Under the pieces are notes generated by a model. That model was not told where the DNA came from. It saw only the letters and a program-made list of their open reading frames with translations, and searched no databases. Below, one piece after another: positions 1 to 64,000 of a DNA stretch of 64,000 nt. Position numbers and translations under genes: made by a program. Origin of the DNA: Xenophilus azovorans DSM 13620 (lineage in GTDB: Bacteria > Pseudomonadota > Gammaproteobacteria > Burkholderiales > Burkholderiaceae_C). The stretch covers positions 1 to 64,000 of the forward strand of contig NZ_JQKD01000015.1 in the NCBI RefSeq assembly GCF_000745855.1. The letters are read 5' to 3'. Positions within the stretch are counted from its first letter, which is position 1, and each line of letters begins with the position of its first letter.

Positions 1-374
1 CGGTTCACGCCTTCGAGTTCGAGGGAAAGCTCCTTCAGGCGGACTTCCAGCGCATCACGAACCGGAGCCAGGACAGCGGCATGCCGACGGTTCGCGGCGA
101 CCATCGCATCGTGTGCGGCCTCAGCATGAGCGCCCTGCGCCTCGGCGGCGGTCGCGAGACCGGCCAGCGTGGCGAGCACCTGCTCGGTGGTCGGGCGGGT
201 GATGCCGTCGGCCGCAAGCGCATCCAGCGCCTCGAAGATGAGAGAGCGAGACGTTTCCTTCGCGAGCGCGCGGCGACGCGCGGCCAGCACTTCGACAGCG
301 GCGACCGTCGCGGCCTTGTTTGCATCGAGGTTCGCAATGGCGGCGTCGGCTGCGGGAGTAGATTGATAGATCAT
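1..374 (-). CDS. Hypothetical helical protein, C-terminus beyond window
   Basis: Reading the minus strand from ATG at 374 gives an uninterrupted frame to the window edge (124 codons seen, no stop), so the gene is partial. The start follows a good ribosome binding site (GAGGA about 6 nt upstream). The visible protein begins MIYQSTPAADAAIANLDANK and is rich in Ala, Arg, Glu and Leu, with no membrane segment or signal peptide; it looks like a long alpha-helical, possibly coiled-coil protein. It follows the small HTH gene at 399-650 by about 24 bp, probably in one transcript with the island genes. I do not recognise the family. Confidence 0.6.
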   Translation of the reverse strand, partial: MIYQSTPAADAAIANLDANKAATVAAVEVLAARRRALAKETSRSLIFEALDALAADGITRPTTEQVLATLAGLATAAEAQGAHAEAAHDAMVAANRRHAAVLAPVRDALEVRLKELSLELEGVN

Positions 375-398
375 CTGGTTCCTCTGTGAGTGGTGTGG

Positions 399-650
399 TC
401 AGGCCGTCTCGATGACGGGGCTGGGCTGTTCGTGGTCCGCCGCCTGCGCGCAGGCGGCGAGGAAGGCGTCCACGTCCTCGCGGCGGTAGCGGATCGCTCG
501 GCCGATCTGGAGGTGGCGCGGGCGGGGGCGCACGTCATCGCGGCGCCACATGGCGAGCGTGTCGGGGTGAACCCCGAGTTCATCCGCGAGGGCGGCTTCG
601 GACAGCAGTCGCTGGGAGCTTGCCGTCGGAGTGGTGATCTTCTGGGTCAT
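399..650 (-). CDS. Small helix-turn-helix DNA-binding protein (excisionase-like)
   Basis: An 83-residue protein starting MTQKITTPTASS. Residues about 14-66 form a MerR/excisionase-type winged HTH: a helix with LADELGVHPDTLAMWRR, a turn with a basic stretch (RPRPRHLQIGRAIRY), then RREDVDAFLAAC, which matches the usual ending of HTH_17-type domains (YRREDVDAFL). Such proteins act in mobile elements as recombination directionality factors or AlpA-like regulators. The ATG at 650 has no strong ribosome binding site. The gene lies about 43 bp downstream of the multi-HTH gene. The exact role (excisionase or transcription regulator) is inferred only from the domain and the island context. Confidence 0.65.
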   Translation of the reverse strand: MTQKITTPTASSQRLLSEAALADELGVHPDTLAMWRRDDVRPRPRHLQIGRAIRYRREDVDAFLAACAQAADHEQPSPVIETA

Positions 651-693
651 GGCGGTGACTGAGAGTGGATGAATGAACCTGATCTTCCCGGCC

Positions 694-2409
694 TCAGGCT
701 GATTGAGCCTGCCCGTTTTTTCCACCAAGATCGAGTTGCGCCGCACTCGCGCCCACCACGTCCGCCTGCTCGATCTGCGCGAACATCCTCTCGTTGGCGG
801 CCTCGTGCATGAGCACGGCCTTCTTCGTGCGAAACAGGACTGTGGCGAATTCGCCCGCCACACGCTCAAGGGTCGCACCTCCCTTGACCTCATCGAACGA
901 ATCGCGGTCCAGGCGTTCCATCGCGTCGAGGACGGCCTGCCCGCGCAGCACCAGCTCGCGCACCGTCGCGCAGCTCGGGCCGCCGAGCAACTTGTCGTGG
1001 CGCACCAGCGCACCCGCTGCCTCGCGCGCGAGCTTGCGCATGAACTCGCCGAGGGCGCTGGTGATGCGCTCCTCCTGCGAGGCCTTCTCGAACTCGTCAT
1101 TCAGGCCGAGCAGCCAGTCGGCAGTCACGCCGTAGGCCCGGGATGCCGCCACGATGTGCTGGATGTTGACCGGACGCGCGCCAGTTTCAAGAAGACTCAG
1201 TTGCGTGGACGAGGTGAACCCCATCCGGAAGGCGCCCGCCGTCTGGTCGAAGCCCATCCGCTTCCGCGCGGCGGACAGACGATGAGAGCGCACGGCGCGA
1301 TCATGTTGCTTCTGGCGCTCTCGCATGTGCTCGGTCACGGGGGCGCTCGGCGCGTATGCCGCCCCATCGGCCGCCGGCTCCTTCCAGCGGCTCAAGGCCT
1401 CCTCCAGCGCCTCAGGTTCGCAGTCAAGGACCGACTCGGCGTCCGGCGCGCCCAGCGCGGTGTCCAGGCTGACGCCCAACAGGGCGGCCGCCTCCTCGAC
1501 CTGATCCGCACGCATGACGCGGGTACCGCGTTCCAGAGCATCGAGCGCCTTCCAGTGAATGCCAAGCATCTTGGCAAATTCTTCGAGAGACAGGCCCTTC
1601 TGAACACGCCCCCACCACAGCCAGGACCGCGCCTTGAGTTCATGGTTCTCGCCCACCGTCGGCAGCTCGGCAGGCGGATGGCCCCCGCTGGCGACGCTTG
1701 GGGCCTCTGCTTCTGCATCATCGTCCGCGTCCACGTCGGTGCCTTCGCCGACCTTGGGCGTTCGGCTGTTAGCGATGGCGGCCAGCGCGGCAATGGCCTT
1801 GGAGATGCGCTCGAACTCGCCGGGGGGCAGAGGGCGGGCGCTCGCCTCGTGCGCCGCCAGCGCGCCCGAGGGAATGCCAGTACGACGAGCGACACGAATG
1901 CGAGAAACGCCGGTGGCCTCGCGCATCGCGCGCAGCCGCTGGCCCTCGGGAAGGGCTGCATCGTCGGCGTCGTCGGTCTCCTGCTCCTGCTCCTGCTGCG
2001 GCTGCGGCTGCGGCTGGGCGTCTTCCTGGCGCTGCAGGCCGGCTCCGAGCGATGCCGGTGCAGCGTGGGCCTCGTCATGGTCGGGACAGTGGGGCTCTCC
2101 GGCCTGAGCAGCCGCGCGGTCCGCAATCTCTTGCACGGCGACGCACGCGCGGTGGTAGTCGTCAGCGCTGATATCGCCGCGACCGGTCTCGAACATGTAC
2201 AGGTCGGCGGCCTTGATGCCAGCGTGCTGGGCAATTTCGTCGAGTTGGATGCGCGCGGCCGCCCGATTGGCGCGCAGAGCTGCAGCTTCGGGTGATGGGA
2301 CGGGGGTCTTGCGGCTGAGAGTGGTGGACATGCTCATGGTCAGTAGGTGATGAACGGCAGCCGCGATGCGCGAGCGGCGCTGGGGCGGCAGGGTGGCGGT
2401 CAGCGCCAT
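694..2409 (-). CDS. Protein with four Cro/C1-type HTH domains
   Basis: With the start used here the product is about 571 residues. Four separate XRE-like HTH units can be read: about residues 45-100 (IQLDEIAQHAGIKAADLYMF), 155-212 (GVSRIRVARRTGIPSGAL), 258-320 (LSLEEFAKMLGIHWKALDAL) and 372-445, the last ending in the phage-repressor-like motif GVTADWLLGLNDE. A Gln/Pro/Glu low-complexity linker (about 130-147) and an acidic linker (about 222-240) separate the first three. The C-terminal 125 residues are helical and unrecognised. The start is uncertain: ATG at 2409 overlaps the upstream stop as TGATG, suggesting coupling, but ATG at 2337 or 2331 would still keep all four HTH units; none has a clear ribosome binding site. 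It is probably a DNA-binding regulator of the element. Confidence 0.6.
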   Translation of the reverse strand: MALTATLPPQRRSRIAAAVHHLLTMSMSTTLSRKTPVPSPEAAALRANRAAARIQLDEIAQHAGIKAADLYMFETGRGDISADDYHRACVAVQEIADRAAAQAGEPHCPDHDEAHAAPASLGAGLQRQEDAQPQPQPQQEQEQETDDADDAALPEGQRLRAMREATGVSRIRVARRTGIPSGALAAHEASARPLPPGEFERISKAIAALAAIANSRTPKVGEGTDVDADDDAEAEAPSVASGGHPPAELPTVGENHELKARSWLWWGRVQKGLSLEEFAKMLGIHWKALDALERGTRVMRADQVEEAAALLGVSLDTALGAPDAESVLDCEPEALEEALSRWKEPAADGAAYAPSAPVTEHMRERQKQHDRAVRSHRLSAARKRMGFDQTAGAFRMGFTSSTQLSLLETGARPVNIQHIVAASRAYGVTADWLLGLNDEFEKASQEERITSALGEFMRKLAREAAGALVRHDKLLGGPSCATVRELVLRGQAVLDAMERLDRDSFDEVKGGATLERVAGEFATVLFRTKKAVLMHEAANERMFAQIEQADVVGASAAQLDLGGKNGQAQSA

Positions 2410-3023
2410 CAGGCAGCAGGCGGGGCTTCGGTGGTCGCGGTAGAGGCGCCACCCTCGTCCGGTTCGCCGAACAGCGCGGCGAAGTAGCCGCCCGTGGACA
2501 CGAGATCGCTCGGATGCCGCCACGGCTCGTCGAGCCATTCGTGAAGCGCCTCGGCCTCGTCGGCCAGGTCTTGCGCTGCCTCACGCTCGGCGCCGCAAAG
2601 CGCGCGCTGGATTTCCCCCAGGCGCAGGTCCACGATGCCGATAAGGGCCTGGCGCTCTCGCTGGAACTTCGCCGCGAGCCGGGCCTCCAGGCGCGTCGCG
2701 TGGCCGACGTTCTCGGCCAGGATGCCGACCTCGCCATGCATGTCCTCGATGACCTGCAGCACGAGGGCAGGATCAGGGTGGTGGCCGTCGGCTTGAACGC
2801 GTTGCACAGCGGCGGCGATGGCGCGGCTGATGCCGTGCTGCGCATACAGGTCGGCCACCCGGCTCACCAGAGCGGCGGCGGCGTCCTGAACGGCGGCGTT
2901 CTGGCGCACTTCGATGAACACGCTCGCGCAGTCGGCGTCCTTGGAGTCGCGCGCCAGCGGATTGAGGTAGCTGGCGCCGTTCAGGCCGGCGGCGGTCGTG
3001 GTGTTGTCGATCAGGACGATCAT
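2409..3023 (-). CDS. Hypothetical protein of the integrative element
   Basis: A 204-residue protein starting MIVLIDNTTTAAGLNGASYL. The ATG at 3023 is preceded by GAAGGAG with suitable spacing and is preferred over a TTG codon one position upstream. No transmembrane segment or signal is seen. Residues about 45-160 look helical and charged (AVQRVQADGHHPD, ARLEARLAAKFQRER), and the C-terminus is acidic and Ala/Thr-rich. I do not recognise the family. The stop overlaps the possible ATG of the multi-HTH gene (TGATG), so the two are likely translated from one message. Confidence 0.55.
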   Translation of the reverse strand: MIVLIDNTTTAAGLNGASYLNPLARDSKDADCASVFIEVRQNAAVQDAAAALVSRVADLYAQHGISRAIAAAVQRVQADGHHPDPALVLQVIEDMHGEVGILAENVGHATRLEARLAAKFQRERQALIGIVDLRLGEIQRALCGAEREAAQDLADEAEALHEWLDEPWRHPSDLVSTGGYFAALFGEPDEGGASTATTEAPPAA

Positions 3024-3049
3024 CAAGTTCTCCTTCGGGGGTCGCGATT

Positions 3050-3409
3050 TCAGGACGCCAGTGCGGCGGCGGTGGTGGAGGAAGGCGCCAGCAGCGCCTC
3101 GATCTCGGTGAGGTGGTCGGCGAAGCGGATGCGGCCATCAGCGCAGTCCAGGCGGAAGCGGACGCGGCCGTCGATGGCGGTCTCAACTTCCAGGCGGGCG
3201 CCATGCAGCGCGGCCCGGGCGCGCGCCGTCGTGAGGCGTTTGCCGTCCTCCGGGTCGATGCCGACGCGGCGGGCGAAGCTGTACACGTCGGCCGGCTCGC
3301 GGCAGAAGTGCGCTCGGTCCCAGCGGCTGATAAACCAGCCACCAGCCGGCGAGGCGGCGACGTTGAAGCCGCGCGCCTGCAGCGCGGTCTTGATCTGCGG
3401 CTCCAGCAT
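3050..3409 (-). CDS. Small hypothetical protein
   Basis: A 119-residue protein starting MLEPQIKTALQARGFNVAA. It contains WFISRWDRAHFC and alternating short charged strands (RLEVETAIDGRVRFRL, GRIRFADHLTEIEALL), suggesting a compact alpha/beta fold. Its ATG overlaps the stop of the preceding gene as TGATG, which supports both being real and coupled. The family is not recognised. A WxxxxW-type strand also appears in its upstream neighbour (FLVGHRGWYRHLGSLDDVFEFL), so the two may be distantly related small island proteins; this is only an impression. Confidence 0.5.
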   Translation of the reverse strand: MLEPQIKTALQARGFNVAASPAGGWFISRWDRAHFCREPADVYSFARRVGIDPEDGKRLTTARARAALHGARLEVETAIDGRVRFRLDCADGRIRFADHLTEIEALLAPSSTTAAALAS

Positions 3410-3825
3410 CAGCGACCCCGGCGCGGCAGAGGGACGTTCTTGATGGGCGCTTCGGTCTTCATCGACCAGCAGCCCCGGAGAAACTCGAACACGTCGTCCA
3501 GCGAGCCGAGGTGGCGATACCAGCCGCGATGGCCGACGAGGAAGCGAAGGCTTCCTGCTGGGGTCGCCTCCCAGTCCAGGGTGAGGCCCTGCAGCGCAAG
3601 GTGCGAGCGGGCCTGCGCGATGCGGTGAACGTCCGGGCGGGAAAAGTGGAGATCGGGTGCGGCGCAGGGGTCAGCCACACTGGCGAGGCCCGGTTGGTCG
3701 CCGGGCGTTTTGCTCTGGTTCCGCGCGGCAGCAATGCCGCTTCGCCCCGTCAGCGCCCCGTGCGCTGCGGGGCCTTCTTCTTCGGCGCGGCCGATGGCGC
3801 CGACAAGGAGGTGCTGCGGGGTCAC
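3409..3825 (-). CDS. Small hypothetical protein
   Basis: A 138-residue protein starting MTPQHLLVGAIGRAEEEG. The N-terminal half is low in predicted structure. The C-terminal half (about 70-125) holds SHLALQGLTLDWEATPAGSL and GHRGWYRHLGSLDDVFEFLR, which looks like a small folded domain with a final helix. It overlaps the upstream HTH gene by 4 bp (ATGA) and the downstream gene by 3 bp, consistent with a polycistronic island transcript. No known motif is recognised. Confidence 0.5.
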   Translation of the reverse strand: MTPQHLLVGAIGRAEEEGPAAHGALTGRSGIAAARNQSKTPGDQPGLASVADPCAAPDLHFSRPDVHRIAQARSHLALQGLTLDWEATPAGSLRFLVGHRGWYRHLGSLDDVFEFLRGCWSMKTEAPIKNVPLPRRGR

Positions 3826-4175
3826 TGGGCCGCCCCCTGCGCACCAGCACGCCTCGCGACGCGAGCGGACTTTGCTGCCGCGCTGGCCCTGGAGACGGTA
3901 GCATCAACAGCCGCAGCCCCTTCGTCGCTGTCTCGCCTGGCGAAGTCCGCCCAGAACTGTCGCACGTCGGTGAGGCGCCAGCGCGTGCAACGCGTGGCCC
4001 GCACTGCGGGCTTCGGTGCGCGGCCGGCAGCCACCTCAGCATGCCACCAGCTTTCGGACATACATCCCGTTGCCGCGCAAATCTTGGCATCGACCAGCGC
4101 AACTTCTTCAAGCGAAGAGAAAGCCGGGTCGGGGGAATATGTGGCTAGGTGGCCTGATGTGGACTGAAGTTTCAT
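3822..4175 (-). CDS. AlpA/MerR-like HTH DNA-binding protein
   Basis: A 117-residue protein starting MKLQSTSGHLATYSPDP. Residues about 24-80 read LVDAKICAATGCMSESWWHA, then KPAVRATRCTRWRLTDVRQF, the usual layout of AlpA-type prophage regulators (helix, SxSTxxR-like turn, a basic strand, then a W/R-x-x-D-V helix). Two Cys residues are present but no clear metal site. The basic Ala-rich tail (SARVARRAGAQGAAQ) could contact DNA. The gene lies 30 bp downstream of the gene at 4206-4964 and overlaps its downstream neighbour by 4 bp. It is likely a regulator of excision or of island genes. Confidence 0.6.
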   Translation of the reverse strand: MKLQSTSGHLATYSPDPAFSSLEEVALVDAKICAATGCMSESWWHAEVAAGRAPKPAVRATRCTRWRLTDVRQFWADFARRDSDEGAAAVDATVSRASAAAKSARVARRAGAQGAAQ

Positions 4176-4205
4176 GGCGGCTATCGTCGGCCGCCACCCC
4201 CTATC

Positions 4206-4964
4206 TCAACGATCCGTTTGCTTGGCAAACGGATACTTTTTCTTCCACACAAAGAAGCGCTGTTGGATTTCTGCTGGCGACAACTTCTCGCCCTCCGCCC
4301 GCACGCCGAGCCGAATCATGTCCCGCTCGATGAAGTCGCGAAACGTCTTCTCCATCCGGCCCTGTAGGCTTCGATCATCGTCATTCGGCGAGGAGCGCTT
4401 GATGGTGGACCCGTAATGATCCAGCGCCTCGATCAAACCTCCGTGATCACGACGGAGGGCCGTGCAGATGCCCTTGACGGCGCTGCTGATAGTTTCTTTT
4501 CGCTCCCTCATTGAAGCCATTTCAAGAACACGTAGGCGAATTTGCTCGTTACCCTTTGCCTGTGCTTCCTTTCCCTTGCGGGCGGTCGCCCTCCTGCGAT
4601 GCGCTTCTTCTGCCGAGTGGACAAGGTGAGCGAGGGCCACGGCAGCCTGATCTTTGCCCCGCGAGACGTGCTTCCATGCATGGTGCTCGGGTGAGCGTGC
4701 CGCGAGCGCGCAGGATGCGCAGGTATCCAATATCGCCAACATGAGTGGCCGCCACCCGTCGAAGCGAACATCCCTTTCGATAAGCTCCTTCTCGGCGTCG
4801 TGCTGCGCCTTGATGTCGCCGGAATCCCGGAGCGTCCGGAACAAGCTGAGCGGAAAGTCGTCGGGCGCTCGGGGCAGCATGCCCTTGATGGGAGCCACCA
4901 GTTTTCCAACCGTCGTCTCGGCCTCAGCCGCCGCCCCTGTCAGTGGTTGCGTCGGGTGCATCAT
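4206..4964 (-). CDS. Hypothetical protein translationally coupled to the integrase
   Basis: A 252-residue protein starting MMHPTQPLTGAAAEAETTVG. The ATG overlaps the integrase stop by 4 bp (ATGA), so it is probably co-translated with the integrase. It is soluble, mostly helical and strongly charged, with a Lys/Arg-rich stretch at about 122-145 (EAHRRRATARKGKEAQAKGN) and a C-terminal segment ending FFVWKKKYPFAKQTDR. There are two or three Cys but no recognisable metal site. I do not recognise the family. Close coupling to an integrase is often seen for recombination accessory factors, but nothing in the sequence proves such a role. Confidence 0.55.
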   Translation of the reverse strand: MMHPTQPLTGAAAEAETTVGKLVAPIKGMLPRAPDDFPLSLFRTLRDSGDIKAQHDAEKELIERDVRFDGWRPLMLAILDTCASCALAARSPEHHAWKHVSRGKDQAAVALAHLVHSAEEAHRRRATARKGKEAQAKGNEQIRLRVLEMASMRERKETISSAVKGICTALRRDHGGLIEALDHYGSTIKRSSPNDDDRSLQGRMEKTFRDFIERDMIRLGVRAEGEKLSPAEIQQRFFVWKKKYPFAKQTDR

Positions 4965-6319
4965 CCAACCACAGGTGATGCTGCAGCTTCCATCTGCTCC
5001 ACTTCCTTGCGAGCATCTGCCACCCCACTGGATGCGGCCTTGATGTCACCGGCCGCCAGTCTGTCGAGGTAGTCGGCCCACTTGATCATCAATTCGCGCC
5101 GCTGTTTCATGTACGTGGTGCGGTTGTAGGCGCGGCCAAGTGCGTCAGCCACTCCATGCGCAAGCTGCGCCTCGATGACCTCGGGTGCGATGTCCAGCCG
5201 CTCGGCAGCCATGGTGCGCGCCATCGCCCGGAATCCATGCGCCGTCATTTCATCGTTTCCGTAGCCCATGCGGCGCAGCGCGCTGCGCACGGTGTTATCG
5301 CTCATCGGTCGCCCTTGAGTCTGAAGGCTGGGGAACACATATCGTCCGCCGCCGGTGAGAGGCAGTAAATCGTCACGGAAGACCGCCAGGGCTTGCGGCG
5401 CCAGCGGCACCAAATGTGGATCGCCATTCGCCTTCTCATCCTTGCGCCGCTTCATCAGGCCCGACGGCAGCGTGATGAGCTTCTCATCCAAGTCCACCCA
5501 CGACCATTCCAGTTGCCGTAGCTCGCCGGGCCGCAGGAACAGGAGTGCCGACAGCGCCAAGGCGGCGCGGGTCACTGGGTGGCCAACGTACTCGCGCATG
5601 GAGCGCAGCAACTCAGCCACTCGCCGGGGCTCCACCACGGCCGCGAAATGCCGCGCCGGCACCGGCGGCAGCGCATCGCGCAGGTCGGCCGCAGGATTGC
5701 GGGTGCACGCGCCAGACGCTATTCCGTATCGGAACACCTGCGAACATGAGTCCTTGATCCGGTGCGTCGTCTCGATGGCACCACGGGCCAGAACACGGCG
5801 CAGCGTCTCCAGCAACTCGGGCGCCTCAATGTCGCCGATTGGACGCCGACCCAGCCAGGGGAACACATCATTCTCCAAACGGACCAGCGTTCGATCAGCG
5901 TGGCCCTCGCTCACCTTGGCAACGTGCACGTCCGACCACCACTCCCGAGCAACTTGCTCGAAGGTTCCAAGCCCCGGCAAACCAGCGTCCACGAGCGCCT
6001 GCGCCTCAGCCTCCTTAGCGCGCTTTTCCTTGTCCGCCTTGCGCTGCTCACTTGGGTTGATGTTCGCGTTTACTAACTTTTTTGCGTCATCCCGCCGTGC
6101 GCGAGCCTCTGCCAAGGTGACATCTGGATAGGTGCCCAGGCTCAGCATGCTCTCGCTCGAATTCAGCCAGTAGCGAAAACGCCACCAGCCGCTCCCCGTC
6201 GGGCGCGCGTACAACGCGAGCCCTCCACCGTCGCTCAGTTTGCGTGATTTCCCCGAGTCAACTGCCGCCCTGATGGCGGCGCGGATTGCTTTGTCAGTGA
6301 GGATGTTTGTTGCGGCCAT
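4961..6319 (-). CDS. P4-type tyrosine integrase
   Basis: A 452-residue site-specific recombinase starting MAATNILTDKAIRAA. The N-terminal arm-binding domain (DUF4102 type, about 1-95) includes LSDGGGLALYARPTGSGWWR and the YPDVTLAEAR motif. A SAM-like core-binding domain follows (about 118-215), then the catalytic domain with Arg263 (FLRPGE), His361-x-x-Arg364 (HGFR), His388 (LAHGV) and a tyrosine at about 398 (AYNR). All catalytic positions are present, so the enzyme may be active. The start at 6319 has GGAG upstream; a longer frame from 6373 would read through a set of repeated CCGGGTA motifs and is less likely. Position beside ssrA supports the tmRNA gene as its attachment site. Confidence 0.9.
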   Translation of the reverse strand: MAATNILTDKAIRAAIRAAVDSGKSRKLSDGGGLALYARPTGSGWWRFRYWLNSSESMLSLGTYPDVTLAEARARRDDAKKLVNANINPSEQRKADKEKRAKEAEAQALVDAGLPGLGTFEQVAREWWSDVHVAKVSEGHADRTLVRLENDVFPWLGRRPIGDIEAPELLETLRRVLARGAIETTHRIKDSCSQVFRYGIASGACTRNPAADLRDALPPVPARHFAAVVEPRRVAELLRSMREYVGHPVTRAALALSALLFLRPGELRQLEWSWVDLDEKLITLPSGLMKRRKDEKANGDPHLVPLAPQALAVFRDDLLPLTGGGRYVFPSLQTQGRPMSDNTVRSALRRMGYGNDEMTAHGFRAMARTMAAERLDIAPEVIEAQLAHGVADALGRAYNRTTYMKQRRELMIKWADYLDRLAAGDIKAASSGVADARKEVEQMEAAASPVVG

Positions 6320-6320
6320 G

Positions 6321-6399
6321 CCGGGTAGCTCCACAATAGGCCGGGTAACTACTGATGAGAGCCACCCAGCCAATCCAGGTTACCCGGAATCTTACCCGG
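6321..6399. promoter_or_regulatory. Four CCGGGTA motifs in front of the integrase gene
   Basis: CCGGGTA occurs at 6321-6327 and 6341-6347 (20 bp apart) and, inverted, TACCCGG at 6381-6387 and 6393-6399 (12 bp apart). The two pairs face each other around the likely integrase promoter. They could be arm-type integrase/excisionase sites or operators for integrase autoregulation. Only the repeats are seen; function is inferred. Confidence 0.4.
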
Positions 6400-6480
6400 T
6401 CAAATTGTGGGTGCAAGCGGCCTTATCTGGCCCCAAGTGGATCAAGACTTTGCGCTAAGTCGTTGATTTAGTTGGTTTCA

Positions 6481-6500
6481 TGGCCTCATGTGGCCTCATG
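6481..6500. repeat. Tandem 10-bp repeat near the ssrA junction
   Basis: TGGCCTCATG is repeated twice without spacing, and the flanks TTTCATG and CATGAAA form an inverted repeat around it (6476-6503). It lies 13 bp beyond the tmRNA 3' end, inside the element. It may be part of the attachment region; no T-run follows, so it is not a classical terminator. Confidence 0.4.
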
Positions 6501-6512
6501 AAATAGGGTGAA

Positions 6513-6898
6513 TGGTGGAGCTGGGGGGATTTGAACCCCCGTCCGCAAGCCTTCGCCGCGCAGTTCTACATGTTTAGCGATCTGTTTTGGATCTCGCCAC
6601 CGATGGCGCGCAGTCGCACGCTCCATCGGCCGCCAGCACCCTTGGATCTCGCGGCGGCCCAAGGTGCCCGGACCGCCGCCAGCCAATGTGATTAACCTTG
6701 CAGCCGGGAGGCGTCAGATTGCTCTAGCGCCCCCTTGCCCAGCCCATCGGCCAACTGTTGCAAGGCTCGCCGGGATTAAGCGGCGAGTGCGAAACGTTCG
6801 TCGTTTGCAGTTAGTTTGTTTGAATCTGTTTAACGAGCACATTCAGCTCGACATGCCCCGCTGCGGCCCCGAACCCACGTCGAAACCAATGCAGCCCC
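6513..6898 (-). ncRNA. ssrA: tmRNA (transfer-messenger RNA)
   Basis: The 5' end GGGGCTG (complement of 6892-6898) pairs with CAGCTCC just before the encoded CCA at 6513-6515. The tRNA-like part contains GGTTCAAATCC (T-arm) near the 3' end and TTTCGACG near the 5' end, as expected. The tag reading frame (minus strand, 6776-6808) encodes ANDERFALAA followed by TAA, the tag typical of Burkholderiales. The RNA rescues stalled ribosomes together with SmpB and tags the unfinished protein for proteolysis. The length of about 386 nt is normal for a one-piece tmRNA. The integrative element abuts its 3' end without visibly damaging it. Confidence 0.95.
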
Positions 6899-6911
6899 GG
6901 AAAAGCGTATT

Positions 6912-7580
6912 TTAGGCCGGTCCGAGCCATTGCAAGAGCGCCAGTGGCGAATCGACGACGGCGTCGGCCTCCCAGAGCGTGGTGTCCGCCTGCGCACCCA
7001 GGTAACCGTACATCGCCGCCACGGTCCGCATGCCGGCGGCCCGGCCGGCGACGATGTCGCGCTCGTCGTCGCCCACGTAGATGCATGCCGAGGGCGGCAC
7101 GCCCAGTTGTCGGGCCGCCTCCAGCAGCGGCGCGGGGTGCGGCTTGGAATGCGGCGTGGTGTCGCCGCTGACGATCGCACCCGCCGTGGCGAACAGTTCG
7201 ATCGCCTGCGTCAGCGGCTCGGTGAAGCGCCTGGCCTTGTTGGTCACCACGCCCCAGGCGAGGCGCCGCTCGCGCAGCGCGGCAATGAGTTCGGGCACGC
7301 CGTCGAAGACCTGCGTGCCGTGCAGCATCCGCGCCTCGTAGTTGCGGAAGAACTCCTCGCGCATGTCCATGAACTCCGGTGATTCCGGCAGGAGGCCGAA
7401 CGCCACCCCGAGCATCCCGCGCGCGCCGGCGCCCGCCATCGGGCGATAGGCCGACAGCGGCAGCGAGGCCAGGCCCCGGTCCAGGCGCATCCGATCGGCG
7501 GCAGCCCCGAGGTCCGGCGCACTGTCGATCAGCGTGCCGTCCAGGTCGAACAGCACGGCACGCAGCGCGGCGGCCGTCAT
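6912..7580 (-). CDS. gph: Phosphoglycolate phosphatase
   Basis: A 222-residue HAD-superfamily hydrolase starting MTAAALRAVLFDLDGTLIDS. It removes phosphate from 2-phosphoglycolate in the cytoplasm. HAD motif I is FDLDGTLID (Asp nucleophile at about 10), motif II is VVTNK (about 111-115), motif III is a lysine in SKPHP (about 146), and motif IV is YVGDDERDI (about 166-174). The helical cap lies between motifs I and II, as in the Gph/PGP group. The ATG overlaps the ubiG stop by 4 bp (ATGA), the usual ubiG-gph arrangement in this group. A different HAD substrate cannot be excluded, but context favours gph. Confidence 0.9.
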   Translation of the reverse strand: MTAAALRAVLFDLDGTLIDSAPDLGAAADRMRLDRGLASLPLSAYRPMAGAGARGMLGVAFGLLPESPEFMDMREEFFRNYEARMLHGTQVFDGVPELIAALRERRLAWGVVTNKARRFTEPLTQAIELFATAGAIVSGDTTPHSKPHPAPLLEAARQLGVPPSACIYVGDDERDIVAGRAAGMRTVAAMYGYLGAQADTTLWEADAVVDSPLALLQWLGPA

Positions 7581-8296
7581 GCGGCCTCGGCCGGCCGCCG
7601 GGCAGCCATCAGGTAGTTGATGCCAGTGTCGGCGCTGAGCCAGTAGCGGCGGGTGAGCGGGTTGTACTGCATGCCGCGCAGATGCCCCACCTCCAGGCCG
7701 GCGGCGCGTGCATAGGCCGCCAGTTCGCTGGGGCGGATCAGCTTGCGGTATTCGTGCGTGCCCTTGGGCAGCATGCCCAGCACGTACTCGGCGCCGACGA
7801 TCGCGGCCAGGAAGGCCTTCGCGTTGCGGTTGATCGTGGAGAAGAACACCCAGCCGCCCGGCTTGACCAGTTCGGCGCAGGCCCGGACCACGGAGGCCGG
7901 CTCGGGAACGTGCTCCAGCATCTCCATGCAGGTGACGGCATCGAAGCCTGCGGGCTGCGCGGCCGCCAGCGCCTCCGCGCTGATCTCCTGGTATTTCACG
8001 CCCTGCGTGCCGGCCTCGAGAGCATGCAGTTGCGCCACCTTCAAGGCCTTGCCCGCCAGATCGACGCCCAGCACATTGGCGCCGCGCCGGGCCATGGCGT
8101 CCGCCAGGATGCCGCCGCCGCAGCCCACGTCCACCACACGTCGGCCGGACACGGGGGTGATGCTCTCGATCCATTCGAGGCGCAATGGATTGATTTCATG
8201 GAGCGGGCGGAATTCGCCGTCGAGGTCCCACCAGCGATGCGCCAATTCCGAGAATTTGGCGAGTTCCGCCGGATCCGCATTCACGTTGAGATTCAT
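7577..8296 (-). CDS. ubiG: Ubiquinone biosynthesis O-methyltransferase UbiG
   Basis: A 239-residue class I SAM-dependent methyltransferase starting MNLNVNADPAELAKFSELA. It performs both O-methylations in ubiquinone synthesis. SAM motif I is VVDVGCGGG (about 54-62), followed by VLGVDLAGKALKVA (motif post I) and MEMLEHVPEP (motif II). The segment RWWDLDGEFRPLHEINPLRL near the N-terminus is highly characteristic of UbiG, as is WGLSADTGINYL-like text near the end (YWLSADTGINYLMAARRP). It overlaps gph by 4 bp and lies downstream of the ompA terminator. Confidence 0.95.
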   Translation of the reverse strand: MNLNVNADPAELAKFSELAHRWWDLDGEFRPLHEINPLRLEWIESITPVSGRRVVDVGCGGGILADAMARRGANVLGVDLAGKALKVAQLHALEAGTQGVKYQEISAEALAAAQPAGFDAVTCMEMLEHVPEPASVVRACAELVKPGGWVFFSTINRNAKAFLAAIVGAEYVLGMLPKGTHEYRKLIRPSELAAYARAAGLEVGHLRGMQYNPLTRRYWLSADTGINYLMAARRPAEAA

Positions 8297-8350
8297 GAAT
8301 CCGATTATCGATGCTCGACCTGCCGCGCGACCGGCACCGCAGGCCCAATA

Positions 8351-8379
8351 AAAAAGCCCCGCCGGGGCGGGGCTTTTAA
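8351..8379 (-). terminator. Rho-independent terminator of ompA
   Basis: On the minus strand, AAAAGCCCCGCC pairs with GGCGGGGCTTTT around a small loop, followed by TTTTTTATT. It lies 15 bp after the ompA stop codon. The symmetric A and T runs mean it could also work in the other direction. Confidence 0.85.
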
Positions 8380-8393
8380 CGAGGAAGCTCGAA

Positions 8394-9041
8394 TCAGTTG
8401 GCGCGGGTGCCGACCACTTCGATTTCCACGCGGCGGTTCTTCGCGCGGCCTTCCTTGGTGCGGTTGTCGGCCACGGGCTGCTTCTCGCCCTTGCCTTCGG
8501 TGTACACGCGGTTGCGCTCGATGCCCTTGGAGACCAGGTAGGCCTTCACGGCTTCGGCGCGGCGCACCGACAGACGCTGGTTGTAGGCGTCGGTACCGAT
8601 CGAGTCGGTGTGGCCGACGGCGATGATCACTTCCAGGTTGATGCCACGGATCTTCGAGACCAGGTCATCCAGCTTGGCGCGGCCTTCGGGCTTGAGCACC
8701 GACTTGTCGAAATCGAAGAACGCGTCGGCAGCGTAGGTCACCTTGCTGGCGGCGACCGGAGCGGCCGGACGCGGAGCGGCGGGGGCGGGAGCCGGCGCGG
8801 CTGCAGGCGCAGCAGGCACCAGGGCGCCGTCGCAGCCCACGGCGGCGGTGGCGGGCGTCCAGTTGGCATCGCGCCAGCACAGTTCGTTCGTGCCGTTCTT
8901 CCACACCAGTTCGCCGGTGCCGTTCTGCCAGTTGTCGATCACGGGACCACCATTCGCGGCGGTGACACGGGTCTGCGCGCCTGCGGCCGTGGCGAGCGCA
9001 GCGACTGCAAACATCATCGCCACTTTATTCAGTTTCTTCAT
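8394..9041 (-). CDS. ompA: OmpA-family outer membrane protein
   Basis: A 215-residue protein starting MKKLNKVAMMFAVAALATAA, with a signal peptide cleaved after about residue 22 (AGA|QT). A short N-terminal region with Trp and Asn (WQNGTGELVWKNGTNELCW) precedes a Pro/Ala linker (about 76-98). The C-terminal OmpA-like domain (about 110-212) holds FFDFDKSVLKPEG, VGHTDSIGTDAYNQRLSVRR and GKGEKQPVADN, the usual peptidoglycan-binding residues. There is no eight-stranded barrel, so it is a short OmpA-like envelope protein that links the outer membrane to peptidoglycan. It has a strong ribosome binding site (AAGAGGAG) and its own terminator. In Comamonadaceae this protein is typically abundant and sits opposite gyrA. 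Confidence 0.9.
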   Translation of the reverse strand: MKKLNKVAMMFAVAALATAAGAQTRVTAANGGPVIDNWQNGTGELVWKNGTNELCWRDANWTPATAAVGCDGALVPAAPAAAPAPAPAAPRPAAPVAASKVTYAADAFFDFDKSVLKPEGRAKLDDLVSKIRGINLEVIIAVGHTDSIGTDAYNQRLSVRRAEAVKAYLVSKGIERNRVYTEGKGEKQPVADNRTKEGRAKNRRVEIEVVGTRAN

Positions 9042-9230
9042 GGTTCTCCTCTTGGGGAAAAAGCCGCAGCCGCGCTGCGAAACAAGGACGCTTCAAGTGA
9101 CCACCACCCAAAACGCTGAGTCGATTGTGCCATAGGGTCTTTCCCAAACCGGCCGCAGCCCGGCGACGAATCGTAGGACGGGGGCGGATTCCCGGCCTTG
9201 TGTTGCTCGGCTGCGACACCCGTGGCGGGC

Positions 9231-9236
9231 TAAAAT
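9231..9236 (+). promoter_or_regulatory. Possible -10 element for gyrA
   Basis: TAAAAT lies 30 bp before the gyrA start in the 225-bp divergent ompA/gyrA gap. No well-spaced -35 box is obvious (TTGCTC is about 22 bp upstream), so this is a weak call. Confidence 0.3.
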
Positions 9237-9266
9237 CGCGGGTTCCGCCGCCGGTTTGCCTGCCTC

Positions 9267-11894
9267 ATGACCTCCTTCGCCAAAGAAACCCTGCCCATCA
9301 GTCTCGAAGAGGAAATGCGGCGCAGCTACCTCGATTACGCCATGAGCGTGATCGTCGGGCGGGCCCTGCCGGACGCGCGGGACGGGCTCAAGCCGGTGCA
9401 TCGGCGGGTGCTCTACGCGATGCACGAGCTCAACAACGACTGGAACCGGCCGTACAAGAAGTCGGCCCGCATCGTCGGCGACGTGATCGGCAAGTACCAC
9501 CCGCACGGCGACCAGTCGGTTTACGACACCATCGTGCGGCTGGCGCAGGACTTCTCGATGCGCCACATGCTGGTGGACGGCCAGGGCAACTTCGGCTCGG
9601 TGGACGGCGACAACGCCGCGGCCATGCGCTATACCGAAATTCGGCTGGCCAAGATTGCGCATGAAATGCTGGCCGATATCGACAAGGAAACCGTCGATTT
9701 CGGCCCGAATTACGACGGCAGCGAAAAGGAACCTATTGTTCTACCCAGCAAATTGCCTAATTTGCTGGTCAATGGCTCCGGTGGAATTGCCGTCGGCATG
9801 GCGACCAATATTCCGCCGCACAACCTCAATGAGGTGGTGGACGCCTGCCTCCACATGCTCCGGCAGCCCGAGGCGACCGTGGACGAGCTGATGGACATCG
9901 TCCCGGCGCCCGACTTCCCCACGGCCGGCATCATCTATGGCATCAACGGCGTGCGCGAGGGCTACCGCACCGGCCGCGGCAAGGTGGTGATGCGCGCGCG
10001 CTGCCACTTCGAGGACATCGACCGCGGCCAGCGCCAGGCGATCATCGTCGACGAGCTGCCCTACCAGGTCAACAAGAAGACGCTGCAGGAGCGCATGGCC
10101 GAGCTGGTGCACGAGAAGAAGCTCGAGGGCATCAGCCACATCCAGGACGAGTCCGACAAGTCGGGCATGCGCCTGGTGATCGAGCTCAAGCGCGGCGAGG
10201 TGCCGGAAGTCGTCCTCAACAACCTGTACAAGCAGACGCAGTTGCAGGACACCTTCGGCATCAACATGGTGGCGCTGGTGGACGGCCAGCCGAAGCTGTG
10301 CAACCTGCGCGACCTGATCGAGGTCTTCCTGCAGCACCGCCGCGAGGTGGTGACCCGCCGCACCATCTTCAACCTGCGCAAGGCCCGTGATCGCGGCCAC
10401 GTGCTGGAGGGCCTGGCGGTCGCGCTGGCCAATATCGACGAGTTCATCCGCATCATCCGCGAGTCGCCCACCCCGCCGGTGGCCAAGGCGGAGCTGATGA
10501 GCCGCTCCTGGGACAGCACCCTGGTGCGCGAGATGCTCACGCGCGCCCGCGCCGACGGCGGCACGGTCAATGCCGACGACTACCGCCCCGAGGGCCTGGA
10601 CCGCGCCTACGGGCTGCATGCGGACGGCCTGTACCGCCTCTCCGACACGCAGGCCCAGGAAATCCTGCAGATGCGCCTGCAGCGCCTGACCGGCCTGGAG
10701 CAGGACAAGATCGTCGCCGAGTACAAGGAAGTGATGGCCGAGATCGACGACCTGCTGGACATCCTGGCCCGGCCGGAGCGCGTGTCGACCATCATCGGCG
10801 AGGAACTGACAGCGCTGAAGCAGGAGTTCGGCCAGACCAAGCTGGGCGCCCGGCGCAGCCAGATCGAGCACAGCGCGCAGGACCTGTCCACGGAGGACCT
10901 GATCGCGCCCACCGACATGGTGGTCACGCTCTCGCACAGCGGCTACATCAAGAGCCAGCCGCTGGGCGAATACCGTGCGCAGAAGCGCGGCGGCCGCGGC
11001 AAGCAGGCCACCGCGACGAAGGAAGACGACTGGATCGACCAGCTCTTCATCGCCAACACGCACGACTACATCCTGTGCTTCTCCAACCGGGGCCGCCTGT
11101 ACTGGCTCAAGGTGTGGGAAGTGCCGGCCGGCTCGCGCAACTCGCGCGGGCGGCCGATCGTCAACATGTTCCCGTTGGCCGAAGGCGAGAAGATCACCGT
11201 CGTACTGCCGCTGACCGGCGAGGCGCGCCACTTCCCCGACAACCGTTACATCTTCATGGCCACCTCCATGGGCACGGTCAAGAAGACGGCGCTGAACGAG
11301 TTCAGCAACCCGCGCAAGGCAGGGATCATCGCGGTGGACCTGGACGAGGGCGACTACCTCATCGGCGCCGCCCTGACAGACGGCCAGCATGACGTGATGC
11401 TGTTCTCCGACGGCGGCAAGGCCGTGCGCTTCGACGAGAACGACGTGCGCCCGATGGGCCGCAACGCCCGCGGCGTGCGCGGCATGATGCTGGAGGAAGG
11501 CCAGGGCGTGATTGCCATGCTGGTGGCCGAGGACGAGCAGCAGAGCGTGCTGACCGCCACCGAGAATGGCTACGGCAAGCGCACCAGCATCGTCGAATAC
11601 ACCCGCCACGGGCGGGGAACCAAGGGCATGATTGCGATCCAACAGAGCGAGCGCAACGGCAAGGTGGTCGCCGCCACACTGGTACACGCCGACGACGAGA
11701 TCATGCTCATCACCGACAAGGGTGTGCTGGTGCGCACCCGCGTTTCCGAAATCCGCGAACTCGGCCGCGCCACGCAGGGCGTGACGCTGATCGGGCTGGA
11801 CGAAGGCGCCAAGCTCAGTGGGCTGCAGCGCATCGTCGAGAACGATGCGAACGGCGCCGACGACGCCCCCCTTTCCATGGAGAACCCTGAATGA
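9267..11894 (+). CDS. gyrA: DNA gyrase subunit A
   Basis: An 875-residue type II topoisomerase subunit, exactly the length of E. coli GyrA, starting [20 protein letters not shown]. It breaks and rejoins DNA to introduce negative supercoils with GyrB. The catalytic tyrosine is Tyr122 ([11 protein letters not shown]), in the winged-helix domain. The quinolone-resistance region reads [10 protein letters not shown], placing Gln at position 83 (Ser in E. coli) and Asp at 87. The C-terminal beta-pinwheel carries the GyrA box QKRGGRGK (about 572-579). The next gene overlaps its stop by 4 bp. The ribosome binding site is weak. Confidence 0.98.
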
Positions 11895-12466
11895 AGACTT
11901 TCAAGCTGGCCCTCGTTTCCGCGGCTCTGGCCTCCGCCGCATCCGCCGGCTGGGCCCAGGACAAGGCGGCGCTGATCAAGGAATTCATCGAGATCCAGAA
12001 GCCGGGCTACGAGCTGCTGGCCCAGAACATCGCGCAGCAGGAGGCCGCACCGGTGCTGGCGGCCAGCTCGCGCTTCGTGCAGGAGCGCGTGCCCGCCGAC
12101 AAGCGCGAGACCGTGGCCAAGGCCGGCGAGGCGGAGGTCCAGAAGTACTTCGACGCCGTGGTGCCGATCATCCGCGACAAGGTGGCCCAGGTGGCGCCGG
12201 GCGCCATCACCCCGGTGCTCGAGCAGGAGTTCAGCGCCGAGGAACTGAAGATGGCCATCGACTGGATGAAGTCGTCGGCCAGCCGCAAGCTGGCGGGCGC
12301 TCAGCCGAAGATGGTGCAGGCGATCATGACGGCACCGTCGATGAGCGAACTCGAATCGCCCATCACGACGCAGGTCAAGCGCCTCGACGACGCCATGGTG
12401 AAGGCGCTCGGCGTCCCCGCCGACGGCGGCGGCGCAGCCAACAAGAAGGCACCGGCCAAGAAGTGA
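11891..12466 (+). CDS. DUF2059-domain exported protein
   Basis: A 191-residue protein starting [20 protein letters not shown] with a signal peptide (cleavage probably after GWA, about residue 22). The mature part is helical and contains [19 protein letters not shown] and [20 protein letters not shown], the second half matching the DUF2059 pattern (F-[ST]-x-E-E-L-x-x-x-x-x-[FW]-[YML]-x-S). The C-terminus is Lys/Ala-rich. It is probably periplasmic; its function is unknown. It overlaps gyrA by 4 bp and its stop overlaps the GTG start of serC, as in related Burkholderiales, so it is cotranscribed. Confidence 0.8.
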
Positions 12467-13581
12467 CCGCCACGCCGTCACGCCCCTACAACTTCTCCGC
12501 CGGCCCGGCAGCGATGCCGGAGGCCGTGTTGCGCCAGGCCGCCGCCGACATGCTCGACTGGCAGGGCAGCGGCATGAGCGTGATGGAGATGAGCCACCGG
12601 GGCAAGGAGTTCGGCACGATCCGCGACCAGGCCGAGCAGGACTTCCGCGCGCTCCTGGCGGTGCCCGACGAATTCCACGTCCTGTTCATGCAGGGCGGCG
12701 GACTCGGCGAGAACGCCATCGTCCCGCTGAACCTGTCGCGCGGCGCGGGCGTGGACTTCGTGGTCACCGGAAGCTGGAGCGCCAAGTCGCAGAAGGAAGC
12801 CCAGCGCTACTGCCGGGCGCGAGTCGCCGCCAGCAATGCCGACAGCCGGCACACCGCCCTGCCGGCGCCCTCCTCCTGGCAGCTCGATCCGGACGCCGCC
12901 TACGTGCACCTGTGCTCGAACGAGACCATCCACGGCGTCGAGTTCCAGGAGCTGCCCGACCTGCAGGCGCTGGGCAGCCGGGCGCCGCTGGTGATCGACT
13001 TCTCCTCGCACGTCGCCTCGCGGCGGGTGGACTGGCGCCGCGTGGGCCTGGCCTTCGGCGGCGCGCAGAAGAATCTGGGGCCGGCGGGGCTGACCATCGT
13101 CGTCGTGCGCGACGAGCTGCTCGACCGCGCGCTGGAGATCTGCCCCAGCGCCTTCAACTACCGGCTGGTGGCCGACAACCACTCCATGTACAACACGCCG
13201 CCGACCTGGGGCATCTACATGGCGGGGCTGACCTTCCGCTGGCTGCTTGCGCAGGCCGAAGGCGACCTGCGCGGCGTCGACGCCATGGCCGAGCGCAACC
13301 GCCGCAAGGCGGAGCTGCTCTACGGCTACATCGATGCCTCGCCGTTCTACTTCAACGAAGTGGCGCCGGAATGCCGCTCGCGCATGAACGTGCCCTTCTT
13401 CCTGCGCGACGAAAGCCGCAACGCCGACTTCCTCGAAGGTGCGCGGCAAGCCGGCCTGCTGCAGCTCAAGGGCCACAAGTCGGTGGGCGGCATGCGCGCC
13501 AGCATCTACAACGCGATGCCGCTCGAAGGCGTCCAGGCGCTGGTGTCCTACATGCGAGAATTCGAGCGACTTCACACCTGA
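12463..13581 (+). CDS. serC: Phosphoserine aminotransferase
   Basis: A 372-residue PLP enzyme that converts 3-phosphohydroxypyruvate to phosphoserine and also acts in pyridoxal phosphate synthesis. The N-terminus, from a GTG at 12463, reads [20 protein letters not shown]; NFSAGPAxxP is the SerC signature. [19 protein letters not shown] and [17 protein letters not shown] follow. The PLP lysine is in [12 protein letters not shown], and [15 protein letters not shown] and [19 protein letters not shown] are conserved. The GTG start overlaps the stop of the DUF2059 gene (GTGA), and no better ATG exists before the conserved region. It is the first of a serine/aromatic biosynthesis run. Confidence 0.95.
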
Positions 13582-13597
13582 GCGTGAACGCGTCCGA

Positions 13598-14719
13598 ATG
13601 ACCGCCCCGGCCACCCCACCCGACTCCCCCTCTTCCTCTTCCGATCCCCTCGCCGAACTGCGGCAACGGATCGACACGCTCGACGATCAGTTGCTGAAGC
13701 TGCTCAACGAGCGTGCCCGCGTGGCCGAACTGGTCGGCGAGGTCAAGAAGCGCGAGGGCACGCCCTTCTTCCGTCCCGACCGGGTGGCGCAGGTCATCGA
13801 GAAGGTCAAGCGCAACAACACCGGCCCGCTGCGCGAGGCGCACGTGGCCGCCATCTGGCGCGAGATCATGTCCGCCTGCCTGGCGCTGGAGTCGCCGCAG
13901 CGTGTGGCCGTGCTCGGCCCCGAGGGCACCTTCTGCGAGCAGGCCGCCATCGAGTACTTCGGCGGCGCCGCCGACCTGATCCACTGCGCCAGCTTCGACG
14001 AGGTCTTCCACGCCACCGCCAGCGGCAGCGCCCAGTACGGCGTGGTGGGCGTGGAGAACTCCAACGAGGGCGTGGTCACGCGTTCGCTGGACATGTTCCT
14101 GCAGTCGCCCACGCACGTCGTCGGCGAGGTGAGCCTGCTGGTGCGGCACAACCTGCTGCGCCGGGAGAACTCACTGGAAGGCATCGAGGCGGTGCTGGCC
14201 CATCCGCAGGCGCTGGCCCAGTGCCAGGCCTGGCTGGCCAAGCACCTGCCGGGCGCCGAGCGGCGCGCCGTCTCCAGCAATGCCGAAGGCGCCCGCCTCG
14301 CCGCCTCCAACCCGGCCTGGGCCGGCCTGGCGAGCGAGCGCGCCGCCGCCCAGTACGGGCTGCACATCGTGGCCCATGCGATCCAGGACGACGCCTACAA
14401 CCGCACCCGCTTCGCCGTCATCACGCTGCCGGCCACGCTGGCCATGCCGCCGGCCTCGGGCCACGATTGCACCAGCCTGGTGGTGTCGGTGCCCAACCGC
14501 CCGGGCGCGGTGCACGACCTGCTGGTGCCGCTGAAGAAGCACAACGTCTCCATGACGCGTTTCGAGTCGCGCCCGGCGCGCACCGGGCAGTGGGAGTACT
14601 ACTTCTACATCGACCTGGACGGCCACCCTTCGCAGGCGCATGTGGCGGCCGCGCTGGCCGAGCTGCGCGCGCTGTGCGCCTTCTACAAGGTCATCGGCGC
14701 CTATCCGGTCAAGACCTGA
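13598..14719 (+). CDS. pheA: Chorismate mutase / prephenate dehydratase (P-protein)
   Basis: A 373-residue bifunctional enzyme leading from chorismate to phenylpyruvate for phenylalanine. The chorismate mutase part (about 18-105) includes [20 protein letters not shown] and [20 protein letters not shown]. The dehydratase part (about 108-285) has [34 protein letters not shown] and, near the end, [12 protein letters not shown] (the TRF motif). The C-terminal ACT domain (about 295-373) has [17 protein letters not shown] and [15 protein letters not shown], the Phe-binding GALV and ESRP regions, so feedback inhibition by Phe is expected. The start at 13598 lies 16 bp after serC. Confidence 0.95.
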
Positions 14720-14721
14720 AG

Positions 14722-15606
14722 ATGTTCGACCAGTTGGGACTCATCGGCTGCGGCCTGATCGGCGGCTCGTTCGCGCTGGCGCTCAAGCAGGCGCGCCTGG
14801 TCAAGCGGGTGGTCGGCTACAGCAAGTCGCCCTCGACGACCGAGCGTGCAAGGCAGCTCGGGGTCATCGACGTCGCGGGGCCCTCGGCGCTGCTGGCCGT
14901 CTCCGGCGCGGACCTGGTGCTGGTGGCCGTGCCGGTGGGCGCCTGCGAGGCCACTTTCCGCGCCATCCGCCACGGCATCGGCGAGCGCACGCTGGTCATG
15001 GACGTGGGCTCCACCAAGGGCAGCGTCATCGAGGCGGCCGAACGCGGCCTGCAGCAGAAGCTGGCCAGCTTCGTGCCCGCGCACCCCATCGCGGGCAAGG
15101 AGGTGTCGGGCGTCGAGCATGCCGAGGCCGGCCTGTTCAAGGGTCGCCAAGTGGTGCTCACGCCGACCCGGGCCACGCGGCGCACCCATGTCGACCGCGC
15201 GGCGCAACTGTGGGCCGGCATCGGCGCCCGGGTGCTGCAGATGGACCACGAGGCGCACGATGCGGCCTTCGCCGGCGTCAGCCACCTGCCGCACCTGCTG
15301 GCCTTCGCGTTCATCGACGCCATCGCGGCCCGATCCGACGGCAAACACATGCTCGGCCTCGCCGGGACGGGTTTCCGCGACTTCACCCGCATCGCCGCCA
15401 GCGATCCGGCCGTGTGGCGCGACATCCTGCTGTCCAACCGCGAGCAGGTGCTGCTGCAGTCGCAGGCCTTCCGCAAGGCACTGATGCAGATGGAAGCCCT
15501 GATCGCCGCCGACGACAGCCCGGGCCTGGAGCAGGCGATCGCCGCCGCCAGCCGCGTGCGCGCGGCCTGGACGCTGCCCGCCGACCAGCCGCCCTCGGCC
15601 GAGTGA
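14722..15606 (+). CDS. tyrA: Prephenate dehydrogenase
   Basis: A 294-residue NAD(P)-dependent enzyme for tyrosine synthesis, starting [20 protein letters not shown]. The Rossmann motif GCGLIGGS is at about 9-16. [12 protein letters not shown] and [14 protein letters not shown] (with the catalytic His) are typical of TyrA, and [12 protein letters not shown] and [13 protein letters not shown] lie in the C-terminal helical dimerisation domain. There is no attached ACT or mutase domain. The ATG is 2 bp after the pheA stop and the stop is 2 bp before aroA, so the genes form a tight operon. It could use arogenate as well; this cannot be told from sequence alone. Confidence 0.95.
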
Positions 15607-15608
15607 CG

Positions 15609-17612
15609 ATGTTCTCCATCCCTTCCCTGGACATTCCCCCGCTGGCGGGCGCGGCCGGCCGCGTGCGGCTGCCCGGCTCGAAGAGCATTTCCAACCGCGT
15701 GCTGCTGCTGGCCGCGCTGTCGGCCGGCACCACCACGATCCACGACGCGCTCGATTCCGACGACACGCGCGTGATGCTCGAGGCCCTGGCGCAACTGGGC
15801 TGCGGCGTCACGCACGAAGGCCCGGTGCTGCGCATCGCCGGCCTCGGCGGCCGGCTGCAGAACACGCAGGCCTCGCTGTTCCTGGGCAACGCCGGCACCG
15901 CCATGCGGCCGCTGACGGCGGCGCTGGCGCTGCTGGGCGGCGACTTCGAACTCAGCGGCGTGCCGCGCATGCACGAGCGGCCGATCGGCGACCTGGTGGA
16001 CGCGCTGGTGCAACTGGGCTGCCACGTCGACTACCTGGGCAACCCGGGCTACCCGCCGCTGCGCATCCGCCCTGCCGCGCTCGACACGCTGCAACTGGAC
16101 GCCCCGATCCGCGTGCGCGGCGACGTGTCCAGCCAGTTCCTCACCGCGCTGCTGATGGCGCTGCCGCTGGCGGCGCAGCACCAGGCGATCGCCATCGAGG
16201 TGGTGGGCGAACTCATCTCCAAGCCCTACATCGAGATCACGCTCAACCTGCTGGCGCGCTTCGGCATCGCCGTGCAGCGCGAGGGCTGGCAGCGCTTTGT
16301 CATCCCGGCGGGCAGCCGCTATGCCTCGCCGGGCGAGATCCACGTGGAGGCCGACGCCTCCTCGGCCAGCTATTTCATCGCGCTGGGCGCGATCGCCGCG
16401 CCGGCGTCGAGCCCGCTGCGCATCGACGGCGTGGGCGCCGATTCGATCCAGGGCGACATCCGCTTCACCGAGGCGGCGCGCGCCATGGGCGCGGTCATCG
16501 ACAGCGGCCCCAACTGGCTCGCCGTGCACCGCGGCGCCTGGCCGCTGAAGGCGCTGGACATGGACGCCAACGCCATCCCCGACGCGGCGATGACGCTGGC
16601 CGTGATGGCCCTGTACGCCGACGGCCCCAGCACGCTGCGCAACATCGCGAGCTGGCGCGTCAAGGAGACGGACCGCATCGACGCCATGGCGGCCGAGCTG
16701 CGCAAGCTGGGCGCCAGCGTCGAGGCCGGGCCGGACTTCATCCGCGTGATGCCCCTGCCGGCCGGCGGCTGGCACCGCGCCAGCATCCACACCTACGACG
16801 ACCACCGCGTCGCGATGTGCTTCTCGCTGGCCGCCTTCAACCCCGATGCGCTGCCGGTGCGCATCCTCGACCCGAAGTGCGTCGGCAAGACCTTCCCCGA
16901 CTACTTCGAGACGCTGTTCTCGGTGGTCCGGGCGCGCAGCGTGCCGGTGATCTGCGTCGACGGCCCCACCGCCTCGGGCAAGGGCACGCTGGCGGCCGAG
17001 CTGGCCCGGCGGCTGGGCTACCACTACCTGGACTCCGGCGCGCTCTACCGCATCGCCGGCCTCGTCATGCGCCGCGCCGGGCTCGAGACCAGTGCGCAGG
17101 ACGAGCCGCGCATCGCGGCCGAACTGCAGGGGCTGGACCTGCGCTTCGACGCCGGCAGCGTGCTCCTGCGGGGCGAGGACGTCACCGACGCCATCCGCAC
17201 CGAGGCGGCGGGCATGGACGCCTCGCGCGTGTCCGCCCTGCCCGCCGTGCGCGAGGCGCTGCGGGCGCTGCAACTGGACTTCCGCCGCCTGCCCGGGCTG
17301 GTCGCCGACGGGCGCGACATGGGCACGGTGATCTTCCCGGACGCGCCGCTCAAGGTGTATCTCACCGCCAGTGCCGCCCACCGCGCCGAGCGACGCCATA
17401 AGCAGTTGATTTCAAAGGGAATTCCTGCTATGCTCGACAGTCTTCGCGCCGACCTGGAGGCGCGCGACGCGCGGGATGCCTCCCGCAGCGTGGCGCCCCT
17501 GAAGCCGGCCGAGGATGCCCGCCTCCTGGACAACTCCGAGCAGACCGTGGACCAATCGGTCGAGCAGGTGTTGGCCTGGTGGCGGCAGGTGCAGCCTTTC
17601 GACGACGCCTGA
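15609..17612 (+). CDS. aroA-cmk: EPSP synthase fused to cytidylate kinase
   Basis: One uninterrupted 667-residue frame joins two enzymes. Residues 1 to about 440 are 3-phosphoshikimate 1-carboxyvinyltransferase (AroA): [16 protein letters not shown] (start of domain 1), [49 protein letters not shown] and [14 protein letters not shown]. About 445-667 are cytidylate kinase: [20 protein letters not shown] (P-loop), [29 protein letters not shown] and [15 protein letters not shown]. The join is only about 8 residues (FSVVRARS) with no stop, ribosome binding site or start codon between, so this is a real fusion, as known in some Burkholderiales. Neighbours tyrA and rpsA match the cmk-rpsA order seen in many proteobacteria. 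Confidence 0.95.
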
Positions 17613-17658
17613 CCGGCGGATCGCAAGGCTCGGGCCTCCGGACTTCCTTCCAGAAAGA

Positions 17659-17687
17659 AGCCGGGCGGCCCCTGGTCCAGCCCGGCT
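17659..17687 (+). promoter_or_regulatory. Perfect hairpin in the rpsA leader
   Basis: AGCCGGGC (17659-17666) and GCCCGGCT (17680-17687) form a perfect 8-bp stem with a 13-nt loop, in the 215-bp gap between aroA-cmk and rpsA. No T-run follows, so it is not an evident terminator. It could be an mRNA leader structure; S1 is known to regulate its own translation through its leader in enterobacteria. The role here is inferred. Confidence 0.35.
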
Positions 17688-17827
17688 CCCCTCGCGCGTC
17701 TGCGCACTGGCCCGCTGGTTGTTCAACCCCAACCGGGCGCAAGCCCAACCGCCATCTCCAGTCATAGAAACGGCCGCACGCGATGTTGCATGGGCGGCTG
17801 GAAACCTGGGTGATGCAAGGAAATTCA

Positions 17828-19513
17828 ATGTCCGAATCTTTTGCCGCTCTCTTCGAAGAGTCCCTCAAGCGTTCCGAAATGCGCGCCGGCGAGGTCATCA
17901 CCGCCGAGGTGGTGCGCGTCGAGCACAACCACGTGGTGGTCAATGCCGGCCTGAAGTCCGAGGCCTACGTGCCGATCGACGAGTTCAAGAACGACAAGGG
18001 CGAACTCGAAGTGCAAGCCGGCGACTTCGTGTCGGTGGCCATCGGCTCCGTCGAGAACGGCTACGGCGACACCATCCTGTCGCGTGACACCGCCAAGCGC
18101 CTGGCCTCCTGGCTGGCGCTCGAAAAGGCCCTGGAATCCGGCGAATTCGTCACCGGCACCACCAGCGGCAAGGTCAAGGGCGGCCTGACGGTGCTGGTCA
18201 ACGGCATCCGCGCCTTCCTGCCCGGCTCGCTGATCGACACCCGCCCGGTCAAGGATCTGGCCCCGTACGAGAACAAGACCCTCGAGTTCAAGGTCATCAA
18301 GCTCGACCGCAAGCGCAACAACGTGGTGCTCAGCCGCCGCGCCGTGGTGGAAGCCTCCATGGGCGAAGAGCGCGCCAAGCTGATGGAAACGCTCAAGGAA
18401 GGCGCCATCGTGCACGGCGTGGTCAAGAACATCACCGAGTACGGTGCGTTCGTGGACCTCGGCGGCATCGACGGCCTGCTGCACATCACCGACATGGCGT
18501 GGCGCCGCGTGCGCCACCCGAGCGAGGTGGTCACGGCCGGCCAGGAAATCAACGCCAAGATCCTCAAGTTCGACACCGAGAAGAACCGTGTCTCGCTGGG
18601 CCTCAAGCAGATGGGCGACGACCCGTGGATGGGCGTCTCGCGTCGCTACCCGCAGGGCACCCGCCTGTTCGGCAAGGTCACGAACATCGCCGACTACGGC
18701 GCGTTCGTCGAGCTGGAACCCGGCATCGAAGGCCTGGTGCACGTGTCCGAGATGGACTGGACCAACAAGAACGTGGCCCCCAACAAGATCGTCTCGATGG
18801 GCGACGAGGTCGAGGTCATGGTCCTGGAGATCGACGAGGACAAGCGCCGCATCAGCCTGGGCATGAAGCAGTGCAAGGCCAACCCCTGGCAGGAATTCGC
18901 GCAGAACACCAAGCGCGGCGACCGCGTCAAGGGCCCGATCAAGTCGATCACCGACTTCGGCGTGTTCGTCGGCCTGTCGGCCGGCATCGACGGCCTGGTG
19001 CACCTGTCCGACCTGTCGTGGAACGAGCCGGGCGAAGCCGCCGTGCGCAACTACAAGAAGGGCCAGGAAGTCGAAGCCATCGTGCTGGCCGTCGACGTGG
19101 ACCGCGAGCGCATCAGCCTGGGCATCAAGCAACTCGACGGCGACCCGTTCACCACCTTCGTGACGGTGAACGACAAGGGCCAGATCGTGACCGGCAAGGT
19201 CAAGACCGTGGACCCGCGCGGCGCCGAGATCGACCTGGGCAACGACGTGGTCGGCTACCTGCGCGCCTCGGAAATCTCCCGCGACCGCGTGGAAGATGCC
19301 CGCAACGTGCTCAAGGAAGGCGACGAGGTCACGGCCGTGGTCACCAACGTGGATCGCAAGACCCGCAACATCCAGCTGTCGATCCGCCAGAAGGACATGG
19401 TCGACCAGCAGGAAGCCATGGCCAACCTGAGCCAGCAGTCGGCCCGCGAGAACGCCGGCACGACCAGCCTGGGCGCCCTGCTACGCGCCAAGCTGGACGG
19501 CTCGGACAAGTAA
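17828..19513 (+). CDS. rpsA: 30S ribosomal protein S1
   Basis: A 561-residue protein starting [20 protein letters not shown], the normal length for proteobacterial S1. Six S1/OB-fold RNA-binding repeats can be followed, for example [60 protein letters not shown] and [20 protein letters not shown]. It binds mRNA and helps the 30S subunit start translation. The ATG at 17828 has AAGGA 6 nt upstream; an earlier in-frame ATG in the leader is not supported. It is followed by a strong terminator before ihfB. Confidence 0.98.
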
Positions 19514-19532
19514 TCCGCGAAGCGGCCCAAGG

Positions 19533-19562
19533 ACACGGCGGGGCTCGCCCCGCCGTGTTTTC
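19533..19562 (+). terminator. Rho-independent terminator after rpsA
   Basis: ACACGGCGGGG and CCCCGCCGTGT form an 11-bp stem with a 4-base loop (CTCG), followed by TTTTCC. It lies 20 bp after the rpsA stop and just before ihfB. Confidence 0.8.
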
Positions 19563-19574
19563 CTCCAGAAATCC

Positions 19575-19889
19575 ATGACCCGTTCGGACCTCGTCGAAGA
19601 ACTCGCCGCCCGCTTCGCGCAGCTCACGCACCGCGACGCGGAACAGGCCGTCAAGACGATCCTCGACGCGATGAGCGACGCCCTGGTGCGCGGCCATCGC
19701 ATCGAGATCCGCGGCTTCGGCAGCTTCTCGGTCAGCCGGCGGCCGCCGCGTGTCGGGCGCAACCCGCGCTCGGGCGAAAGCGTCCTCGTTCCCGAGAAGC
19801 GCGTGCCGCACTTCAAGCCCGGCAAGGCGCTGCGCGAGGCGGTCGACGCCCGCGGCATGCCGACGGCGCCGGGCACGGATGCCGATTGA
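19575..19889 (+). CDS. ihfB: Integration host factor beta subunit
   Basis: A 104-residue HU/IHF-family DNA-bending protein starting [20 protein letters not shown]. The body helices are followed by [20 protein letters not shown] and [20 protein letters not shown], where the proline at the tip of the beta arm (RNPRSGE) intercalates [13 protein letters not shown] and the rpsA-ihfB order identify it as the beta subunit. It pairs with IhfA to shape promoters and recombination sites. The tail of about 10 residues ([11 protein letters not shown]) is longer than in E. coli IhfB. It may still be partly expressed from rpsA read-through. Confidence 0.95.
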
Positions 19890-19922
19890 CTCCGTAGAAT
19901 CGCGTCCGCCCCTGGAACGCGC

Positions 19923-20246
19923 ATGAGATACCTCCTGTGGCTGCTCAAGGCAGCCATTTTTTTTACCCTCTTCGCCTTCGCGCTGAACAACCAGCACGAC
20001 GCCACGGTGTACTTCTTCTTCGGCACCTCCTGGCGCGCGCCGCTGGTGCTGGTGGTGCTGGCCGCCTTCGCCGGCGGCATGGTGGTCGGCGCCCTGGGCA
20101 TGCTGCCCGGCTGGTGGCGCCACCGCCGCGCCGCGGCGCAGCAGTCGGCGCTCACGCCGCCCCCGGCCGGCGCGCCGACGGCATCCCCGGCCGCCCCCCC
20201 CGGCCCGGCCGTCGAACCGATGATTCCCCGCCAGCATGGACTTTGA
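19923..20246 (+). CDS. lapA: LapA-family inner membrane protein
   Basis: A 107-residue protein starting MRYLLWLLKAAIFFTLFAFA. It has two transmembrane helices (about 4-22 and 39-62) flanking NNQHDATVYFFFGTSWRAPL, the LapA (DUF1049) signature. After helix 2 comes PGWWRHRRAA, then a Pro/Ala tail. In E. coli the homologue works with LapB in controlling LpxC turnover and lipopolysaccharide assembly. It overlaps lapB by 11 bp, supporting joint expression. Confidence 0.85.
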   Translation: MRYLLWLLKAAIFFTLFAFALNNQHDATVYFFFGTSWRAPLVLVVLAAFAGGMVVGALGMLPGWWRHRRAAAQQSALTPPPAGAPTASPAAPPGPAVEPMIPRQHGL

Positions 20247-21432
20247 CCTGAGCTGGCTCCTGCTGGGCCTGCCCGTGGCCTTCGTGCTCGGGTGGCTGGC
20301 CTCGCGCCTGGACCTGCGCCAGCTCCGGCTGGAGAACCGGCAGGCGCCCAAGGCCTACTTCCGCGGCCTGAACTTCCTGCTCAACGAGCAGCAGGACCAG
20401 GCGATCGACGCCTTCATCGAGGCCGTGCAGAACGACCCCGACACGCAGGAGCTGCACTTCGCCCTGGGCAACCTGTTCCGCCGGCGCGGCGAATACCAGC
20501 GCGCGGTGCGCGTGCACGAGCACCTGCTCTCGCGCGGCGACCTGAGCCGCGCCGACCGCGAGCGCGCGCAGCACGCGCTGGCGCAGGACTTCCTCAGCGC
20601 CGGCCTGCTCGACCGCGCCGAGGGCGCACTGCAGAAGCTGGAAGGCACGCGCTTCGAGAACGAGGCGCGGCTGGCGCTGCTGGCCATCTACGAGCGCTCG
20701 CGCGAGTGGTCGCAGGCCGAGCTCGTCGCGGCCAAGCTCGACGCGGCGGAGCAGGCCAGCTACGGCACGCGCCGCGCCCACCACCTGTGCGAGCAGGCCG
20801 CCGAGCTGGTCGCCCGCGGCGCCGCGCAGGAAGAAGCCATGGCCCTGCTGCAGCAGGCGGCCGCGCTCGCGCCGCAGGCCCCGCGCCCGCCGATGGACAT
20901 CGCGGCGCTGCAGGTGCGCGGCGGCGAGCCGGCGGCCGCCTTCGACACCCTGGTGCGCCTGGCCGAGACGGCGCCGCTGGCGCTGCCGCTGTTCGCCGCC
21001 CAGATGCAGCAGGCGGCGGTGGCGGCGCGCCGCAGCGGCGAGGCCCTGCTCCTGCTGCAGCGGCGCTATGCGCACGCGCCCTCCATCGACGTGCTGGAGG
21101 CCATCATCGCGCTGGGCGGCAGCCCGACGACGGCCGAGGCCGAGGCCAGGGACGCCTCCGCCACCGCGCCGGCGCCGCGCGACGGCTACCTCGCGCACCT
21201 GACCCACCAGCCGGGCTCGCTGGTCGCCGCCTCGCGCTGGCTGGCCGGCGAGACCCTGGCCGACGACGCGCGCACCCACCCGCCGGTCCAGCGCGCGCTG
21301 GACCAGGCGGCGCGGCCGCTGCTGCGCTACCGTTGCGCGGCCTGCGGCTTCGAGGCGCACCAGTACTTCTGGCACTGCCCCGGCTGCCAGGCCTGGGACA
21401 GCTACCCTCCACGCCGCGTGGAGGAACTATGA
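20236..21432 (+). CDS. lapB: Lipopolysaccharide assembly protein B
   Basis: A 398-residue cytoplasmic-facing membrane protein starting MDFDLSWLLLGLPVAFVLGW. One N-terminal transmembrane helix (about 5-21) precedes a tandem TPR domain (LNFLLNEQQDQAIDAFIEAV, DPDTQELHFALGNLFRRRGE and more). The C-terminal rubredoxin-like zinc motif is YRCAACGFEAHQYFWHCPGC, two CxxC pairs. In E. coli LapB/YciM brings LpxC to the FtsH protease to limit LPS synthesis. Length and domain order fit the family, and it directly follows lapA. Confidence 0.92.
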   Translation: MDFDLSWLLLGLPVAFVLGWLASRLDLRQLRLENRQAPKAYFRGLNFLLNEQQDQAIDAFIEAVQNDPDTQELHFALGNLFRRRGEYQRAVRVHEHLLSRGDLSRADRERAQHALAQDFLSAGLLDRAEGALQKLEGTRFENEARLALLAIYERSREWSQAELVAAKLDAAEQASYGTRRAHHLCEQAAELVARGAAQEEAMALLQQAAALAPQAPRPPMDIAALQVRGGEPAAAFDTLVRLAETAPLALPLFAAQMQQAAVAARRSGEALLLLQRRYAHAPSIDVLEAIIALGGSPTTAEAEARDASATAPAPRDGYLAHLTHQPGSLVAASRWLAGETLADDARTHPPVQRALDQAARPLLRYRCAACGFEAHQYFWHCPGCQAWDSYPPRRVEEL

Positions 21433-21437
21433 CCGGT

Positions 21438-21460
21438 GCCCTGGCGCTTCGTGCCAGGGC
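21438..21460 (+). terminator. Perfect hairpin after lapB, possible weak terminator
   Basis: GCCCTGGC and GCCAGGGC form a perfect 8-bp stem with a 7-nt loop (GCTTCGT), starting 5 bp after the lapB stop. There is no T-run, so termination would be weak or Rho-assisted. Confidence 0.35.
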
Positions 21461-21520
21461 TGCGCAAGATGCTCCCGCGCGGACGACGCGCACATGTCAT
21501 CACATCACAGGGAGCATCAC

Positions 21521-21844
21521 ATGTTCAAGAAAGCACTGGCCGCACTGGCCTTCACCGCCATGTCCCTGACCGCGTTCGCCGCGGTCGACGTCAACAAGGG
21601 GTCGGCCGCCGACCTCGACGGACTGCCGGGCATCGGCCCCTCGCTGTCCAAGCGCATCCTCGACGCGCGGCAGCAGGGCGAGTTCAAGGACTGGGCCGAC
21701 TTCATGGCGCGCGTCAAGGGCGTCAAGGAGAAGGCCGCGGCCAAGCTCTCCGCGGCGGGTCTGACGGTGAACGGCAAGCCCTTCGAGGCGGCGGCCGCAG
21801 AGGCGCCCGCGAAGAAGGCACCGGCGGCGAAGAAGGCGCCCTGA
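21521..21844 (+). CDS. ComEA-like helix-hairpin-helix protein
   Basis: A 107-residue exported protein starting MFKKALAALAFTAMSLTAFA, with a signal peptide cleaved near AFA|AV. Two helix-hairpin-helix motifs follow: VNKGSAADLDGLPGIGPSLS and FKDWADFMARVKGVKEKAAA. The C-terminus is Lys/Ala-rich (APAKKAPAAKKAP). ComEA-type proteins bind DNA in the periplasm during natural transformation, but many stand-alone short versions have no proven role. ATG at 21521 follows GGGAG at good spacing; an in-frame ATG 27 bp earlier is less likely. A terminator follows it. Confidence 0.8.
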   Translation: MFKKALAALAFTAMSLTAFAAVDVNKGSAADLDGLPGIGPSLSKRILDARQQGEFKDWADFMARVKGVKEKAAAKLSAAGLTVNGKPFEAAAAEAPAKKAPAAKKAP

Positions 21845-21875
21845 GCCTTCGCCCGATTCCTCCGGGAAGAAACGC

Positions 21876-21898
21876 AAGCCGCCCCCGGGCGGCTTTTC
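21876..21898 (+). terminator. Rho-independent terminator after the ComEA-like gene
   Basis: AAGCCGCCC and GGGCGGCTT pair around CC, followed by TTCTG, giving a GC-rich stem ending in TTTT. It lies about 32 bp after the stop codon. Confidence 0.75.
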
Positions 21899-21990
21899 TG
21901 TCGTCTCGCGTCCGGGAAATGCCGCACCCGGTGGCCCGATATTTGCACGTATGCTGCCTCGCTTCGTTGCAACACACACCCGGAGAGACG

Positions 21991-22959
21991 ATGAACCACA
22001 AATTCGGCATCGCGCTGGCAGCCCTCGCCCTGAGCTGCTCGGCTCTCGCGCAGACCAAGTGGGACCTGCCCACGGCCTACCCGCCGAGCAACTTCCACAC
22101 GGAGAACCTCGCCCAGTTCGTCAGCGACGTCGACAAGGCCACGGCCGGCAAGCTCAAGATCACCCTGCACTCCAACGCGGCGCTGTTCAAGGCCCCCGAG
22201 ATCAAGCGCGCCGTCCAGGGCGGCCAGGCGCAGATGGGCGAGATCCTGCTGGTGAACTTCCAGAACGAATGGCAGGTGTTCGGCGTGGACGGCATTCCCT
22301 TCCTGGCCGACAGCTACGACGCGGCCTGGAAGCTCTACCAGGCACAGAAGCCGGTGCTGGCCAAGAAGCTCGCCGAACAGGGCATCGTGCTGCTCTACAC
22401 CGTGGCCTGGCCGCCGCAGGGCATCTTCATCAACAAGCCCATCAACGCCGCCGCCGACCTCAAAGGCGTGAAGTGGCGCGCCTACAGCCCGGCCACGGCC
22501 CGCATCGCCGAGCTGGTCGGCGCGCAGCCGGTGACGGTGCAGCAGGCCGAGCTGTCGCAGGCGATGGCCACCGGCGTGGTGGAGTCGTACATGTCCTCCG
22601 GGTCCACCGGCTACGACACCAAGACCTACGAGTACCTGAAGCACTTCTACGACATGCAGGCGTGGCTGCCCAAGAACGCCGTGCTGGTGAACAAGAAGGC
22701 CTTCGACGCGCTGGACAAGCCGACGCAGGAAGCCCTGCTCAAGGCCGGCGCCGAGGCCGAGAAGCGCGGCTGGGCCACCTCGAAGACCAAGACGCAGGAG
22801 TACCTGGACCTGCTCAAGAAGAACGGCATGACCATCCACGAGCCCTCGGCGCAGCTGAAGGCCGACATGAAGAAGGTGGGCGAGACCATGATCAAGGAGT
22901 GGACGGAGAAGGCCGGCGCCGAGGGCCAGGCCGTGCTGGACGCCTACCGCAAGATGTGA
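21991..22959 (+). CDS. TRAP transporter substrate-binding protein (DctP)
   Basis: A 322-residue periplasmic protein starting MNHKFGIALAALALSCSALA with a signal peptide (cut near ALA|QT). It binds an organic acid and hands it to the DctQM membrane pair, driven by a sodium gradient. DctP-family features include KLKITLHSNAALFKAPEIKR, the region VDGIPFLADSYDAAWKLY, and GVKWRAYSPATARIAELVGA, where the conserved arginine usually contacts a carboxylate. The start has GGAGA upstream. The ligand cannot be assigned. It is followed by the small and large permease subunits. Confidence 0.9.
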   Translation: MNHKFGIALAALALSCSALAQTKWDLPTAYPPSNFHTENLAQFVSDVDKATAGKLKITLHSNAALFKAPEIKRAVQGGQAQMGEILLVNFQNEWQVFGVDGIPFLADSYDAAWKLYQAQKPVLAKKLAEQGIVLLYTVAWPPQGIFINKPINAAADLKGVKWRAYSPATARIAELVGAQPVTVQQAELSQAMATGVVESYMSSGSTGYDTKTYEYLKHFYDMQAWLPKNAVLVNKKAFDALDKPTQEALLKAGAEAEKRGWATSKTKTQEYLDLLKKNGMTIHEPSAQLKADMKKVGETMIKEWTEKAGAEGQAVLDAYRKM

Positions 22960-22969
22960 CGCAGCGCCG

Positions 22970-23476
22970 ATGCGCAAGGCTCTGAACGCTCTGTACGACT
23001 GCGCCGCCGCCCTGGCGGCGCTTTTCATGGTCGGCCTGCTGGCGATGGTGCTCACCTCCATCCTGGGCCGCCAGCTCCACTTCAACGTGCCCGGCGTCGA
23101 CGCCTATGCCGGCTACATGATGGCCTCGGCCGGCTTCCTGGCCCTGGCGCACACCCTCAAGAAGGGCGAGCACATCCGCGTGACGCTGGTGCTCAACGCC
23201 CTGGGCGCCGGCCAGCGGCGCTGGATGGAGCGCTGGGCCACGGGCGCCGGCGCCGCGCTGGCGCTGCTGTTCGCGGTGTTCAGCGTGCGCCTGGTGCTGC
23301 AGTCCCACGAATTCAACGACATGTCGACCTCCAACGACGCCACGCCCCTGTGGATTCCGCAGCTCGCGATGGCCGCCGGCGCGGTGGTCTTCGCGATCGC
23401 GGCGATCGACGAATTCGTCCTGACCTGGCACGGCCGGGCGCCGCGCGCCGACGGGGAGATGCTGCGACATGAGTGA
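22970..23476 (+). CDS. TRAP transporter small permease (DctQ)
   Basis: A 168-residue inner membrane protein starting MRKALNALYDCAAALAALFM. It has four hydrophobic helices (about 9-32, 45-63, 86-108, 128-150). The segments ILGRQLHFNVPGVDAYAGYM and TLKKGEHIRVTLVLN match the DctQ pattern (R-x-x-x-x-x-x-P-x-x-x-E-x and KxGxHxxV). It overlaps the dctM start by 8 bp and lies 10 bp after dctP. Confidence 0.9.
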   Translation: MRKALNALYDCAAALAALFMVGLLAMVLTSILGRQLHFNVPGVDAYAGYMMASAGFLALAHTLKKGEHIRVTLVLNALGAGQRRWMERWATGAGAALALLFAVFSVRLVLQSHEFNDMSTSNDATPLWIPQLAMAAGAVVFAIAAIDEFVLTWHGRAPRADGEMLRHE

Positions 23477-24764
23477 CATCAGCGTGGCCGCGCTGCTGAT
23501 CGCGGCGCTCTTCCTCATCCTCGGCAGCGGCGTGTGGATCGGCCTCACGCTGTCCGGCGTGGCCTGGATCGCGATGCAGATGTTCTCGTCGCGCCCGGCA
23601 GGCGACGCCATGGCGGTGACCATCTGGGGCTCGGCCTCCAGCTGGACGCTCACGGCCCTGCCGCTGTTCGTGTGGATGGGCGAGATCCTCTTCCGCACCC
23701 GGCTGTCGCAGGACATGTTCAAGGGCCTGGCGCCCTGGATGCAGCGGCTGCCGGGCCGCCTGCTGCACACCAACGTGGTGGGCTGCGCGATCTTCGCCGC
23801 GGTGTCCGGCTCCAGCGCCGCGACCTGCGCGACCATCGGCAAGATGACCCTGCCGGAGCTGCAGCGCCGCGGCTACCCGCAGGACATGGTCATCGGCACG
23901 CTGGCCGGCGCCGGCACGCTGGGCCTGCTGATCCCGCCCTCGATCATCATGATCGTCTACGGCGTGGCGGCGGACGTGTCCATCGCCCGCCTGTTCATCG
24001 CGGGCGTGGTGCCGGGCATCCTGCTGGCGCTGCTGTTCTCGGGCTACATCGGCGTGTGGGCGCTGCTGAATCCGGCCAAGGTGCCGGCCGCCGATGCACG
24101 CATGAGCTTCGCCCAGAAGCTGCATGCCTCGCGCAGCCTGATCCCGGTGACGCTGCTGATCCTGGCGGTGCTGGGCTCGATCTACGCCGGCATCGCCACC
24201 GCGACCGAGGCGGCCGCCGTCGGCGTGGTGGGCGCGCTGGTCATCTCCGCCGCCCAGGGCTCGCTCGACTGGACCACGTTCAGGGAATCGCTGCTGGGCG
24301 CCACCCGCCTGTACTGCATGATGGCGCTGATCCTGGCCGGCGCCGCCTTCCTGACGCTGGCCATGGGCTACATCGGCCTGCCGCGCCACCTGGCCGAATG
24401 GATCGGCTCGCTGGGGCTGTCGAAATTCCAGCTCGTGATGATGCTCGCCGTCTTCTACATCGTGCTGGGCTGCTTCCTCGACGGCATCTCGATGGTGGTC
24501 CTGACGATGGGGGTCATCATGCCCACCGTCACCGGCGCCGGCATCGATCCGATCTGGTTCGGCATCTTCATCGTCATCGTGGTCGAGTTGGCGCAGATCA
24601 CGCCGCCGGTGGGCTTCAACCTGTTCGTGCTGCAGGGCATGACGGGCAAGGACCTGCTCTACATCGCGCGCGTCACGGTGCCGATGTTCCTGCTGATGGT
24701 GGCGGCCGTCTTCCTCATCTACTTCTTCCCGGACCTGGTCACCTGGCTGCCGCGGCAGATGTGA
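23469..24764 (+). CDS. TRAP transporter large permease (DctM)
   Basis: A 431-residue membrane protein starting MSDISVAALLIAALFLILGS, with about 12 hydrophobic helices. Family motifs include LTALPLFVWMGEILFRTRLS, GCAIFAAVSGSSAATCATIG and GLLIPPSIIMIVYGVAADVS, and the C-terminal ELAQITPPVGFNLFVLQGMT. It is the transport channel of the system. The three genes form a complete DctPQM transporter. A hairpin without a T-run follows at 24776-24795. Confidence 0.93.
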   Translation: MSDISVAALLIAALFLILGSGVWIGLTLSGVAWIAMQMFSSRPAGDAMAVTIWGSASSWTLTALPLFVWMGEILFRTRLSQDMFKGLAPWMQRLPGRLLHTNVVGCAIFAAVSGSSAATCATIGKMTLPELQRRGYPQDMVIGTLAGAGTLGLLIPPSIIMIVYGVAADVSIARLFIAGVVPGILLALLFSGYIGVWALLNPAKVPAADARMSFAQKLHASRSLIPVTLLILAVLGSIYAGIATATEAAAVGVVGALVISAAQGSLDWTTFRESLLGATRLYCMMALILAGAAFLTLAMGYIGLPRHLAEWIGSLGLSKFQLVMMLAVFYIVLGCFLDGISMVVLTMGVIMPTVTGAGIDPIWFGIFIVIVVELAQITPPVGFNLFVLQGMTGKDLLYIARVTVPMFLLMVAAVFLIYFFPDLVTWLPRQM

Positions 24765-24775
24765 GCACCTGCGCG

Positions 24776-24795
24776 CGCCCCGAAAAAACGGGGCG
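24776..24795 (+). terminator. Hairpin between the TRAP genes and the mnh operon
   Basis: CGCCCCG and CGGGGCG form a perfect 7-bp stem around AAAAAA, 12 bp after the dctM stop. No T-run follows, so it is at best a weak terminator. Confidence 0.35.
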
Positions 24796-24850
24796 GCGGC
24801 GGTGGAATCCTCAATGAACCCACCAGGGTCGGTCGATAGAATCGATCGCG

Positions 24851-27800
24851 ATGCCCCTGGCCCTGATCGTCCTTCTTCCCTTCGTCGCAAGCGTGCTGGC
24901 TGCCGCCCTGCCGCACAACGCGCGCAACCGGGAATCGACGCTGGCGGGCCTGGTGGCCCTGGGGTGCGCGGTGCAGGTGGGCTGGATGTTCCCGCGCGTG
25001 GCCGGCGGCAACGTGGTGCGCGAGCAGTACGAATGGCTCGGCACCCTGGGGCTGGACCTGTCCTTCCGCCTGGACGGCTTCGCCTGGCTGTTCTGCATGC
25101 TGGTGCTGGGCATCGGCGCGCTGGTGGTGCTGTATGCGCGCTACTACATGTCGGCCTCCGATCCGGTGCCGCGCTTCTTCGCCTTCTTCCTGGCCTTCAT
25201 GGGCTCGATGGTGGGCGTGGTGCTCTCGGGCAACCTGATCCAGATGGTGATGTTCTGGGAGCTCACCAGCCTGTTCTCCTTCCTGCTGATCGGCTACTGG
25301 CACCACCGGCGCGACGCACGGCGCGGCGCGCGCATGTCGCTCACCGTCACCGGCGCCGGCGGCCTCGCCCTGCTGGCCGGCGTGCTGGTGCTGGGGCGCA
25401 TCGCCGGCAGCTACGAGCTGGACGTGGTGCTCGCCTCGGGCGACGTCATCCGCGCCCATCCGCTGTACCCGGTCGCGCTGGTGCTGGTGCTGCTGGGCGC
25501 CTTCACCAAGAGCGCGCAGTTCCCCTTCCATTTCTGGCTGCCGCGCGCCATGGCGGCGCCCACGCCCGTGTCGGCCTACCTGCACTCGGCCACGATGGTG
25601 AAGCTGGGCGTGTTCCTCATGGCGCGGCTGTGGCCGGCGCTCTCGGGCACCGAGGCCTGGTTCTGGCTGGTGGGCGGCGCGGGCGTGGCCACGCTGCTGC
25701 TGGGCGGCTACATCGCCATGTTCCAGCACGACCTCAAGGGGCTGCTGGCCTACTCGACGATCTCGCACCTCGGGCTCATCACGCTGCTGCTGGGCCTGAA
25801 CTCGCCGCTGGCCGCCGTGGCGGCCGTGTTCCACGTCATGAACCACGCGACCTTCAAGGCGTCGCTGTTCATGGCGGCGGGCATCATCGACCACGAGACC
25901 GGCACGCGCGACATCCGCAAGCTCAGCGGCCTGGCGCGGCCGATGCCCATCACCGCCACGCTGGCCATCATCGCCAGCGCCTCGATGGCCGGGGTGCCGC
26001 TGCTCAACGGCTTCCTGTCCAAGGAGATGTTCTTCGCCGAGACGGTGTTCCTCGACGCCGCTCCCTGGCTGGAGGTGGCGATGCCGGTGCTGGCGACGGT
26101 GGCCGGCATCTTCAGCGTGGCCTACTCGGCGCGCTTCGTGTTCGACGTGTTCTTCGGCCCGCCCTGCACGGCCGTGGTGCCCAAGGCGCCGCACGAGCCG
26201 CCGCACTGGATGCGCGTGCCGGTCGAGCTGCTGGTGCTGGCCTGCCTGGTGGTGGGCATCGTGCCGGCCTGGTCGGTGGGCAGCTTCCTGGCCGCCGCGG
26301 CGACGCCGGTGGTCGGCGGCACGCTGCCGCACTACAGCCTGGCGGTGTGGCACGGCTTCAACCTGCCGCTGGTGATGAGCTTCGTCGCCCTGGCCGGCGG
26401 CGGCGTGCTGTACCTGCTGCAGCGCCGCCGCCGCGCGCAGGGCGGTCTCGACGACACGCCGCTGCTGCAGCGCCTCGACGGCCAGCGCATCTTCGAGAAC
26501 CTGCTGGCCCGGCTCTCGGAGCTGGGCCGGCAGGGCCGCCGCCTGCTCGGCACGCGGCGGCTGCAGCCCCAGCTCTTCCTCTTGGTGGGCCTGGCGGTGC
26601 TGGGCGCCGGCGCGGCGGTCTGGCTGGCGCCGGCCGGGCGCGGCGCGCGCGAGCTGCTGCCCTTCTCGACCATGTTCGCCATGACGTGGATCATCGGCTG
26701 CGTGTGCGCCGTGGCCGCGGCCTGGCAGGCCAAGTTCCACCGCCTGGCCGCGCTGATGCTGGCCTCCGGCGCCGGGCTGGTGAGCTGCATCACCTACATC
26801 TGGTTCTCGGCGCCCGACCTGGCGCTCACGCAACTCGTGGTCGAGAGCGTGACGACGCTGCTGATCCTGCTGGGCCTGCGCTGGCTGCCGATGCGCAAGG
26901 CCGAGGTGCGGCCGGCGCACGGCGGCTTCGGCGCGTTCAAGGCCTGGAGCCGCCGCTCGCGCGACCTGGGCCTGGCCGCCTGCGCCGGCGCCGGCATGGC
27001 CGCGCTGGCCTGGCTGGTGATGACGCGCCCCTTCCCGCAGAGCATCTCGCCCTACTTCCTCGACAAGGCCCTGCCCGAGGGCGGCGGCACCAACGTGGTC
27101 AACGTGATGCTGGTGGACTTCCGCGGCTTCGACACCTTCGGCGAGATCACCGTGCTGGGCATCGTGGCGCTGACGGTGTATGCGCTGCTGCGCCGCTTCC
27201 GCCCGGCGGAGGAAGCGATGGAGCTGCCGCCGCAGCAGCGCATGGTGCAGACCAGCGACTGGGCCGCCACCGACCTGTTCAACCCGCGCCGCGCCAAGGA
27301 CGCCGCCGTCGGCTACCTGATGGTGCCGGCCGTGCTGGTGCGCCTGCTGCTGCCGCTCGCGGCGCTGGTGTCGGTGTACTTCTTCATGCGCGGCCACAAC
27401 GCGCCGGGCGGCGGCTTCGTGGCCGGGCTGGTGATGTCGCTGGCGCTGATGCTGCAGTTCATCGTCTCGGGCGCGGCCTGGACCGAGGAGCACCTGCGCC
27501 TGTACCCGCGCCGCTGGATCGCCACCGGGCTGCTGGCGGCCCTGGCCACGGGCGCCGGCGCGGTGGCGCTGGGCTACCCCTTCCTCACCACCCACACCGC
27601 GCACCTGCACCTGCCGGTGCTGGGCGAGCTGCACGTGCCCAGCGCGATGTTCTTCGACATCGGCGTGTTCTCGCTGGTGCTGGGCGCGACCATGCTGATC
27701 CTCACCGCGCTGGCGCACCAGTCCATCCGCAGCCACCGCTGGGCCGAGGAGCAGGCCGAGCGCGAGGTCGAGGAAGCGGCCGACGCCGCGGTGCAGCGCC

Positions 27801-27871
27801 ATGCCGACCACGAGGCCGCGCAGGACGCGGTGCGCGCCTACCGCGCGGCCATGCAGGAGGAGAACCACTGA
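24851..27871 (+). CDS. Na+/H+ antiporter subunit A fused to subunit B (MnhA/MrpA-B)
   Basis: A 1006-residue membrane protein starting [20 protein letters not shown]. Residues to about 780 form MrpA: an ND5/NuoL-like proton-pump part with [20 protein letters not shown] and [20 protein letters not shown], then [19 protein letters not shown] and [19 protein letters not shown]. The last 200 residues are MrpB-like ([40 protein letters not shown]). This A-B fusion is the usual state in Gram-negative six-gene Mrp operons. The system exchanges Na+ or K+ for protons and supports pH and salt tolerance. The next gene begins exactly at its stop codon (TGATGG). Confidence 0.92.
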   Translation: [1006 protein letters not shown]

Positions 27872-28212
27872 TGGAAGCCGTGCTCGCCATCGCCATCGGC
27901 GTGCTCACCGGCTCGGGCGTGTACCTGCTGCTGCGCCCGCGCACCTTCCAGGTCGTGATGGGCCTGACGCTGATCTCCTACGCGGTCAACCTGTTCATCT
28001 TCAGCATGGGCCGGCTCAAGGTCGACAGCGAACCCGTGCTCACGCCGGGCTTTCCGGCCACGCTGGCCAACACGGCCGACCCGATGCCGCAGGCCCTGGT
28101 GCTCACCGCCATCGTGATCGGCTTCGCCATGACGGCGCTGTTCCTGGTCGTGCTGCTGGCCTCGCGCGGCATCTCGGGCACCGACCACGTGGACGGCGAG
28201 GAGGACGCATGA
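27871..28212 (+). CDS. Na+/H+ antiporter subunit C (MnhC/MrpC)
   Basis: A 113-residue membrane protein starting MEAVLAIAIGVLTGSGVYLL, similar to NuoK. It has three hydrophobic helices; YLLLRPRTFQVVMGLTLISY, AVNLFIFSMGRL and DPMPQALVLTAIVIGFAMTA are typical of MrpC. It begins at the stop of the AB fusion, and its own stop overlaps the ATG of a mini-ORF (28209). Confidence 0.92.
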   Translation: MEAVLAIAIGVLTGSGVYLLLRPRTFQVVMGLTLISYAVNLFIFSMGRLKVDSEPVLTPGFPATLANTADPMPQALVLTAIVIGFAMTALFLVVLLASRGISGTDHVDGEEDA

Positions 28213-28330
28213 GCGCCGCCCGGCCGCCCGAAGGCGCTCGCACCGCAGCGCGTCAGCGCGAAGGTACCCCAATGAGCCCCCGCCCGGCCGTTCCGAAGGG
28301 GGCTCGCACCGCAGTGCGAAGCACGGAGGT
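28209..28330 (+). repeat. Two copies of a hairpin repeat carrying a ribosome binding site
   Basis: Copy 1 (28209-28271) has the stem AGCGCC/GGCGCT (28212-28217 with 28233-28238). Copy 2 (28272-28330) has AGCCCCC/GGGGGCT (28275-28281 with 28298-28304) and a second stem TCGCAC/GTGCGA (28304-28309 with 28314-28319), then GAAGCACGGAGGT. Copy 2 is identical over 59 bases to 30815-30873. The stem in copy 1 differs at both sides in a compensating way. Confidence 0.8.
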
Positions 28331-28340
28331 CATCCAATGA
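28209..28340 (+). CDS. Coupled mini-ORF made of two repeat units between mnhC and mnhD
   Basis: An open frame of 43 codons starts at the ATG that overlaps the mnhC stop (ATGA) and ends in a TGA that overlaps the mnhD start (ATGA). Its two halves are similar: MSAARPPEGARTAARQREGT and MSPRPAVPKGARTAVRSTEV. Each half corresponds to one copy of an intergenic repeat. The second half could also be translated alone from the ATG at 28272. Its end carries GGAGGT 6 nt before the mnhD ATG. It may be a passive ribosome relay rather than a working peptide. The conserved text GARTA.R and double coupling suggest that translation is tolerated or used. Confidence 0.4.
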   Translation: MSAARPPEGARTAARQREGTPMSPRPAVPKGARTAVRSTEVIQ

Positions 28341-30040
28341 GCGGCATCGCCGCCGAAATCTTCCGCCTGCTCGACCGGCTGCTGGACTTCGGCATGCCGC
28401 ACCTGGTCGCCGTGCCGATCCTGGTGCCCATGCTCACCGCTGCGCTGATGCTGCTGATGGGCGAGCACCGGCGGCGGCTGAAATCCTTCCTCTCGGTGGT
28501 CTCCGGCCTGGTGGGCCTGCTGGCGGCGCTGGCGCTGCTGCGCTGGGTGAACGCGCCCGACACCGGCGGCGGGCCGGGCTCCATCGGCGTGTACCTGCCG
28601 GGCAACTGGCCCGCGCCCTTCGGCATCGTGCTGGTGGCCGACCGGCTCTCCAGCATGATGGTCGCGCTCACCGGCGTGATCGCCTTCGCCGCCTCCATCT
28701 ACTCCACCTCGCGCTGGGACCGCGCGGGCGTGCACTTCCACCCGCTGCTGCAGCTGCAGCTCATGGGCCTGAACGGCGCCTTCCTCACCGGCGACCTGTT
28801 CAACCTGTTCGTCTTCTTCGAGGTGATGCTGGCCGCATCCTACGGCCTGCTGCTGCACGGCTCGGGCCGGCTGCGGGTGCGCGCCGGGCTGCACTACATC
28901 GCCATCAACCTGGCGGCCTCGTCGCTGTTCCTGGTCGGCGCCTCGATGCTCTACGGCGCCACCGGCACGCTGAACATGGCCGACCTGGGCGTGCGCATCG
29001 CGCAGATCGACCCGGCCGACCGCACGCTGGTCCACGCCGCGGCGGCGGTGCTGGCCACGGCCTTCCTCGCCAAGGCAGGGGCCTGGCCGCTGAACTTCTG
29101 GCTGGTGCCGGCCTACAGCGCGGCGGTGTCGCCGGTGAGCGCGGTCTTCGCGCTGCTGACCAAGCTGGGCGTGTACGTGCTGCTGCGCACCTCGACGCTG
29201 TTCTTCGGCCACGACGCCGGCGACTCCGCGCAGTTCGGGCAGACGGTGCTGCTGGGCCTGGGCCTGGCGACGCTGGCGGTGGCGGCCATCGGCATCGTCG
29301 GCACGCAGCGGCTGTCGAACCTGGCGGGCTTCTCGGTGCTGATCTCCGCCGGCACGCTGCTGGCGGCGGTGGGCCTGGGCCAGCGCGCGGTGTGGGCCGG
29401 CGCGCTCTATTACCTGCTCAGCTCCACGCTGGCGGCCAGCGCGCTGTTCCTGCTCATCGACATGGTGGAGCGCTGGCGCAACGCCGGCCGCAGCATCGCG
29501 CCGCACGAGTCGGACCAGACGGCGCCCTTCCTCTCGGAAGACCTGACCTCCTTCGACGACGTGAACCTGGACGACGACGCGCAGGCGCTGTACGGCCGCG
29601 CCATCCCGGCCGGCGTCGCCTTCCTGGGCCTGGCCTTCCTCGGCTGCACGCTGCTGCTGGCGGGGCTGCCGCCGCTGTCGGGCTTCGTCGGCAAGTTCGC
29701 CATGCTCTCGGGGCTGCTGGAGCAGGCGCCCGGCCGGCGCAGCTGGCTGTTCATGGCGCTGCTGCTGGTCTCGGGCTTCCTGACACTGGTGGCGCTGTCG
29801 CGCGCCGGCATCCGCCACTTCTGGACGCCCACGCAGGGCAGCCTGCCCGCCCTGCGGGCGATGGAGGTGCTGCCGGTGGCCGTGCTGCTGGCCGCCTGCG
29901 TGGCACTGACGGTGGGCGCGGGCCCGGTGATGCGGCACGCGCAGGCCACCGCCGAGGGACTGGAGCATCCCGCCGCGTACCGCGACGCCGTCTTCGGCGC
30001 GCGCCAGCGCCTGGGCCCGACACAGGGGGGAGCCCGCTGA
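28337..30040 (+). CDS. Na+/H+ antiporter subunit D (MnhD/MrpD)
   Basis: A 567-residue NuoN/NuoM-like membrane protein starting MSGIAAEIFRLLDRLLDFGM, with about 14 helices. Motifs include TGDLFNLFVFFEVMLAASYG (conserved Glu in the proton path), KAGAWPLNFWLVPAYSAAVS and PPLSGFVGKFAMLSGLLEQA. A hydrophilic loop at about 390-420 (HESDQTAPFLSEDLTSFDDV) is acidic. The start lies 6 nt after GGAGGT supplied by the repeat upstream. It overlaps mnhE by 1 bp (TGATG). Confidence 0.92.
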   Translation: MSGIAAEIFRLLDRLLDFGMPHLVAVPILVPMLTAALMLLMGEHRRRLKSFLSVVSGLVGLLAALALLRWVNAPDTGGGPGSIGVYLPGNWPAPFGIVLVADRLSSMMVALTGVIAFAASIYSTSRWDRAGVHFHPLLQLQLMGLNGAFLTGDLFNLFVFFEVMLAASYGLLLHGSGRLRVRAGLHYIAINLAASSLFLVGASMLYGATGTLNMADLGVRIAQIDPADRTLVHAAAAVLATAFLAKAGAWPLNFWLVPAYSAAVSPVSAVFALLTKLGVYVLLRTSTLFFGHDAGDSAQFGQTVLLGLGLATLAVAAIGIVGTQRLSNLAGFSVLISAGTLLAAVGLGQRAVWAGALYYLLSSTLAASALFLLIDMVERWRNAGRSIAPHESDQTAPFLSEDLTSFDDVNLDDDAQALYGRAIPAGVAFLGLAFLGCTLLLAGLPPLSGFVGKFAMLSGLLEQAPGRRSWLFMALLLVSGFLTLVALSRAGIRHFWTPTQGSLPALRAMEVLPVAVLLAACVALTVGAGPVMRHAQATAEGLEHPAAYRDAVFGARQRLGPTQGGAR

Positions 30041-30543
30041 TGCCGCGCCTGCTGCGCCGCTGGGTGCCCTCGCCGCCGCTGTCGCTCGCGCTGCTGGTGG
30101 TGTGGCTGCTGCTGAACCAGTCGCTGCACCCAGCCACCATCGTCATGGGCACGCTGCTGGCGCTGGTGGTGCCGCTGGTCACGCGCAGCCTGCGCCCCGC
30201 GCGCGTGCGCATGCGCCACCCCCTCACGGCGCTGAAGCTGGCCTGCGTCGTGGTGCACGACCTGACCGTCTCCGCCTGGGCCGTGGCGCGCGCCATCCTC
30301 ACGCGCCGCATCCGCGACATCGACTCGCACTTCGTCTCGGTGCCGCTGGACATGCGCGACGCCAACGGCCTGGCCGTGCTGTCCATGATCGTGTGCCTGA
30401 CGCCCGGCACCGCCTGGCACGAGCTGTCGGGCGACGGCAGCGCGCTGCTGCTGCACGTGCTGGAGATGGGCGACCACGATGCCTTCATCGCCATGATCAA
30501 GAACCGCTACGAGCGCCCCTTGATGGAGATCTTCGAGTCATGA
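30040..30543 (+). CDS. Na+/H+ antiporter subunit E (MnhE/MrpE)
   Basis: A 167-residue membrane protein starting MPRLLRRWVPSPPLSLALLV. One or two N-terminal helices are followed by a cytoplasmic part with LSMIVCLTPGTAWHELSGDG and ALLLHVLEMGDHDAFIAMIK, the MrpE signature (TPGT and H.L). Its stop overlaps the mnhF start by 4 bp. Confidence 0.9.
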   Translation: MPRLLRRWVPSPPLSLALLVVWLLLNQSLHPATIVMGTLLALVVPLVTRSLRPARVRMRHPLTALKLACVVVHDLTVSAWAVARAILTRRIRDIDSHFVSVPLDMRDANGLAVLSMIVCLTPGTAWHELSGDGSALLLHVLEMGDHDAFIAMIKNRYERPLMEIFES

Positions 30544-30818
30544 CACCCGTGCTGTTCTGGGCCGTCAAGGCCGCCCTCTTCCTGCTGGCCGTGGCGATGC
30601 TGTGCGCGCTGTGGCGCCTGCTGCGCGGCCCGGCGGCGCAGGACCGCGTGATGGCGCTGGACTGCCTCTACATCAACGGCATGCTCACCATGCTGGTGCT
30701 GGGCATCTCCTACGCCAGCAGCGTGTACTTCGAGGCGGCGATGCTGATCGCGCTGTTCGGCTTCGTCGCGTCCACCGCGCTGGCCAAGTTCCTGCTGCGT
30801 GGGGAGGTCATTGAATGA
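30540..30818 (+). CDS. Na+/H+ antiporter subunit F (MnhF/MrpF)
   Basis: A 92-residue protein starting MTPVLFWAVKAALFLLAVAM with three helices. LWRLLRGPAAQDRVMALDCL is the MrpF signature (RGP..DR..ALD), and FGFVASTALAKFLLRGEVIE closes the protein as in the family. Its stop overlaps the ATG of a second repeat-derived mini-ORF. Confidence 0.9.
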   Translation: MTPVLFWAVKAALFLLAVAMLCALWRLLRGPAAQDRVMALDCLYINGMLTMLVLGISYASSVYFEAAMLIALFGFVASTALAKFLLRGEVIE

Positions 30819-30873
30819 GCCCCCGCCCGGCCGTTCCGAAGGGGGCTCGCACCGCAGTGCGAAGCACGGAGGT
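30815..30873 (+). repeat. Third copy of the ribosome-binding-site hairpin repeat
   Basis: The 59 bases are identical to 28272-28330, with stems AGCCCCC/GGGGGCT (30818-30824 with 30841-30847) and TCGCAC/GTGCGA, ending in GGAGGT. Both identical copies lie exactly at operon junctions. Confidence 0.85.
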
Positions 30874-30883
30874 TTCCCGATGA
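30815..30883 (+). CDS. Coupled mini-ORF from the repeat between mnhF and mnhG
   Basis: A 22-codon frame (MSPRPAVPKGARTAVRSTEV then SR) starts at the ATG overlapping the mnhF stop (ATGA) and ends at TGA overlapping the mnhG start (ATGA). The first 59 bases are identical to 28272-28330. The ribosome binding site GGAGGT (30868-30873) lies 6 nt before mnhG. It has the same layout as the mini-ORF before mnhD. Whether a peptide is made is unknown. Confidence 0.4.
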   Translation: MSPRPAVPKGARTAVRSTEVSR

Positions 30884-31272
30884 CCGGCCCGCTGCCCTGG
30901 TGGGCCGAGTGGCTCACCGCGATCTGCATCGTCAGCGGCGCCGCCTTCGCCGCCATCGGCTCCTTCGGGCTGGTGCGGCTGCGCGACTTCTTCAGCCGCA
31001 TCCACGCGCCCACGCTGGGCGCCACCGCCGGCGTGTGGTCGATCTCGCTGGGCACCGTCATCTACTTCTCGGTGCAGGGCTTCCACCTGTTCCTGCACGC
31101 GATGCTCATCGCGCTGTTCGTCGCGCTCACCGCGCCGGTGACGACCATCTTCCTGGCGCGCGCCGCCCTGTTCCGCGAGCGGCTCAAGGGCGGGCCGGTG
31201 CCGCCCACGGCGCAGATGGACGACGCGACGCCGCGCGCCGCGCCGGCCCCGGAGCCGCTGCAGGACCGCTGA
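30880..31272 (+). CDS. Na+/H+ antiporter subunit G (MnhG/MrpG)
   Basis: A 130-residue membrane protein starting MTGPLPWWAEWLTAICIVSG with three helices. GSFGLVRLRDFFSRIHAPTL is the MrpG signature (G..G..R..D...R.H..T), followed by TAGVWSISLGTVIYFSVQ. The hydrophilic tail (RLKGGPVPPTAQMDDATPRA) is variable. It is the last gene of the antiporter operon. Confidence 0.9.
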   Translation: MTGPLPWWAEWLTAICIVSGAAFAAIGSFGLVRLRDFFSRIHAPTLGATAGVWSISLGTVIYFSVQGFHLFLHAMLIALFVALTAPVTTIFLARAALFRERLKGGPVPPTAQMDDATPRAAPAPEPLQDR

Positions 31273-31387
31273 GCGCGGTCCCATCCCGCCGGGCCGCGGC
31301 ATGCCGCCGCTCCATAAGAAAAATGCCTGCATTGCCAGGTGCGCGCGGGTTTGTTAATGTTTGTAACTTTCCACTCGCGAACGTCCC

Positions 31388-32386
31388 ATGCTCAGCAAGC
31401 GCCGGCTGCTCCAATCCTGCGCCGCCTCCGCGGCCACCCTCTGCCTTCCCGGATGGGCACAGAAAAACGGCCAGGCCGCGGCAGGCACCTGGCCGAGCAA
31501 GCCGGTGCGCATCCTGGTGGGCTTTCCGGCAGGCGCCTCGCCCGACCTGGCGGCGCGCGCCGTCGCCGGGCCGCTGTCCGCGCTGCTGGGCCAGCCGGTG
31601 GTGGTCGAGAACAAGCCCGGCGCCAGCGGCAACGTGGCGGCCAACGAGGTGGCCAAGGCGCAGGACGACCACACCATCGGCGCGCTCATCAACGGCAACC
31701 TGACCATCGCCCGCGTGCTCAACGCGGCCACCCCGTTCGACCCGGAGAAAGACTTCGCCCCGGTCGGCCTGATCGGCACCGCGCCGCTGGTGCTGGCGAC
31801 CTGCGCCGAGGCCGAAGGCCGCACGCCGACCGAGCTGCTGCTGTGGGCGCGCAACCTGGGCAGCGACGGCAAGTACGGCACGCCGGGCGCCGGCACCGTC
31901 GGCCACCTGGGCATGGAACTGCTGAAGATGCGCACCAGCATCCGCGTCGAGCACGTGCCCTTCAACGGCAACCCGAAGGTCATCGAGGCCATGCTGGCCA
32001 ACAAGATCCAGATGGCCCTGCTGCCGCCGGGGCTGGCCTTGCCTCACGTGAAGAGCGGCAAGCTCAAGGCGATCGGCGCGACCTCGCCCGAGCGCAGCCC
32101 GCTGGCAGGCGACATGCCCACGCTGCGCGAGGCCGACGTGCGCGGCGCCGACCTGGAGATCTGGACCGCGCTGGCCGCCCCCGCCTCGATGCCCGAAGCG
32201 GCCGTGGCCCGGCTCAACACGGCGCTCAACCAGGTGCTGCGCACGCCCGACATCAGCGCCGCCCTGCTCAAGGCCGGCTGGCAGCCGCGCGCCGGCACGC
32301 CCGCCGCCCTGGCCAGCCGCATGCGCAGCGACACCACCACGCTCGGCGGCGTGATCATGATGCGGGGGATCAAGGCGGCCGCGTAA
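31388..32386 (+). CDS. Bug-family tripartite tricarboxylate receptor (TctC-like)
   Basis: A 332-residue periplasmic binding protein starting MLSKRRLLQSCAASAATLCL; RRLLQS followed by a hydrophobic stretch may be a Tat-like signal. Family features include WPSKPVRILVGFPAGASPDL, VVVENKPGASGNVAANEVAK and KYGTPGAGTVGHLGMELLKM. Such Bug proteins bind small carboxylates and similar molecules and are greatly expanded in Comamonadaceae. The ligand is unknown. There are no tctAB genes alongside. It is monocistronic, converging with xdhC. Confidence 0.88.
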   Translation: MLSKRRLLQSCAASAATLCLPGWAQKNGQAAAGTWPSKPVRILVGFPAGASPDLAARAVAGPLSALLGQPVVVENKPGASGNVAANEVAKAQDDHTIGALINGNLTIARVLNAATPFDPEKDFAPVGLIGTAPLVLATCAEAEGRTPTELLLWARNLGSDGKYGTPGAGTVGHLGMELLKMRTSIRVEHVPFNGNPKVIEAMLANKIQMALLPPGLALPHVKSGKLKAIGATSPERSPLAGDMPTLREADVRGADLEIWTALAAPASMPEAAVARLNTALNQVLRTPDISAALLKAGWQPRAGTPAALASRMRSDTTTLGGVIMMRGIKAAA

Positions 32387-32407
32387 GCCCCGGCGGCGGC
32401 CGGCGGG

Positions 32408-33421
32408 TCAGCTGGCGGCCACGCCCTGCTGCGCCTTGGCCATCGCCACCTCCATCTCGCGCGGCAAGCGCACGCCGTTCTTCACGGCCAGGATCTCGGC
32501 CATCAGGCTCACGGCGATCTCCGAGGGCGTCTTGCTGCCGATGTAGATGCCGATCGGGCCGCGCAGGCGGGCGAGCGAGGCCTCGGTCTGCTCGAAGTGC
32601 TCGATCATCCGCTCGCGCCGGGCCTGCGCGTTGCGGCGCGAGCCGATGGCGCCGACGTAGAAGGCCGGCGTGTCCAGCGCCTCCAGCAGCGCCAGGTCGT
32701 CCAGCTTGGGGTCGTGCGTGAGCGCCACCACGCAGGTGCGCGCATCGGGGCGGAAGGCGCGCACCGCGTCGTCGGGCATCTCGGTGGAGAGCTGCACGCC
32801 GGGCACCTGCCAGCTCCCGCGGTACTCCTCGCGCGGATCGCACAGCGTGACGGCGAAGCCGCAGAAGCGCGCCATCGTCGCCACGTACTCGGCGAGCTGG
32901 CCGGCGCCGATCAGCAGCATGCGGTACTCGGGGCCGAAGGTGTTGACCAGCACGGTGCCGTCGATGACCAGTTCCGCCGGCGCATCCGACGGCGCGAGCG
33001 TGACTTCGCCGTCGGCCAGGCGCACGGTGCGCTGCATCAGGCGGCCGGCCTCCAGCTCGGCGACCAGTTCGGCCAGCCGTGCGGCGTCGGGGTCGAACTC
33101 CAGCAGCAGCTCCAGCGTGCCGCCGCAGGGCAGGCCGAAGCGGTGCGCCTCGTCGGCGGTGACGCCGTACTTCACCAGCACGGGCGCGCCGCTCGGCATC
33201 TCGGCTTGGCCGAGCCTGCTGTGCCGCGCGATCAGGTCGTCCTCGATGCAGCCGCCGGAGACGGAGCCGACCACCGCGCCGTCCTCGGCCAGCGCCATGA
33301 TCGAGCCGACGGGCCGAGGCGAGGAGCCCCAGGTGCGCACCACCGTCGCCAGCATCGCCCGGCGCCCGTCCAGGCGCCAGTCGCGCAACTGGCGCAGCAC
33401 CATGACGTCGAGGTTCTCCAT
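32408..33421 (-). CDS. XdhC-family molybdenum-hydroxylase accessory protein
   Basis: A 337-residue cytoplasmic protein starting MENLDVMVLRQLRDWRLDGR. The N-terminal XdhC/CoxI domain has TVVRTWGSSPRPVGSIMALA and GSVSGGCIEDDL (with the conserved Cys). The C-terminal Rossmann domain has LLIGAGQLAEYVATMA and DPREEYRGSWQ, then FYVGAIGSRRNAQARRER. XdhC proteins bind molybdopterin and help insert a sulfurated cofactor into xanthine dehydrogenase or CODH-type enzymes. It is the last gene of the cox operon, 2 bp after coxG. Confidence 0.88.
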   Translation of the reverse strand: MENLDVMVLRQLRDWRLDGRRAMLATVVRTWGSSPRPVGSIMALAEDGAVVGSVSGGCIEDDLIARHSRLGQAEMPSGAPVLVKYGVTADEAHRFGLPCGGTLELLLEFDPDAARLAELVAELEAGRLMQRTVRLADGEVTLAPSDAPAELVIDGTVLVNTFGPEYRMLLIGAGQLAEYVATMARFCGFAVTLCDPREEYRGSWQVPGVQLSTEMPDDAVRAFRPDARTCVVALTHDPKLDDLALLEALDTPAFYVGAIGSRRNAQARRERMIEHFEQTEASLARLRGPIGIYIGSKTPSEIAVSLMAEILAVKNGVRLPREMEVAMAKAQQGVAAS

Positions 33422-33423
33422 GC

Positions 33424-34014
33424 TCAGCTCTCGGGGGTCGGGCCGGCCTTGTCGTCCTCGCCGTCCTTCTTGCCGAAGCCCATCTTCTGCATCAGGCCGG
33501 CGAACTTGCCCTTCTCCTTCTTATCCTCCGCGGCCTCGGCCGGCGGCGCCTCGGCCTCCGCCGGCGCGCCGTGGCGCCGGACCATCTCGGCGTCGAAGCG
33601 CTTGAAGAAATCGTCGGCCATCGACTTGGCGGCACCGTCGATCAGCCGCTGGCCGAGCTGCGCGATCTTGCCGCCCACCTGCGCCTGCACGGTGTAGCCC
33701 AACTCGCAGCCGGCCTCGTTGGGCGCCAGCGTGACGGCGGAGGCGCCCTTGCCGAAACCGGCCACGCCGCCCTGCCCCTCGAAGGCCAGCCGGTAGCTGG
33801 CCGGCGGCTGGATGTCGCTGAGCGTGACCTTGCCGTTGAACTTGGCCGAGACGGGGCCGACCTTGACCGCCATCGTCACGGCGTACTGCCCTTCGCCGGT
33901 GGCCTCGAACTTGTCGCAGCCGGGCAGGCAGAGCTTGAGCGTCTCGGGGTCGTTCAGCGCGTCCCACGCCTGCTGCTGGGTGACGCCGAGCTGGCGGTTG
34001 CCTTGCATATCCAT
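33424..34014 (-). CDS. coxG: CoxG-like CO dehydrogenase subunit G
   Basis: A 196-residue protein starting MDMQGNRQLGVTQQQAWDAL. The SRPBCC/CoxG domain (about 1-150) has LKLCLPGCDKFEATGEGQY and VKVGPVSAKFNGKVTLSDIQ, and the C-terminal part is charged with KKEKGKFAGLMQKMGFGKKD. CoxG homologues are thought to anchor or recruit the enzyme to the membrane. GAGGA lies upstream of the ATG. It sits between coxE and xdhC. Confidence 0.88.
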   Translation of the reverse strand: MDMQGNRQLGVTQQQAWDALNDPETLKLCLPGCDKFEATGEGQYAVTMAVKVGPVSAKFNGKVTLSDIQPPASYRLAFEGQGGVAGFGKGASAVTLAPNEAGCELGYTVQAQVGGKIAQLGQRLIDGAAKSMADDFFKRFDAEMVRRHGAPAEAEAPPAEAAEDKKEKGKFAGLMQKMGFGKKDGEDDKAGPTPES

Positions 34015-34050
34015 GTGATGTTCCTCGAAAGAAAAAGTGTCTGTCCGCGT

Positions 34051-35262
34051 CTATCCGCGCCGCAGCAGCGCGGCGATGCTGCGCGCCAGGTCTTCCAGCG
34101 CCTGCAGGTTGTGGACGGCGAGCATGGCGTCGGCCTCGCGGTGCAGCACGGCCGCCCCGCGCGCCAGCGGCGCGTAGCCCGGAAAGCGCAGCAGCGGGTT
34201 GAGCCACAGCAGCCTGCGGCTGTGGCGGCGCAGCCATTGCAGCTCGCCGCACAGCGCCTCGGGCTCGCCCGTGTCCAGGCCGTCGCTGACCAGCAGCGCC
34301 AGCGTGCGCCGGCCGACCAGCCGCCGCGCATGCTGCCGGCGCAGTTGCGCCAGCGACTCGCCCAGGCGCGTGCCGCCGGCGAAGTCCTCGATCGCCTGGC
34401 CCGCCGCGGCCAGCATCGCATCGGTGTCGGCGGCGCGGAAGGCGGGCGTCAGGTCCGTGAGGCCGGTGCCGAAGGCGAACACGTCACGCCGGCCGCCGCG
34501 CCCGGCCAGGCCGCGCGTGGCGGCATGCAGGAAGGCCAGCAGCAGCCGGGCGTAGCGCTCCATCGAGCCCGACACGTCCACCAGCACCAGCAGGGGCAGC
34601 GGCTGCTCGCGCCGCACCAGGCGCGGCAGGCGCAGCATCTCGCCGCCGGTGCGCGCGGCCTCGTGCCACACGCCCGGCCAGTGCATGCGCGCGTGCGCGC
34701 CGCCCTGCCCGGCCACGCGCAGGCGCCGGCCGGGCACGGTGGGCACGGGCAGCGCGATGTCGCGCGCCAGCCGCTCGACCAGCCGGTACTCGGCCGCGCC
34801 CAGGGCGTTGAAGTCGGCGTGCTGCAGGCGGCGGCGGTCGCCGGCCGTCATGGCGGCGTCGAACTGCACCTCGCGCTCGTTCTCCGGCGCGGCCTTCGGC
34901 GCGGCCGGCGCGGCCAGCGCCTCGCGCACCCGGGGGCGGCGCTTCGGCGGCTCGGCGCGGCCCTCGGTGGTGGGCAGCATCTGGGCGAGCATCTTGCTGG
35001 CGAGTTCGGGGTCGCGGAACCACGCGTCGAACAGCTCGCGGAAGACCAGCCGGTCCTGCTCGCGGGCGACCAGCACCGCCTCCATCGCCGCGCTCATGTC
35101 GTCGCGCCGGTGCACGCCGACGAGCTGCGCCGCCTCGGCGGCCAGTGCGATGCGCGAGGCGTCGACGCGCACGCCGGCGCGCCGCAGCGCACGGCCGAAA
35201 CCCGCCAGGTTGCCGGCCAGCTTGCCTCGCCTGGCGTCGCCGAGTTGATGCACGCGTTCCAT
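34051..35262 (-). CDS. coxE: CoxE-like VWA-domain protein
   Basis: A 403-residue protein starting MERVHQLGDARRGKLAGNLA. The VWA domain in the C-terminal half contains LVLVDVSGSMERYARLLLAF, an intact MIDAS motif (DxSxS), with TRLGESLAQLR (MIDAS Thr) and LLVSDGLDTGEPEAL. It acts with the MoxR ATPase CoxD in maturation of the Cu/Mo or Mo site of CO dehydrogenases. It begins 10 bp after coxD. Confidence 0.88.
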   Translation of the reverse strand: MERVHQLGDARRGKLAGNLAGFGRALRRAGVRVDASRIALAAEAAQLVGVHRRDDMSAAMEAVLVAREQDRLVFRELFDAWFRDPELASKMLAQMLPTTEGRAEPPKRRPRVREALAAPAAPKAAPENEREVQFDAAMTAGDRRRLQHADFNALGAAEYRLVERLARDIALPVPTVPGRRLRVAGQGGAHARMHWPGVWHEAARTGGEMLRLPRLVRREQPLPLLVLVDVSGSMERYARLLLAFLHAATRGLAGRGGRRDVFAFGTGLTDLTPAFRAADTDAMLAAAGQAIEDFAGGTRLGESLAQLRRQHARRLVGRRTLALLVSDGLDTGEPEALCGELQWLRRHSRRLLWLNPLLRFPGYAPLARGAAVLHREADAMLAVHNLQALEDLARSIAALLRRG

Positions 35263-35272
35263 GCGCCCGGCC

Positions 35273-36193
35273 TCACTCGGCGGGCGCGAGCAGTTCGGTG
35301 GCCAGCGTGTGGTTGAGCGCCGCCACGTCGTCGCGCTGCTTGAAGAGGATGCCGGCGGTGTCGGCCACCACCTCGGGGTCGAGTTCGACCGTGTCCATCG
35401 CCACCAGCGCCTTGGCCCATTCCACGCTCTCGGCGATGCCGGGCGCGCGCTGGAAGGCATTGGCGACAGGCTGGCTGCGCAGCCGGTGCACGAAGTCGGC
35501 CACCTGCGCCGACAGCGCCTCGCCGGCGCCCGGCACGCGGGCGCGCACGATGGCGAGTTCGCGCTCGCGCTCCGGATAGTCCAGCCAGTGGTACAGGCAG
35601 CGGCGCTTCACCGCATCGTTCAGCTCGCGCGTGCGGTTGCTGGTGAGAACGGTGACCGGCGGCACCACGGCGCGCACGGTGCCCAGCTCGGGGATGCTCA
35701 CCTGGTACTCGCCCAGGTATTCGAGCAGGAAGGCCTCGAAGGGCTCGTCGGCGCGATCCACCTCGTCGATCAGCAGCACGGCGCCGGGCGGCGGTGCCTG
35801 CAGGGCCTGCAGCAGCGGGCGGCGGATCAGGTAGTGCGGCTGGTAGACCTCGGATTCCACGTCGTCCACGGCCCCTCGTGCCTCTGCCGCACGCATGTGC
35901 AGCAGTTGCGCGGCGTAGTTCCATTCGTACAGCGCCTCGCGCTGCTCCAGGCCGTCGTAGCACTGCAGGCGCAGCAGCTCGCGGCCCAGCGCGGCCGACA
36001 GCGCCTTCGCCAGCTCGGTCTTGCCGACGCCGGGCTCGCCCTCCAGCAGCAGCGGCCGCTGCAGCTTCAGCGCGAGGAAGACGGCAGTGGCCAGGCGCCG
36101 GTCGGCCAGGTAGCCGACCTCCGCCAGCCCCTGCACCACGGCGTCGATCGAAGCGAACGGCGTGGCGGCGTCAGGGCGGGCGTGGTCGGTCAT
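35273..36193 (-). CDS. coxD: MoxR-family AAA+ ATPase (CoxD-like)
   Basis: A 306-residue ATPase starting MTDHARPDAATPFASIDAVV. Walker A is LLEGEPGVGKTELAKAL (about 50-66), Walker B is GAVLLIDEVDRADEPFEAFL, and sensor 1 is VTVLTSNRTRELNDAVKRRC. MoxR AAA+ proteins work with VWA partners (here coxE) in metal-cofactor maturation; CoxD of Oligotropha participates in assembling the [CuSMoO2] site. In form II clusters its exact job is less clear. Confidence 0.9.
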   Translation of the reverse strand: MTDHARPDAATPFASIDAVVQGLAEVGYLADRRLATAVFLALKLQRPLLLEGEPGVGKTELAKALSAALGRELLRLQCYDGLEQREALYEWNYAAQLLHMRAAEARGAVDDVESEVYQPHYLIRRPLLQALQAPPPGAVLLIDEVDRADEPFEAFLLEYLGEYQVSIPELGTVRAVVPPVTVLTSNRTRELNDAVKRRCLYHWLDYPERERELAIVRARVPGAGEALSAQVADFVHRLRSQPVANAFQRAPGIAESVEWAKALVAMDTVELDPEVVADTAGILFKQRDDVAALNHTLATELLAPAE

Positions 36194-36202
36194 CGGCCCA
36201 GC

Positions 36203-36994
36203 TTAACCGAGCGCCTTCGCCACGGCGCGCTGCGCGAGCACCGAGATCAGGTTGGCACGGTAAGCGGCGCTGGCGTGCAGGTCGCTGTTGAGTTCGCTGT
36301 CGTCGATGGCGACGGCGGCCGCCGACTCGGGCGTGAAGCTCTTCGTCAGCGCTGCTTCCAGCCCGGCATGTCGGAACACGCCGTTGCCCGCGCCGGTGAC
36401 GGCCACGCGGACGCCGCTGCCATACACCGCCACGAACACGCCCACCAGCGGGAAGTGCGAGGCCTTCTGGCGCAGCTTCTCGTAGGCGGCCTGCTTCGGG
36501 ATGGGGAAGCGGATCGCCTTGATCAGTTCGCCCTCCTCCAGCGCAGTGGCGAACAAACCCTGGAAGAAGTCGTCGGCTGCGATCTCGCGCTTGGTGGTGA
36601 CGACGGTGGCGCCGGAAGCCAGCACCGCGCTCGGGTAGCAGGCGGCCGGGTCGTTGTTGGCGACCGAGCCGCCGATCGTGCCCATCGCGCGCACCTGCCG
36701 GTCGCCGATGCGCGAGGCCAGGTCGGCCAGCGCGGGGTAGGCGGACTTCACGTCGGCGTTGTTCGCGACCTCGACGTGGCGCGACATGGCGCCGATGACG
36801 AGCGCGTCGCCCTCCCGGCGGATGCCGGTCAGCTCCGGGCAGCCGGACAGGTCGGCCAGCTGCTCAGGCGCCGACAGGCGCAGCTTCATGGAGGCCAGCA
36901 GCGTCTGGCCGCCCGCCAGCGGCTTCGCGCCGGCGGCTGCCAGCTTCGCCGCCTCGTCGAGACTGGCCGGACGCTCGAAGGTGAATGCGTACAT
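36203..36994 (-). CDS. coxM: CO-dehydrogenase-type medium (FAD) subunit
   Basis: A 263-residue flavoprotein starting MYAFTFERPASLDEAAKLAA. FAD-binding motifs are KPLAGGQTLLASMKLRL (about 29-45) and MGTIGGSVANNDPAACYP (about 111-128), as in CoxM of the molybdenum hydroxylase family. The C-terminal CODH_C domain follows (VAVTGAGNGVFRHAGLEAAL). It passes electrons from the iron-sulfur subunit to an acceptor. It lies third in the order S-L-M, which is typical of form II operons. Confidence 0.92.
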   Translation of the reverse strand: MYAFTFERPASLDEAAKLAAAGAKPLAGGQTLLASMKLRLSAPEQLADLSGCPELTGIRREGDALVIGAMSRHVEVANNADVKSAYPALADLASRIGDRQVRAMGTIGGSVANNDPAACYPSAVLASGATVVTTKREIAADDFFQGLFATALEEGELIKAIRFPIPKQAAYEKLRQKASHFPLVGVFVAVYGSGVRVAVTGAGNGVFRHAGLEAALTKSFTPESAAAVAIDDSELNSDLHASAAYRANLISVLAQRAVAKALG

Positions 36995-37014
36995 GGTGTG
37001 TGCTCCTTCCTCGT

Positions 37015-39402
37015 TCAGGCGGCAGCCTGGGCCTTGCGCATCGCCTCCCACACGCGCGCCGGGCTGGCGGGCATGTCGAAGTCCTTCACCCCAAGCGGGT
37101 GCAGCGCATCGAGCACGGCGTTGATGACGGCCGGCGGCGAGCCGATGGCGCCGGCCTCGCCGCAGCCCTTGGTGCCCAGCGGGTTGTGGGTGCAGGGGGT
37201 GCAGACGGTGTCGAGCTTGAAGACCGGGAAGTCTTCCGCGCGCGGCATGGCGTAGTCCATGAAGCTGCCGGTGAGCAGTTGCCCCGTCTCGCGGTCGTAG
37301 ACGCAGTTCTCCATCAGCGCCTGGCCGATGCCCTGCACGATGCCGCCGTGCACCTGCCCTTCCACGATCATCGGGTTGATGATGGTGCCGAAGTCGTCCA
37401 CCGCGGTGAAGCGGTCGATCCGCACCTCGCCCGTGGCCTTGTCGATCTCCACCTCGCAGATGTAGGTGCCGGCCGGGTAGGTGAAGTTGGTCGGGTCGTA
37501 GAAGGCCGTCTCGTTCAGGCCGGGCTCCAGCTTGTCGAGCGGGTAGTTGTGCGGCACGTAGGCCGTCAGCGCCACCTGGCCGAAGGGGATCTTCTTGTCG
37601 GTGCCCTTGACGGTGAACTCGCCGCCGGCGAACTCGATGTCGGCGTCGCTGGCTTCCATAAGGTGCGCGGCGATCTTCTTGGCCTTGGCCTCGATCTTGT
37701 CGAGCGCGCGCATGATGGCCGCGCCGCCCACGCTGATGGAGCGCGAGCCGTAGGTGCCCATGCCGAAGGGGATGCGGCCGGTGTCGCCGTGCACGATGTC
37801 GACGTTCTCGACCGGGATGCCCAGGCGCGCCGCCACCACCTGCGCGAAGGTCGTCTCGTGACCCTGGCCGTGGCTGTGCGAGCCGGTGAAGACCGTCACG
37901 CTGCCGGTGGGATGCACGCGCACCTCGCCAGCCTCGAACAGGCCGGCGCGCGCGCCGAGCGCACCGGCGATGTTGGATGGCGCCAGGCCGCAGGCCTCGA
38001 TGTAGCTGGAATAGCCGATGCCGCGCAGCTTGCCCTTCTTCTCGCTCTCGGCCCGGCGCGCGTCGAAGCCGGCGACCTCGGCCAGCGCCTGCGCCTTGTC
38101 CATGCAGGCCTGGTAGTCGCCCACGTCGTACTGCAGCGCCACCGGCGTCTGGTAGGGCCATTCGCGCACGAAGTTGCGGCGCCGGATCTCGTCCTGGCCC
38201 AGGCCCATCTCCCAGCCGCAGCGGCTGACCAGGCGCTCCAGCAGGTAGGTGGCCTCGGGCCGGCCGGCCCCGCGGTAGGCATCCACCGGCGCGGTGTTGG
38301 TGAACCAGGCGTCCACTTCCACGTAGATCTGCGGCGTGGTGTACTGGCCCGCCAGCAGCGTGGCGTAGAGGATGGTCGGCACCGCCGTGGCGAAGGTGGA
38401 CAGGTAGGCGCCCAGGTTGGCGTCGGTGTGCACGCGCAGCGCGAGGAACTTGCCGTCCTTGTCCATCGCCATCTCGGCGTGGCTCACGTGGTCGCGGCCG
38501 TGCGCGTCAGACAGGAAGGACTCGGAGCGCTCGGCCGTCCACTTGATGTTGCGGTTGAACTGCTTGCTGGCCCAGGTGAGGGCCACGTCTTCCGCGTAGA
38601 GGTAGATCTTGGAGCCGAAGCCGCCGCCAACGTCGGGCGCGATCACGCGCACCTTGTGCTCGGGCAGGCCGAGCACGAAGGCCGTCATCAGCAGCCGCTC
38701 GACGTGCGGGTTCTGGTTGGCGACATACAGCGTGTACTCGTCGCCCGCCCGGTTGTAGCCGGCCACCGCCACGCGCGGCTCGATGGCGTTGGGGATGAGG
38801 CGGTTGTTGACGAGGTCGAGCTTCGTCACGTGCGCCGCGCCGGCGAAGGCCGCGTCCACCGCCGCCTTGTCGCCCAGCGTCCAGCGGTAGCACTGGTTGT
38901 CGGGCGCGGCGTCGTGGATGGTGACGCCGCTGCTCTTCTTCGCCGCGTAGTCCACGCTCACCAGCGCGGGCAGCACCTCGTAGTCGACCACGATGGCCTC
39001 GGCCGCGTTCTTCGCCTGCTCCGCCGTCTCGGCCACCACCATCGCCACGTGGTCGCCCACGTAGCGCACCTTGCCAATGGCCAGGATGGGATGCGGCGGC
39101 TCCTTCATCGGCGTGCCGTCCGGGTTGTTGATGAGCCAGCCGCAGGGCAGGCCGCCCATCTTCCCGTCGATGTCGGCGCCGGTGAGGATGCCCACCACGC
39201 CGGGCATGGCCGCGGCCGCCGCGGTGTCGATGGACCTGATCGCCGCATGCGCGTGCGGCGAGCGCAGGAAGACGGCATGCGCCTGGTTGGGCAGCAGCAC
39301 GTCGTCGGTGTAGTTGCCCGCGCCGGTGAGGAAGCGCACGTCCTCCTTGCGGCGGACGGCCTCGCCGATGTGCGGCAGCTTGGCGAAATCGGAAGCACCC
39401 AT
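37015..39402 (-). CDS. coxL: Form II CO-dehydrogenase-like molybdenum subunit
   Basis: A 795-residue molybdopterin-cytosine-dinucleotide hydroxylase subunit starting [20 protein letters not shown]. Cofactor-contact regions include [44 protein letters not shown] and [20 protein letters not shown] (with the catalytic Glu). The active-site loop reads AYRGAGR, the form II signature, not the form I AYxCSFR that holds copper through Cys. True CO oxidation is therefore uncertain; the substrate may be another small molecule. A strong ribosome binding site (AAGGAAGGAG) precedes the ATG. It is the main subunit of the S-L-M complex. Confidence 0.92.
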
Positions 39403-39420
39403 GTCGCGCTCCTTCCTTCT

Positions 39421-39903
<483 letters not shown>

Positions 39904-39991
39904 GTGGCTGTCTCCGTGTGTCGGTGATGGCTGGGCGCGGGGCCGGAACCGCCGCGCCGCTGGTCATCTTCTGCCCCGCCCCCGACACCCA

Positions 39992-40011
39992 CCCTAGGCA
40001 AAACCCTAGGC
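39992..40011. promoter_or_regulatory. Direct repeat CCCTAGGC in the cox/regulator gap
   Basis: CCCTAGGC occurs at 39992-39999 and again at 40004-40011, 12 bp apart, separated by AAAA; each contains the palindrome CCTAGG. The pair lies in the 196-bp gap between coxS and the divergent regulator gene, so it is a candidate operator or promoter element. Function not shown. Confidence 0.4.
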
Positions 40012-40033
40012 GGTTGCGGGGGCGGGTTGAAAT

Positions 40034-40046
40034 TCTCAAAATGAGA
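40034..40046. promoter_or_regulatory. Inverted repeat TCTCA-AAA-TGAGA, candidate regulator operator
   Basis: TCTCA and TGAGA form a perfect 5-bp inverted repeat with a 3-bp spacer, 54 bp before the ATG of the GAF/Fis regulator. It is suitably placed for autoregulation or for activating coxS. Which protein binds is inferred. Confidence 0.4.
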
Positions 40047-40099
40047 CGATCGGCGCGCGCAGGCTCGGGCATCTTCGGCCCCGCGCACGCACCCCACGC

Positions 40100-41209
40100 A
40101 TGAATCTTCCAGCCCACGCCCTCGCGCTGCCCGACCGCAGCGGCTCCATCGCGCATGCGCGCCGCGCCTGGCTGCACGGCGAGGTGCAGGCCCGCGCCGA
40201 CGCCGCCCTGCCCCCCTGGATCGCCCGCTCCTGGCAGCGCTGCCTGGCCGCCGGGCGCAGCCCGCGCGAGCGAGTGATGTTCGAGGCCGTGCCGCGCACG
40301 GCCGCCGCCGCCGCGCAGGAGCGCTGCGGCAGCTTCCTCGGCGCCGCGCGGCCGGTGCTGGAGCGGCTCTCGCGCGCCATCGCCGGCACGCACTACTTCG
40401 CGCTGCTGACCGATGCCGACGGCGTGGTGATCGAGGTGGGCGCGCTGCACGGCCAGGACGACCGCGCCATGCGCGACATCGCCCGCGTCGGCGTCGACCT
40501 GTCCGAGCGCGCGGTGGGCACCACCGCCATCGGCGCCGCGCTGGCCGAGCGCAGCCCGGTGTGGCTGCACCGCGGCGAGCACTTCTTCGAGGACACCGGC
40601 GTCTACACCTGCGCCGGCGCGCCGGTGTTCGACCCCGCCGGGCGCTGCGTGGGCATGCTCGACCTGACCGGCGTGAACGTGGTCGAACGCCCCGAGCTGC
40701 AGCACCTGGCGCAGCACGCGGCGCAGGCGATCCAGAACGCCTGGCTGCGCAGCCTGCCCTGCGCGCTGCTGCTGCAGGTCAACTGGCCCGGCAGCCTGGC
40801 GCCGCTGGACGCGGCCGCCGACAGCGACGGCCTGCTGTGCCTGGACGCCGACGGCCGCGTGCTCGGCGCCAACGCGATGGCGCGCCAGCTGCTGCCCCTG
40901 CCGGCACCCGGCCGCGCCGAGGCGGTGCAGGCCGGCGACCTGTTCGCCGTGCCGCCCTCCCTGCTCTTCGACGCCGCCGCGCGCCACCCGGCGCCGGTCG
41001 AGGTGCCGCTGTGGTCGGGCCTGCGGCTGCACGTGCGCGCCCAGCGCCGCGACGTGCAGGCGGCGCCCCGCCTGCGCGACGTGCAGGCCTCGCTGATCCG
41101 CCAGGCCGTGCAGGACGCGCGCGGCAACGTGGCCGAGGCCGCCCGCGCGCTGGGCGTGAGCCGTGCGACCATCTACCGCAGGCTCGCCGCCGGCCAGCAC
41201 AGGCGCTGA
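40100..41209 (+). CDS. GAF-domain Fis-type HTH regulator lacking the AAA+ domain
   Basis: A 369-residue regulator starting [24 protein letters not shown]-like sensor spans about 60-210 ([60 protein letters not shown]), strongly recalling AcoR. The C-terminus is a Fis-type HTH ([20 protein letters not shown]). AcoR proteins normally have a sigma-54-contacting AAA+ domain between these; here only about 110 residues without GAFTGA or Walker motifs are present, so it cannot work as a classical sigma-54 activator. Divergent from coxS, it probably controls the cox operon. Confidence 0.75.
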
Positions 41210-41253
41210 CCGCCGACAGCGCACACCGGCGCCGCGGCTTCACGATTCCACGC

Positions 41254-41577
41254 ATGACCACCCCCTACCAACCCGAAGACAAGACCCGCGCCGAAGTGGA
41301 CGCGCTGCCCGGCCCGACGCTGCTGGAGTTCGGCGCCAACTGGTGCGGCATCTGCCGCGGCGCGCAGCCCGCCATCACCGAGGCGCTGGCCGACGCGCCC
41401 GCCGGGCTGCGGCACATCAAGGTGGAGGACGGCAGCGGCCGCCCGCTGGGCCGCAGTTTTGCCGTGCGGCTGTGGCCCACGCTGATCTTCCTGCAGGGCG
41501 GGCAGGAGGTCGGCCGCGTGGTGCGGCCCGGCTCGGCCGAGGACGTGCGCGCGCAGATGGCGAAGCTCGGCGCCTGA
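41254..41577 (+). CDS. Thioredoxin-family protein
   Basis: A 107-residue protein starting MTTPYQPEDKTRAEVDALPG. The active-site text is LLEFGANWCGICRGAQPAIT, with Cys-Gly-Ile-Cys in place of the usual CGPC, followed by SFAVRLWPTLIFLQGGQEVG containing the cis-proline (WPT). It has no signal peptide, so it acts in the cytoplasm. It lies 44 bp after the GAF/Fis regulator and converges with modE. The partner protein is unknown. Confidence 0.85.
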   Translation: MTTPYQPEDKTRAEVDALPGPTLLEFGANWCGICRGAQPAITEALADAPAGLRHIKVEDGSGRPLGRSFAVRLWPTLIFLQGGQEVGRVVRPGSAEDVRAQMAKLGA

Positions 41578-41596
41578 GCCGCCCGCCCGCGCCCCG

Positions 41597-42394
41597 TCAC
41601 CCCGGCAGCGCGATCACCACCGCCGATTCGTCCAGCCGCGCGTGCACGCGCTGGCGCCGCCGCAGGCGCGTGCCTGCAGCGGCGAAGCCGACCAGTTGCA
41701 GCCCCTCGCCGTCGAGCTGCACGCCGACCTCGTCGCCCGCCTCGTCGCGGCTGATCGCCGCCGCCGCGCCCTCCAGCACGTTGCCGCCGGCACGCACCGC
41801 CCGCCCGCCCGCCGGCGCCACCTCCACCGCCGTCGCCTTGCACAGCGCCAGCACCGGCTGGCCCGGCGCCAGGCCCAGCAGCTCGGCGCTCTCGCGCGTC
41901 ACGCGCGCGCGCAGCGCCTGCGGCGAGGCGCCGAGCGCCAGCGTGGCAGTGACCATGCGGCCGGCCCCCGCCACCTCGACCACCCGCGCGGGCAACTGGT
42001 TGCGCATGCTGGTGCGGATCGCCAGGCCTGCCATCGCCGCCCGGGCGCCGGGCAGCGCCGCCGCCGGGCCGCCCAGCGGGGCATACAGCGACTGCCTCGC
42101 CTCGGCGAAGGCGTCGGCCATCGCCAGCAGGCGCCGTCCGTCGTCGGTCAACCGCGCGCCGCCGCCGCCGGCGCCGCCCACGGCGCTGTCCACCAGCGGC
42201 ATGCCGGCCAGGTTGGTCAGCGTGGCCACCGCCTGCCAGGCGGCCTTGTAGCTCACGCCCGCGTCGCGCGCGGCCTGCGAGATGCTGCCGCTGCGGCCGA
42301 TGCCGCGCAGGATGTCCAGCCGCTTGTCGGCCGCGCTGTGGCCCAGCGCGTCCATGAAGGCGGCGGGCGGTGCGAAGGAGGTCTTGGCGCGCAT
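41597..42394 (-). CDS. modE: Molybdate-responsive regulator ModE
   Basis: A 265-residue transcription regulator starting MRAKTSFAPPAAFMDALGHS. The N-terminal winged HTH of LysR/ModE type (about 25-85) has ILRGIGRSGSISQAARDAGV and SYKAAWQAVATL. Two C-terminal Mop/TOBE domains (about 125-262) include IRTSMRNQLPARVVEVAGAG and DEAGDEVGVQLDGEGLQLVG, which bind molybdate. It represses molybdate uptake and adjusts Mo enzymes. A perfect ModE-type box lies just upstream (42426-42452), so autoregulation is likely. Confidence 0.9.
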   Translation of the reverse strand: MRAKTSFAPPAAFMDALGHSAADKRLDILRGIGRSGSISQAARDAGVSYKAAWQAVATLTNLAGMPLVDSAVGGAGGGGARLTDDGRRLLAMADAFAEARQSLYAPLGGPAAALPGARAAMAGLAIRTSMRNQLPARVVEVAGAGRMVTATLALGASPQALRARVTRESAELLGLAPGQPVLALCKATAVEVAPAGGRAVRAGGNVLEGAAAAISRDEAGDEVGVQLDGEGLQLVGFAAAGTRLRRRQRVHARLDESAVVIALPG

Positions 42395-42425
42395 GGCGGG
42401 ATTGTGCGGCGTCGCCTAAACTCGA

Positions 42426-42452
42426 ATCGCTATTCCTTCGATGAATAGCGAT
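42426..42452. promoter_or_regulatory. ModE-type operator before the nitroreductase gene
   Basis: ATCGCTATTC and GAATAGCGAT form perfect 10-bp arms around CTTCGAT. The arms begin with the ATCGCTAT core known from the E. coli ModE site. It lies between the divergent modE and nitroreductase genes and can serve both. Confidence 0.75.
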
Positions 42453-42473
42453 CCTTCCACCCGCCGAGACGTC

Positions 42474-43517
42474 ATGCCCGCCCCTCTTCCCCTCGCCGGC
42501 CTCGGCCGGCACTTGTTGCGCTCGGTGCTGCGCGTGAGCCTGCCCATCCAGGACCTGCCTGCCCTGCTGCCCGGCGCCGACGCATCGATGAGCGACGCCG
42601 CGCTGCGCCGCCTGGCCGAGAGCACCGCGGCCGCCGGCGGCGAAGGCGCCGCGGCCGTCCAGGCACGCCTCGACGCACTGCACGCCGGCGCGCTGGCCCG
42701 CTTCGCGCCGGCGGCCGACGCCGCCGCGCTGGAGGCGCTGTGGCGCACGGCCCTGCGGGGCGAACTCCCGCTGGAAGGCGCCTACTGGGCCCTGCTGGTC
42801 CATCCGCAGGCCGACCGCACCCTGCGCCACGTGGCCTTCGGCGACGTGGAGATGCTGCGCCCGGCCGACGCCGCCCCGGCCTCGCTGGGCGCGCTGCTGG
42901 AGCGCCGCTCCATCTCGCCGCGCCGGCTGGACGCACCCGGCCCGGGCGCGCAGGACATCGAGCTGATGGTGCAGGCCGCGCTCAGCGCGCCCGACCACGG
43001 CCGGCTGCACCCCTGGCGCGTGATCGAGTTCCGGACGCCGCAGCGCGAGGCGCTGGCCGCGCTGTTCGAGGCCGAGAAGCGGCGGCGCGACCCGCTCGCC
43101 AGCGCCGCCGACCTGCGCCGCGCCCGCGCCCACGCCACCGAGGCGCCCTGCCTGCTGGGCTTCGTCGTCTCGCCGCGCGCGCGCAAGCGCGTGCCGCTGC
43201 GCGAGCAGTGGCTGGCCGCCGGCGCGGCGCTGGGCAACCTGCTGAACGCGGCGCACCAGCTCGGCTACGGCGGCATCGTGCTCAGCGGCGAGCGCTGCTT
43301 CGACGACGCGCTGGCCCGCCAGCTCGGCCTGCAGCCGGGCGAGCACCTGGCCGGCTTCGTCAGCCTGGGCACGGCCCGCGAGCCGGCGCCGCCCACCGCA
43401 CGCGCGCTGCCGCAGGAGGTGTGGCGCTGCTGGACGCCCGACACCGCTGCGGCGCCCGTGCCGCGCGGCCCGGCGCTGCCCGCGGCGCGCGCGCTGGACG
43501 GCGAGGGCCTTCCATGA
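42474..43517 (+). CDS. Nitroreductase-family protein with an extra N-terminal domain
   Basis: A 347-residue protein starting MPAPLPLAGLGRHLLRSVLR. The N-terminal 125 residues are helical (MSDAALRRLAESTAAAGGEG, LWRTALRGELPLEGAYWALL) and not typical of nitroreductases; from memory they faintly resemble the N-terminal part of DUF2325 proteins, with low certainty. Residues about 138-320 form an FMN nitroreductase: ERRSISPRRLDAPGPGAQDI, SAPDHGRLHPWRVIEF and AGAALGNLLNAAHQLGYGGI. An ATG at 42441 lies inside the ModE box and is rejected as start. Placement under a ModE box suggests a molybdenum-related role. Confidence 0.7.
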   Translation: MPAPLPLAGLGRHLLRSVLRVSLPIQDLPALLPGADASMSDAALRRLAESTAAAGGEGAAAVQARLDALHAGALARFAPAADAAALEALWRTALRGELPLEGAYWALLVHPQADRTLRHVAFGDVEMLRPADAAPASLGALLERRSISPRRLDAPGPGAQDIELMVQAALSAPDHGRLHPWRVIEFRTPQREALAALFEAEKRRRDPLASAADLRRARAHATEAPCLLGFVVSPRARKRVPLREQWLAAGAALGNLLNAAHQLGYGGIVLSGERCFDDALARQLGLQPGEHLAGFVSLGTAREPAPPTARALPQEVWRCWTPDTAAAPVPRGPALPAARALDGEGLP

Positions 43518-44218
43518 ACGACACCGCGGCAGACATCGTCTGCCGCCCCATCGGTCACATCCGCAGCCGCTTCCCGGTGCCGGAGGGCGTGCCGGTGCAG
43601 GCCGCCGGCGTGCCGCACGAGACGGCGACGCTGGAAGTGCTGCCTGCCTACGCCGCCGGCCTGCGCGACATCGAGGGCTTCGACCACCTGCTGCTCATCA
43701 CGCACTTCCACCGCTGCCCGCGCGAGCTGCTGGAGGTGACGCCCTTCCTCGACCCGCAGCCCCATGGCGTGTTCGCCACCCGCGCGCCGGCGCGGCCCAA
43801 CCGGCTGGGCCTGTCGGTGGTGCGGCTGCTGCACGTGGAAGGCCGGCTGCTGCACTTCGCCGGCAACGACCTGGTCGACGGCACGCCGGTGCGAGGGCCT
43901 GCTGGCGCCCTGCAAGGGGCCGCGAAGCTCATCCCAGCCCGCCCATCAAGGCGCGCGACGCCGTGCGTGCGTCCGCACGCACAAGGAGCGCAACGCCGAG
44001 GGGCGGGCTGGGATGAGCTTCCCTCCGGGTTGCTTCGCAAAGGGGCCCCTTGCAGGGCGCCAGCAGGCCCTCCCATCAAGCCCTATGTGGCGCGCTTCGA
44101 CGCGCCTGCGCCCGGGCGCATCGGCTGGTTCGAGGGCCGCCTCGACGACCTGGCCGGGCGCCGCGCCGACGATCGTTATGACCGCCATACGCCGGACGGC
44201 ACGAAGCCGCAGCCCTGA
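43514..44218 (+). CDS. TrmO/YaeB-family protein interrupted in frame by a palindromic element
   Basis: A 234-residue protein starting MNDTAADIVCRPIGHIRSRF. The UPF0066/TrmO family is clear: PIGHIRSRFPVPEGVPVQA, IEGFDHLLLITHFHRC, ATRAPARPNRLGLSVVRLL and GNDLVDGTPV, then after a gap IKPYVARFDAPAPGRIGWFE. TrmO methylates N6 of t6A37 in some tRNAs using SAM. Between GTPV and IKPY, where relatives have only about three residues, lie about 60 extra residues encoded by a 180-bp palindrome (43893-44072). The frame remains open. The overlap with the nitroreductase gene (ATGA) and its place before modA suggest a ModE-controlled operon, so a Mo-linked role is possible. Confidence 0.75.
   Translation: MNDTAADIVCRPIGHIRSRFPVPEGVPVQAAGVPHETATLEVLPAYAAGLRDIEGFDHLLLITHFHRCPRELLEVTPFLDPQPHGVFATRAPARPNRLGLSVVRLLHVEGRLLHFAGNDLVDGTPVRGPAGALQGAAKLIPARPSRRATPCVRPHAQGAQRRGAGWDELPSGLLRKGAPCRAPAGPPIKPYVARFDAPAPGRIGWFEGRLDDLAGRRADDRYDRHTPDGTKPQP
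43893..44072. repeat. 180-bp palindromic element inserted in frame in the trmO-like gene
   Basis: The outer arms (43893-43921 and 44044-44072) are perfect inverted repeats of 29 bp. The inner arms (43925-43944 and 44001-44020) are perfect over 20 bp. A third stem GTGCGTGCG/CGCACGCAC lies in the centre at about 43962-43982. The outer-inner gap is 3 bp on the left and 23 bp on the right, so the structure is asymmetric. Length is a multiple of three, and no stop codon occurs in the trmO frame. It looks like a small palindromic mobile repeat that became coding. Confidence 0.85.
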
Positions 44219-44230
44219 CCGCTATGATTC

Positions 44231-44253
44231 CGCTATTCCTCTGATGAATAACG
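44231..44253 (+). promoter_or_regulatory. ModE-type operator before modA
   Basis: CGCTATTC and GAATAACG (one mismatch from the perfect inverted repeat) are separated by CTCTGAT, 12 bp before the modA start. It matches the box before the nitroreductase gene in 8-base arms and N7 spacing. It probably represses modABC when molybdate is ample. Confidence 0.75.
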
Positions 44254-44264
44254 AAAGGACGACC

Positions 44265-45026
44265 ATGCAAGTGAACCGTTGGCTGCGTGCCGCCGCGTGC
44301 GCCCTGACCCTCACCGCCGCCAGCCCGCTGCTGTGGGCGCAGGAGATCGTGGTCTCCGCCGCCGCCAGCCTGACCAACGCCTTCCAGGCCGTCGGCAAGG
44401 CATGGTCGCAGGCCAACCCCGGGCACAAGGCGACCTTCAACTTCGCCGCCTCGGGCGCGCTGCTCGCACAGATGCAGCAGGGCGCGCCGGTGGACGTGTT
44501 CGCCTCGGCCGACCAGCCCACCATGGACAAGGCGCAGGCCGCCGGCCTGATCGCGCAGGGCACGCGCAGCGACTTCGTGAAGAACGAGCTGGTGCTGATC
44601 GTGCCGGCCAAGTCGTCGAAGGTGCCCAAGTCGCTGGACGACCTGGCCGGCGGCGCCTACCAGCGCATCGCCGCCGGCACGCCCGCCTCGGTGCCGGTGG
44701 GCCGCTACACCATGGGCGTGATCGAGCAGGCCAAGCTCGACGCGCCGCTCAAGCCCAAGTGGATCTACGGCGAGAGCGTGCGCCAGGTGCTCGACTACGT
44801 GGCGCGCGGCGAGGTCGACGCCGGCTTCGTCTACCGCACCGACGCGATGGTCAAGAAGGACGAGACGCAGATCGCCTTCGCCGTGCCGACCACCACCCCG
44901 GTGACTTACCCCATCGCCCAGCTCGCCGCCAGCAAGCAGCCGGCCGCGGCGCAGTCCTTCATCGCCTTCGTCAAGGGCGCGGAAGGACGGAAGATCCTCC
45001 AGAGCTTCGGCTTCGCCCAACCCTGA
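44265..45026 (+). CDS. modA: Molybdate ABC transporter substrate-binding protein
   Basis: A 253-residue periplasmic protein starting MQVNRWLRAAACALTLTAAS, signal peptide cleaved near LWA|QE. The ligand-binding elements are VVSAAASLTNAFQAVGKAW and FNFAASGALLAQMQQGAPVD, where serines contact molybdate, and VDVFASADQPTMDKAQ. AAGGA precedes the ATG. A ModE box overlaps its promoter region. It delivers molybdate to ModBC, which in turn supplies the cox hydroxylase nearby. Confidence 0.95.
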   Translation: MQVNRWLRAAACALTLTAASPLLWAQEIVVSAAASLTNAFQAVGKAWSQANPGHKATFNFAASGALLAQMQQGAPVDVFASADQPTMDKAQAAGLIAQGTRSDFVKNELVLIVPAKSSKVPKSLDDLAGGAYQRIAAGTPASVPVGRYTMGVIEQAKLDAPLKPKWIYGESVRQVLDYVARGEVDAGFVYRTDAMVKKDETQIAFAVPTTTPVTYPIAQLAASKQPAAAQSFIAFVKGAEGRKILQSFGFAQP

Positions 45027-45058
45027 CCCCCGGTGGAGGCAGGCGCCGCCGCTGAGCC

Positions 45059-45712
45059 GTGCTCACCCCCCTCTGGCTGACCCTCAAGGTCGCGCTGCTG
45101 GCCACGCTGCTGGCCGGCGCGGCCGGCATCGGCCTGGGCTGGTGGATGGCGCGGCGCCGCTTCCCCGGCCATTCGACGCTCGACGCCCTGCTGCTGCTGC
45201 CGATGGTGCTGCCGCCCACGGTGCTGGGCTACTACCTGATCGTGCTGGTGGGGCGCAACGGCCTCATCGGGCGCTGGCTGGAGCAGTGGTTCGGCTTCAC
45301 GCTGCTGTTCACCTGGCAGGGCGCGGTGCTGGCGGCGGCGGTGGTGTCGCTGCCGCTGATCTACAAGGCCGCGCGCGCCGCCTTCGAGGAGACCGACGGC
45401 CGCTTCGCGCAGGCCGCGCGCACGCTGGGCGCCGGCGAGTGGGAGGTGTTCTGGCGCATCAGCCTGCCGCTGGCGCTGCGCGGCATCGGCGCCGGGCTGG
45501 CATTGAGCTTCGCCCGCGCGATGGGGGAGTTCGGCGCCACGCTGATGATCGCGGGCAACCTGCCGGGGCGTACGCAGACGCTGTCGGTGGCGGTGTACGC
45601 CGCCGTGCAGGCCGGCGACGACGAACTGGCGCTGACGCTCACGCTGGTGATCTCGGTGGTGTGCGTGGTGCTGCTGGTGCTGGCCAGCCGGCTGCTGCAG
45701 GCGAAGCACTGA
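45059..45712 (+). CDS. modB: Molybdate ABC transporter permease
   Basis: A 217-residue inner membrane protein from a GTG start at 45059 (VLTPLWLTLKVALLATLLAG). It has five or six helices, and FEETDGRFAQAARTLGAGEW plus FWRISLPLALRGIGAGLALS contain the EAA-like loop that contacts ModC. MVLPPTVLGYYLIVLVGRNG is typical of ModB. No better ATG is available. modC begins 5 bp after its stop. Confidence 0.93.
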   Translation: MLTPLWLTLKVALLATLLAGAAGIGLGWWMARRRFPGHSTLDALLLLPMVLPPTVLGYYLIVLVGRNGLIGRWLEQWFGFTLLFTWQGAVLAAAVVSLPLIYKAARAAFEETDGRFAQAARTLGAGEWEVFWRISLPLALRGIGAGLALSFARAMGEFGATLMIAGNLPGRTQTLSVAVYAAVQAGDDELALTLTLVISVVCVVLLVLASRLLQAKH

Positions 45713-45717
45713 CGACG

Positions 45718-46377
45718 ATGCTGGACGTCCACATCCGCACCACCCTGCGCTCGCCCGACCGCGAGTTCGTGCTCGACGCGGCCTTCCGCAGCGGCGCCGC
45801 GCGCACCGCGCTGCTGGGTCCTTCGGGTTCCGGCAAGTCCACCGTGCTGATGGCCATCGCCGGGCTGCTGCCCGGTGCCCGGGGCCACGTGCGCGTGGGC
45901 GGCCAGCCGCTGCTCGACAGCGCCGAAGGCATCGACCTACCGGCGCGCGCGCGCGGCGTGGGCTTGGTGTTCCAGGACTACGCCCTGTTCCCGCACATGA
46001 CGGTGGAGGAGAACCTGCGCTTCGGCGTGCGCCGCCTCGGGCATGCGCTGCGGCCCGAGGCGCACGAGCGCATCGGGACGCTGATGGAGCAGTTCGGGCT
46101 GGAGGCGCTGCGCAACGCCTACCCGCGCCACCTCTCCGGCGGCCAGCGCCAGCGCGTGGCCCTGGCGCGCGCCCTGGCCACGCAGCCGCGCCTGCTGCTG
46201 CTGGACGAGCCGCTGTCGGCGCTGGACACGGAACTGCGCGCCCGCCTGCGCGCCGAGCTGGCCGAGATGCTGGAGCGCGTGCAGGTGCCCACGCTGCTGG
46301 TCACGCACGACCTGCAGGACGTGCAGGCCCTGGCGCAGTCGGTGGTGCGCATCGAGGCGGGGCGCATCGTCGGTTGA
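45718..46377 (+). CDS. modC: Molybdate ABC transporter ATP-binding protein (short form)
   Basis: A 219-residue ATPase starting MLDVHIRTTLRSPDREFVLD. Walker A is LLGPSGSGKSTVLMAI, the Q-loop VFQDYALFPHMTVEENLRFG, the signature LSGGQRQRVALARAL, Walker B LLLLDEPLSALD and the switch VTHDLQ. It ends about 130 residues earlier than E. coli ModC, lacking the C-terminal Mop/TOBE domain. The stop follows a normal end of the nucleotide-binding domain, so this is a short family form, not a disruption. Molybdate regulation would then lie with ModE only. Confidence 0.92.
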   Translation: MLDVHIRTTLRSPDREFVLDAAFRSGAARTALLGPSGSGKSTVLMAIAGLLPGARGHVRVGGQPLLDSAEGIDLPARARGVGLVFQDYALFPHMTVEENLRFGVRRLGHALRPEAHERIGTLMEQFGLEALRNAYPRHLSGGQRQRVALARALATQPRLLLLDEPLSALDTELRARLRAELAEMLERVQVPTLLVTHDLQDVQALAQSVVRIEAGRIVG

Positions 46378-46404
46378 TACCGGATCGCATTCGATCGAGA
46401 AGAA

Positions 46405-46490
46405 CCGTTCGGGCCGAGCTTGGCCTGTCCTGAGCCTGTCGAAGGATCGAAGCCTCGCGCGGCGCTTCGACAGGCTCAGCGTGAACGGAC
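46405..46490. repeat. Dispersed palindromic repeat between convergent genes
   Basis: CTGAGCCTGTCGAAG (46430-46444) and CTTCGACAGGCTCAG (46465-46479) are perfect 15-bp inverted arms; outer CCGTTC/GAACGG pairs extend the hairpin. This sequence type is widely seen as an intergenic REP-like repeat in proteobacteria. It lies between the convergent modC and PPC-domain genes and may act as a two-way transcription stop. Confidence 0.8.
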
Positions 46491-46518
46491 CGATAGGGTT
46501 GAAGTCGCTTGAGAGGCC

Positions 46519-46929
46519 TCAACTGCCGCAGCGCACATGCAGTTCGGCATAGCCCGTTGCCGCGTCCGCCGTGCGCGAAAGCGTCCAGCCGGCCGGACGG
46601 CACAGCAGCACCTCCACCGTCGTGCGCACCGCGTTGCCCTCCACCACGTGCCCGCCCAGCACCGCGCCGTCCGGCCCCGCGATGCTCATGTGCAGGTGGG
46701 CGCCGTCGGCGGTCAGCGTGCCGGCCAGGGTCAGCAGTTCGAAGTCGCCGGGCCATGCATCGGCCTCGTTGCGGCCGGCCAGCCGCAGGCGCGGGTCGCG
46801 CAGGCTGCCGATGCCGCTGACGACGAAGCAGCCCTCGGGCGCGAAGGCGGCGGCCTCGGCCTCCAGGGCGCGGCGCAGGTCGGCGCCGGGCGGCAGCCGC
46901 AGCGGCAGGAAGGCGTCGCCGTCGGCCAT
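46519..46929 (-). CDS. PPC/DUF296-domain protein
   Basis: A 136-residue protein starting MADGDAFLPLRLPPGADLRR. The PPC (DUF296) fold is seen in FVVSGIGSLRDPRLRLAG, FELLTLAGTLTADGAHLHMS and IAGPDGAVLGGHVVEG, including the conserved GG.H near the trimer centre. In plants the domain occurs in AT-hook proteins; bacterial stand-alone forms have unknown function. It starts 3 bp after the upstream deaminase-like gene and so is likely cotranscribed. Confidence 0.85.
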   Translation of the reverse strand: MADGDAFLPLRLPPGADLRRALEAEAAAFAPEGCFVVSGIGSLRDPRLRLAGRNEADAWPGDFELLTLAGTLTADGAHLHMSIAGPDGAVLGGHVVEGNAVRTTVEVLLCRPAGWTLSRTADAATGYAELHVRCGS

Positions 46930-46932
46930 GGC

Positions 46933-48246
46933 TCAGAACACCATCGTCACGGCGTCGCTGACGCGGTGGTCTTCCTCGATCACCGGCATCCAGCGCCACT
47001 TGTCGAAGGTGGTGCAGGGATGCGAGATGCCCAGGGCGACGCGCTCGCCGACCACCGGCGCCTGCGCGGCCAGGCCTGCGTCGGCGGCGTCCCAGCGCAG
47101 GTAGGCGTGCTGGTCGTTCAGCGCGTCGATGCGCCAGCCTGAGGGCACGGGGCAGGCCTGCATCGCGCCCGGCGCCGCGCGCGCCACCGGCACCGGCATC
47201 CCCATGTCGAAGGACAGGTCGCGCTTGCCCGCGCCGACGATGGCCAGGCCCGGCTCGGGACACGACTGCACCAGCGCCCACACCTGGAGCGCCGGGCGCA
47301 GCATCTCGCCGCATTCGCAGCCCAGGCGCGGCGCCATGGCCTGCAGCATGCGCGTGTAGGTGCCGTGGTCGTGCGTGACATAGCAGCCGGAGCGCAGCAG
47401 CCCGCGCACCGGGCGCCCGAGCGCGGGCACCAGCCGCGCAGCCACCAGGTCGAACACGGCCGAGCCGCCGGCCGAGACGATGACCTCTTCACCCGCGAAC
47501 AAACCCTCTCGCACGCACTGCGCGGCGACGGCGTCGACGCGGTCCATCATCGCGTCGACCCAGGCGCGGTCGGCTTCGCTCTCGCCCTTGGCCCACAGGC
47601 CCTCGTAGCACTCGATGCCCACCAGCGCCACGGCCGCGCTGGCGTGCAGGCGCCTCGCCAGCGCGATGGCTTCCTCCTCCGTGCGGCAGCCGGTGCGCCC
47701 GCCGGCGAAGCCGATCTCCAGCAGCACCTCGAAGGGCTGCGCGCCGGGATGCGCGGCGAACCACGCCTCGATCAGCGCCAGTTGCGCCTGCGAATCGGCG
47801 AGGAAGATCACGCGCAGGCCGTCGTGCCGGCGGCGCAGCGCCTCGATGCCGGCCAGGTCCGCCGCGTCCAGCACCTGGTTGGCGATCAGCGCGCGCCGCA
47901 CGCCGGCCGCCGCGCCGACGGCGAGCTGGAACACGCTGGCGAAGGTGATGCCCCAGGCGCCCGCCTCGATCTGGCGCGCGAAGAGCTGGGGCGACATCGT
48001 CGTCTTGCCGTGCGGCGCGAGTTCCACGTCCCAGTCGCGCGCACGGCCGGCCAGCCAGGCGATGTTGTGGGCCAGCGCCTCGCGCCGGAGCACGGCCACC
48101 GGCAGCGGCAGGTCGCCTGCCAGCAGGTTCCAGCCCTGCGCACCCACCTCGCTCGCCCGCAACGGCGGCTGGCCGTGCGGCCAGCCCTTCAGGGGCGATG
48201 CGAGCAGGGGATCGGCGAACGGATCGAGGGCGGGGGCGGCAGGCAT
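46933..48246 (-). CDS. DSD1-like PLP amino acid deaminase / aldolase
   Basis: A 437-residue alanine-racemase-fold enzyme starting MPAAPALDPFADPLLASPLK. The PLP lysine is about Lys81 in VELAPHGKTTMSPQLFARQI. LLEIGFAGGRTGCRTEEEA and VSAGGSAVFDLV follow. Near the C-terminus GISHPCTTFDKW holds the His-x-Cys zinc ligands of D-serine dehydratase (DSD1) enzymes. The family includes D-threonine aldolase and D-serine dehydratase; the substrate here is unknown, probably a D-amino acid. It follows gdhA by 34 bp and precedes the PPC protein. Confidence 0.8.
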   Translation of the reverse strand: MPAAPALDPFADPLLASPLKGWPHGQPPLRASEVGAQGWNLLAGDLPLPVAVLRREALAHNIAWLAGRARDWDVELAPHGKTTMSPQLFARQIEAGAWGITFASVFQLAVGAAAGVRRALIANQVLDAADLAGIEALRRRHDGLRVIFLADSQAQLALIEAWFAAHPGAQPFEVLLEIGFAGGRTGCRTEEEAIALARRLHASAAVALVGIECYEGLWAKGESEADRAWVDAMMDRVDAVAAQCVREGLFAGEEVIVSAGGSAVFDLVAARLVPALGRPVRGLLRSGCYVTHDHGTYTRMLQAMAPRLGCECGEMLRPALQVWALVQSCPEPGLAIVGAGKRDLSFDMGMPVPVARAAPGAMQACPVPSGWRIDALNDQHAYLRWDAADAGLAAQAPVVGERVALGISHPCTTFDKWRWMPVIEEDHRVSDAVTMVF

Positions 48247-48280
48247 CGGCGGATCGTAGTCCGCGCGGCCTGCCGGCGGG

Positions 48281-49624
<1,344 letters not shown>

Positions 49625-49642
49625 AAAGCGGAACTCTTCGGG

Positions 49643-49700
49643 ATGCACAAAACCGTGCATTTTCATGCACAACTCGGTGCACGTTATGCACCGATTGCAT
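49643..49700 (-). promoter_or_regulatory. Array of six TGCA-centred sites before gdhA
   Basis: ATGCAC (49643), GTGCAT (49655), ATGCAC (49665), GTGCAC (49677), ATGCAC (49686) and TTGCAT (49695) occur in 58 bp. On the gdhA strand they form two perfect inverted repeats: GTGCAT-GAAA-ATGCAC and CGGTGCA-TAACG-TGCACCG. This is a strong candidate for a cooperative operator; the binding protein is unknown. Confidence 0.6.
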
Positions 49701-49735
49701 TACCCCTCGGAAGAAACGCCCCTGAGTGGTGCGCC

Positions 49736-50413
49736 TCAGCCCGCCAGGCGCCCTTCGACCAGCCGCAGCTGGCGGTCGCAGCGGGCAGCCAGCGCGTCGT
49801 CGTGGGTGACGACGACGAAGGCCGTGCCGCGCTCGTGCGCCAGCCGCAGCATCAGCGCGAACACGCCGTCGGCGGTGGCGCGGTCCAGGTTGCCGGTGGG
49901 CTCGTCGGCCAGCACGCAGGCCGGCTGCGTGACCAGGGCGCGCGCGATGGCCACGCGCTGGCGCTCGCCGCCGGAGAGTTCGGCCGGCCGGTGCTGCACC
50001 CGCTGCGCCAGGCCCACGGCGGCCAGCACCTCGCGCGCCGCCGCGTGCGCCTCGGCGGCGCCCTGGCGGCGGATGCGCAGCGGCATCGCCACGTTGTCCA
50101 GCGCGCTGAACTCCGGCAGCAGGTGGTGGAACTGGTAGACGAAGCCCAGGTGCCGGTTGCGCAACTGGCCCTGCGCGGCGGCGCCCAGGCGAGAGAAGTC
50201 CTCGCCGGCCAGCGCCACGCTGCCGGCGGTGGGCGCGTCCAGCCCGCCCATCAGGTGCAGCAGCGTGCTCTTGCCCGAACCCGAGGCGCCGACGATGGCC
50301 AGCGTCTCGCCGGCGTGCACGTCCAGGTCGACGCCGTGCAGCACGGTGAGGTCGATGCGGCCTTCGTGGAAGCGCTTGGTCAGGCCGCGCACCTTCAGCA
50401 CGACGTCATTCAT
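49736..50413 (-). CDS. lolD: Lipoprotein-releasing ABC transporter ATP-binding protein
   Basis: A 225-residue ATPase starting [20 protein letters not shown]. Walker A is [19 protein letters not shown], the Q-loop [20 protein letters not shown], the signature [15 protein letters not shown], and Walker [24 protein letters not shown] and the MGGLD text are characteristic of LolD. With LolC/E it extracts lipoproteins from the inner membrane for transfer to LolA. It overlaps the lolC stop by 8 bp. Confidence 0.95.
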
Positions 50414-51662
50414 AGCGCAGGGCCTCCGCGGGGTTGACACGGCTGGCGCGCCAGCTCGGGTACAGCGTGGCCACGAAGGCCAGCACCAGCGAGATCACGG
50501 TGATGGGCATGATGTCGCCGCGCTGCGGGTCGCTGGGCATGCGGCTGATGAGGTAGATGTCCTGCGGCAGGAAGCGGGTGTGCAGCAGCCGCTCGATGAA
50601 GGGCACGATCACGTCGATGTTGTAGGCCACCAGCAGGCCCAGCCCCAGGCCGGCCAGCGTGCCGATCACGCCCACCATCGCGCCCTGCACGACGAAGATG
50701 CCCATGATGCTCTTCGGGCTGGCGCCCAGCGTGCGCAGGATGGCGATGTCGGCGCGCTTGTCGGTCACCGTCATCACCAGCGTGCTCACCAGGTTGAAGG
50801 CGGCCACCGCCACGATGAGGGTGAGGATGATGAACATCATCCGCTTCTCGACCTGCACCGCCGCGAACCAGGTCTTGTTCTGCCGCGTCCAGTCGCGGAT
50901 GAGGAACTGGCCCGGCAGCGTGGCGGCCAGTTCGTCGGCCACCTCGCGGGCGATGTTCAGGTCCTTGAGCTTGAGGCGGATGCCGGTCGGCCCTTCCAGG
51001 CGGAACACCTTGGCCGCGTCCTGCTCGTGGATCATGGCCAGCGCCGAGTCGTACTCGTAGTGGCCCGACTCGAAGGTGCCCATCACCGTGAACTGCTTCA
51101 GGCGCGGCACCACGCCGGCCGGCGTGACCTGCCCGCCCGGCGCGATCAGCGTGACCTGGTCGCCCTCGCGCACGAACAGCGAGCGCGCCAGCTCGCCGCC
51201 GAGCACGATGCCGAACTCGCCCGGCACCAGCCGCTCCAGCGCGCCCTTCTGCGCGGTGCCGGCGAAGTCCGTCACCTCCGGTTCCAGCTTCGGCTCGATG
51301 CCGCGCACCAGCACGCCCTTCATGTCCTCGCCGCGCGCCACCAGCGCCTGCGAGGCGATGTAGGGCGCGGCGCCGATCACCTCGGGATGCTTGCGGGCAG
51401 CGGCCATGATGGCGTCCAGGTCGGCCAGCGCCTGGCCGTCGCGCGAGAAGATCTCGATGTGCGAGACCACGCCCAGCATGCGGTCGCGCACTTCCTTCTG
51501 GAAGCCGTTCATCACGCTGAGCACGATGATCAGCGCCGCCACGCCCAGCGCGATGCCGGCCATCGACACGCCGGAGATGAAGGAGATGAAGCCGTTGCGC
51601 CGCGTGGCGCGGCCGGCGCGCGTGTAGCGCCAGCCCAGCTGCAGTTCGTAGGGAAGGGACAT
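50406..51662 (-). CDS. lolC: Lipoprotein-releasing permease LolC/LolE
   Basis: A 418-residue inner membrane protein starting [40 protein letters not shown] is the first helix; a large periplasmic loop follows, then [20 protein letters not shown] and [20 protein letters not shown], ending [17 protein letters not shown], all characteristic of LolC/E. Only one permease gene is present, so the complex may be a homodimer (LolF-like) or use both roles in one protein. It is expressed with lolD. Confidence 0.92.
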
Positions 51663-51752
51663 GGAAGGCCGCGGTGCTCGCCGCTTCGGGAGCGCGCCGT
51701 CTGGCGGTGAAACAAGCGCCGGATTGTGGCATCGCGGCGATGTTCGCCGGGC

Positions 51753-51998
51753 CTACAAACCCGCTCGTCCCATCAGGCGTTCCAGGCTCACGCCCAGGCC
51801 CTGCGCAATGCGCAGTAGCGCCATGACGCCCGGGTTCTGTGCTCCGCGCTCGATGCTGCTCATGTACGAACGCTCGATGGTGCTGCGATACGCCAGTTCC
51901 TCCTGCGAAACCCCCTGTTCCATCCGCAGCGTCCGGATCGCCATGCCCAACGCCAGCAGCGCCGGATCGTGCGCATGGCGGGGCGATGGGCTGGGCAT
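51753..51998 (-). CDS. XRE-family HTH regulator
   Basis: An 81-residue protein starting MPSPSPRHAHDPALLALGMA. The Cro/C1 HTH spans about 17-75: IRTLRMEQGVSQEELAYRST, IERSYMSSIERGAQNPGVMA, LLRIAQGLGVSLERLMG. There is no other domain. It lies divergent from the lipoprotein gene at 52093 and 90 bp before lolC. Its targets are unknown. The start could be the later ATG (MAIRTLRMEQ), which would still keep most of the HTH. Confidence 0.8.
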   Translation of the reverse strand: MPSPSPRHAHDPALLALGMAIRTLRMEQGVSQEELAYRSTIERSYMSSIERGAQNPGVMALLRIAQGLGVSLERLMGRAGL

Positions 51999-52092
51999 GC
52001 CTGCATCGTCCTGGCATTGGGTATGATCGGGCCACGGACGATCTTCCACATCCGCGCTGTCACCGCGGGATCGCCCGCAAGGGAGTACACGC

Positions 52093-52752
52093 ATGAACAA
52101 GGCGATCTGCATGGTCGCGGCCATCGTCTGGCTCGCGGCCTGCGGCAGCAAGACGGACGCGAACGAAAAGAACTTCGGGGCGGCGATCAGCCAGTACCTC
52201 GACCGCAAGGGCAGCCTGTGCCTGGGCGTGGATGCATGGCCCGCGGATGTCACGGAATTCGACCTTCGCACACAGAACAGCAGCCCCACTGGCAAGGCTG
52301 AACGAATGGCCGCGCTGGAGTCCCTGGGACTGGTGCGAGGCACGGACACCGAGCTGCAGCAGAAAAGCCAGTTCGGCGGCAGCCCGCGCACCGAACGCGT
52401 CAGGCGCTACGTGCTGACCGATGCCGCCAAGCCCTTCGAGCAGCACAGGACCATCGAGCGCTCGGGCTGGGATGGCCGCACCCAGGAGACCCGCACCGAC
52501 CTTTGCTGGGGCCGGATGCGCCTGGACAAGGTGGTCAAGTGGGAGGGGCCGATGAAGTTCGGCGATTACCAAGCGGCACGGGTGACATATCACTACCGAA
52601 TCGAGGACCTGGCTGGCTGGGTCGCAGACCCGCGGATTCGGAAAGCCTTCCCACAGACGGCCGCGATCATGGAAGGCGCCGGCCGCAAGGAGAGCGCGCA
52701 CGGCGTGAAGCTGACCAGCGAGGGCTGGGAATCCACGCTTCTGAACGACTGA
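52093..52752 (+). CDS. Hypothetical lipoprotein
   Basis: A 219-residue protein starting MNKAICMVAAIVWLAACGSK. The lipobox LAAC gives a lipidated Cys17, so it is an envelope lipoprotein. The mature part has SQYLDRKGSLCLGVDAWPAD and RRYVLTDAAKPFEQHRTIER, and TDLCWGRMRLDKVVKWEGPM with two Cys that may form a disulfide. The family is not recognised. It is followed by a small membrane peptide and a second lipoprotein, all in one direction. Confidence 0.75.
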   Translation: MNKAICMVAAIVWLAACGSKTDANEKNFGAAISQYLDRKGSLCLGVDAWPADVTEFDLRTQNSSPTGKAERMAALESLGLVRGTDTELQQKSQFGGSPRTERVRRYVLTDAAKPFEQHRTIERSGWDGRTQETRTDLCWGRMRLDKVVKWEGPMKFGDYQAARVTYHYRIEDLAGWVADPRIRKAFPQTAAIMEGAGRKESAHGVKLTSEGWESTLLND

Positions 52753-52778
52753 TTTTTCACCTGTTGACCAACCGAACC

Positions 52779-52973
52779 ATGCGCCTGCTCATATCTCTGC
52801 TTCTTCCTTGGTTGACCTTCTTCACCATCGGTCGGCCCATTGCCGGGGTGATCTGCCTGCTGCTGCAGATCACGCTGATCGGCTGGCTGCCCGCCACCAT
52901 CTGGGCCGTGTATGCCCTGAGCCAATACAAGACCGACCAGAAGATCAAGAAGGCCATCGGCCAGAACACCTGA
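52779..52973 (+). CDS. Pmp3/YqaE-like small membrane protein
   Basis: A 64-residue protein starting MRLLISLLLPWLTFFTIGRP, with two hydrophobic helices; the pattern GRPIAGVICLLLQITLIGWL and PATIWAVYALSQYKTDQK fits the Pmp3/YqaE family (small proteolipids linked to membrane potential and stress). It lies 26 bp after the lipoprotein gene. Confidence 0.8.
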   Translation: MRLLISLLLPWLTFFTIGRPIAGVICLLLQITLIGWLPATIWAVYALSQYKTDQKIKKAIGQNT

Positions 52974-52978
52974 CGACC

Positions 52979-53365
52979 ATGAACATCCCATCCCGCCTGC
53001 CCCGTGTTCTCGCGAGCGCCGTGACGTGCGCAGCCGCGCTGGCCGGCTGCGCCTCCACCGCCGTCACGACCGACGCGCTCCAGCGCAACACGGCGTTCGC
53101 GCTGGGCCTGGACGCGAGCGCATTCACCATTTCCGACCGGGTGGACGAGGGCGTGAAGACCACCTACCGCGTCACGACGCGAGGCGGTCGCCTCTACAGT
53201 TGCTACGTCACGGGGGTCGTGAGCATGACCGGCCGTGTGGTATCCGATGCGCTGTGCAACGAAATCGCCCGACCTGGCGCAGCCAGGGAGCCCAACCGGC
53301 CGGCGGGGCGGCCCGCCGCGCCGCCGAACTGCAACGCCTTGCTGAAAGCCGCCGGCCGCTGTTGA
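52979..53365 (+). CDS. Small hypothetical lipoprotein
   Basis: A 128-residue protein starting MNIPSRLPRVLASAVTCAAA with lipobox LAGC (lipidated Cys at about 24). The mature part has FALGLDASAFTISDRVDEGV and TTYRVTTRGGRLYSCYVTGV, and the C-terminal half is Pro/Arg-rich and ends NCNALLKAAGRC. The family is not recognised. It starts 5 bp after the Pmp3-like gene, so the three genes at 52093-53365 are probably one unit. Confidence 0.7.
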   Translation: MNIPSRLPRVLASAVTCAAALAGCASTAVTTDALQRNTAFALGLDASAFTISDRVDEGVKTTYRVTTRGGRLYSCYVTGVVSMTGRVVSDALCNEIARPGAAREPNRPAGRPAAPPNCNALLKAAGRC

Positions 53366-53403
53366 GCGCGCGCCGTGTTTCCGGGGGGCCGACAATCGCC
53401 TCC

Positions 53404-54378
53404 ATGCTTCCCCTGGCCCGCGCCGCCGACACTCCCCGACTGCTGATCCCGTTCGCTGGCCGCCTCACGGCCGCCTGCCGGGCCGCCCTGCCCGCTCTGG
53501 CCCTGCCCCGGCTCGGCGACCTGCTCGCGCGTCTGACGCTCCAGGATGAGGATGCGCAGGACGACGACACGCTCTCCCCGCCGCACGAACGCGCCCTCGC
53601 CAGGGCGCTCGGGATTCAGACGGCCGATGGCTGCCTGCCCTGGGCCGCCCTGGAGGCGCAGCGCGCGGGCCTTGCCGGCGCTCACGGGCAGCCCTGGGCG
53701 CTGGTCACGCTATGCCACTGGCAAGTCGGCATGAGCGAGGTGGTGCTGGGCGACCCCGCAAGCCTGGGCATCTCCGCCGCCGAATCCGACGCGCTGCTGG
53801 CCTGTGCCCTCCCCTTCTTCGAGGAAGACGGCATCGCCCTCTTCACGACCGGCCAGCCGGGCCTGTGGCTCGCCCGCAGCGCGCTGTTCGACGGATTGGA
53901 CACCGCGTCGCTCGACCGCGCCATCGGCCAGCCGCTCGCATCCTGGCTGCCGATGTCCGATGCTGCGCGTCCGCTGCGCCGGTTGCAGAACGAGATGCAG
54001 ATGCTGCTCTACACCACGCACGTGAATGACGACCGGATCGCCAGAGGCCAGCTTCCCATCAACTCGTTCTGGCTCAGCGGCACCGGCCGCCTGCCCCAGC
54101 CGCTGCCTGCACAAGGGCCGCAACCGACCGTCGATCTCGCGCTGCGCGACGCCGCGCTGCAGGACGACGGCGAAGCGTGGTCGAAAGCCTGGCAGGCATT
54201 GGATGCCGGTCCCATCGCGGACCTGCTGGCCCACGGGGAACGTGGAGAAGCCGTCGAGTTGACGCTCTGTGGCGACCGGGCCGCGCGGCGCTGGATTGCG
54301 ACCCCACGCAGTCTGTTGCAGCGCGTTCGCGGCCGTTTCGGCCGCCAGCGCACCGCCGACGTGCTGGAGGCGCTGTGA
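53404..54378 (+). CDS. RpfE-like protein (phosphoglycerate-mutase-like)
   Basis: A 324-residue cytoplasmic protein starting MLPLARAADTPRLLIPFAGR. It has LSPPHERALARALGIQ, LVTLCHWQVGMSEVVLGDPA and LYTTHVNDDRIARGQLPINS, then FWLSGTGRLP, the text typical of the RpfE-like family found next to recJ in Xanthomonas and Burkholderiales. Some are annotated as phosphoglycerate mutases from the fold, but catalytic residues are not evident here. The stop overlaps the recJ start as TGATG. Function remains unclear. Confidence 0.7.
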   Translation: MLPLARAADTPRLLIPFAGRLTAACRAALPALALPRLGDLLARLTLQDEDAQDDDTLSPPHERALARALGIQTADGCLPWAALEAQRAGLAGAHGQPWALVTLCHWQVGMSEVVLGDPASLGISAAESDALLACALPFFEEDGIALFTTGQPGLWLARSALFDGLDTASLDRAIGQPLASWLPMSDAARPLRRLQNEMQMLLYTTHVNDDRIARGQLPINSFWLSGTGRLPQPLPAQGPQPTVDLALRDAALQDDGEAWSKAWQALDAGPIADLLAHGERGEAVELTLCGDRAARRWIATPRSLLQRVRGRFGRQRTADVLEAL

Positions 54379-56183
54379 TGAAGCTGGTCGTGCGCGAGAT
54401 CCCGCCGCGCGCCGCCTGGGCGCTGGAGCAGGCCGGCGTGCATCCGCTGCTGGCGCGCCTGTTCGCCGCGCGCGGCGTGTGCTCGCCCGACGAGCTGGAC
54501 GACGGCCTGGCACGCCTGCTGCCGCCCACCGGCCCGTCGGGCCTGCACGGCGTGCAGGACGCCGCCCGCCTGCTGGCCGACGCCATCGCCGGGCAGCGCC
54601 GCATCTGCATCGTGGCCGACTACGACTGCGACGGCGCCACCGCCTGCGCGGTGGCCGTGCGCGGGCTTCGGCTGCTCGGCGCGGCGCACGTCGGCTACCT
54701 CGTGCCCGACCGCGTGGTGGACGGCTACGGCCTCACGCCGCCCATCGCCGAGCGCGTCGCCGCCACCGGCGCCGAGCTGCTGGTGACGGTGGACAACGGC
54801 ATCGCCAGCGTCGAGGGCGTGGCGCGTGCGAAGGCGCTGGGCCTTTCGGTGCTGGTGACCGACCACCACCTGCCCGGCCCGCAGCTCCCCGAGGCCGACG
54901 TGCTGGTCAACCCCAACCAGCCCGGCTGCGGCTTCGAGAGCAAGTGCATCGCCGGCGTGGGCGTGATGTTCTACGTGCTGCTGGCGCTGCGCGCGGAGTT
55001 GCGGGCCCGCGGCGTTTTCGAGGCCCGGCCCGCCGCCGGGCCGCCCCAAGGCGGGCCAGCCCCCTCAGGGGGCAGCGAACCACGCGAAGCGGGGAGCGTG
55101 GGGGCACCCATCCCCCAACCGAAGCTGGACGCACTGCTCCCGCTGGTCGCCCTCGGCACGGTGGCCGACGTGGTGAAGCTCGACGCCAACAACAGGCGCC
55201 TCGTCGCGCAGGGCCTCCGGCGCATCCGCGCCGGCCAGATGCCGCCGGGCGTCGCCGCCCTCTTCCGCGCCGCCGGCCGCCGGGCCGAGGCCGCCACCAC
55301 CTTCGACTTCGGCTTCGCCCTGGGCCCGCGCCTGAACGCCGCCGGGCGGCTGGCCGACATGACGCTGGGCATCGAATGCCTGCTCACCGACGACGCCGCG
55401 CGCGCCGACGAGCTGGCGCGGCTGCTCGACGGCATCAACCGCGAGCGCCGCACGCTGGAAGGCGGCATGCGCGACCAGGCGCTGACGCTGGTGGAGTCGC
55501 TGTTCGTGGACGACGAAGGCACGCTGCCGCCGGCCCTCAGCGTGTTCGACGAGGACTTCCACGAAGGCGTGGTCGGCATCGTCGCCTCGCGCCTGAAGGA
55601 CCGGCACCACCGCCCCACCTTCGTCTTCGCCGTCAGCGGCGCCGAAGGCAGGTCGCACGAGCTGAAGGGCTCGGGCCGCTCGATCCCCGGCTTCCACCTG
55701 CGCGACGCGCTGGACCTGGTGGCCAAGCGCCACCCGGGCGTGCTGCTGCGCTTCGGCGGCCACGCGATGGCCGCCGGCTGCACGGTGGCGCGCGATCGCT
55801 TCGCGGACTTCGAGCGCGCCCTGGCCGAGGTCGCCGCCGAGTGGCTGGACGCCGCTACGCTGACCCGCCGGCTGGAGACCGACGGCCCGATCGACCGCGA
55901 GTACCTGCGCGTGGACCTGGCCGACACGCTGCACCGCGAGGTGTGGGGCCAGGGCTTCGCGCCGCCGGTCTTCAGCGACGAGGTGGAGGTCGTCTCGCAG
56001 CGGCTGGTCGGCGAGAAGCACCTGGCGCTGAAGCTGCGGCTGGCCGGCCAGCCCATCGACGGCATCTGGTTCGGCCACACCGAGCCGCTGCCGGCGCGCG
56101 TGCGGCTGGCCTTCCGGCTGGATGCGGACGAGTGGCAGGGGCAGCGCCGGCTGCGCCTGATGGTGGAGGGGATGGCCTCCTGA
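54378..56183 (+). CDS. recJ: Single-stranded-DNA exonuclease RecJ
   Basis: A 601-residue 5'-3' exonuclease for recombination and mismatch repair, starting MKLVVREIPPRAAWALEQAG. DHH-family motifs are VADYDCDGATACAVAV (I), VTVDNGIASVEGV (II), VLVTDHHLPGPQLPEADVLV (III) and LVALGTVADVVKLDANNR (IV); the DHHA1 part has GSGRSIPGFHLRDALD and RFGGHAMAAGCTVARDRFAD. All metal ligands are present. Between RARGVF and PKLDALLPL about 25 extra residues (PAAGPPQGGPAPSGGSEPRE and more) are encoded by a hairpin repeat inserted in frame at about 55029-55106. It starts inside the rpfE-like stop. Confidence 0.93.
   Translation: MKLVVREIPPRAAWALEQAGVHPLLARLFAARGVCSPDELDDGLARLLPPTGPSGLHGVQDAARLLADAIAGQRRICIVADYDCDGATACAVAVRGLRLLGAAHVGYLVPDRVVDGYGLTPPIAERVAATGAELLVTVDNGIASVEGVARAKALGLSVLVTDHHLPGPQLPEADVLVNPNQPGCGFESKCIAGVGVMFYVLLALRAELRARGVFEARPAAGPPQGGPAPSGGSEPREAGSVGAPIPQPKLDALLPLVALGTVADVVKLDANNRRLVAQGLRRIRAGQMPPGVAALFRAAGRRAEAATTFDFGFALGPRLNAAGRLADMTLGIECLLTDDAARADELARLLDGINRERRTLEGGMRDQALTLVESLFVDDEGTLPPALSVFDEDFHEGVVGIVASRLKDRHHRPTFVFAVSGAEGRSHELKGSGRSIPGFHLRDALDLVAKRHPGVLLRFGGHAMAAGCTVARDRFADFERALAEVAAEWLDAATLTRRLETDGPIDREYLRVDLADTLHREVWGQGFAPPVFSDEVEVVSQRLVGEKHLALKLRLAGQPIDGIWFGHTEPLPARVRLAFRLDADEWQGQRRLRLMVEGMAS
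55029..55106. repeat. Hairpin repeat inserted in frame in recJ
   Basis: Two adjacent stems are seen: CCGCC-CCAA-GGCGG (55041-55054) and GCCCCC-TCA-GGGGGC (55059-55073), followed by CGCGAAGCGGGGAGCGTGGG. The text resembles the intergenic hairpin repeat in the mnh operon (stem of C/G runs, then CGAAGC and GGAG). It adds about 25 residues to RecJ without breaking the frame. Boundaries are approximate. Confidence 0.65.
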
Positions 56184-56199
56184 ACGCGCCTGCGCGGCG

Positions 56200-56790
56200 T
56201 CAGCGCCGCGCCGTGCGCAACCGCAGCGCCAGCAGCACCAGCAGCACGCCGTAGACGAAGGCGAAGCCGCCGATCAGCCAGGCCAGCGCCACGGCGCCGG
56301 CGCCCGGCGAGGCCACCACCGCCACGCCGAACACCACCGACAGCACGCCCGACAGCGCATACAGCCACTCGCCCTCGATCTCCTTGCGCAGCCGGAAGGC
56401 AGCGACGATCTGGAACACGCCCCCGGCGATCGCCCAGAAGCCGATGATCAGGATCAGCGTGAGCGCCGTCAGCGCGGGCCAGACGAAGGTGACGACGCCG
56501 GCGGCGATGCCCAGCAGGCCCAGCACGATCACCGACCACAGGGGGCGGCCGTTGTCGCGGATGCGCCAGCCGGCCACCAGCGCCAGCACGCCGTCGATCA
56601 GGGCATAGGCGCCCCACACCGCCACCATCACGGCCACGGTCAGCCCGGGCAGCGCGAAGGCCAGCAGGCCGAACACGATGGCGGCCACGCCGCGCAGTGC
56701 GATCCAGCCCCAGTGCGGAGCGAACAGCGGCCCCAGCGAGAGGGCCGCGCCGCCGCGAAGCGGCGAAGAGGGAGGGTCTTGAAAGGCCAT
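56200..56790 (-). CDS. HdeD/DUF308-family membrane protein
   Basis: A 196-residue protein starting MAFQDPPSSPLRGGAALSLG with six hydrophobic helices. It has WIALRGVAAIVFGLLAFALP, LTVAVMVAVWGAYALIDGVL, and paired repeats such as PLWSVIVLGLLGIAAGVVTF, LTLILIIGFWAIAGGVFQIV and GVLSVVFGVAVVASPGAGAV, typical of HdeD. HdeD aids acid resistance at high cell density in E. coli; the role here is unproven. It converges with recJ. A longer frame upstream is less likely because it starts in non-conserved text. Confidence 0.85.
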   Translation of the reverse strand: MAFQDPPSSPLRGGAALSLGPLFAPHWGWIALRGVAAIVFGLLAFALPGLTVAVMVAVWGAYALIDGVLALVAGWRIRDNGRPLWSVIVLGLLGIAAGVVTFVWPALTALTLILIIGFWAIAGGVFQIVAAFRLRKEIEGEWLYALSGVLSVVFGVAVVASPGAGAVALAWLIGGFAFVYGVLLVLLALRLRTARR

Positions 56791-56893
56791 GGCCGCGAAT
56801 CTCCATCCACGAGCGAAGGAAGCCGGCATCTTCCACGCCATCGCCGGCCGGCCGCTGTCGGCCGATGGCGCGTCCTGCAAAGGAAGGCGGCAG

Positions 56894-57601
56894 CTAGCGC
56901 CGCCGCGGCGGCTTCACGCCCGGCGCCGCGTCGCCGGCGTCCAGCAGCTTCTGGTAGTCGCGCCGGAAGATCAGGCCGGCGTAGTAGACGTGCTCGCGCA
57001 TCAGCTCCTCGGCCCGCGCGCTGTCCCGGGCGAGCACCGCCTCGATGATGCGGTGGTGGTCGCCGTGCGAGCGCAGGATGATGGCGTGGTCGTCCCAAAG
57101 GATGATCCGGTCGGACGCGAAGGGGATGTTCTGCGCCTGCTCCGCGAAGCGCGTGACCCACGGGTTGCCCGAAGCCTCCAGCAGCGTGTCGTGGATCTCC
57201 ACGTTCATCTGCTGGTAGGGCTCGTGGTCCTCCGGCTCCAGGCGGCCCTTGCCCAGGATGCGGTCGCCGATGGCCAGGCGCGACTGCAGGAACATCGCCT
57301 GCTGCTCGGTCAGTCCCCGCACCGCCGCATTGCGGCAGGCCAGCCCCTCCAGCACCGAGCGCACGTCGTAGGCCGCGGCGATGGCCTCCAGGTCGAAGCC
57401 GCGCACGAGGTAGCCGCGCTTGGGCTGGTGGTCGATGAGACCCTCGTTCGCCAGCGTGGCGAGGGCCGTGCGCACCGGCGTGCGGGACACCTTCAGCTCC
57501 TCCGCCAGCGGCAGTTCCTCCAGCCGGGTCTGCGGCCGCAGGCGGCCGTGGAGGATCCAGTCGCGCAGCGTCTCGGTGACGTCCTGGGCCAGTGTTCTCA
57601 T
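56894..57601 (-). CDS. GntR-family (FCD) transcription regulator
   Basis: A 235-residue regulator starting MRTLAQDVTETLRDWILHGR. The winged HTH (about 5-70) has LRPQTRLEELPLAEELKVSR, TPVRTALATLANEGLIDHQP and KRGYLVRGF. The FCD ligand-binding helices follow (VRSVLEGLACRNAAVRGLTE, YQQMNVEIHDTLLEASGNPW, HHRIIEAVLARDSARAEELM) with the Asp/His residues of the metal site. An earlier ATG at 57652 would run through the promoter region. It is divergent from the SDR/Liv cluster and likely represses it until an inducer is bound. Confidence 0.88.
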   Translation of the reverse strand: MRTLAQDVTETLRDWILHGRLRPQTRLEELPLAEELKVSRTPVRTALATLANEGLIDHQPKRGYLVRGFDLEAIAAAYDVRSVLEGLACRNAAVRGLTEQQAMFLQSRLAIGDRILGKGRLEPEDHEPYQQMNVEIHDTLLEASGNPWVTRFAEQAQNIPFASDRIILWDDHAIILRSHGDHHRIIEAVLARDSARAEELMREHVYYAGLIFRRDYQKLLDAGDAAPGVKPPRRR

Positions 57602-57629
57602 CGTGCGGACTATTTGAGCATCCGATTTC

Positions 57630-57703
57630 AAGTATACATATAGAGCCTTCAATACCCCGATATAGGGGTAAATACCATGAGTATCTAGCCATCATGTATA
57701 CAT
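57630..57703. promoter_or_regulatory. Divergent operator region with GTATAC palindromes
   Basis: GTATAC occurs at 57632-57637 and 57696-57701, the second within the perfect palindrome ATGTATACAT (57694-57703). Between them TACCCC-GATATA-GGGGTA (57653-57670) is a perfect inverted repeat. GntR/FCD regulators often bind such TGTATACA-type sites. The gap is AT-rich compared with the rest of the window and must hold promoters for both directions. Confidence 0.6.
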
Positions 57704-57740
57704 ACTGCGGTTCTTGACGATTTTTTGACAGACAGGAACC

Positions 57741-58604
57741 GTGACGAGCGCAGACAAGAGCACGAACGCCCCGCAGGGGCATCGGGACTGGCTGGACCTG
57801 GAGGGACGCGCCTGCGTCGTGACCGGCGCCGGCGGCGGCATCGGCGCGGAGATCGCCCGCCAGCTCCTGGCGGCCGGCGCGCGGGTGGCGCTGCTGGACC
57901 TGGACGCCGAGCGCGCCGCGGCGGCCGTGGCCGGATGCGGGGGCAGCGTGCTGCCCCTGGCCTGCGACGTGACCGACGCTGCCAGCGTCCAGGCGGCGGC
58001 CGACGCGGTGCACAGCGCCTGGGGCCCGGCCGCGGTGCTGGTCAACAACGCCGCGTCGCTGTATGCCGACGCGCTGATGGACATCGCCGTGGACAAGTGG
58101 AACCGGCTGCTGTCGGTCAACCTCACCGGCTACCTGCTGTGCGCACAGGTCTTCGGCCGGCAGATGCGCGAGCGCGGCGGCGGCGCGATGGTCCACATCG
58201 CCTCGATCTCGGGCGCCATCCCGCAGCCCTACAGCGGCGCCTACAGCGTCAGCAAGGCGGGCGTGAAGATGCTGTCGCAGCTGCTCGCGGCGGAGCTGGG
58301 CGAGCACGGCATCCGCAGCAACGTGGTGAGCCCCGCGATGATCCGCACGCCCATGAGCGAGGGCATCTACACGCAGGAGGCCGTGCGCCGCCAGCGCGAG
58401 CGCATGGTGCCGCTGGGCCGCATCAGCACGCCGGCCGACATCGCCGGTGCCGTGCTCTTCCTGGCCAGCGAGCGCGCCGGCTACATCAGCGGCCAGGACA
58501 TCCTGGTGGACGGCGCCCTCACGCAGAACTGGCTCGGCCTCGTCCCCCGCCCCGGCTTCCAGAAGGAAGACGCAGCCGCATCGGCCGCCTCCGGCGACCT
58601 GTGA
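57741..58604 (+). CDS. Short-chain dehydrogenase/reductase
   Basis: A 287-residue NAD(P)-dependent oxidoreductase from a GTG at 57741 (VTSADKSTNAPQGHRDWLDL), with AGGA just upstream. Nucleotide motif: VVTGAGGGIGAEIARQL (about 26-42); VNNAAS; catalytic Ser/Tyr/Lys in ASISGAIPQPYSGAYSVSKA. The C-terminus has SGQDILVDGALTQNWLG. The substrate is unknown, probably a sugar alcohol or hydroxyacid taken up by the following ABC importer. It is the first gene of the cluster controlled by the GntR protein. Confidence 0.88.
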   Translation: MTSADKSTNAPQGHRDWLDLEGRACVVTGAGGGIGAEIARQLLAAGARVALLDLDAERAAAAVAGCGGSVLPLACDVTDAASVQAAADAVHSAWGPAAVLVNNAASLYADALMDIAVDKWNRLLSVNLTGYLLCAQVFGRQMRERGGGAMVHIASISGAIPQPYSGAYSVSKAGVKMLSQLLAAELGEHGIRSNVVSPAMIRTPMSEGIYTQEAVRRQRERMVPLGRISTPADIAGAVLFLASERAGYISGQDILVDGALTQNWLGLVPRPGFQKEDAAASAASGDL

Positions 58605-58651
58605 ACCCGACGACCCCGCAACGATTCGACCGCGACCAAAGGAGACTCCCC

Positions 58652-59860
58652 TTGAATACCTTCATCAAGACCACCCTCGCCGCCGTGGCGGCGGCCACCG
58701 CCCTGGCGGCCGCCGCCCAGAGCGAGCCCGGACTGACCGACAAGAGCATCAGGATCGGCATGTTCAGCCCGCTGTCGGGCAACTCGATGGCCTACGGCTT
58801 CGACGTCGTCAACGCGGCGAAGATGTACTACGACAAGGTCAACAAGGAAGGCGGCATCCACGGCCGCAAGATCGACATCGTCCTGGAGGACGACCGCTGC
58901 AACGCCAACGACCTGCTGGCCGCGGTGAAGAAGCTCACCGAGCAGGACAAGGTCTTCCTGCTCAACGGCGGCTCGTGCTCGGGCCCGGTGGTGGGCGCGC
59001 GCGAGTACGTGGAGCGCGAGAAGATCCCGCTGGTCATGCTCAACGCCTCGGGCGACGGCGCGCTGTACCCGCCGTCGAAGTACATCTACGGCGCCTTCTC
59101 CATCTCGCAGCGCGCCGTCGGCGGCTCGATGGTCCAGTTCGCCGCCGAGCACCTGAAGGCCAAGAAGATCGGCTACCTCAACCACGACGACGCCTACGGC
59201 GGCTGGAACCTGGAGGCCGCCGAGTTCCAGGCCAAGAAGGTCGGCGCGACGCTGCAGGTGCAGTCGATCAACCCGAACATCACCGACGTCACGGCGCCGA
59301 TGCTGAAGATCCGCGCCGCCAACCCCGACGTGCTGCTGGTCACCACCTACGCCCGCCCGGTGAGCCTGCTGGTCAAGAAGGCGCACGAGCTGGGCTGGAA
59401 CAAGCCGATCGTCATCGCCGTCAACGGCACGGCCGACCTGAAGCAGCTGGTCGAGAACGTCGGCAACAAGGATGCATTCAAGAACGTCTACCTGCAGGAG
59501 GTCATGCTCGACGTGCCCGGCGGCGAGCAGCTCAAGTGGGTCTACGACATGTACAAGCAGTACTACCCGGACCTGGCCGCCAAGCCGGGCTACCCGCAGA
59601 CCTACATGCCCTACGGCATCCCCTCGGCGATGGCGGTGGTCAACGCGCTCAAGGCCGCCGGCCCGCAACCCACGCGCGAGAAGTTCCTCGACGCGATGTC
59701 GAAGCTCAACTTCGACTCCAAGGTGATGGCCGGCCCGATCGCCTTCACGCCCACCGACCACGCGGCGCAGAAGGCGGCCATCTACCTGAAGTTCGACGGC
59801 GAGAACAAGAACCGCGTGCCGGGCAGCTACGCCAGCGCCTGGACCTACCAGCCCAAGTAA
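58652..59860 (+). CDS. Branched-chain-type ABC transporter substrate-binding protein
   Basis: A 402-residue periplasmic protein. The start is a TTG at 58652, well placed after AAAGGAG (58638-58644); the N-terminus then reads MNTFIKTTLAAVAAATALAA, a signal peptide cleaved near AAA|QS. LivJ-type features: IRIGMFSPLSGNSMAYGFDV, KVNKEGGIHGRKIDIVLEDD and KIGYLNHDDAYGGWNLEAAE. The ligand is not predicted; relatives bind branched-chain amino acids, aromatic acids or amides. It precedes livH by 4 bp. Confidence 0.9.
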   Translation: MNTFIKTTLAAVAAATALAAAAQSEPGLTDKSIRIGMFSPLSGNSMAYGFDVVNAAKMYYDKVNKEGGIHGRKIDIVLEDDRCNANDLLAAVKKLTEQDKVFLLNGGSCSGPVVGAREYVEREKIPLVMLNASGDGALYPPSKYIYGAFSISQRAVGGSMVQFAAEHLKAKKIGYLNHDDAYGGWNLEAAEFQAKKVGATLQVQSINPNITDVTAPMLKIRAANPDVLLVTTYARPVSLLVKKAHELGWNKPIVIAVNGTADLKQLVENVGNKDAFKNVYLQEVMLDVPGGEQLKWVYDMYKQYYPDLAAKPGYPQTYMPYGIPSAMAVVNALKAAGPQPTREKFLDAMSKLNFDSKVMAGPIAFTPTDHAAQKAAIYLKFDGENKNRVPGSYASAWTYQPK

Positions 59861-59864
59861 CGGC

Positions 59865-60767
59865 ATGAGCTTCGACGAGATCTGGCTGTTCCTGCAGCAG
59901 GGCCTGCTGTCGGGGCTGGTGACGGGCAGCGTGTACGCGCTGCTCGCGCTGGCCATCGTGGCGGTGTTCAAGACCACCGACGTGCCCAACTTCGCGCAGG
60001 GCGAGATGCTGATGATGGCCGGCTACGTGGCGCTGAGCCTGCTGCTGCTGGCGCACCTGCCCTACGCGGCGGTGATCCCGCTCACGCTGGCGGTCATGGC
60101 CCTGGGCGGCGCGCTGTTCCAGCGCGTCGTGATGGAGCGCGTGACCGGCTCGCGCGGCGTCGGCGTGCAGCTGGTGATCGCCACGCTGGGCCTGGCCTAC
60201 GTGCTCAAGGGCCTGGTGCGCCAGACCGGCCTGGGCGACACGCCGCGCTCGCTGCCCTCGCTGTTCTCCAGCGACACGGTGCTGATCGGCGACGCGGCCC
60301 TGACGCAACTGGACATCGCGATCTTCGTCGTCGCCGTGGTGGTGATGGCGCTCATCTACCTCATGTTCACCTACACCCGCATCGGCAAGGCGATGCGCGC
60401 CGTCGGCATGAACCCGCGCGCGGCGCAGATCGTCGGCATCCGCCTGTCGCGCATCCGCATGATGGTGTGGGCGCTGGCCGGGCTGATCTCGGCCATCGCG
60501 GCGCTGCTCATCACGCCCAAGGTGCTGGTCACGCCCGACATCGCGCACATCGCCATCCTGGCCTACGCGGCGGCCATCGTGGGCGGCTTCACCAGCCTGC
60601 CCGGCGCGGTGGTCGGCGGCCTGCTGATCGGCGTGGTCGAGAACATGGTGGGCCTGTTCATCTCCACCAACGCGATCGTGGTGGCGCCCTTCCTGGCGAT
60701 CCTGGTGACGCTGATCGTGCGGCCGCAGGGCCTGCTGGGCGGCAAGGTGCAGGTGAAGAAGGTATGA
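59865..60767 (+). CDS. Branched-chain-type ABC transporter permease LivH
   Basis: A 300-residue membrane protein starting MSFDEIWLFLQQGLLSGLVT with about eight helices. LALAIVAVFKTTDVPNFAQG, MRAVGMNPRAAQIVGIRLSR and AAIVGGFTSLPGAVVGGLLI are typical of LivH. It pairs with LivM. The stop overlaps livM by 4 bp. Confidence 0.92.
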   Translation: MSFDEIWLFLQQGLLSGLVTGSVYALLALAIVAVFKTTDVPNFAQGEMLMMAGYVALSLLLLAHLPYAAVIPLTLAVMALGGALFQRVVMERVTGSRGVGVQLVIATLGLAYVLKGLVRQTGLGDTPRSLPSLFSSDTVLIGDAALTQLDIAIFVVAVVVMALIYLMFTYTRIGKAMRAVGMNPRAAQIVGIRLSRIRMMVWALAGLISAIAALLITPKVLVTPDIAHIAILAYAAAIVGGFTSLPGAVVGGLLIGVVENMVGLFISTNAIVVAPFLAILVTLIVRPQGLLGGKVQVKKV

Positions 60768-61732
60768 AGAAGCGTTTCTCCCTGGACCACCTGGCGCTGC
60801 TGGTGCTGCTGGCCGTGCTGTGCGTGCTCCCGTTCACGGTGACGGGCTACGTGCTGTACGTGGTCAACCTGCTGATGGTCTTCGTCGTGCTCGCGCTGGG
60901 CATGCACGTGGTCATCGGCGAGGCCGGCCAGTTCGCCCTGTCGCACACCGCCTTCTACGGCATCGGCATCTACACGGCCGGGCTCATCAACACGGCGTGG
61001 CACCCGCCCTTCGTCGTCTCGATCCTGGCCGGCGGCTTGCTCTCGGCGGTGCTGGGCTACGTGATCGGCTTCCTGGCGCTGCGCATGCGCGACATCTACC
61101 TGGCGCTGGCCACCTTCGCCTTCGGCGAGGCGATGCAGTGGGTGTTCCTCAACTGGGAGTCGGTCACCAACGGCTCCAACGGCATGCGCATGCAGCCGGC
61201 GCAGCTGTTCGGGCTGACGCTCACCAACGACCTGCAGGCCTATCCCTTCGTCATCGCCATCGCGGCGCTGATGCTGTGGGTGACGGTGTGGCTGTCGCGC
61301 TCGCAGTTCGGCTCCGCGCTGCGCGCCGTGCGCGAGAGCGATGTCGCCGCCATGGCGATGGGCATCAACGCGCGCGCCATGAAGCAGGCGGCCTTCGTCA
61401 TCTCGGCGGCCTTCGCCGGCATCGCGGGCGGCATGTACACCCTGTTCATCTCCTTCATCCACCCGGAGAGCCTGGGCTTCCAGACCACCATCCTGATCCT
61501 GACGATGGTGGTGGTCGGCGGCATCGGCTCGGTGCGCGGCGCGGTGGCCGGCGCCATCGCCTTCGGCATCATCTCCGAGCTGCTGCGCCAGGCGCTGTCG
61601 ATCCAGGAGATCCTGTACGGCGCGATCCTGCTGGGCTTCATGATGTTCAAGCCGCGCGGCCTGTTCGCCGGCTCGAAGAAGCGGGCGGCGAAGGCGCCCG
61701 CGGCACACGTCCGGCAAGGGGGTGCCGCATGA
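60764..61732 (+). CDS. Branched-chain-type ABC transporter permease LivM
   Basis: A 322-residue membrane protein starting MKKRFSLDHLALLVLLAVLC with about nine helices. MHVVIGEAGQFALSHTAFYG, VRESDVAAMAMGINARAMKQ and GGIGSVRGAVAGAIAFGIIS are LivM signatures. The C-terminal tail is Lys/Ala-rich. It overlaps livG by 4 bp. Confidence 0.92.
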   Translation: MKKRFSLDHLALLVLLAVLCVLPFTVTGYVLYVVNLLMVFVVLALGMHVVIGEAGQFALSHTAFYGIGIYTAGLINTAWHPPFVVSILAGGLLSAVLGYVIGFLALRMRDIYLALATFAFGEAMQWVFLNWESVTNGSNGMRMQPAQLFGLTLTNDLQAYPFVIAIAALMLWVTVWLSRSQFGSALRAVRESDVAAMAMGINARAMKQAAFVISAAFAGIAGGMYTLFISFIHPESLGFQTTILILTMVVVGGIGSVRGAVAGAIAFGIISELLRQALSIQEILYGAILLGFMMFKPRGLFAGSKKRAAKAPAAHVRQGGAA

Positions 61733-62485
61733 GCGCGGCGCCCTTTCTCGACGTGCGCGGCATCACGGTGCGCTTCGGCGGGCTGACGGCCGTGAACGAC
61801 CTGTCGTTCCAGGTGCAGCGCGGCACGATCCACGCCCTGATCGGGCCCAACGGCGCCGGCAAGTCCACCACCTTCAACTGCATCTCGCGCTATTACCAGC
61901 CCACCGCGGGCAGCATCGTGCTGGACGGCGTGGACGTGAGCCACGCCCGGCCGAACCGGATGGCCGGCTTCGGCGTGGCCCGCACCTTCCAGAACCTGGA
62001 GCTGTTCGGCGAGCTGAGCGTGTACGAGAACGTGCTGCTCGGCTGCTATTCGCACAGCGCGAACCCGCCGGGCCGCCTGCTGCGCCGGCCCGACGCGGCC
62101 ACGCGCGAGCTGGTGGACAGCCTGATCGAGCGCGTGGGCCTCACGCACGACCGCGACACCACTGCCCGCGAACTGGACTTCGGCCACCAGAAGCTGCTGG
62201 AGCTGGCGCGCGCGCTGGCCCTCAAGCCGCGCCTGCTGCTGCTGGACGAGCCGGCCGCCGGCCTGCGCAACCGCGACATCGAGAGCCTGGACCGCCTGCT
62301 GACCGAGCTGGCCCGCAACGACGGCATCACCGTCCTGCTGGTCGAGCACGTGATGCAGCTCGTGATGGCGATCTCCGACCGCGTCACCGTCATGTCCTTC
62401 GGCGAGAAGATCGCCGAGGGCACGCCCGCCGAGGTGAGCCAGGACGCCCGGGTGATCGAGGCCTACCTCGGCAAGGGAGCCGCCG

Positions 62486-62493
<8 letters not shown>
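61729..62493 (+). CDS. Branched-chain-type ABC transporter ATP-binding protein LivG
   Basis: A 254-residue ATPase starting MSAAPFLDVRGITVRFGGLT. Walker A is IGPNGAGKSTTFNCISRYYQ; VARTFQNLELFGELSVYENV is the LivG Q-loop; the signature is degenerate, LDFGHQKLLELARAL in place of LSYG.QR, and Walker B is LLLLDEPAAGLRNRDIE. The switch His is in VLLVEHVMQ. It overlaps livF by 8 bp. Confidence 0.92.
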
Positions 62494-63205
<712 letters not shown>

Positions 63206-63236
63206 AGCACCGCGGCGGCATGAAGGAACGCTTCCC

Positions 63237-63989
63237 ATGGATCTTCTGAAGGACAAGCTCGCCCTCATCACGGGCGGCGGCGGCGGCCTGGGCTCGGCCA
63301 TGGCGCGCGGCTTCGCCCGCCAGGGCGCACGCGTGATCGTGGCCGACATCGATCCGGCCCGCGCGCAGGCCATCGCCGACGAGGTGCGCGGCGCCGGCGG
63401 CACCGCCTGGGCCGAGTCGATCGACGTGACCGACCGCGCCGCCGTGGCCGCCCTGGCCGCGTCGCTCACCGAACGGCTCGGCCCCATCGACGTGCTGGTG
63501 AACAACGCCGGCATCTCGGCGCGCGCCCGCATCGACGACCCGCACTCGGCCGAGACCTGGGACCGGCTGATCCAGGTCAACCTGCAGGGCCTGTTCAACG
63601 TCACGCACGCCTTCGTGCCGGCGCTCAAGCGCTCGCGCGGCTGCATCGTCAACCTGTCGTCGATCGTCGCCTTCGTCAGCGGCATCTCGTCGGCCGGCTA
63701 CATCGCGTCGAAGGGCGCGGTGCGCTCCTTCACGCAGGCGCTGGCGCGCGACCTGGCGCCGCACGGCGTGCGCGCCAACGCGGTGGCGCCGGGGCTGATG
63801 CTCACCGACATGGTGACGCCGCAGCTGCAGGTGCCCGGCGGCACCGACTGGTACATGAACCGCGTGCCGATGAAGCGCGGCGGCGAGCCCGACGAGATCG
63901 TCGGCCCCGTGGTGTTCCTCGCCTCCTCCCTGGCCAGCTACGTCAACGGCGTGGTGCTGCCGGTGGACGGCGGCTTTCTCTCCGCATAG
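63237..63989 (+). CDS. Short-chain dehydrogenase/reductase (FabG-like)
   Basis: A 250-residue oxidoreductase starting MDLLKDKLALITGGGGGLGS. Nucleotide motif ITGGGGGLGSAMARGF; VNNAGISARARIDDPHS; catalytic Ser/Tyr/Lys in NLSSIVAFVSGISSAGYIAS plus KGA; C-terminal SYVNGVVLPVDGGFLSA. It lies 31 bp after livF and so probably belongs to the same unit, acting on the imported compound or its product, like the SDR at the start of the cluster. The exact substrate is unknown. Confidence 0.9.
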   Translation: MDLLKDKLALITGGGGGLGSAMARGFARQGARVIVADIDPARAQAIADEVRGAGGTAWAESIDVTDRAAVAALAASLTERLGPIDVLVNNAGISARARIDDPHSAETWDRLIQVNLQGLFNVTHAFVPALKRSRGCIVNLSSIVAFVSGISSAGYIASKGAVRSFTQALARDLAPHGVRANAVAPGLMLTDMVTPQLQVPGGTDWYMNRVPMKRGGEPDEIVGPVVFLASSLASYVNGVVLPVDGGFLSA

Positions 63990-64000
63990 ATGGGATCGGA

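Follow-up and report, generated by a model that had tools for sequence, protein, structure and literature searches.

The palindrome found inside a trmO-family gene of Xenophilus azovorans DSM 13620 is very probably an internally deleted copy of a MITE that lacks a transposase, which would have been moved by IS5-family enzymes, would fit the reading frame by chance and would leave a TrmO protein that is probably impaired. It is classified as a MITE because its ends, target, copies and empty sites fit that class, its conserved internal structure being unusual. Coordinates refer to the window, the whole stretch of 64,000 nucleotides that was analysed, unless they follow the handle of another locus (L) or genome (G).

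The original prediction had described perfect outer arms of 29 bp, perfect inner arms of 20 bp and a central hairpin, all of which were recovered where it had placed them. The outer arms widen to 32 nt at 97% identity (43890-43921 and 44044-44075), and the inner ones span 24 nt at 96% (43924-43947 and 43998-44021). The strand folds at -163.4 kcal/mol, shuffled versions averaging -98.5 (z = -13.4) and 0 of 200 being as stable. Regarding the extent of the unit, 43893-44072 stands for the palindrome but not for the mobile unit proper, whose outermost dinucleotides on that interval are flank; the earlier description is also corrected in that the second hairpin of full-length family members is absent from the window copy. 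Covariance model R1 matched this copy with 168 bits (E 4e-36) over model positions 1-264 with an internal gap. The features are as follows:

43895 to 44070, plus strand: element proper, a 176-bp internally deleted copy of the 264-bp family, without hairpin 2 (88 nt), placed by covariance model R1 and alignment
43893 to 43894, no strand: GA, the dinucleotide next to the left end, where 31 of 40 full-length copies have TA
44071 to 44072, no strand: TC, the dinucleotide next to the right end, where 30 of 40 full-length copies have TA
43893 to 43921, plus strand: left outer arm, perfect over 29 bp, its outer part being the terminal inverted repeat GGGCCTG...
44044 to 44072, plus strand: right outer arm, perfect over 29 bp, its first GGCC (44044-44047) coming from the start of hairpin 2
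43924 to 44021, plus strand: hairpin 1, with perfect 20-bp arms at 43924-43943 and 44002-44021 and a small central hairpin at 43963-43982
43947 to 43955, plus strand: conserved box CAAGGCGCG of hairpin 1, from the family consensus
43990 to 43998, plus strand: conserved box GCAACGCCG of hairpin 1, from the family consensus
44021 to 44029, plus strand: conserved CCCNNNGGG in the linker joining the two hairpins
44047 to 44048, plus strand: internal-deletion junction where hairpin 2 is missing, strong matches to other copies stopping at 44047

The host gene and its neighbours are arranged as follows:

42441 to 43517: nitroreductase-like gene upstream of trmO, its stop overlapped by the trmO start
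43514 to 44218, plus strand: trmO-family gene carrying the element, 234 aa (PF01980, TIGR00104)
44265 to 45026, plus strand: modA (molybdate-binding protein), downstream of trmO and followed by modB (TIGR01256, TIGR02141)

The encoded protein matches PF01980 at residues 25-126 (E 8.5e-30), and TIGR00104 with 92.8 bits, slightly below the cut-off of 93.25. Its frame is open throughout 43514-44218 with a net gain of 177 nt, in agreement with the in-frame insert that had been proposed, and alignment of homologues refines the roughly 60 residues said to be added between GTPV and IKPY to 61 that replace Leu-Asp, a net gain of 59. Other Comamonadaceae homologues read GTPV-LD-IKPY while the window gene reads GTPV-(61 residues)-IKPY, the intact GTPVLDIKPY motif being absent. 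The Asp preceding [IV]KP was kept in all 16 homologue loci that have the motif, as judged by pattern match among 21 loci examined, and the window TrmO is probably impaired because this conserved residue is lost. Between the window trmO and its four nearest homologues, pN/pS was 0.57-0.71 for the part before the insert and 0.73-0.78 for the part after it, the four homologues themselves giving 0.29-0.55 and 0.10-0.63 among each other; when the window gene was compared with five homologues at a greater distance (L208-L212), the two values were 0.49-0.78 and 0.54-0.72, perhaps due in part to saturation. The difference is modest, and is only suggestive of relaxed constraint on the window gene. The gene looks accessory, to judge from its distribution: outside the insert, the TrmO protein matched its own genome only among 15 genus genomes; at the level of the family, a search with residues 1-125 hit 20 of 299 genomes, and the poorest hit (E 9e-4) is probably not TrmO. 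A role of the palindrome as terminator or promoter for modABC was dropped, a consensus check of 43450-44450 having found neither a terminator-like nor a sigma-70-like site.

Full-length members of the family run on past the point where strong matches to the window copy end. The full element reads GGGCCTG...CAGGCCC, is mostly flanked by TA on both sides and retains the second hairpin lost here; it is GC-rich and without transposase, its two hairpins being enclosed by a long outer stem. Besides the window copy, its genome holds 3 full-length copies and shortened ones, three further loci being 91-94% identical to the palindrome over the shared part and another being partial. DNA matches occur in 11 of the 15 genus genomes, own genome included, and these, together with the copies at unrelated loci of the own genome, bear out the mobile palindrome put forward in the original prediction. 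After four partial loci (L237, L244, L245 and L246) and seven duplicate copies had been left out, 40 distinct full-length copies of 263-267 bp were retained, 23 of them measuring exactly 264 bp. TA stands at both flanks in 27 of the 40, the left triplet being CTA in 25 and the right one TAG in 26, and the window copy has GA/TC rather than TA/TA. Scanning with a 20-base core returned 99 stretches, and the 80 that were read comprised 21 true copies and 59 unrelated sequences; at least these 21 true copies lie in records of Xenophilus, Pseudacidovorax, Variovorax, Paracidovorax, Acidovorax and Proteobacteria MAGs. A DNA search of 400 genomes was scored on the two best candidates per genome. PLSDB contained no plasmid match for the L285 and L293 types; for the subfamily of the window copy there were two matches, one full and the other partial, each on a replicon of Variovorax paradoxus.

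A candidate mobiliser is provided by genome G014, where three 805-bp insertion sequences (L165 261-1065, L166 233-1037 and L167 987-1791) are flanked by TA and share 16-17 terminal bases with some element copies. Their ends are GGGCCTGTTAACACTA, with one end reading GGGTCTG, one base different, in 2 of the 3. The coding content was examined for L165, whose transposase is spread over two frames and belongs to the IS5 family (NF033580, PF13340 and PF01609), and L166 and L167 were examined for their ends; we take these insertion sequences to belong to the IS427 group. The likeness to the element concerns the ends and the TA flanks, just those terminal bases being common between it and an insertion sequence of 805 bp with a two-frame transposase. 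IS5-family transposases would most likely be the enzymes that move the element, acting in trans, into TA/CTAG sites. The own genome, a draft of 132 contigs in which a more changed IS end would escape, showed no pair of such ends at IS distance with up to one mismatch. For a second type of end (GGGCTCGTTAATG...), no partner-IS pair about 0.8-1.5 kb apart was found in 8 genomes at the same tolerance, the spacings between such ends being only 45-50 bp, ~150-365 bp and ~265 bp. An empty site was recognized for the one copy tested, L014, which interrupts a transporter-binding-protein-like gene, 7 of the 15 genomes being uninterrupted at that locus. For trmO itself the empty site is deduced from other genera, because no genus relative has an insert-free gene (own genome alone matched outside the insert among the 15).

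The original insertion probably entered the leucine codon of GTPV-LD-IKPY, at a target that would have been CTA|GAC; hairpin 2 and some flank would have been lost afterwards, leaving by chance an open frame with 59 extra residues. Compared with the consensus of the family, six of the first 30 bases in the left arm are substituted. For five of these the facing part of the right arm survives and carries the matching base in every case; the sixth (T to C at 43920) is matched by a base that came to lie in the right arm through the deletion only. A single fold-back template switch, in which the nascent 3' GGCC (44044-44047) pairs with the GGCC at 43918-43921 and copies the left arm outwards, would account in one step for the missing hairpin 2, a right arm without mismatches and the GA/TC flank. 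Copying of arms in place beyond the element received no support: in the 40 copies and the window copy, a change on one side was seen in 10 flank pairs and on both sides in 6, of which just 3 were complementary, so that the complementary flank change of the window copy does not stand out.

The stems of the element change in step. In the alignment of 40 copies, 97.7% of the cells at 102 stem pairs are paired; both sides have changed in 55 of these pairs against 23.8 in shuffles, and in 325 cells against 67.6. Any of the five covariation measures was attained by 0 of 500 shuffles, and the signal was destroyed when partners were slid by 1-3 columns. Of the changes in ten sister pairs along the tree, 56 affected one side of a stem pair and 27 were double and matched, where the rate at unpaired sites would predict ~3 of the latter.

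Such strong covariation, together with the near-constant length and with the sequence boxes kept in most further elements (see below), speaks in favor of a functional RNA, namely a terminator, regulator or guide lying between transposon ends, in which selection on the RNA fold would explain the paired changes. Selection on one strand should nonetheless favour G-U over A-C, and the inferred non-Watson-Crick events amount to 36 G-U and 31 A-C (p = 0.63). The corresponding cells of the 40 copies are 49 and 34 (p = 0.12), and 43 other elements show 107 G-U and 79 A-C cells in 48 and 43 distinct states, a slight G-U excess in an alignment that is model-fitted and leans towards the model. The near-equal counts therefore indicate that the arms are matched at the DNA level, and little sign is seen of selection on one RNA strand. 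Many elements moreover match the covariance model on both strands, and no Rfam family was matched by window positions 43700-44300 or by five full-copy loci, where the only hits were to eukaryotic microRNA and lncRNA models and scored well under the gathering threshold (best E 0.22). Thus, a functional RNA is an unlikely account of the element. Template switching, or else selection acting on a DNA cruciform, could keep the arms of the MITE matched. In the available part of one source (PMC8794818), template switching is said to be capable of both generating hairpins and preserving them, and in that of another (PMC8604942), of homogenising the arms of inverted repeats.

The family reaches well beyond the genus. 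At E <= 1e-3, the covariance model matched 13 of the 15 genus genomes, with full-length matches (E < 1e-30) in 8; among the 13 is G001, whose sole match, L267, looks unrelated, being a distinct 122-bp palindrome of GACGCAGAGGACGCAAAGG-type units (1501-1622) that fits the model weakly. In Burkholderiales, 84 of 300 genomes were matched at E <= 1e-3, 71 of them below 1e-15, and at E <= 1e-6 the matches included 50 of 274 genomes of the same class and 34 of 299 of the same phylum, the draws for order, class and phylum each containing the own genome and some closer relatives. Out of the 34 genomes from the phylum draw, 22 lie outside the class, and the sequence was examined for two of these (L337 and L339).

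From the retrieved loci, a subset of all matches, 48 further elements were collected, 5 of them from Comamonadaceae (L282, L273, L281, L279 and L340); 46 measure 260-268 bp. Three boxes are present in 44 of the 48 and two in the other 4, as compared with three in 0 and two in 3 of 960 shuffles, under a test that tolerated up to one mismatch each in C[AT]AGGCGC and GCAACGCCG and none in CCCNNNGGG, and that is partly circular because the 48 were found with a model containing the boxes. With that proviso, the conserved boxes argue against mere palindromes. The boxes of hairpin 1 recur in hairpin 2, where their order is inverted. The terminal repeats vary (GGGCCTGTTCACAC, GGGCTCGTTAATG, GAGCCTGTTCA, GTAGTGTTTCAC, TACTCCGTCAAGG, TGTACTG and others), and TA is present on both sides in only 6 of the 48, CTAG standing on both sides in L314 and L318. 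It is tentatively suggested, as a plausible reading that we hold with some doubt, that the 264-bp double-hairpin core could be an ancient cis-acting DNA structure persisting across Pseudomonadota between different IS ends. Its length, box hairpins and junction would then be kept at the DNA level, by cruciform recognition or by self-correction through template switching, and the element would be a structured passenger with a function of its own instead of a deletion derivative of one IS.

Regarding the reading frame, a standard full-length insertion adds 264 + 2 = 266 bp, and a full-length copy shifts the frame because this is not a multiple of three. Among the 88 elements (40 + 48), at least 5 further full-length copies lie within genes (L014, L232, L230, L311 and L317), a lower bound because intragenic position was judged from base composition and by eye; L232 was missed by the scan and added from frame analysis. 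None of these others keeps an open frame, each being frameshifted or stopped, so that the window copy is the sole open in-frame case among at least 6. In L230 the phase of the gene is kept, yet a TAG stop stands at the edge of the element. In 13 of 23 copies examined, a coding-like frame ended exactly at the edge, with a TAG stop formed by TA and the base with which the element begins. Several frames of the element are poor in stops, frame +0 being free of them in 14 of the 16 exactly 264-bp copies examined, so the single open in-frame copy may be due to chance. As named by eye, in some cases from flanking translations, the genes with full-length elements are Lrp-like regulator (L230), ABC-exporter-like (L311) and thioesterase-like (L317) ones, and a full-length element splits out of frame a glutamate/aspartate-binding-protein-like gene at L012/L232 (G005).

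These observations bear on a coding palindrome of the Rickettsia type, which would spread in frame into genes with its added peptide tolerated or selected. The open, in-frame trmO copy fits that reading, as do the stop-free frame +0 and the phase kept by L230, but the length of the standard insertion, the fate of the five other intragenic copies and the removal by the insert of a residue conserved in all 16 motif-bearing homologues make it quite improbable. The likeness to Rickettsia palindromic elements that had been pointed out is superficial, because no other intragenic copy keeps an open frame, and the in-frame fit of the MITE copy in trmO was probably luck and not design.

An ordinary lineage-specific TrmO loop, palindromic by accident, would agree with the lack of a second genus trmO by which to date the insert, but is next to inconceivable given DNA 91-94% similar at three unrelated loci of the own genome, relative to which the window copy is internally deleted; the original prediction had named the absence of the element elsewhere in other genomes as one mark of such a loop, and copies were found elsewhere in the own genome and in relatives.

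Among known systems, bacterial MITEs (RUP, Correia/NEMIS, ERIC and MITEAba12) are, in the accessible parts of three sources (PMC2229807, PMC10969869 and PMC6382973), likewise short elements without a transposase gene and with terminal inverted repeats, several with repeats matching an IS or with TA ends, and occur in many copies that are intergenic and sometimes intragenic. The present element differs from them in that (i) it is GC-rich, (ii) ~264 bp is held across very divergent sequences, (iii) two inverted, box-bearing hairpin modules lie within a covarying outer stem, and (iv) the same core is found with different terminal repeats depending on the genome. With Rickettsia palindromic elements, as portrayed in the available text of PMC2229807 and PMC10969869, it shares a mobile palindrome in frame within a conserved gene, and in that of the former TA is given at both ends of at least one of them. 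By description those elements are ~105-150 bp long and recurrently in frame (PMC2229807 and PMC10969869, in part), whereas the present one measures 263-267 bp, or 176 bp in the window, with the one open in-frame case mentioned above. The enterobacterial RU-1, RU-2 and RU-3, according to the part of PMC2759123 at hand, are likewise small mobile sequences that contain open frames and in some cases are joined to genes, and are set apart by description, being enterobacterial and of 103-168 bp. No description of the element family was found in Rfam or in the literature on small bacterial mobile sequences, which was mostly open-access and to which ISfinder was external.

MITEs are usually viewed as debris of one IS. 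A length and three-way-junction architecture recurring across the phylum, with stems changing in step and different ends, raises the testable question of what reads the structure, and the near-equal G-U and A-C counts constitute a natural data set for asking if template switching is sufficient by itself to preserve long palindromes. For annotation, the window illustrates that an element of this kind can be mistaken for a loop of the protein even as it probably disables the conserved enzyme in which it lies.

Derivatives with one hairpin, or with nearly the ends alone, were also found. Related single-hairpin elements of 174-175 bp with other ends (CTTCACGAATGCGCGCGCC...) recur in the genus (L265, L266, L274 and L276, in G008 and G003). 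At what is apparently one locus in two species (L179 at ~774, and L227), a full element is present in one species and just ~15 bases of one end in the other, which resembles a deletion scar. Palindromes of 48-50 bp consisting of nearly just two terminal repeats (GGGCTCGTTAATG...) are present in G452 (C5:30670-30719) and G421 (C73:73761-73808), and are among the smallest derivatives observed.
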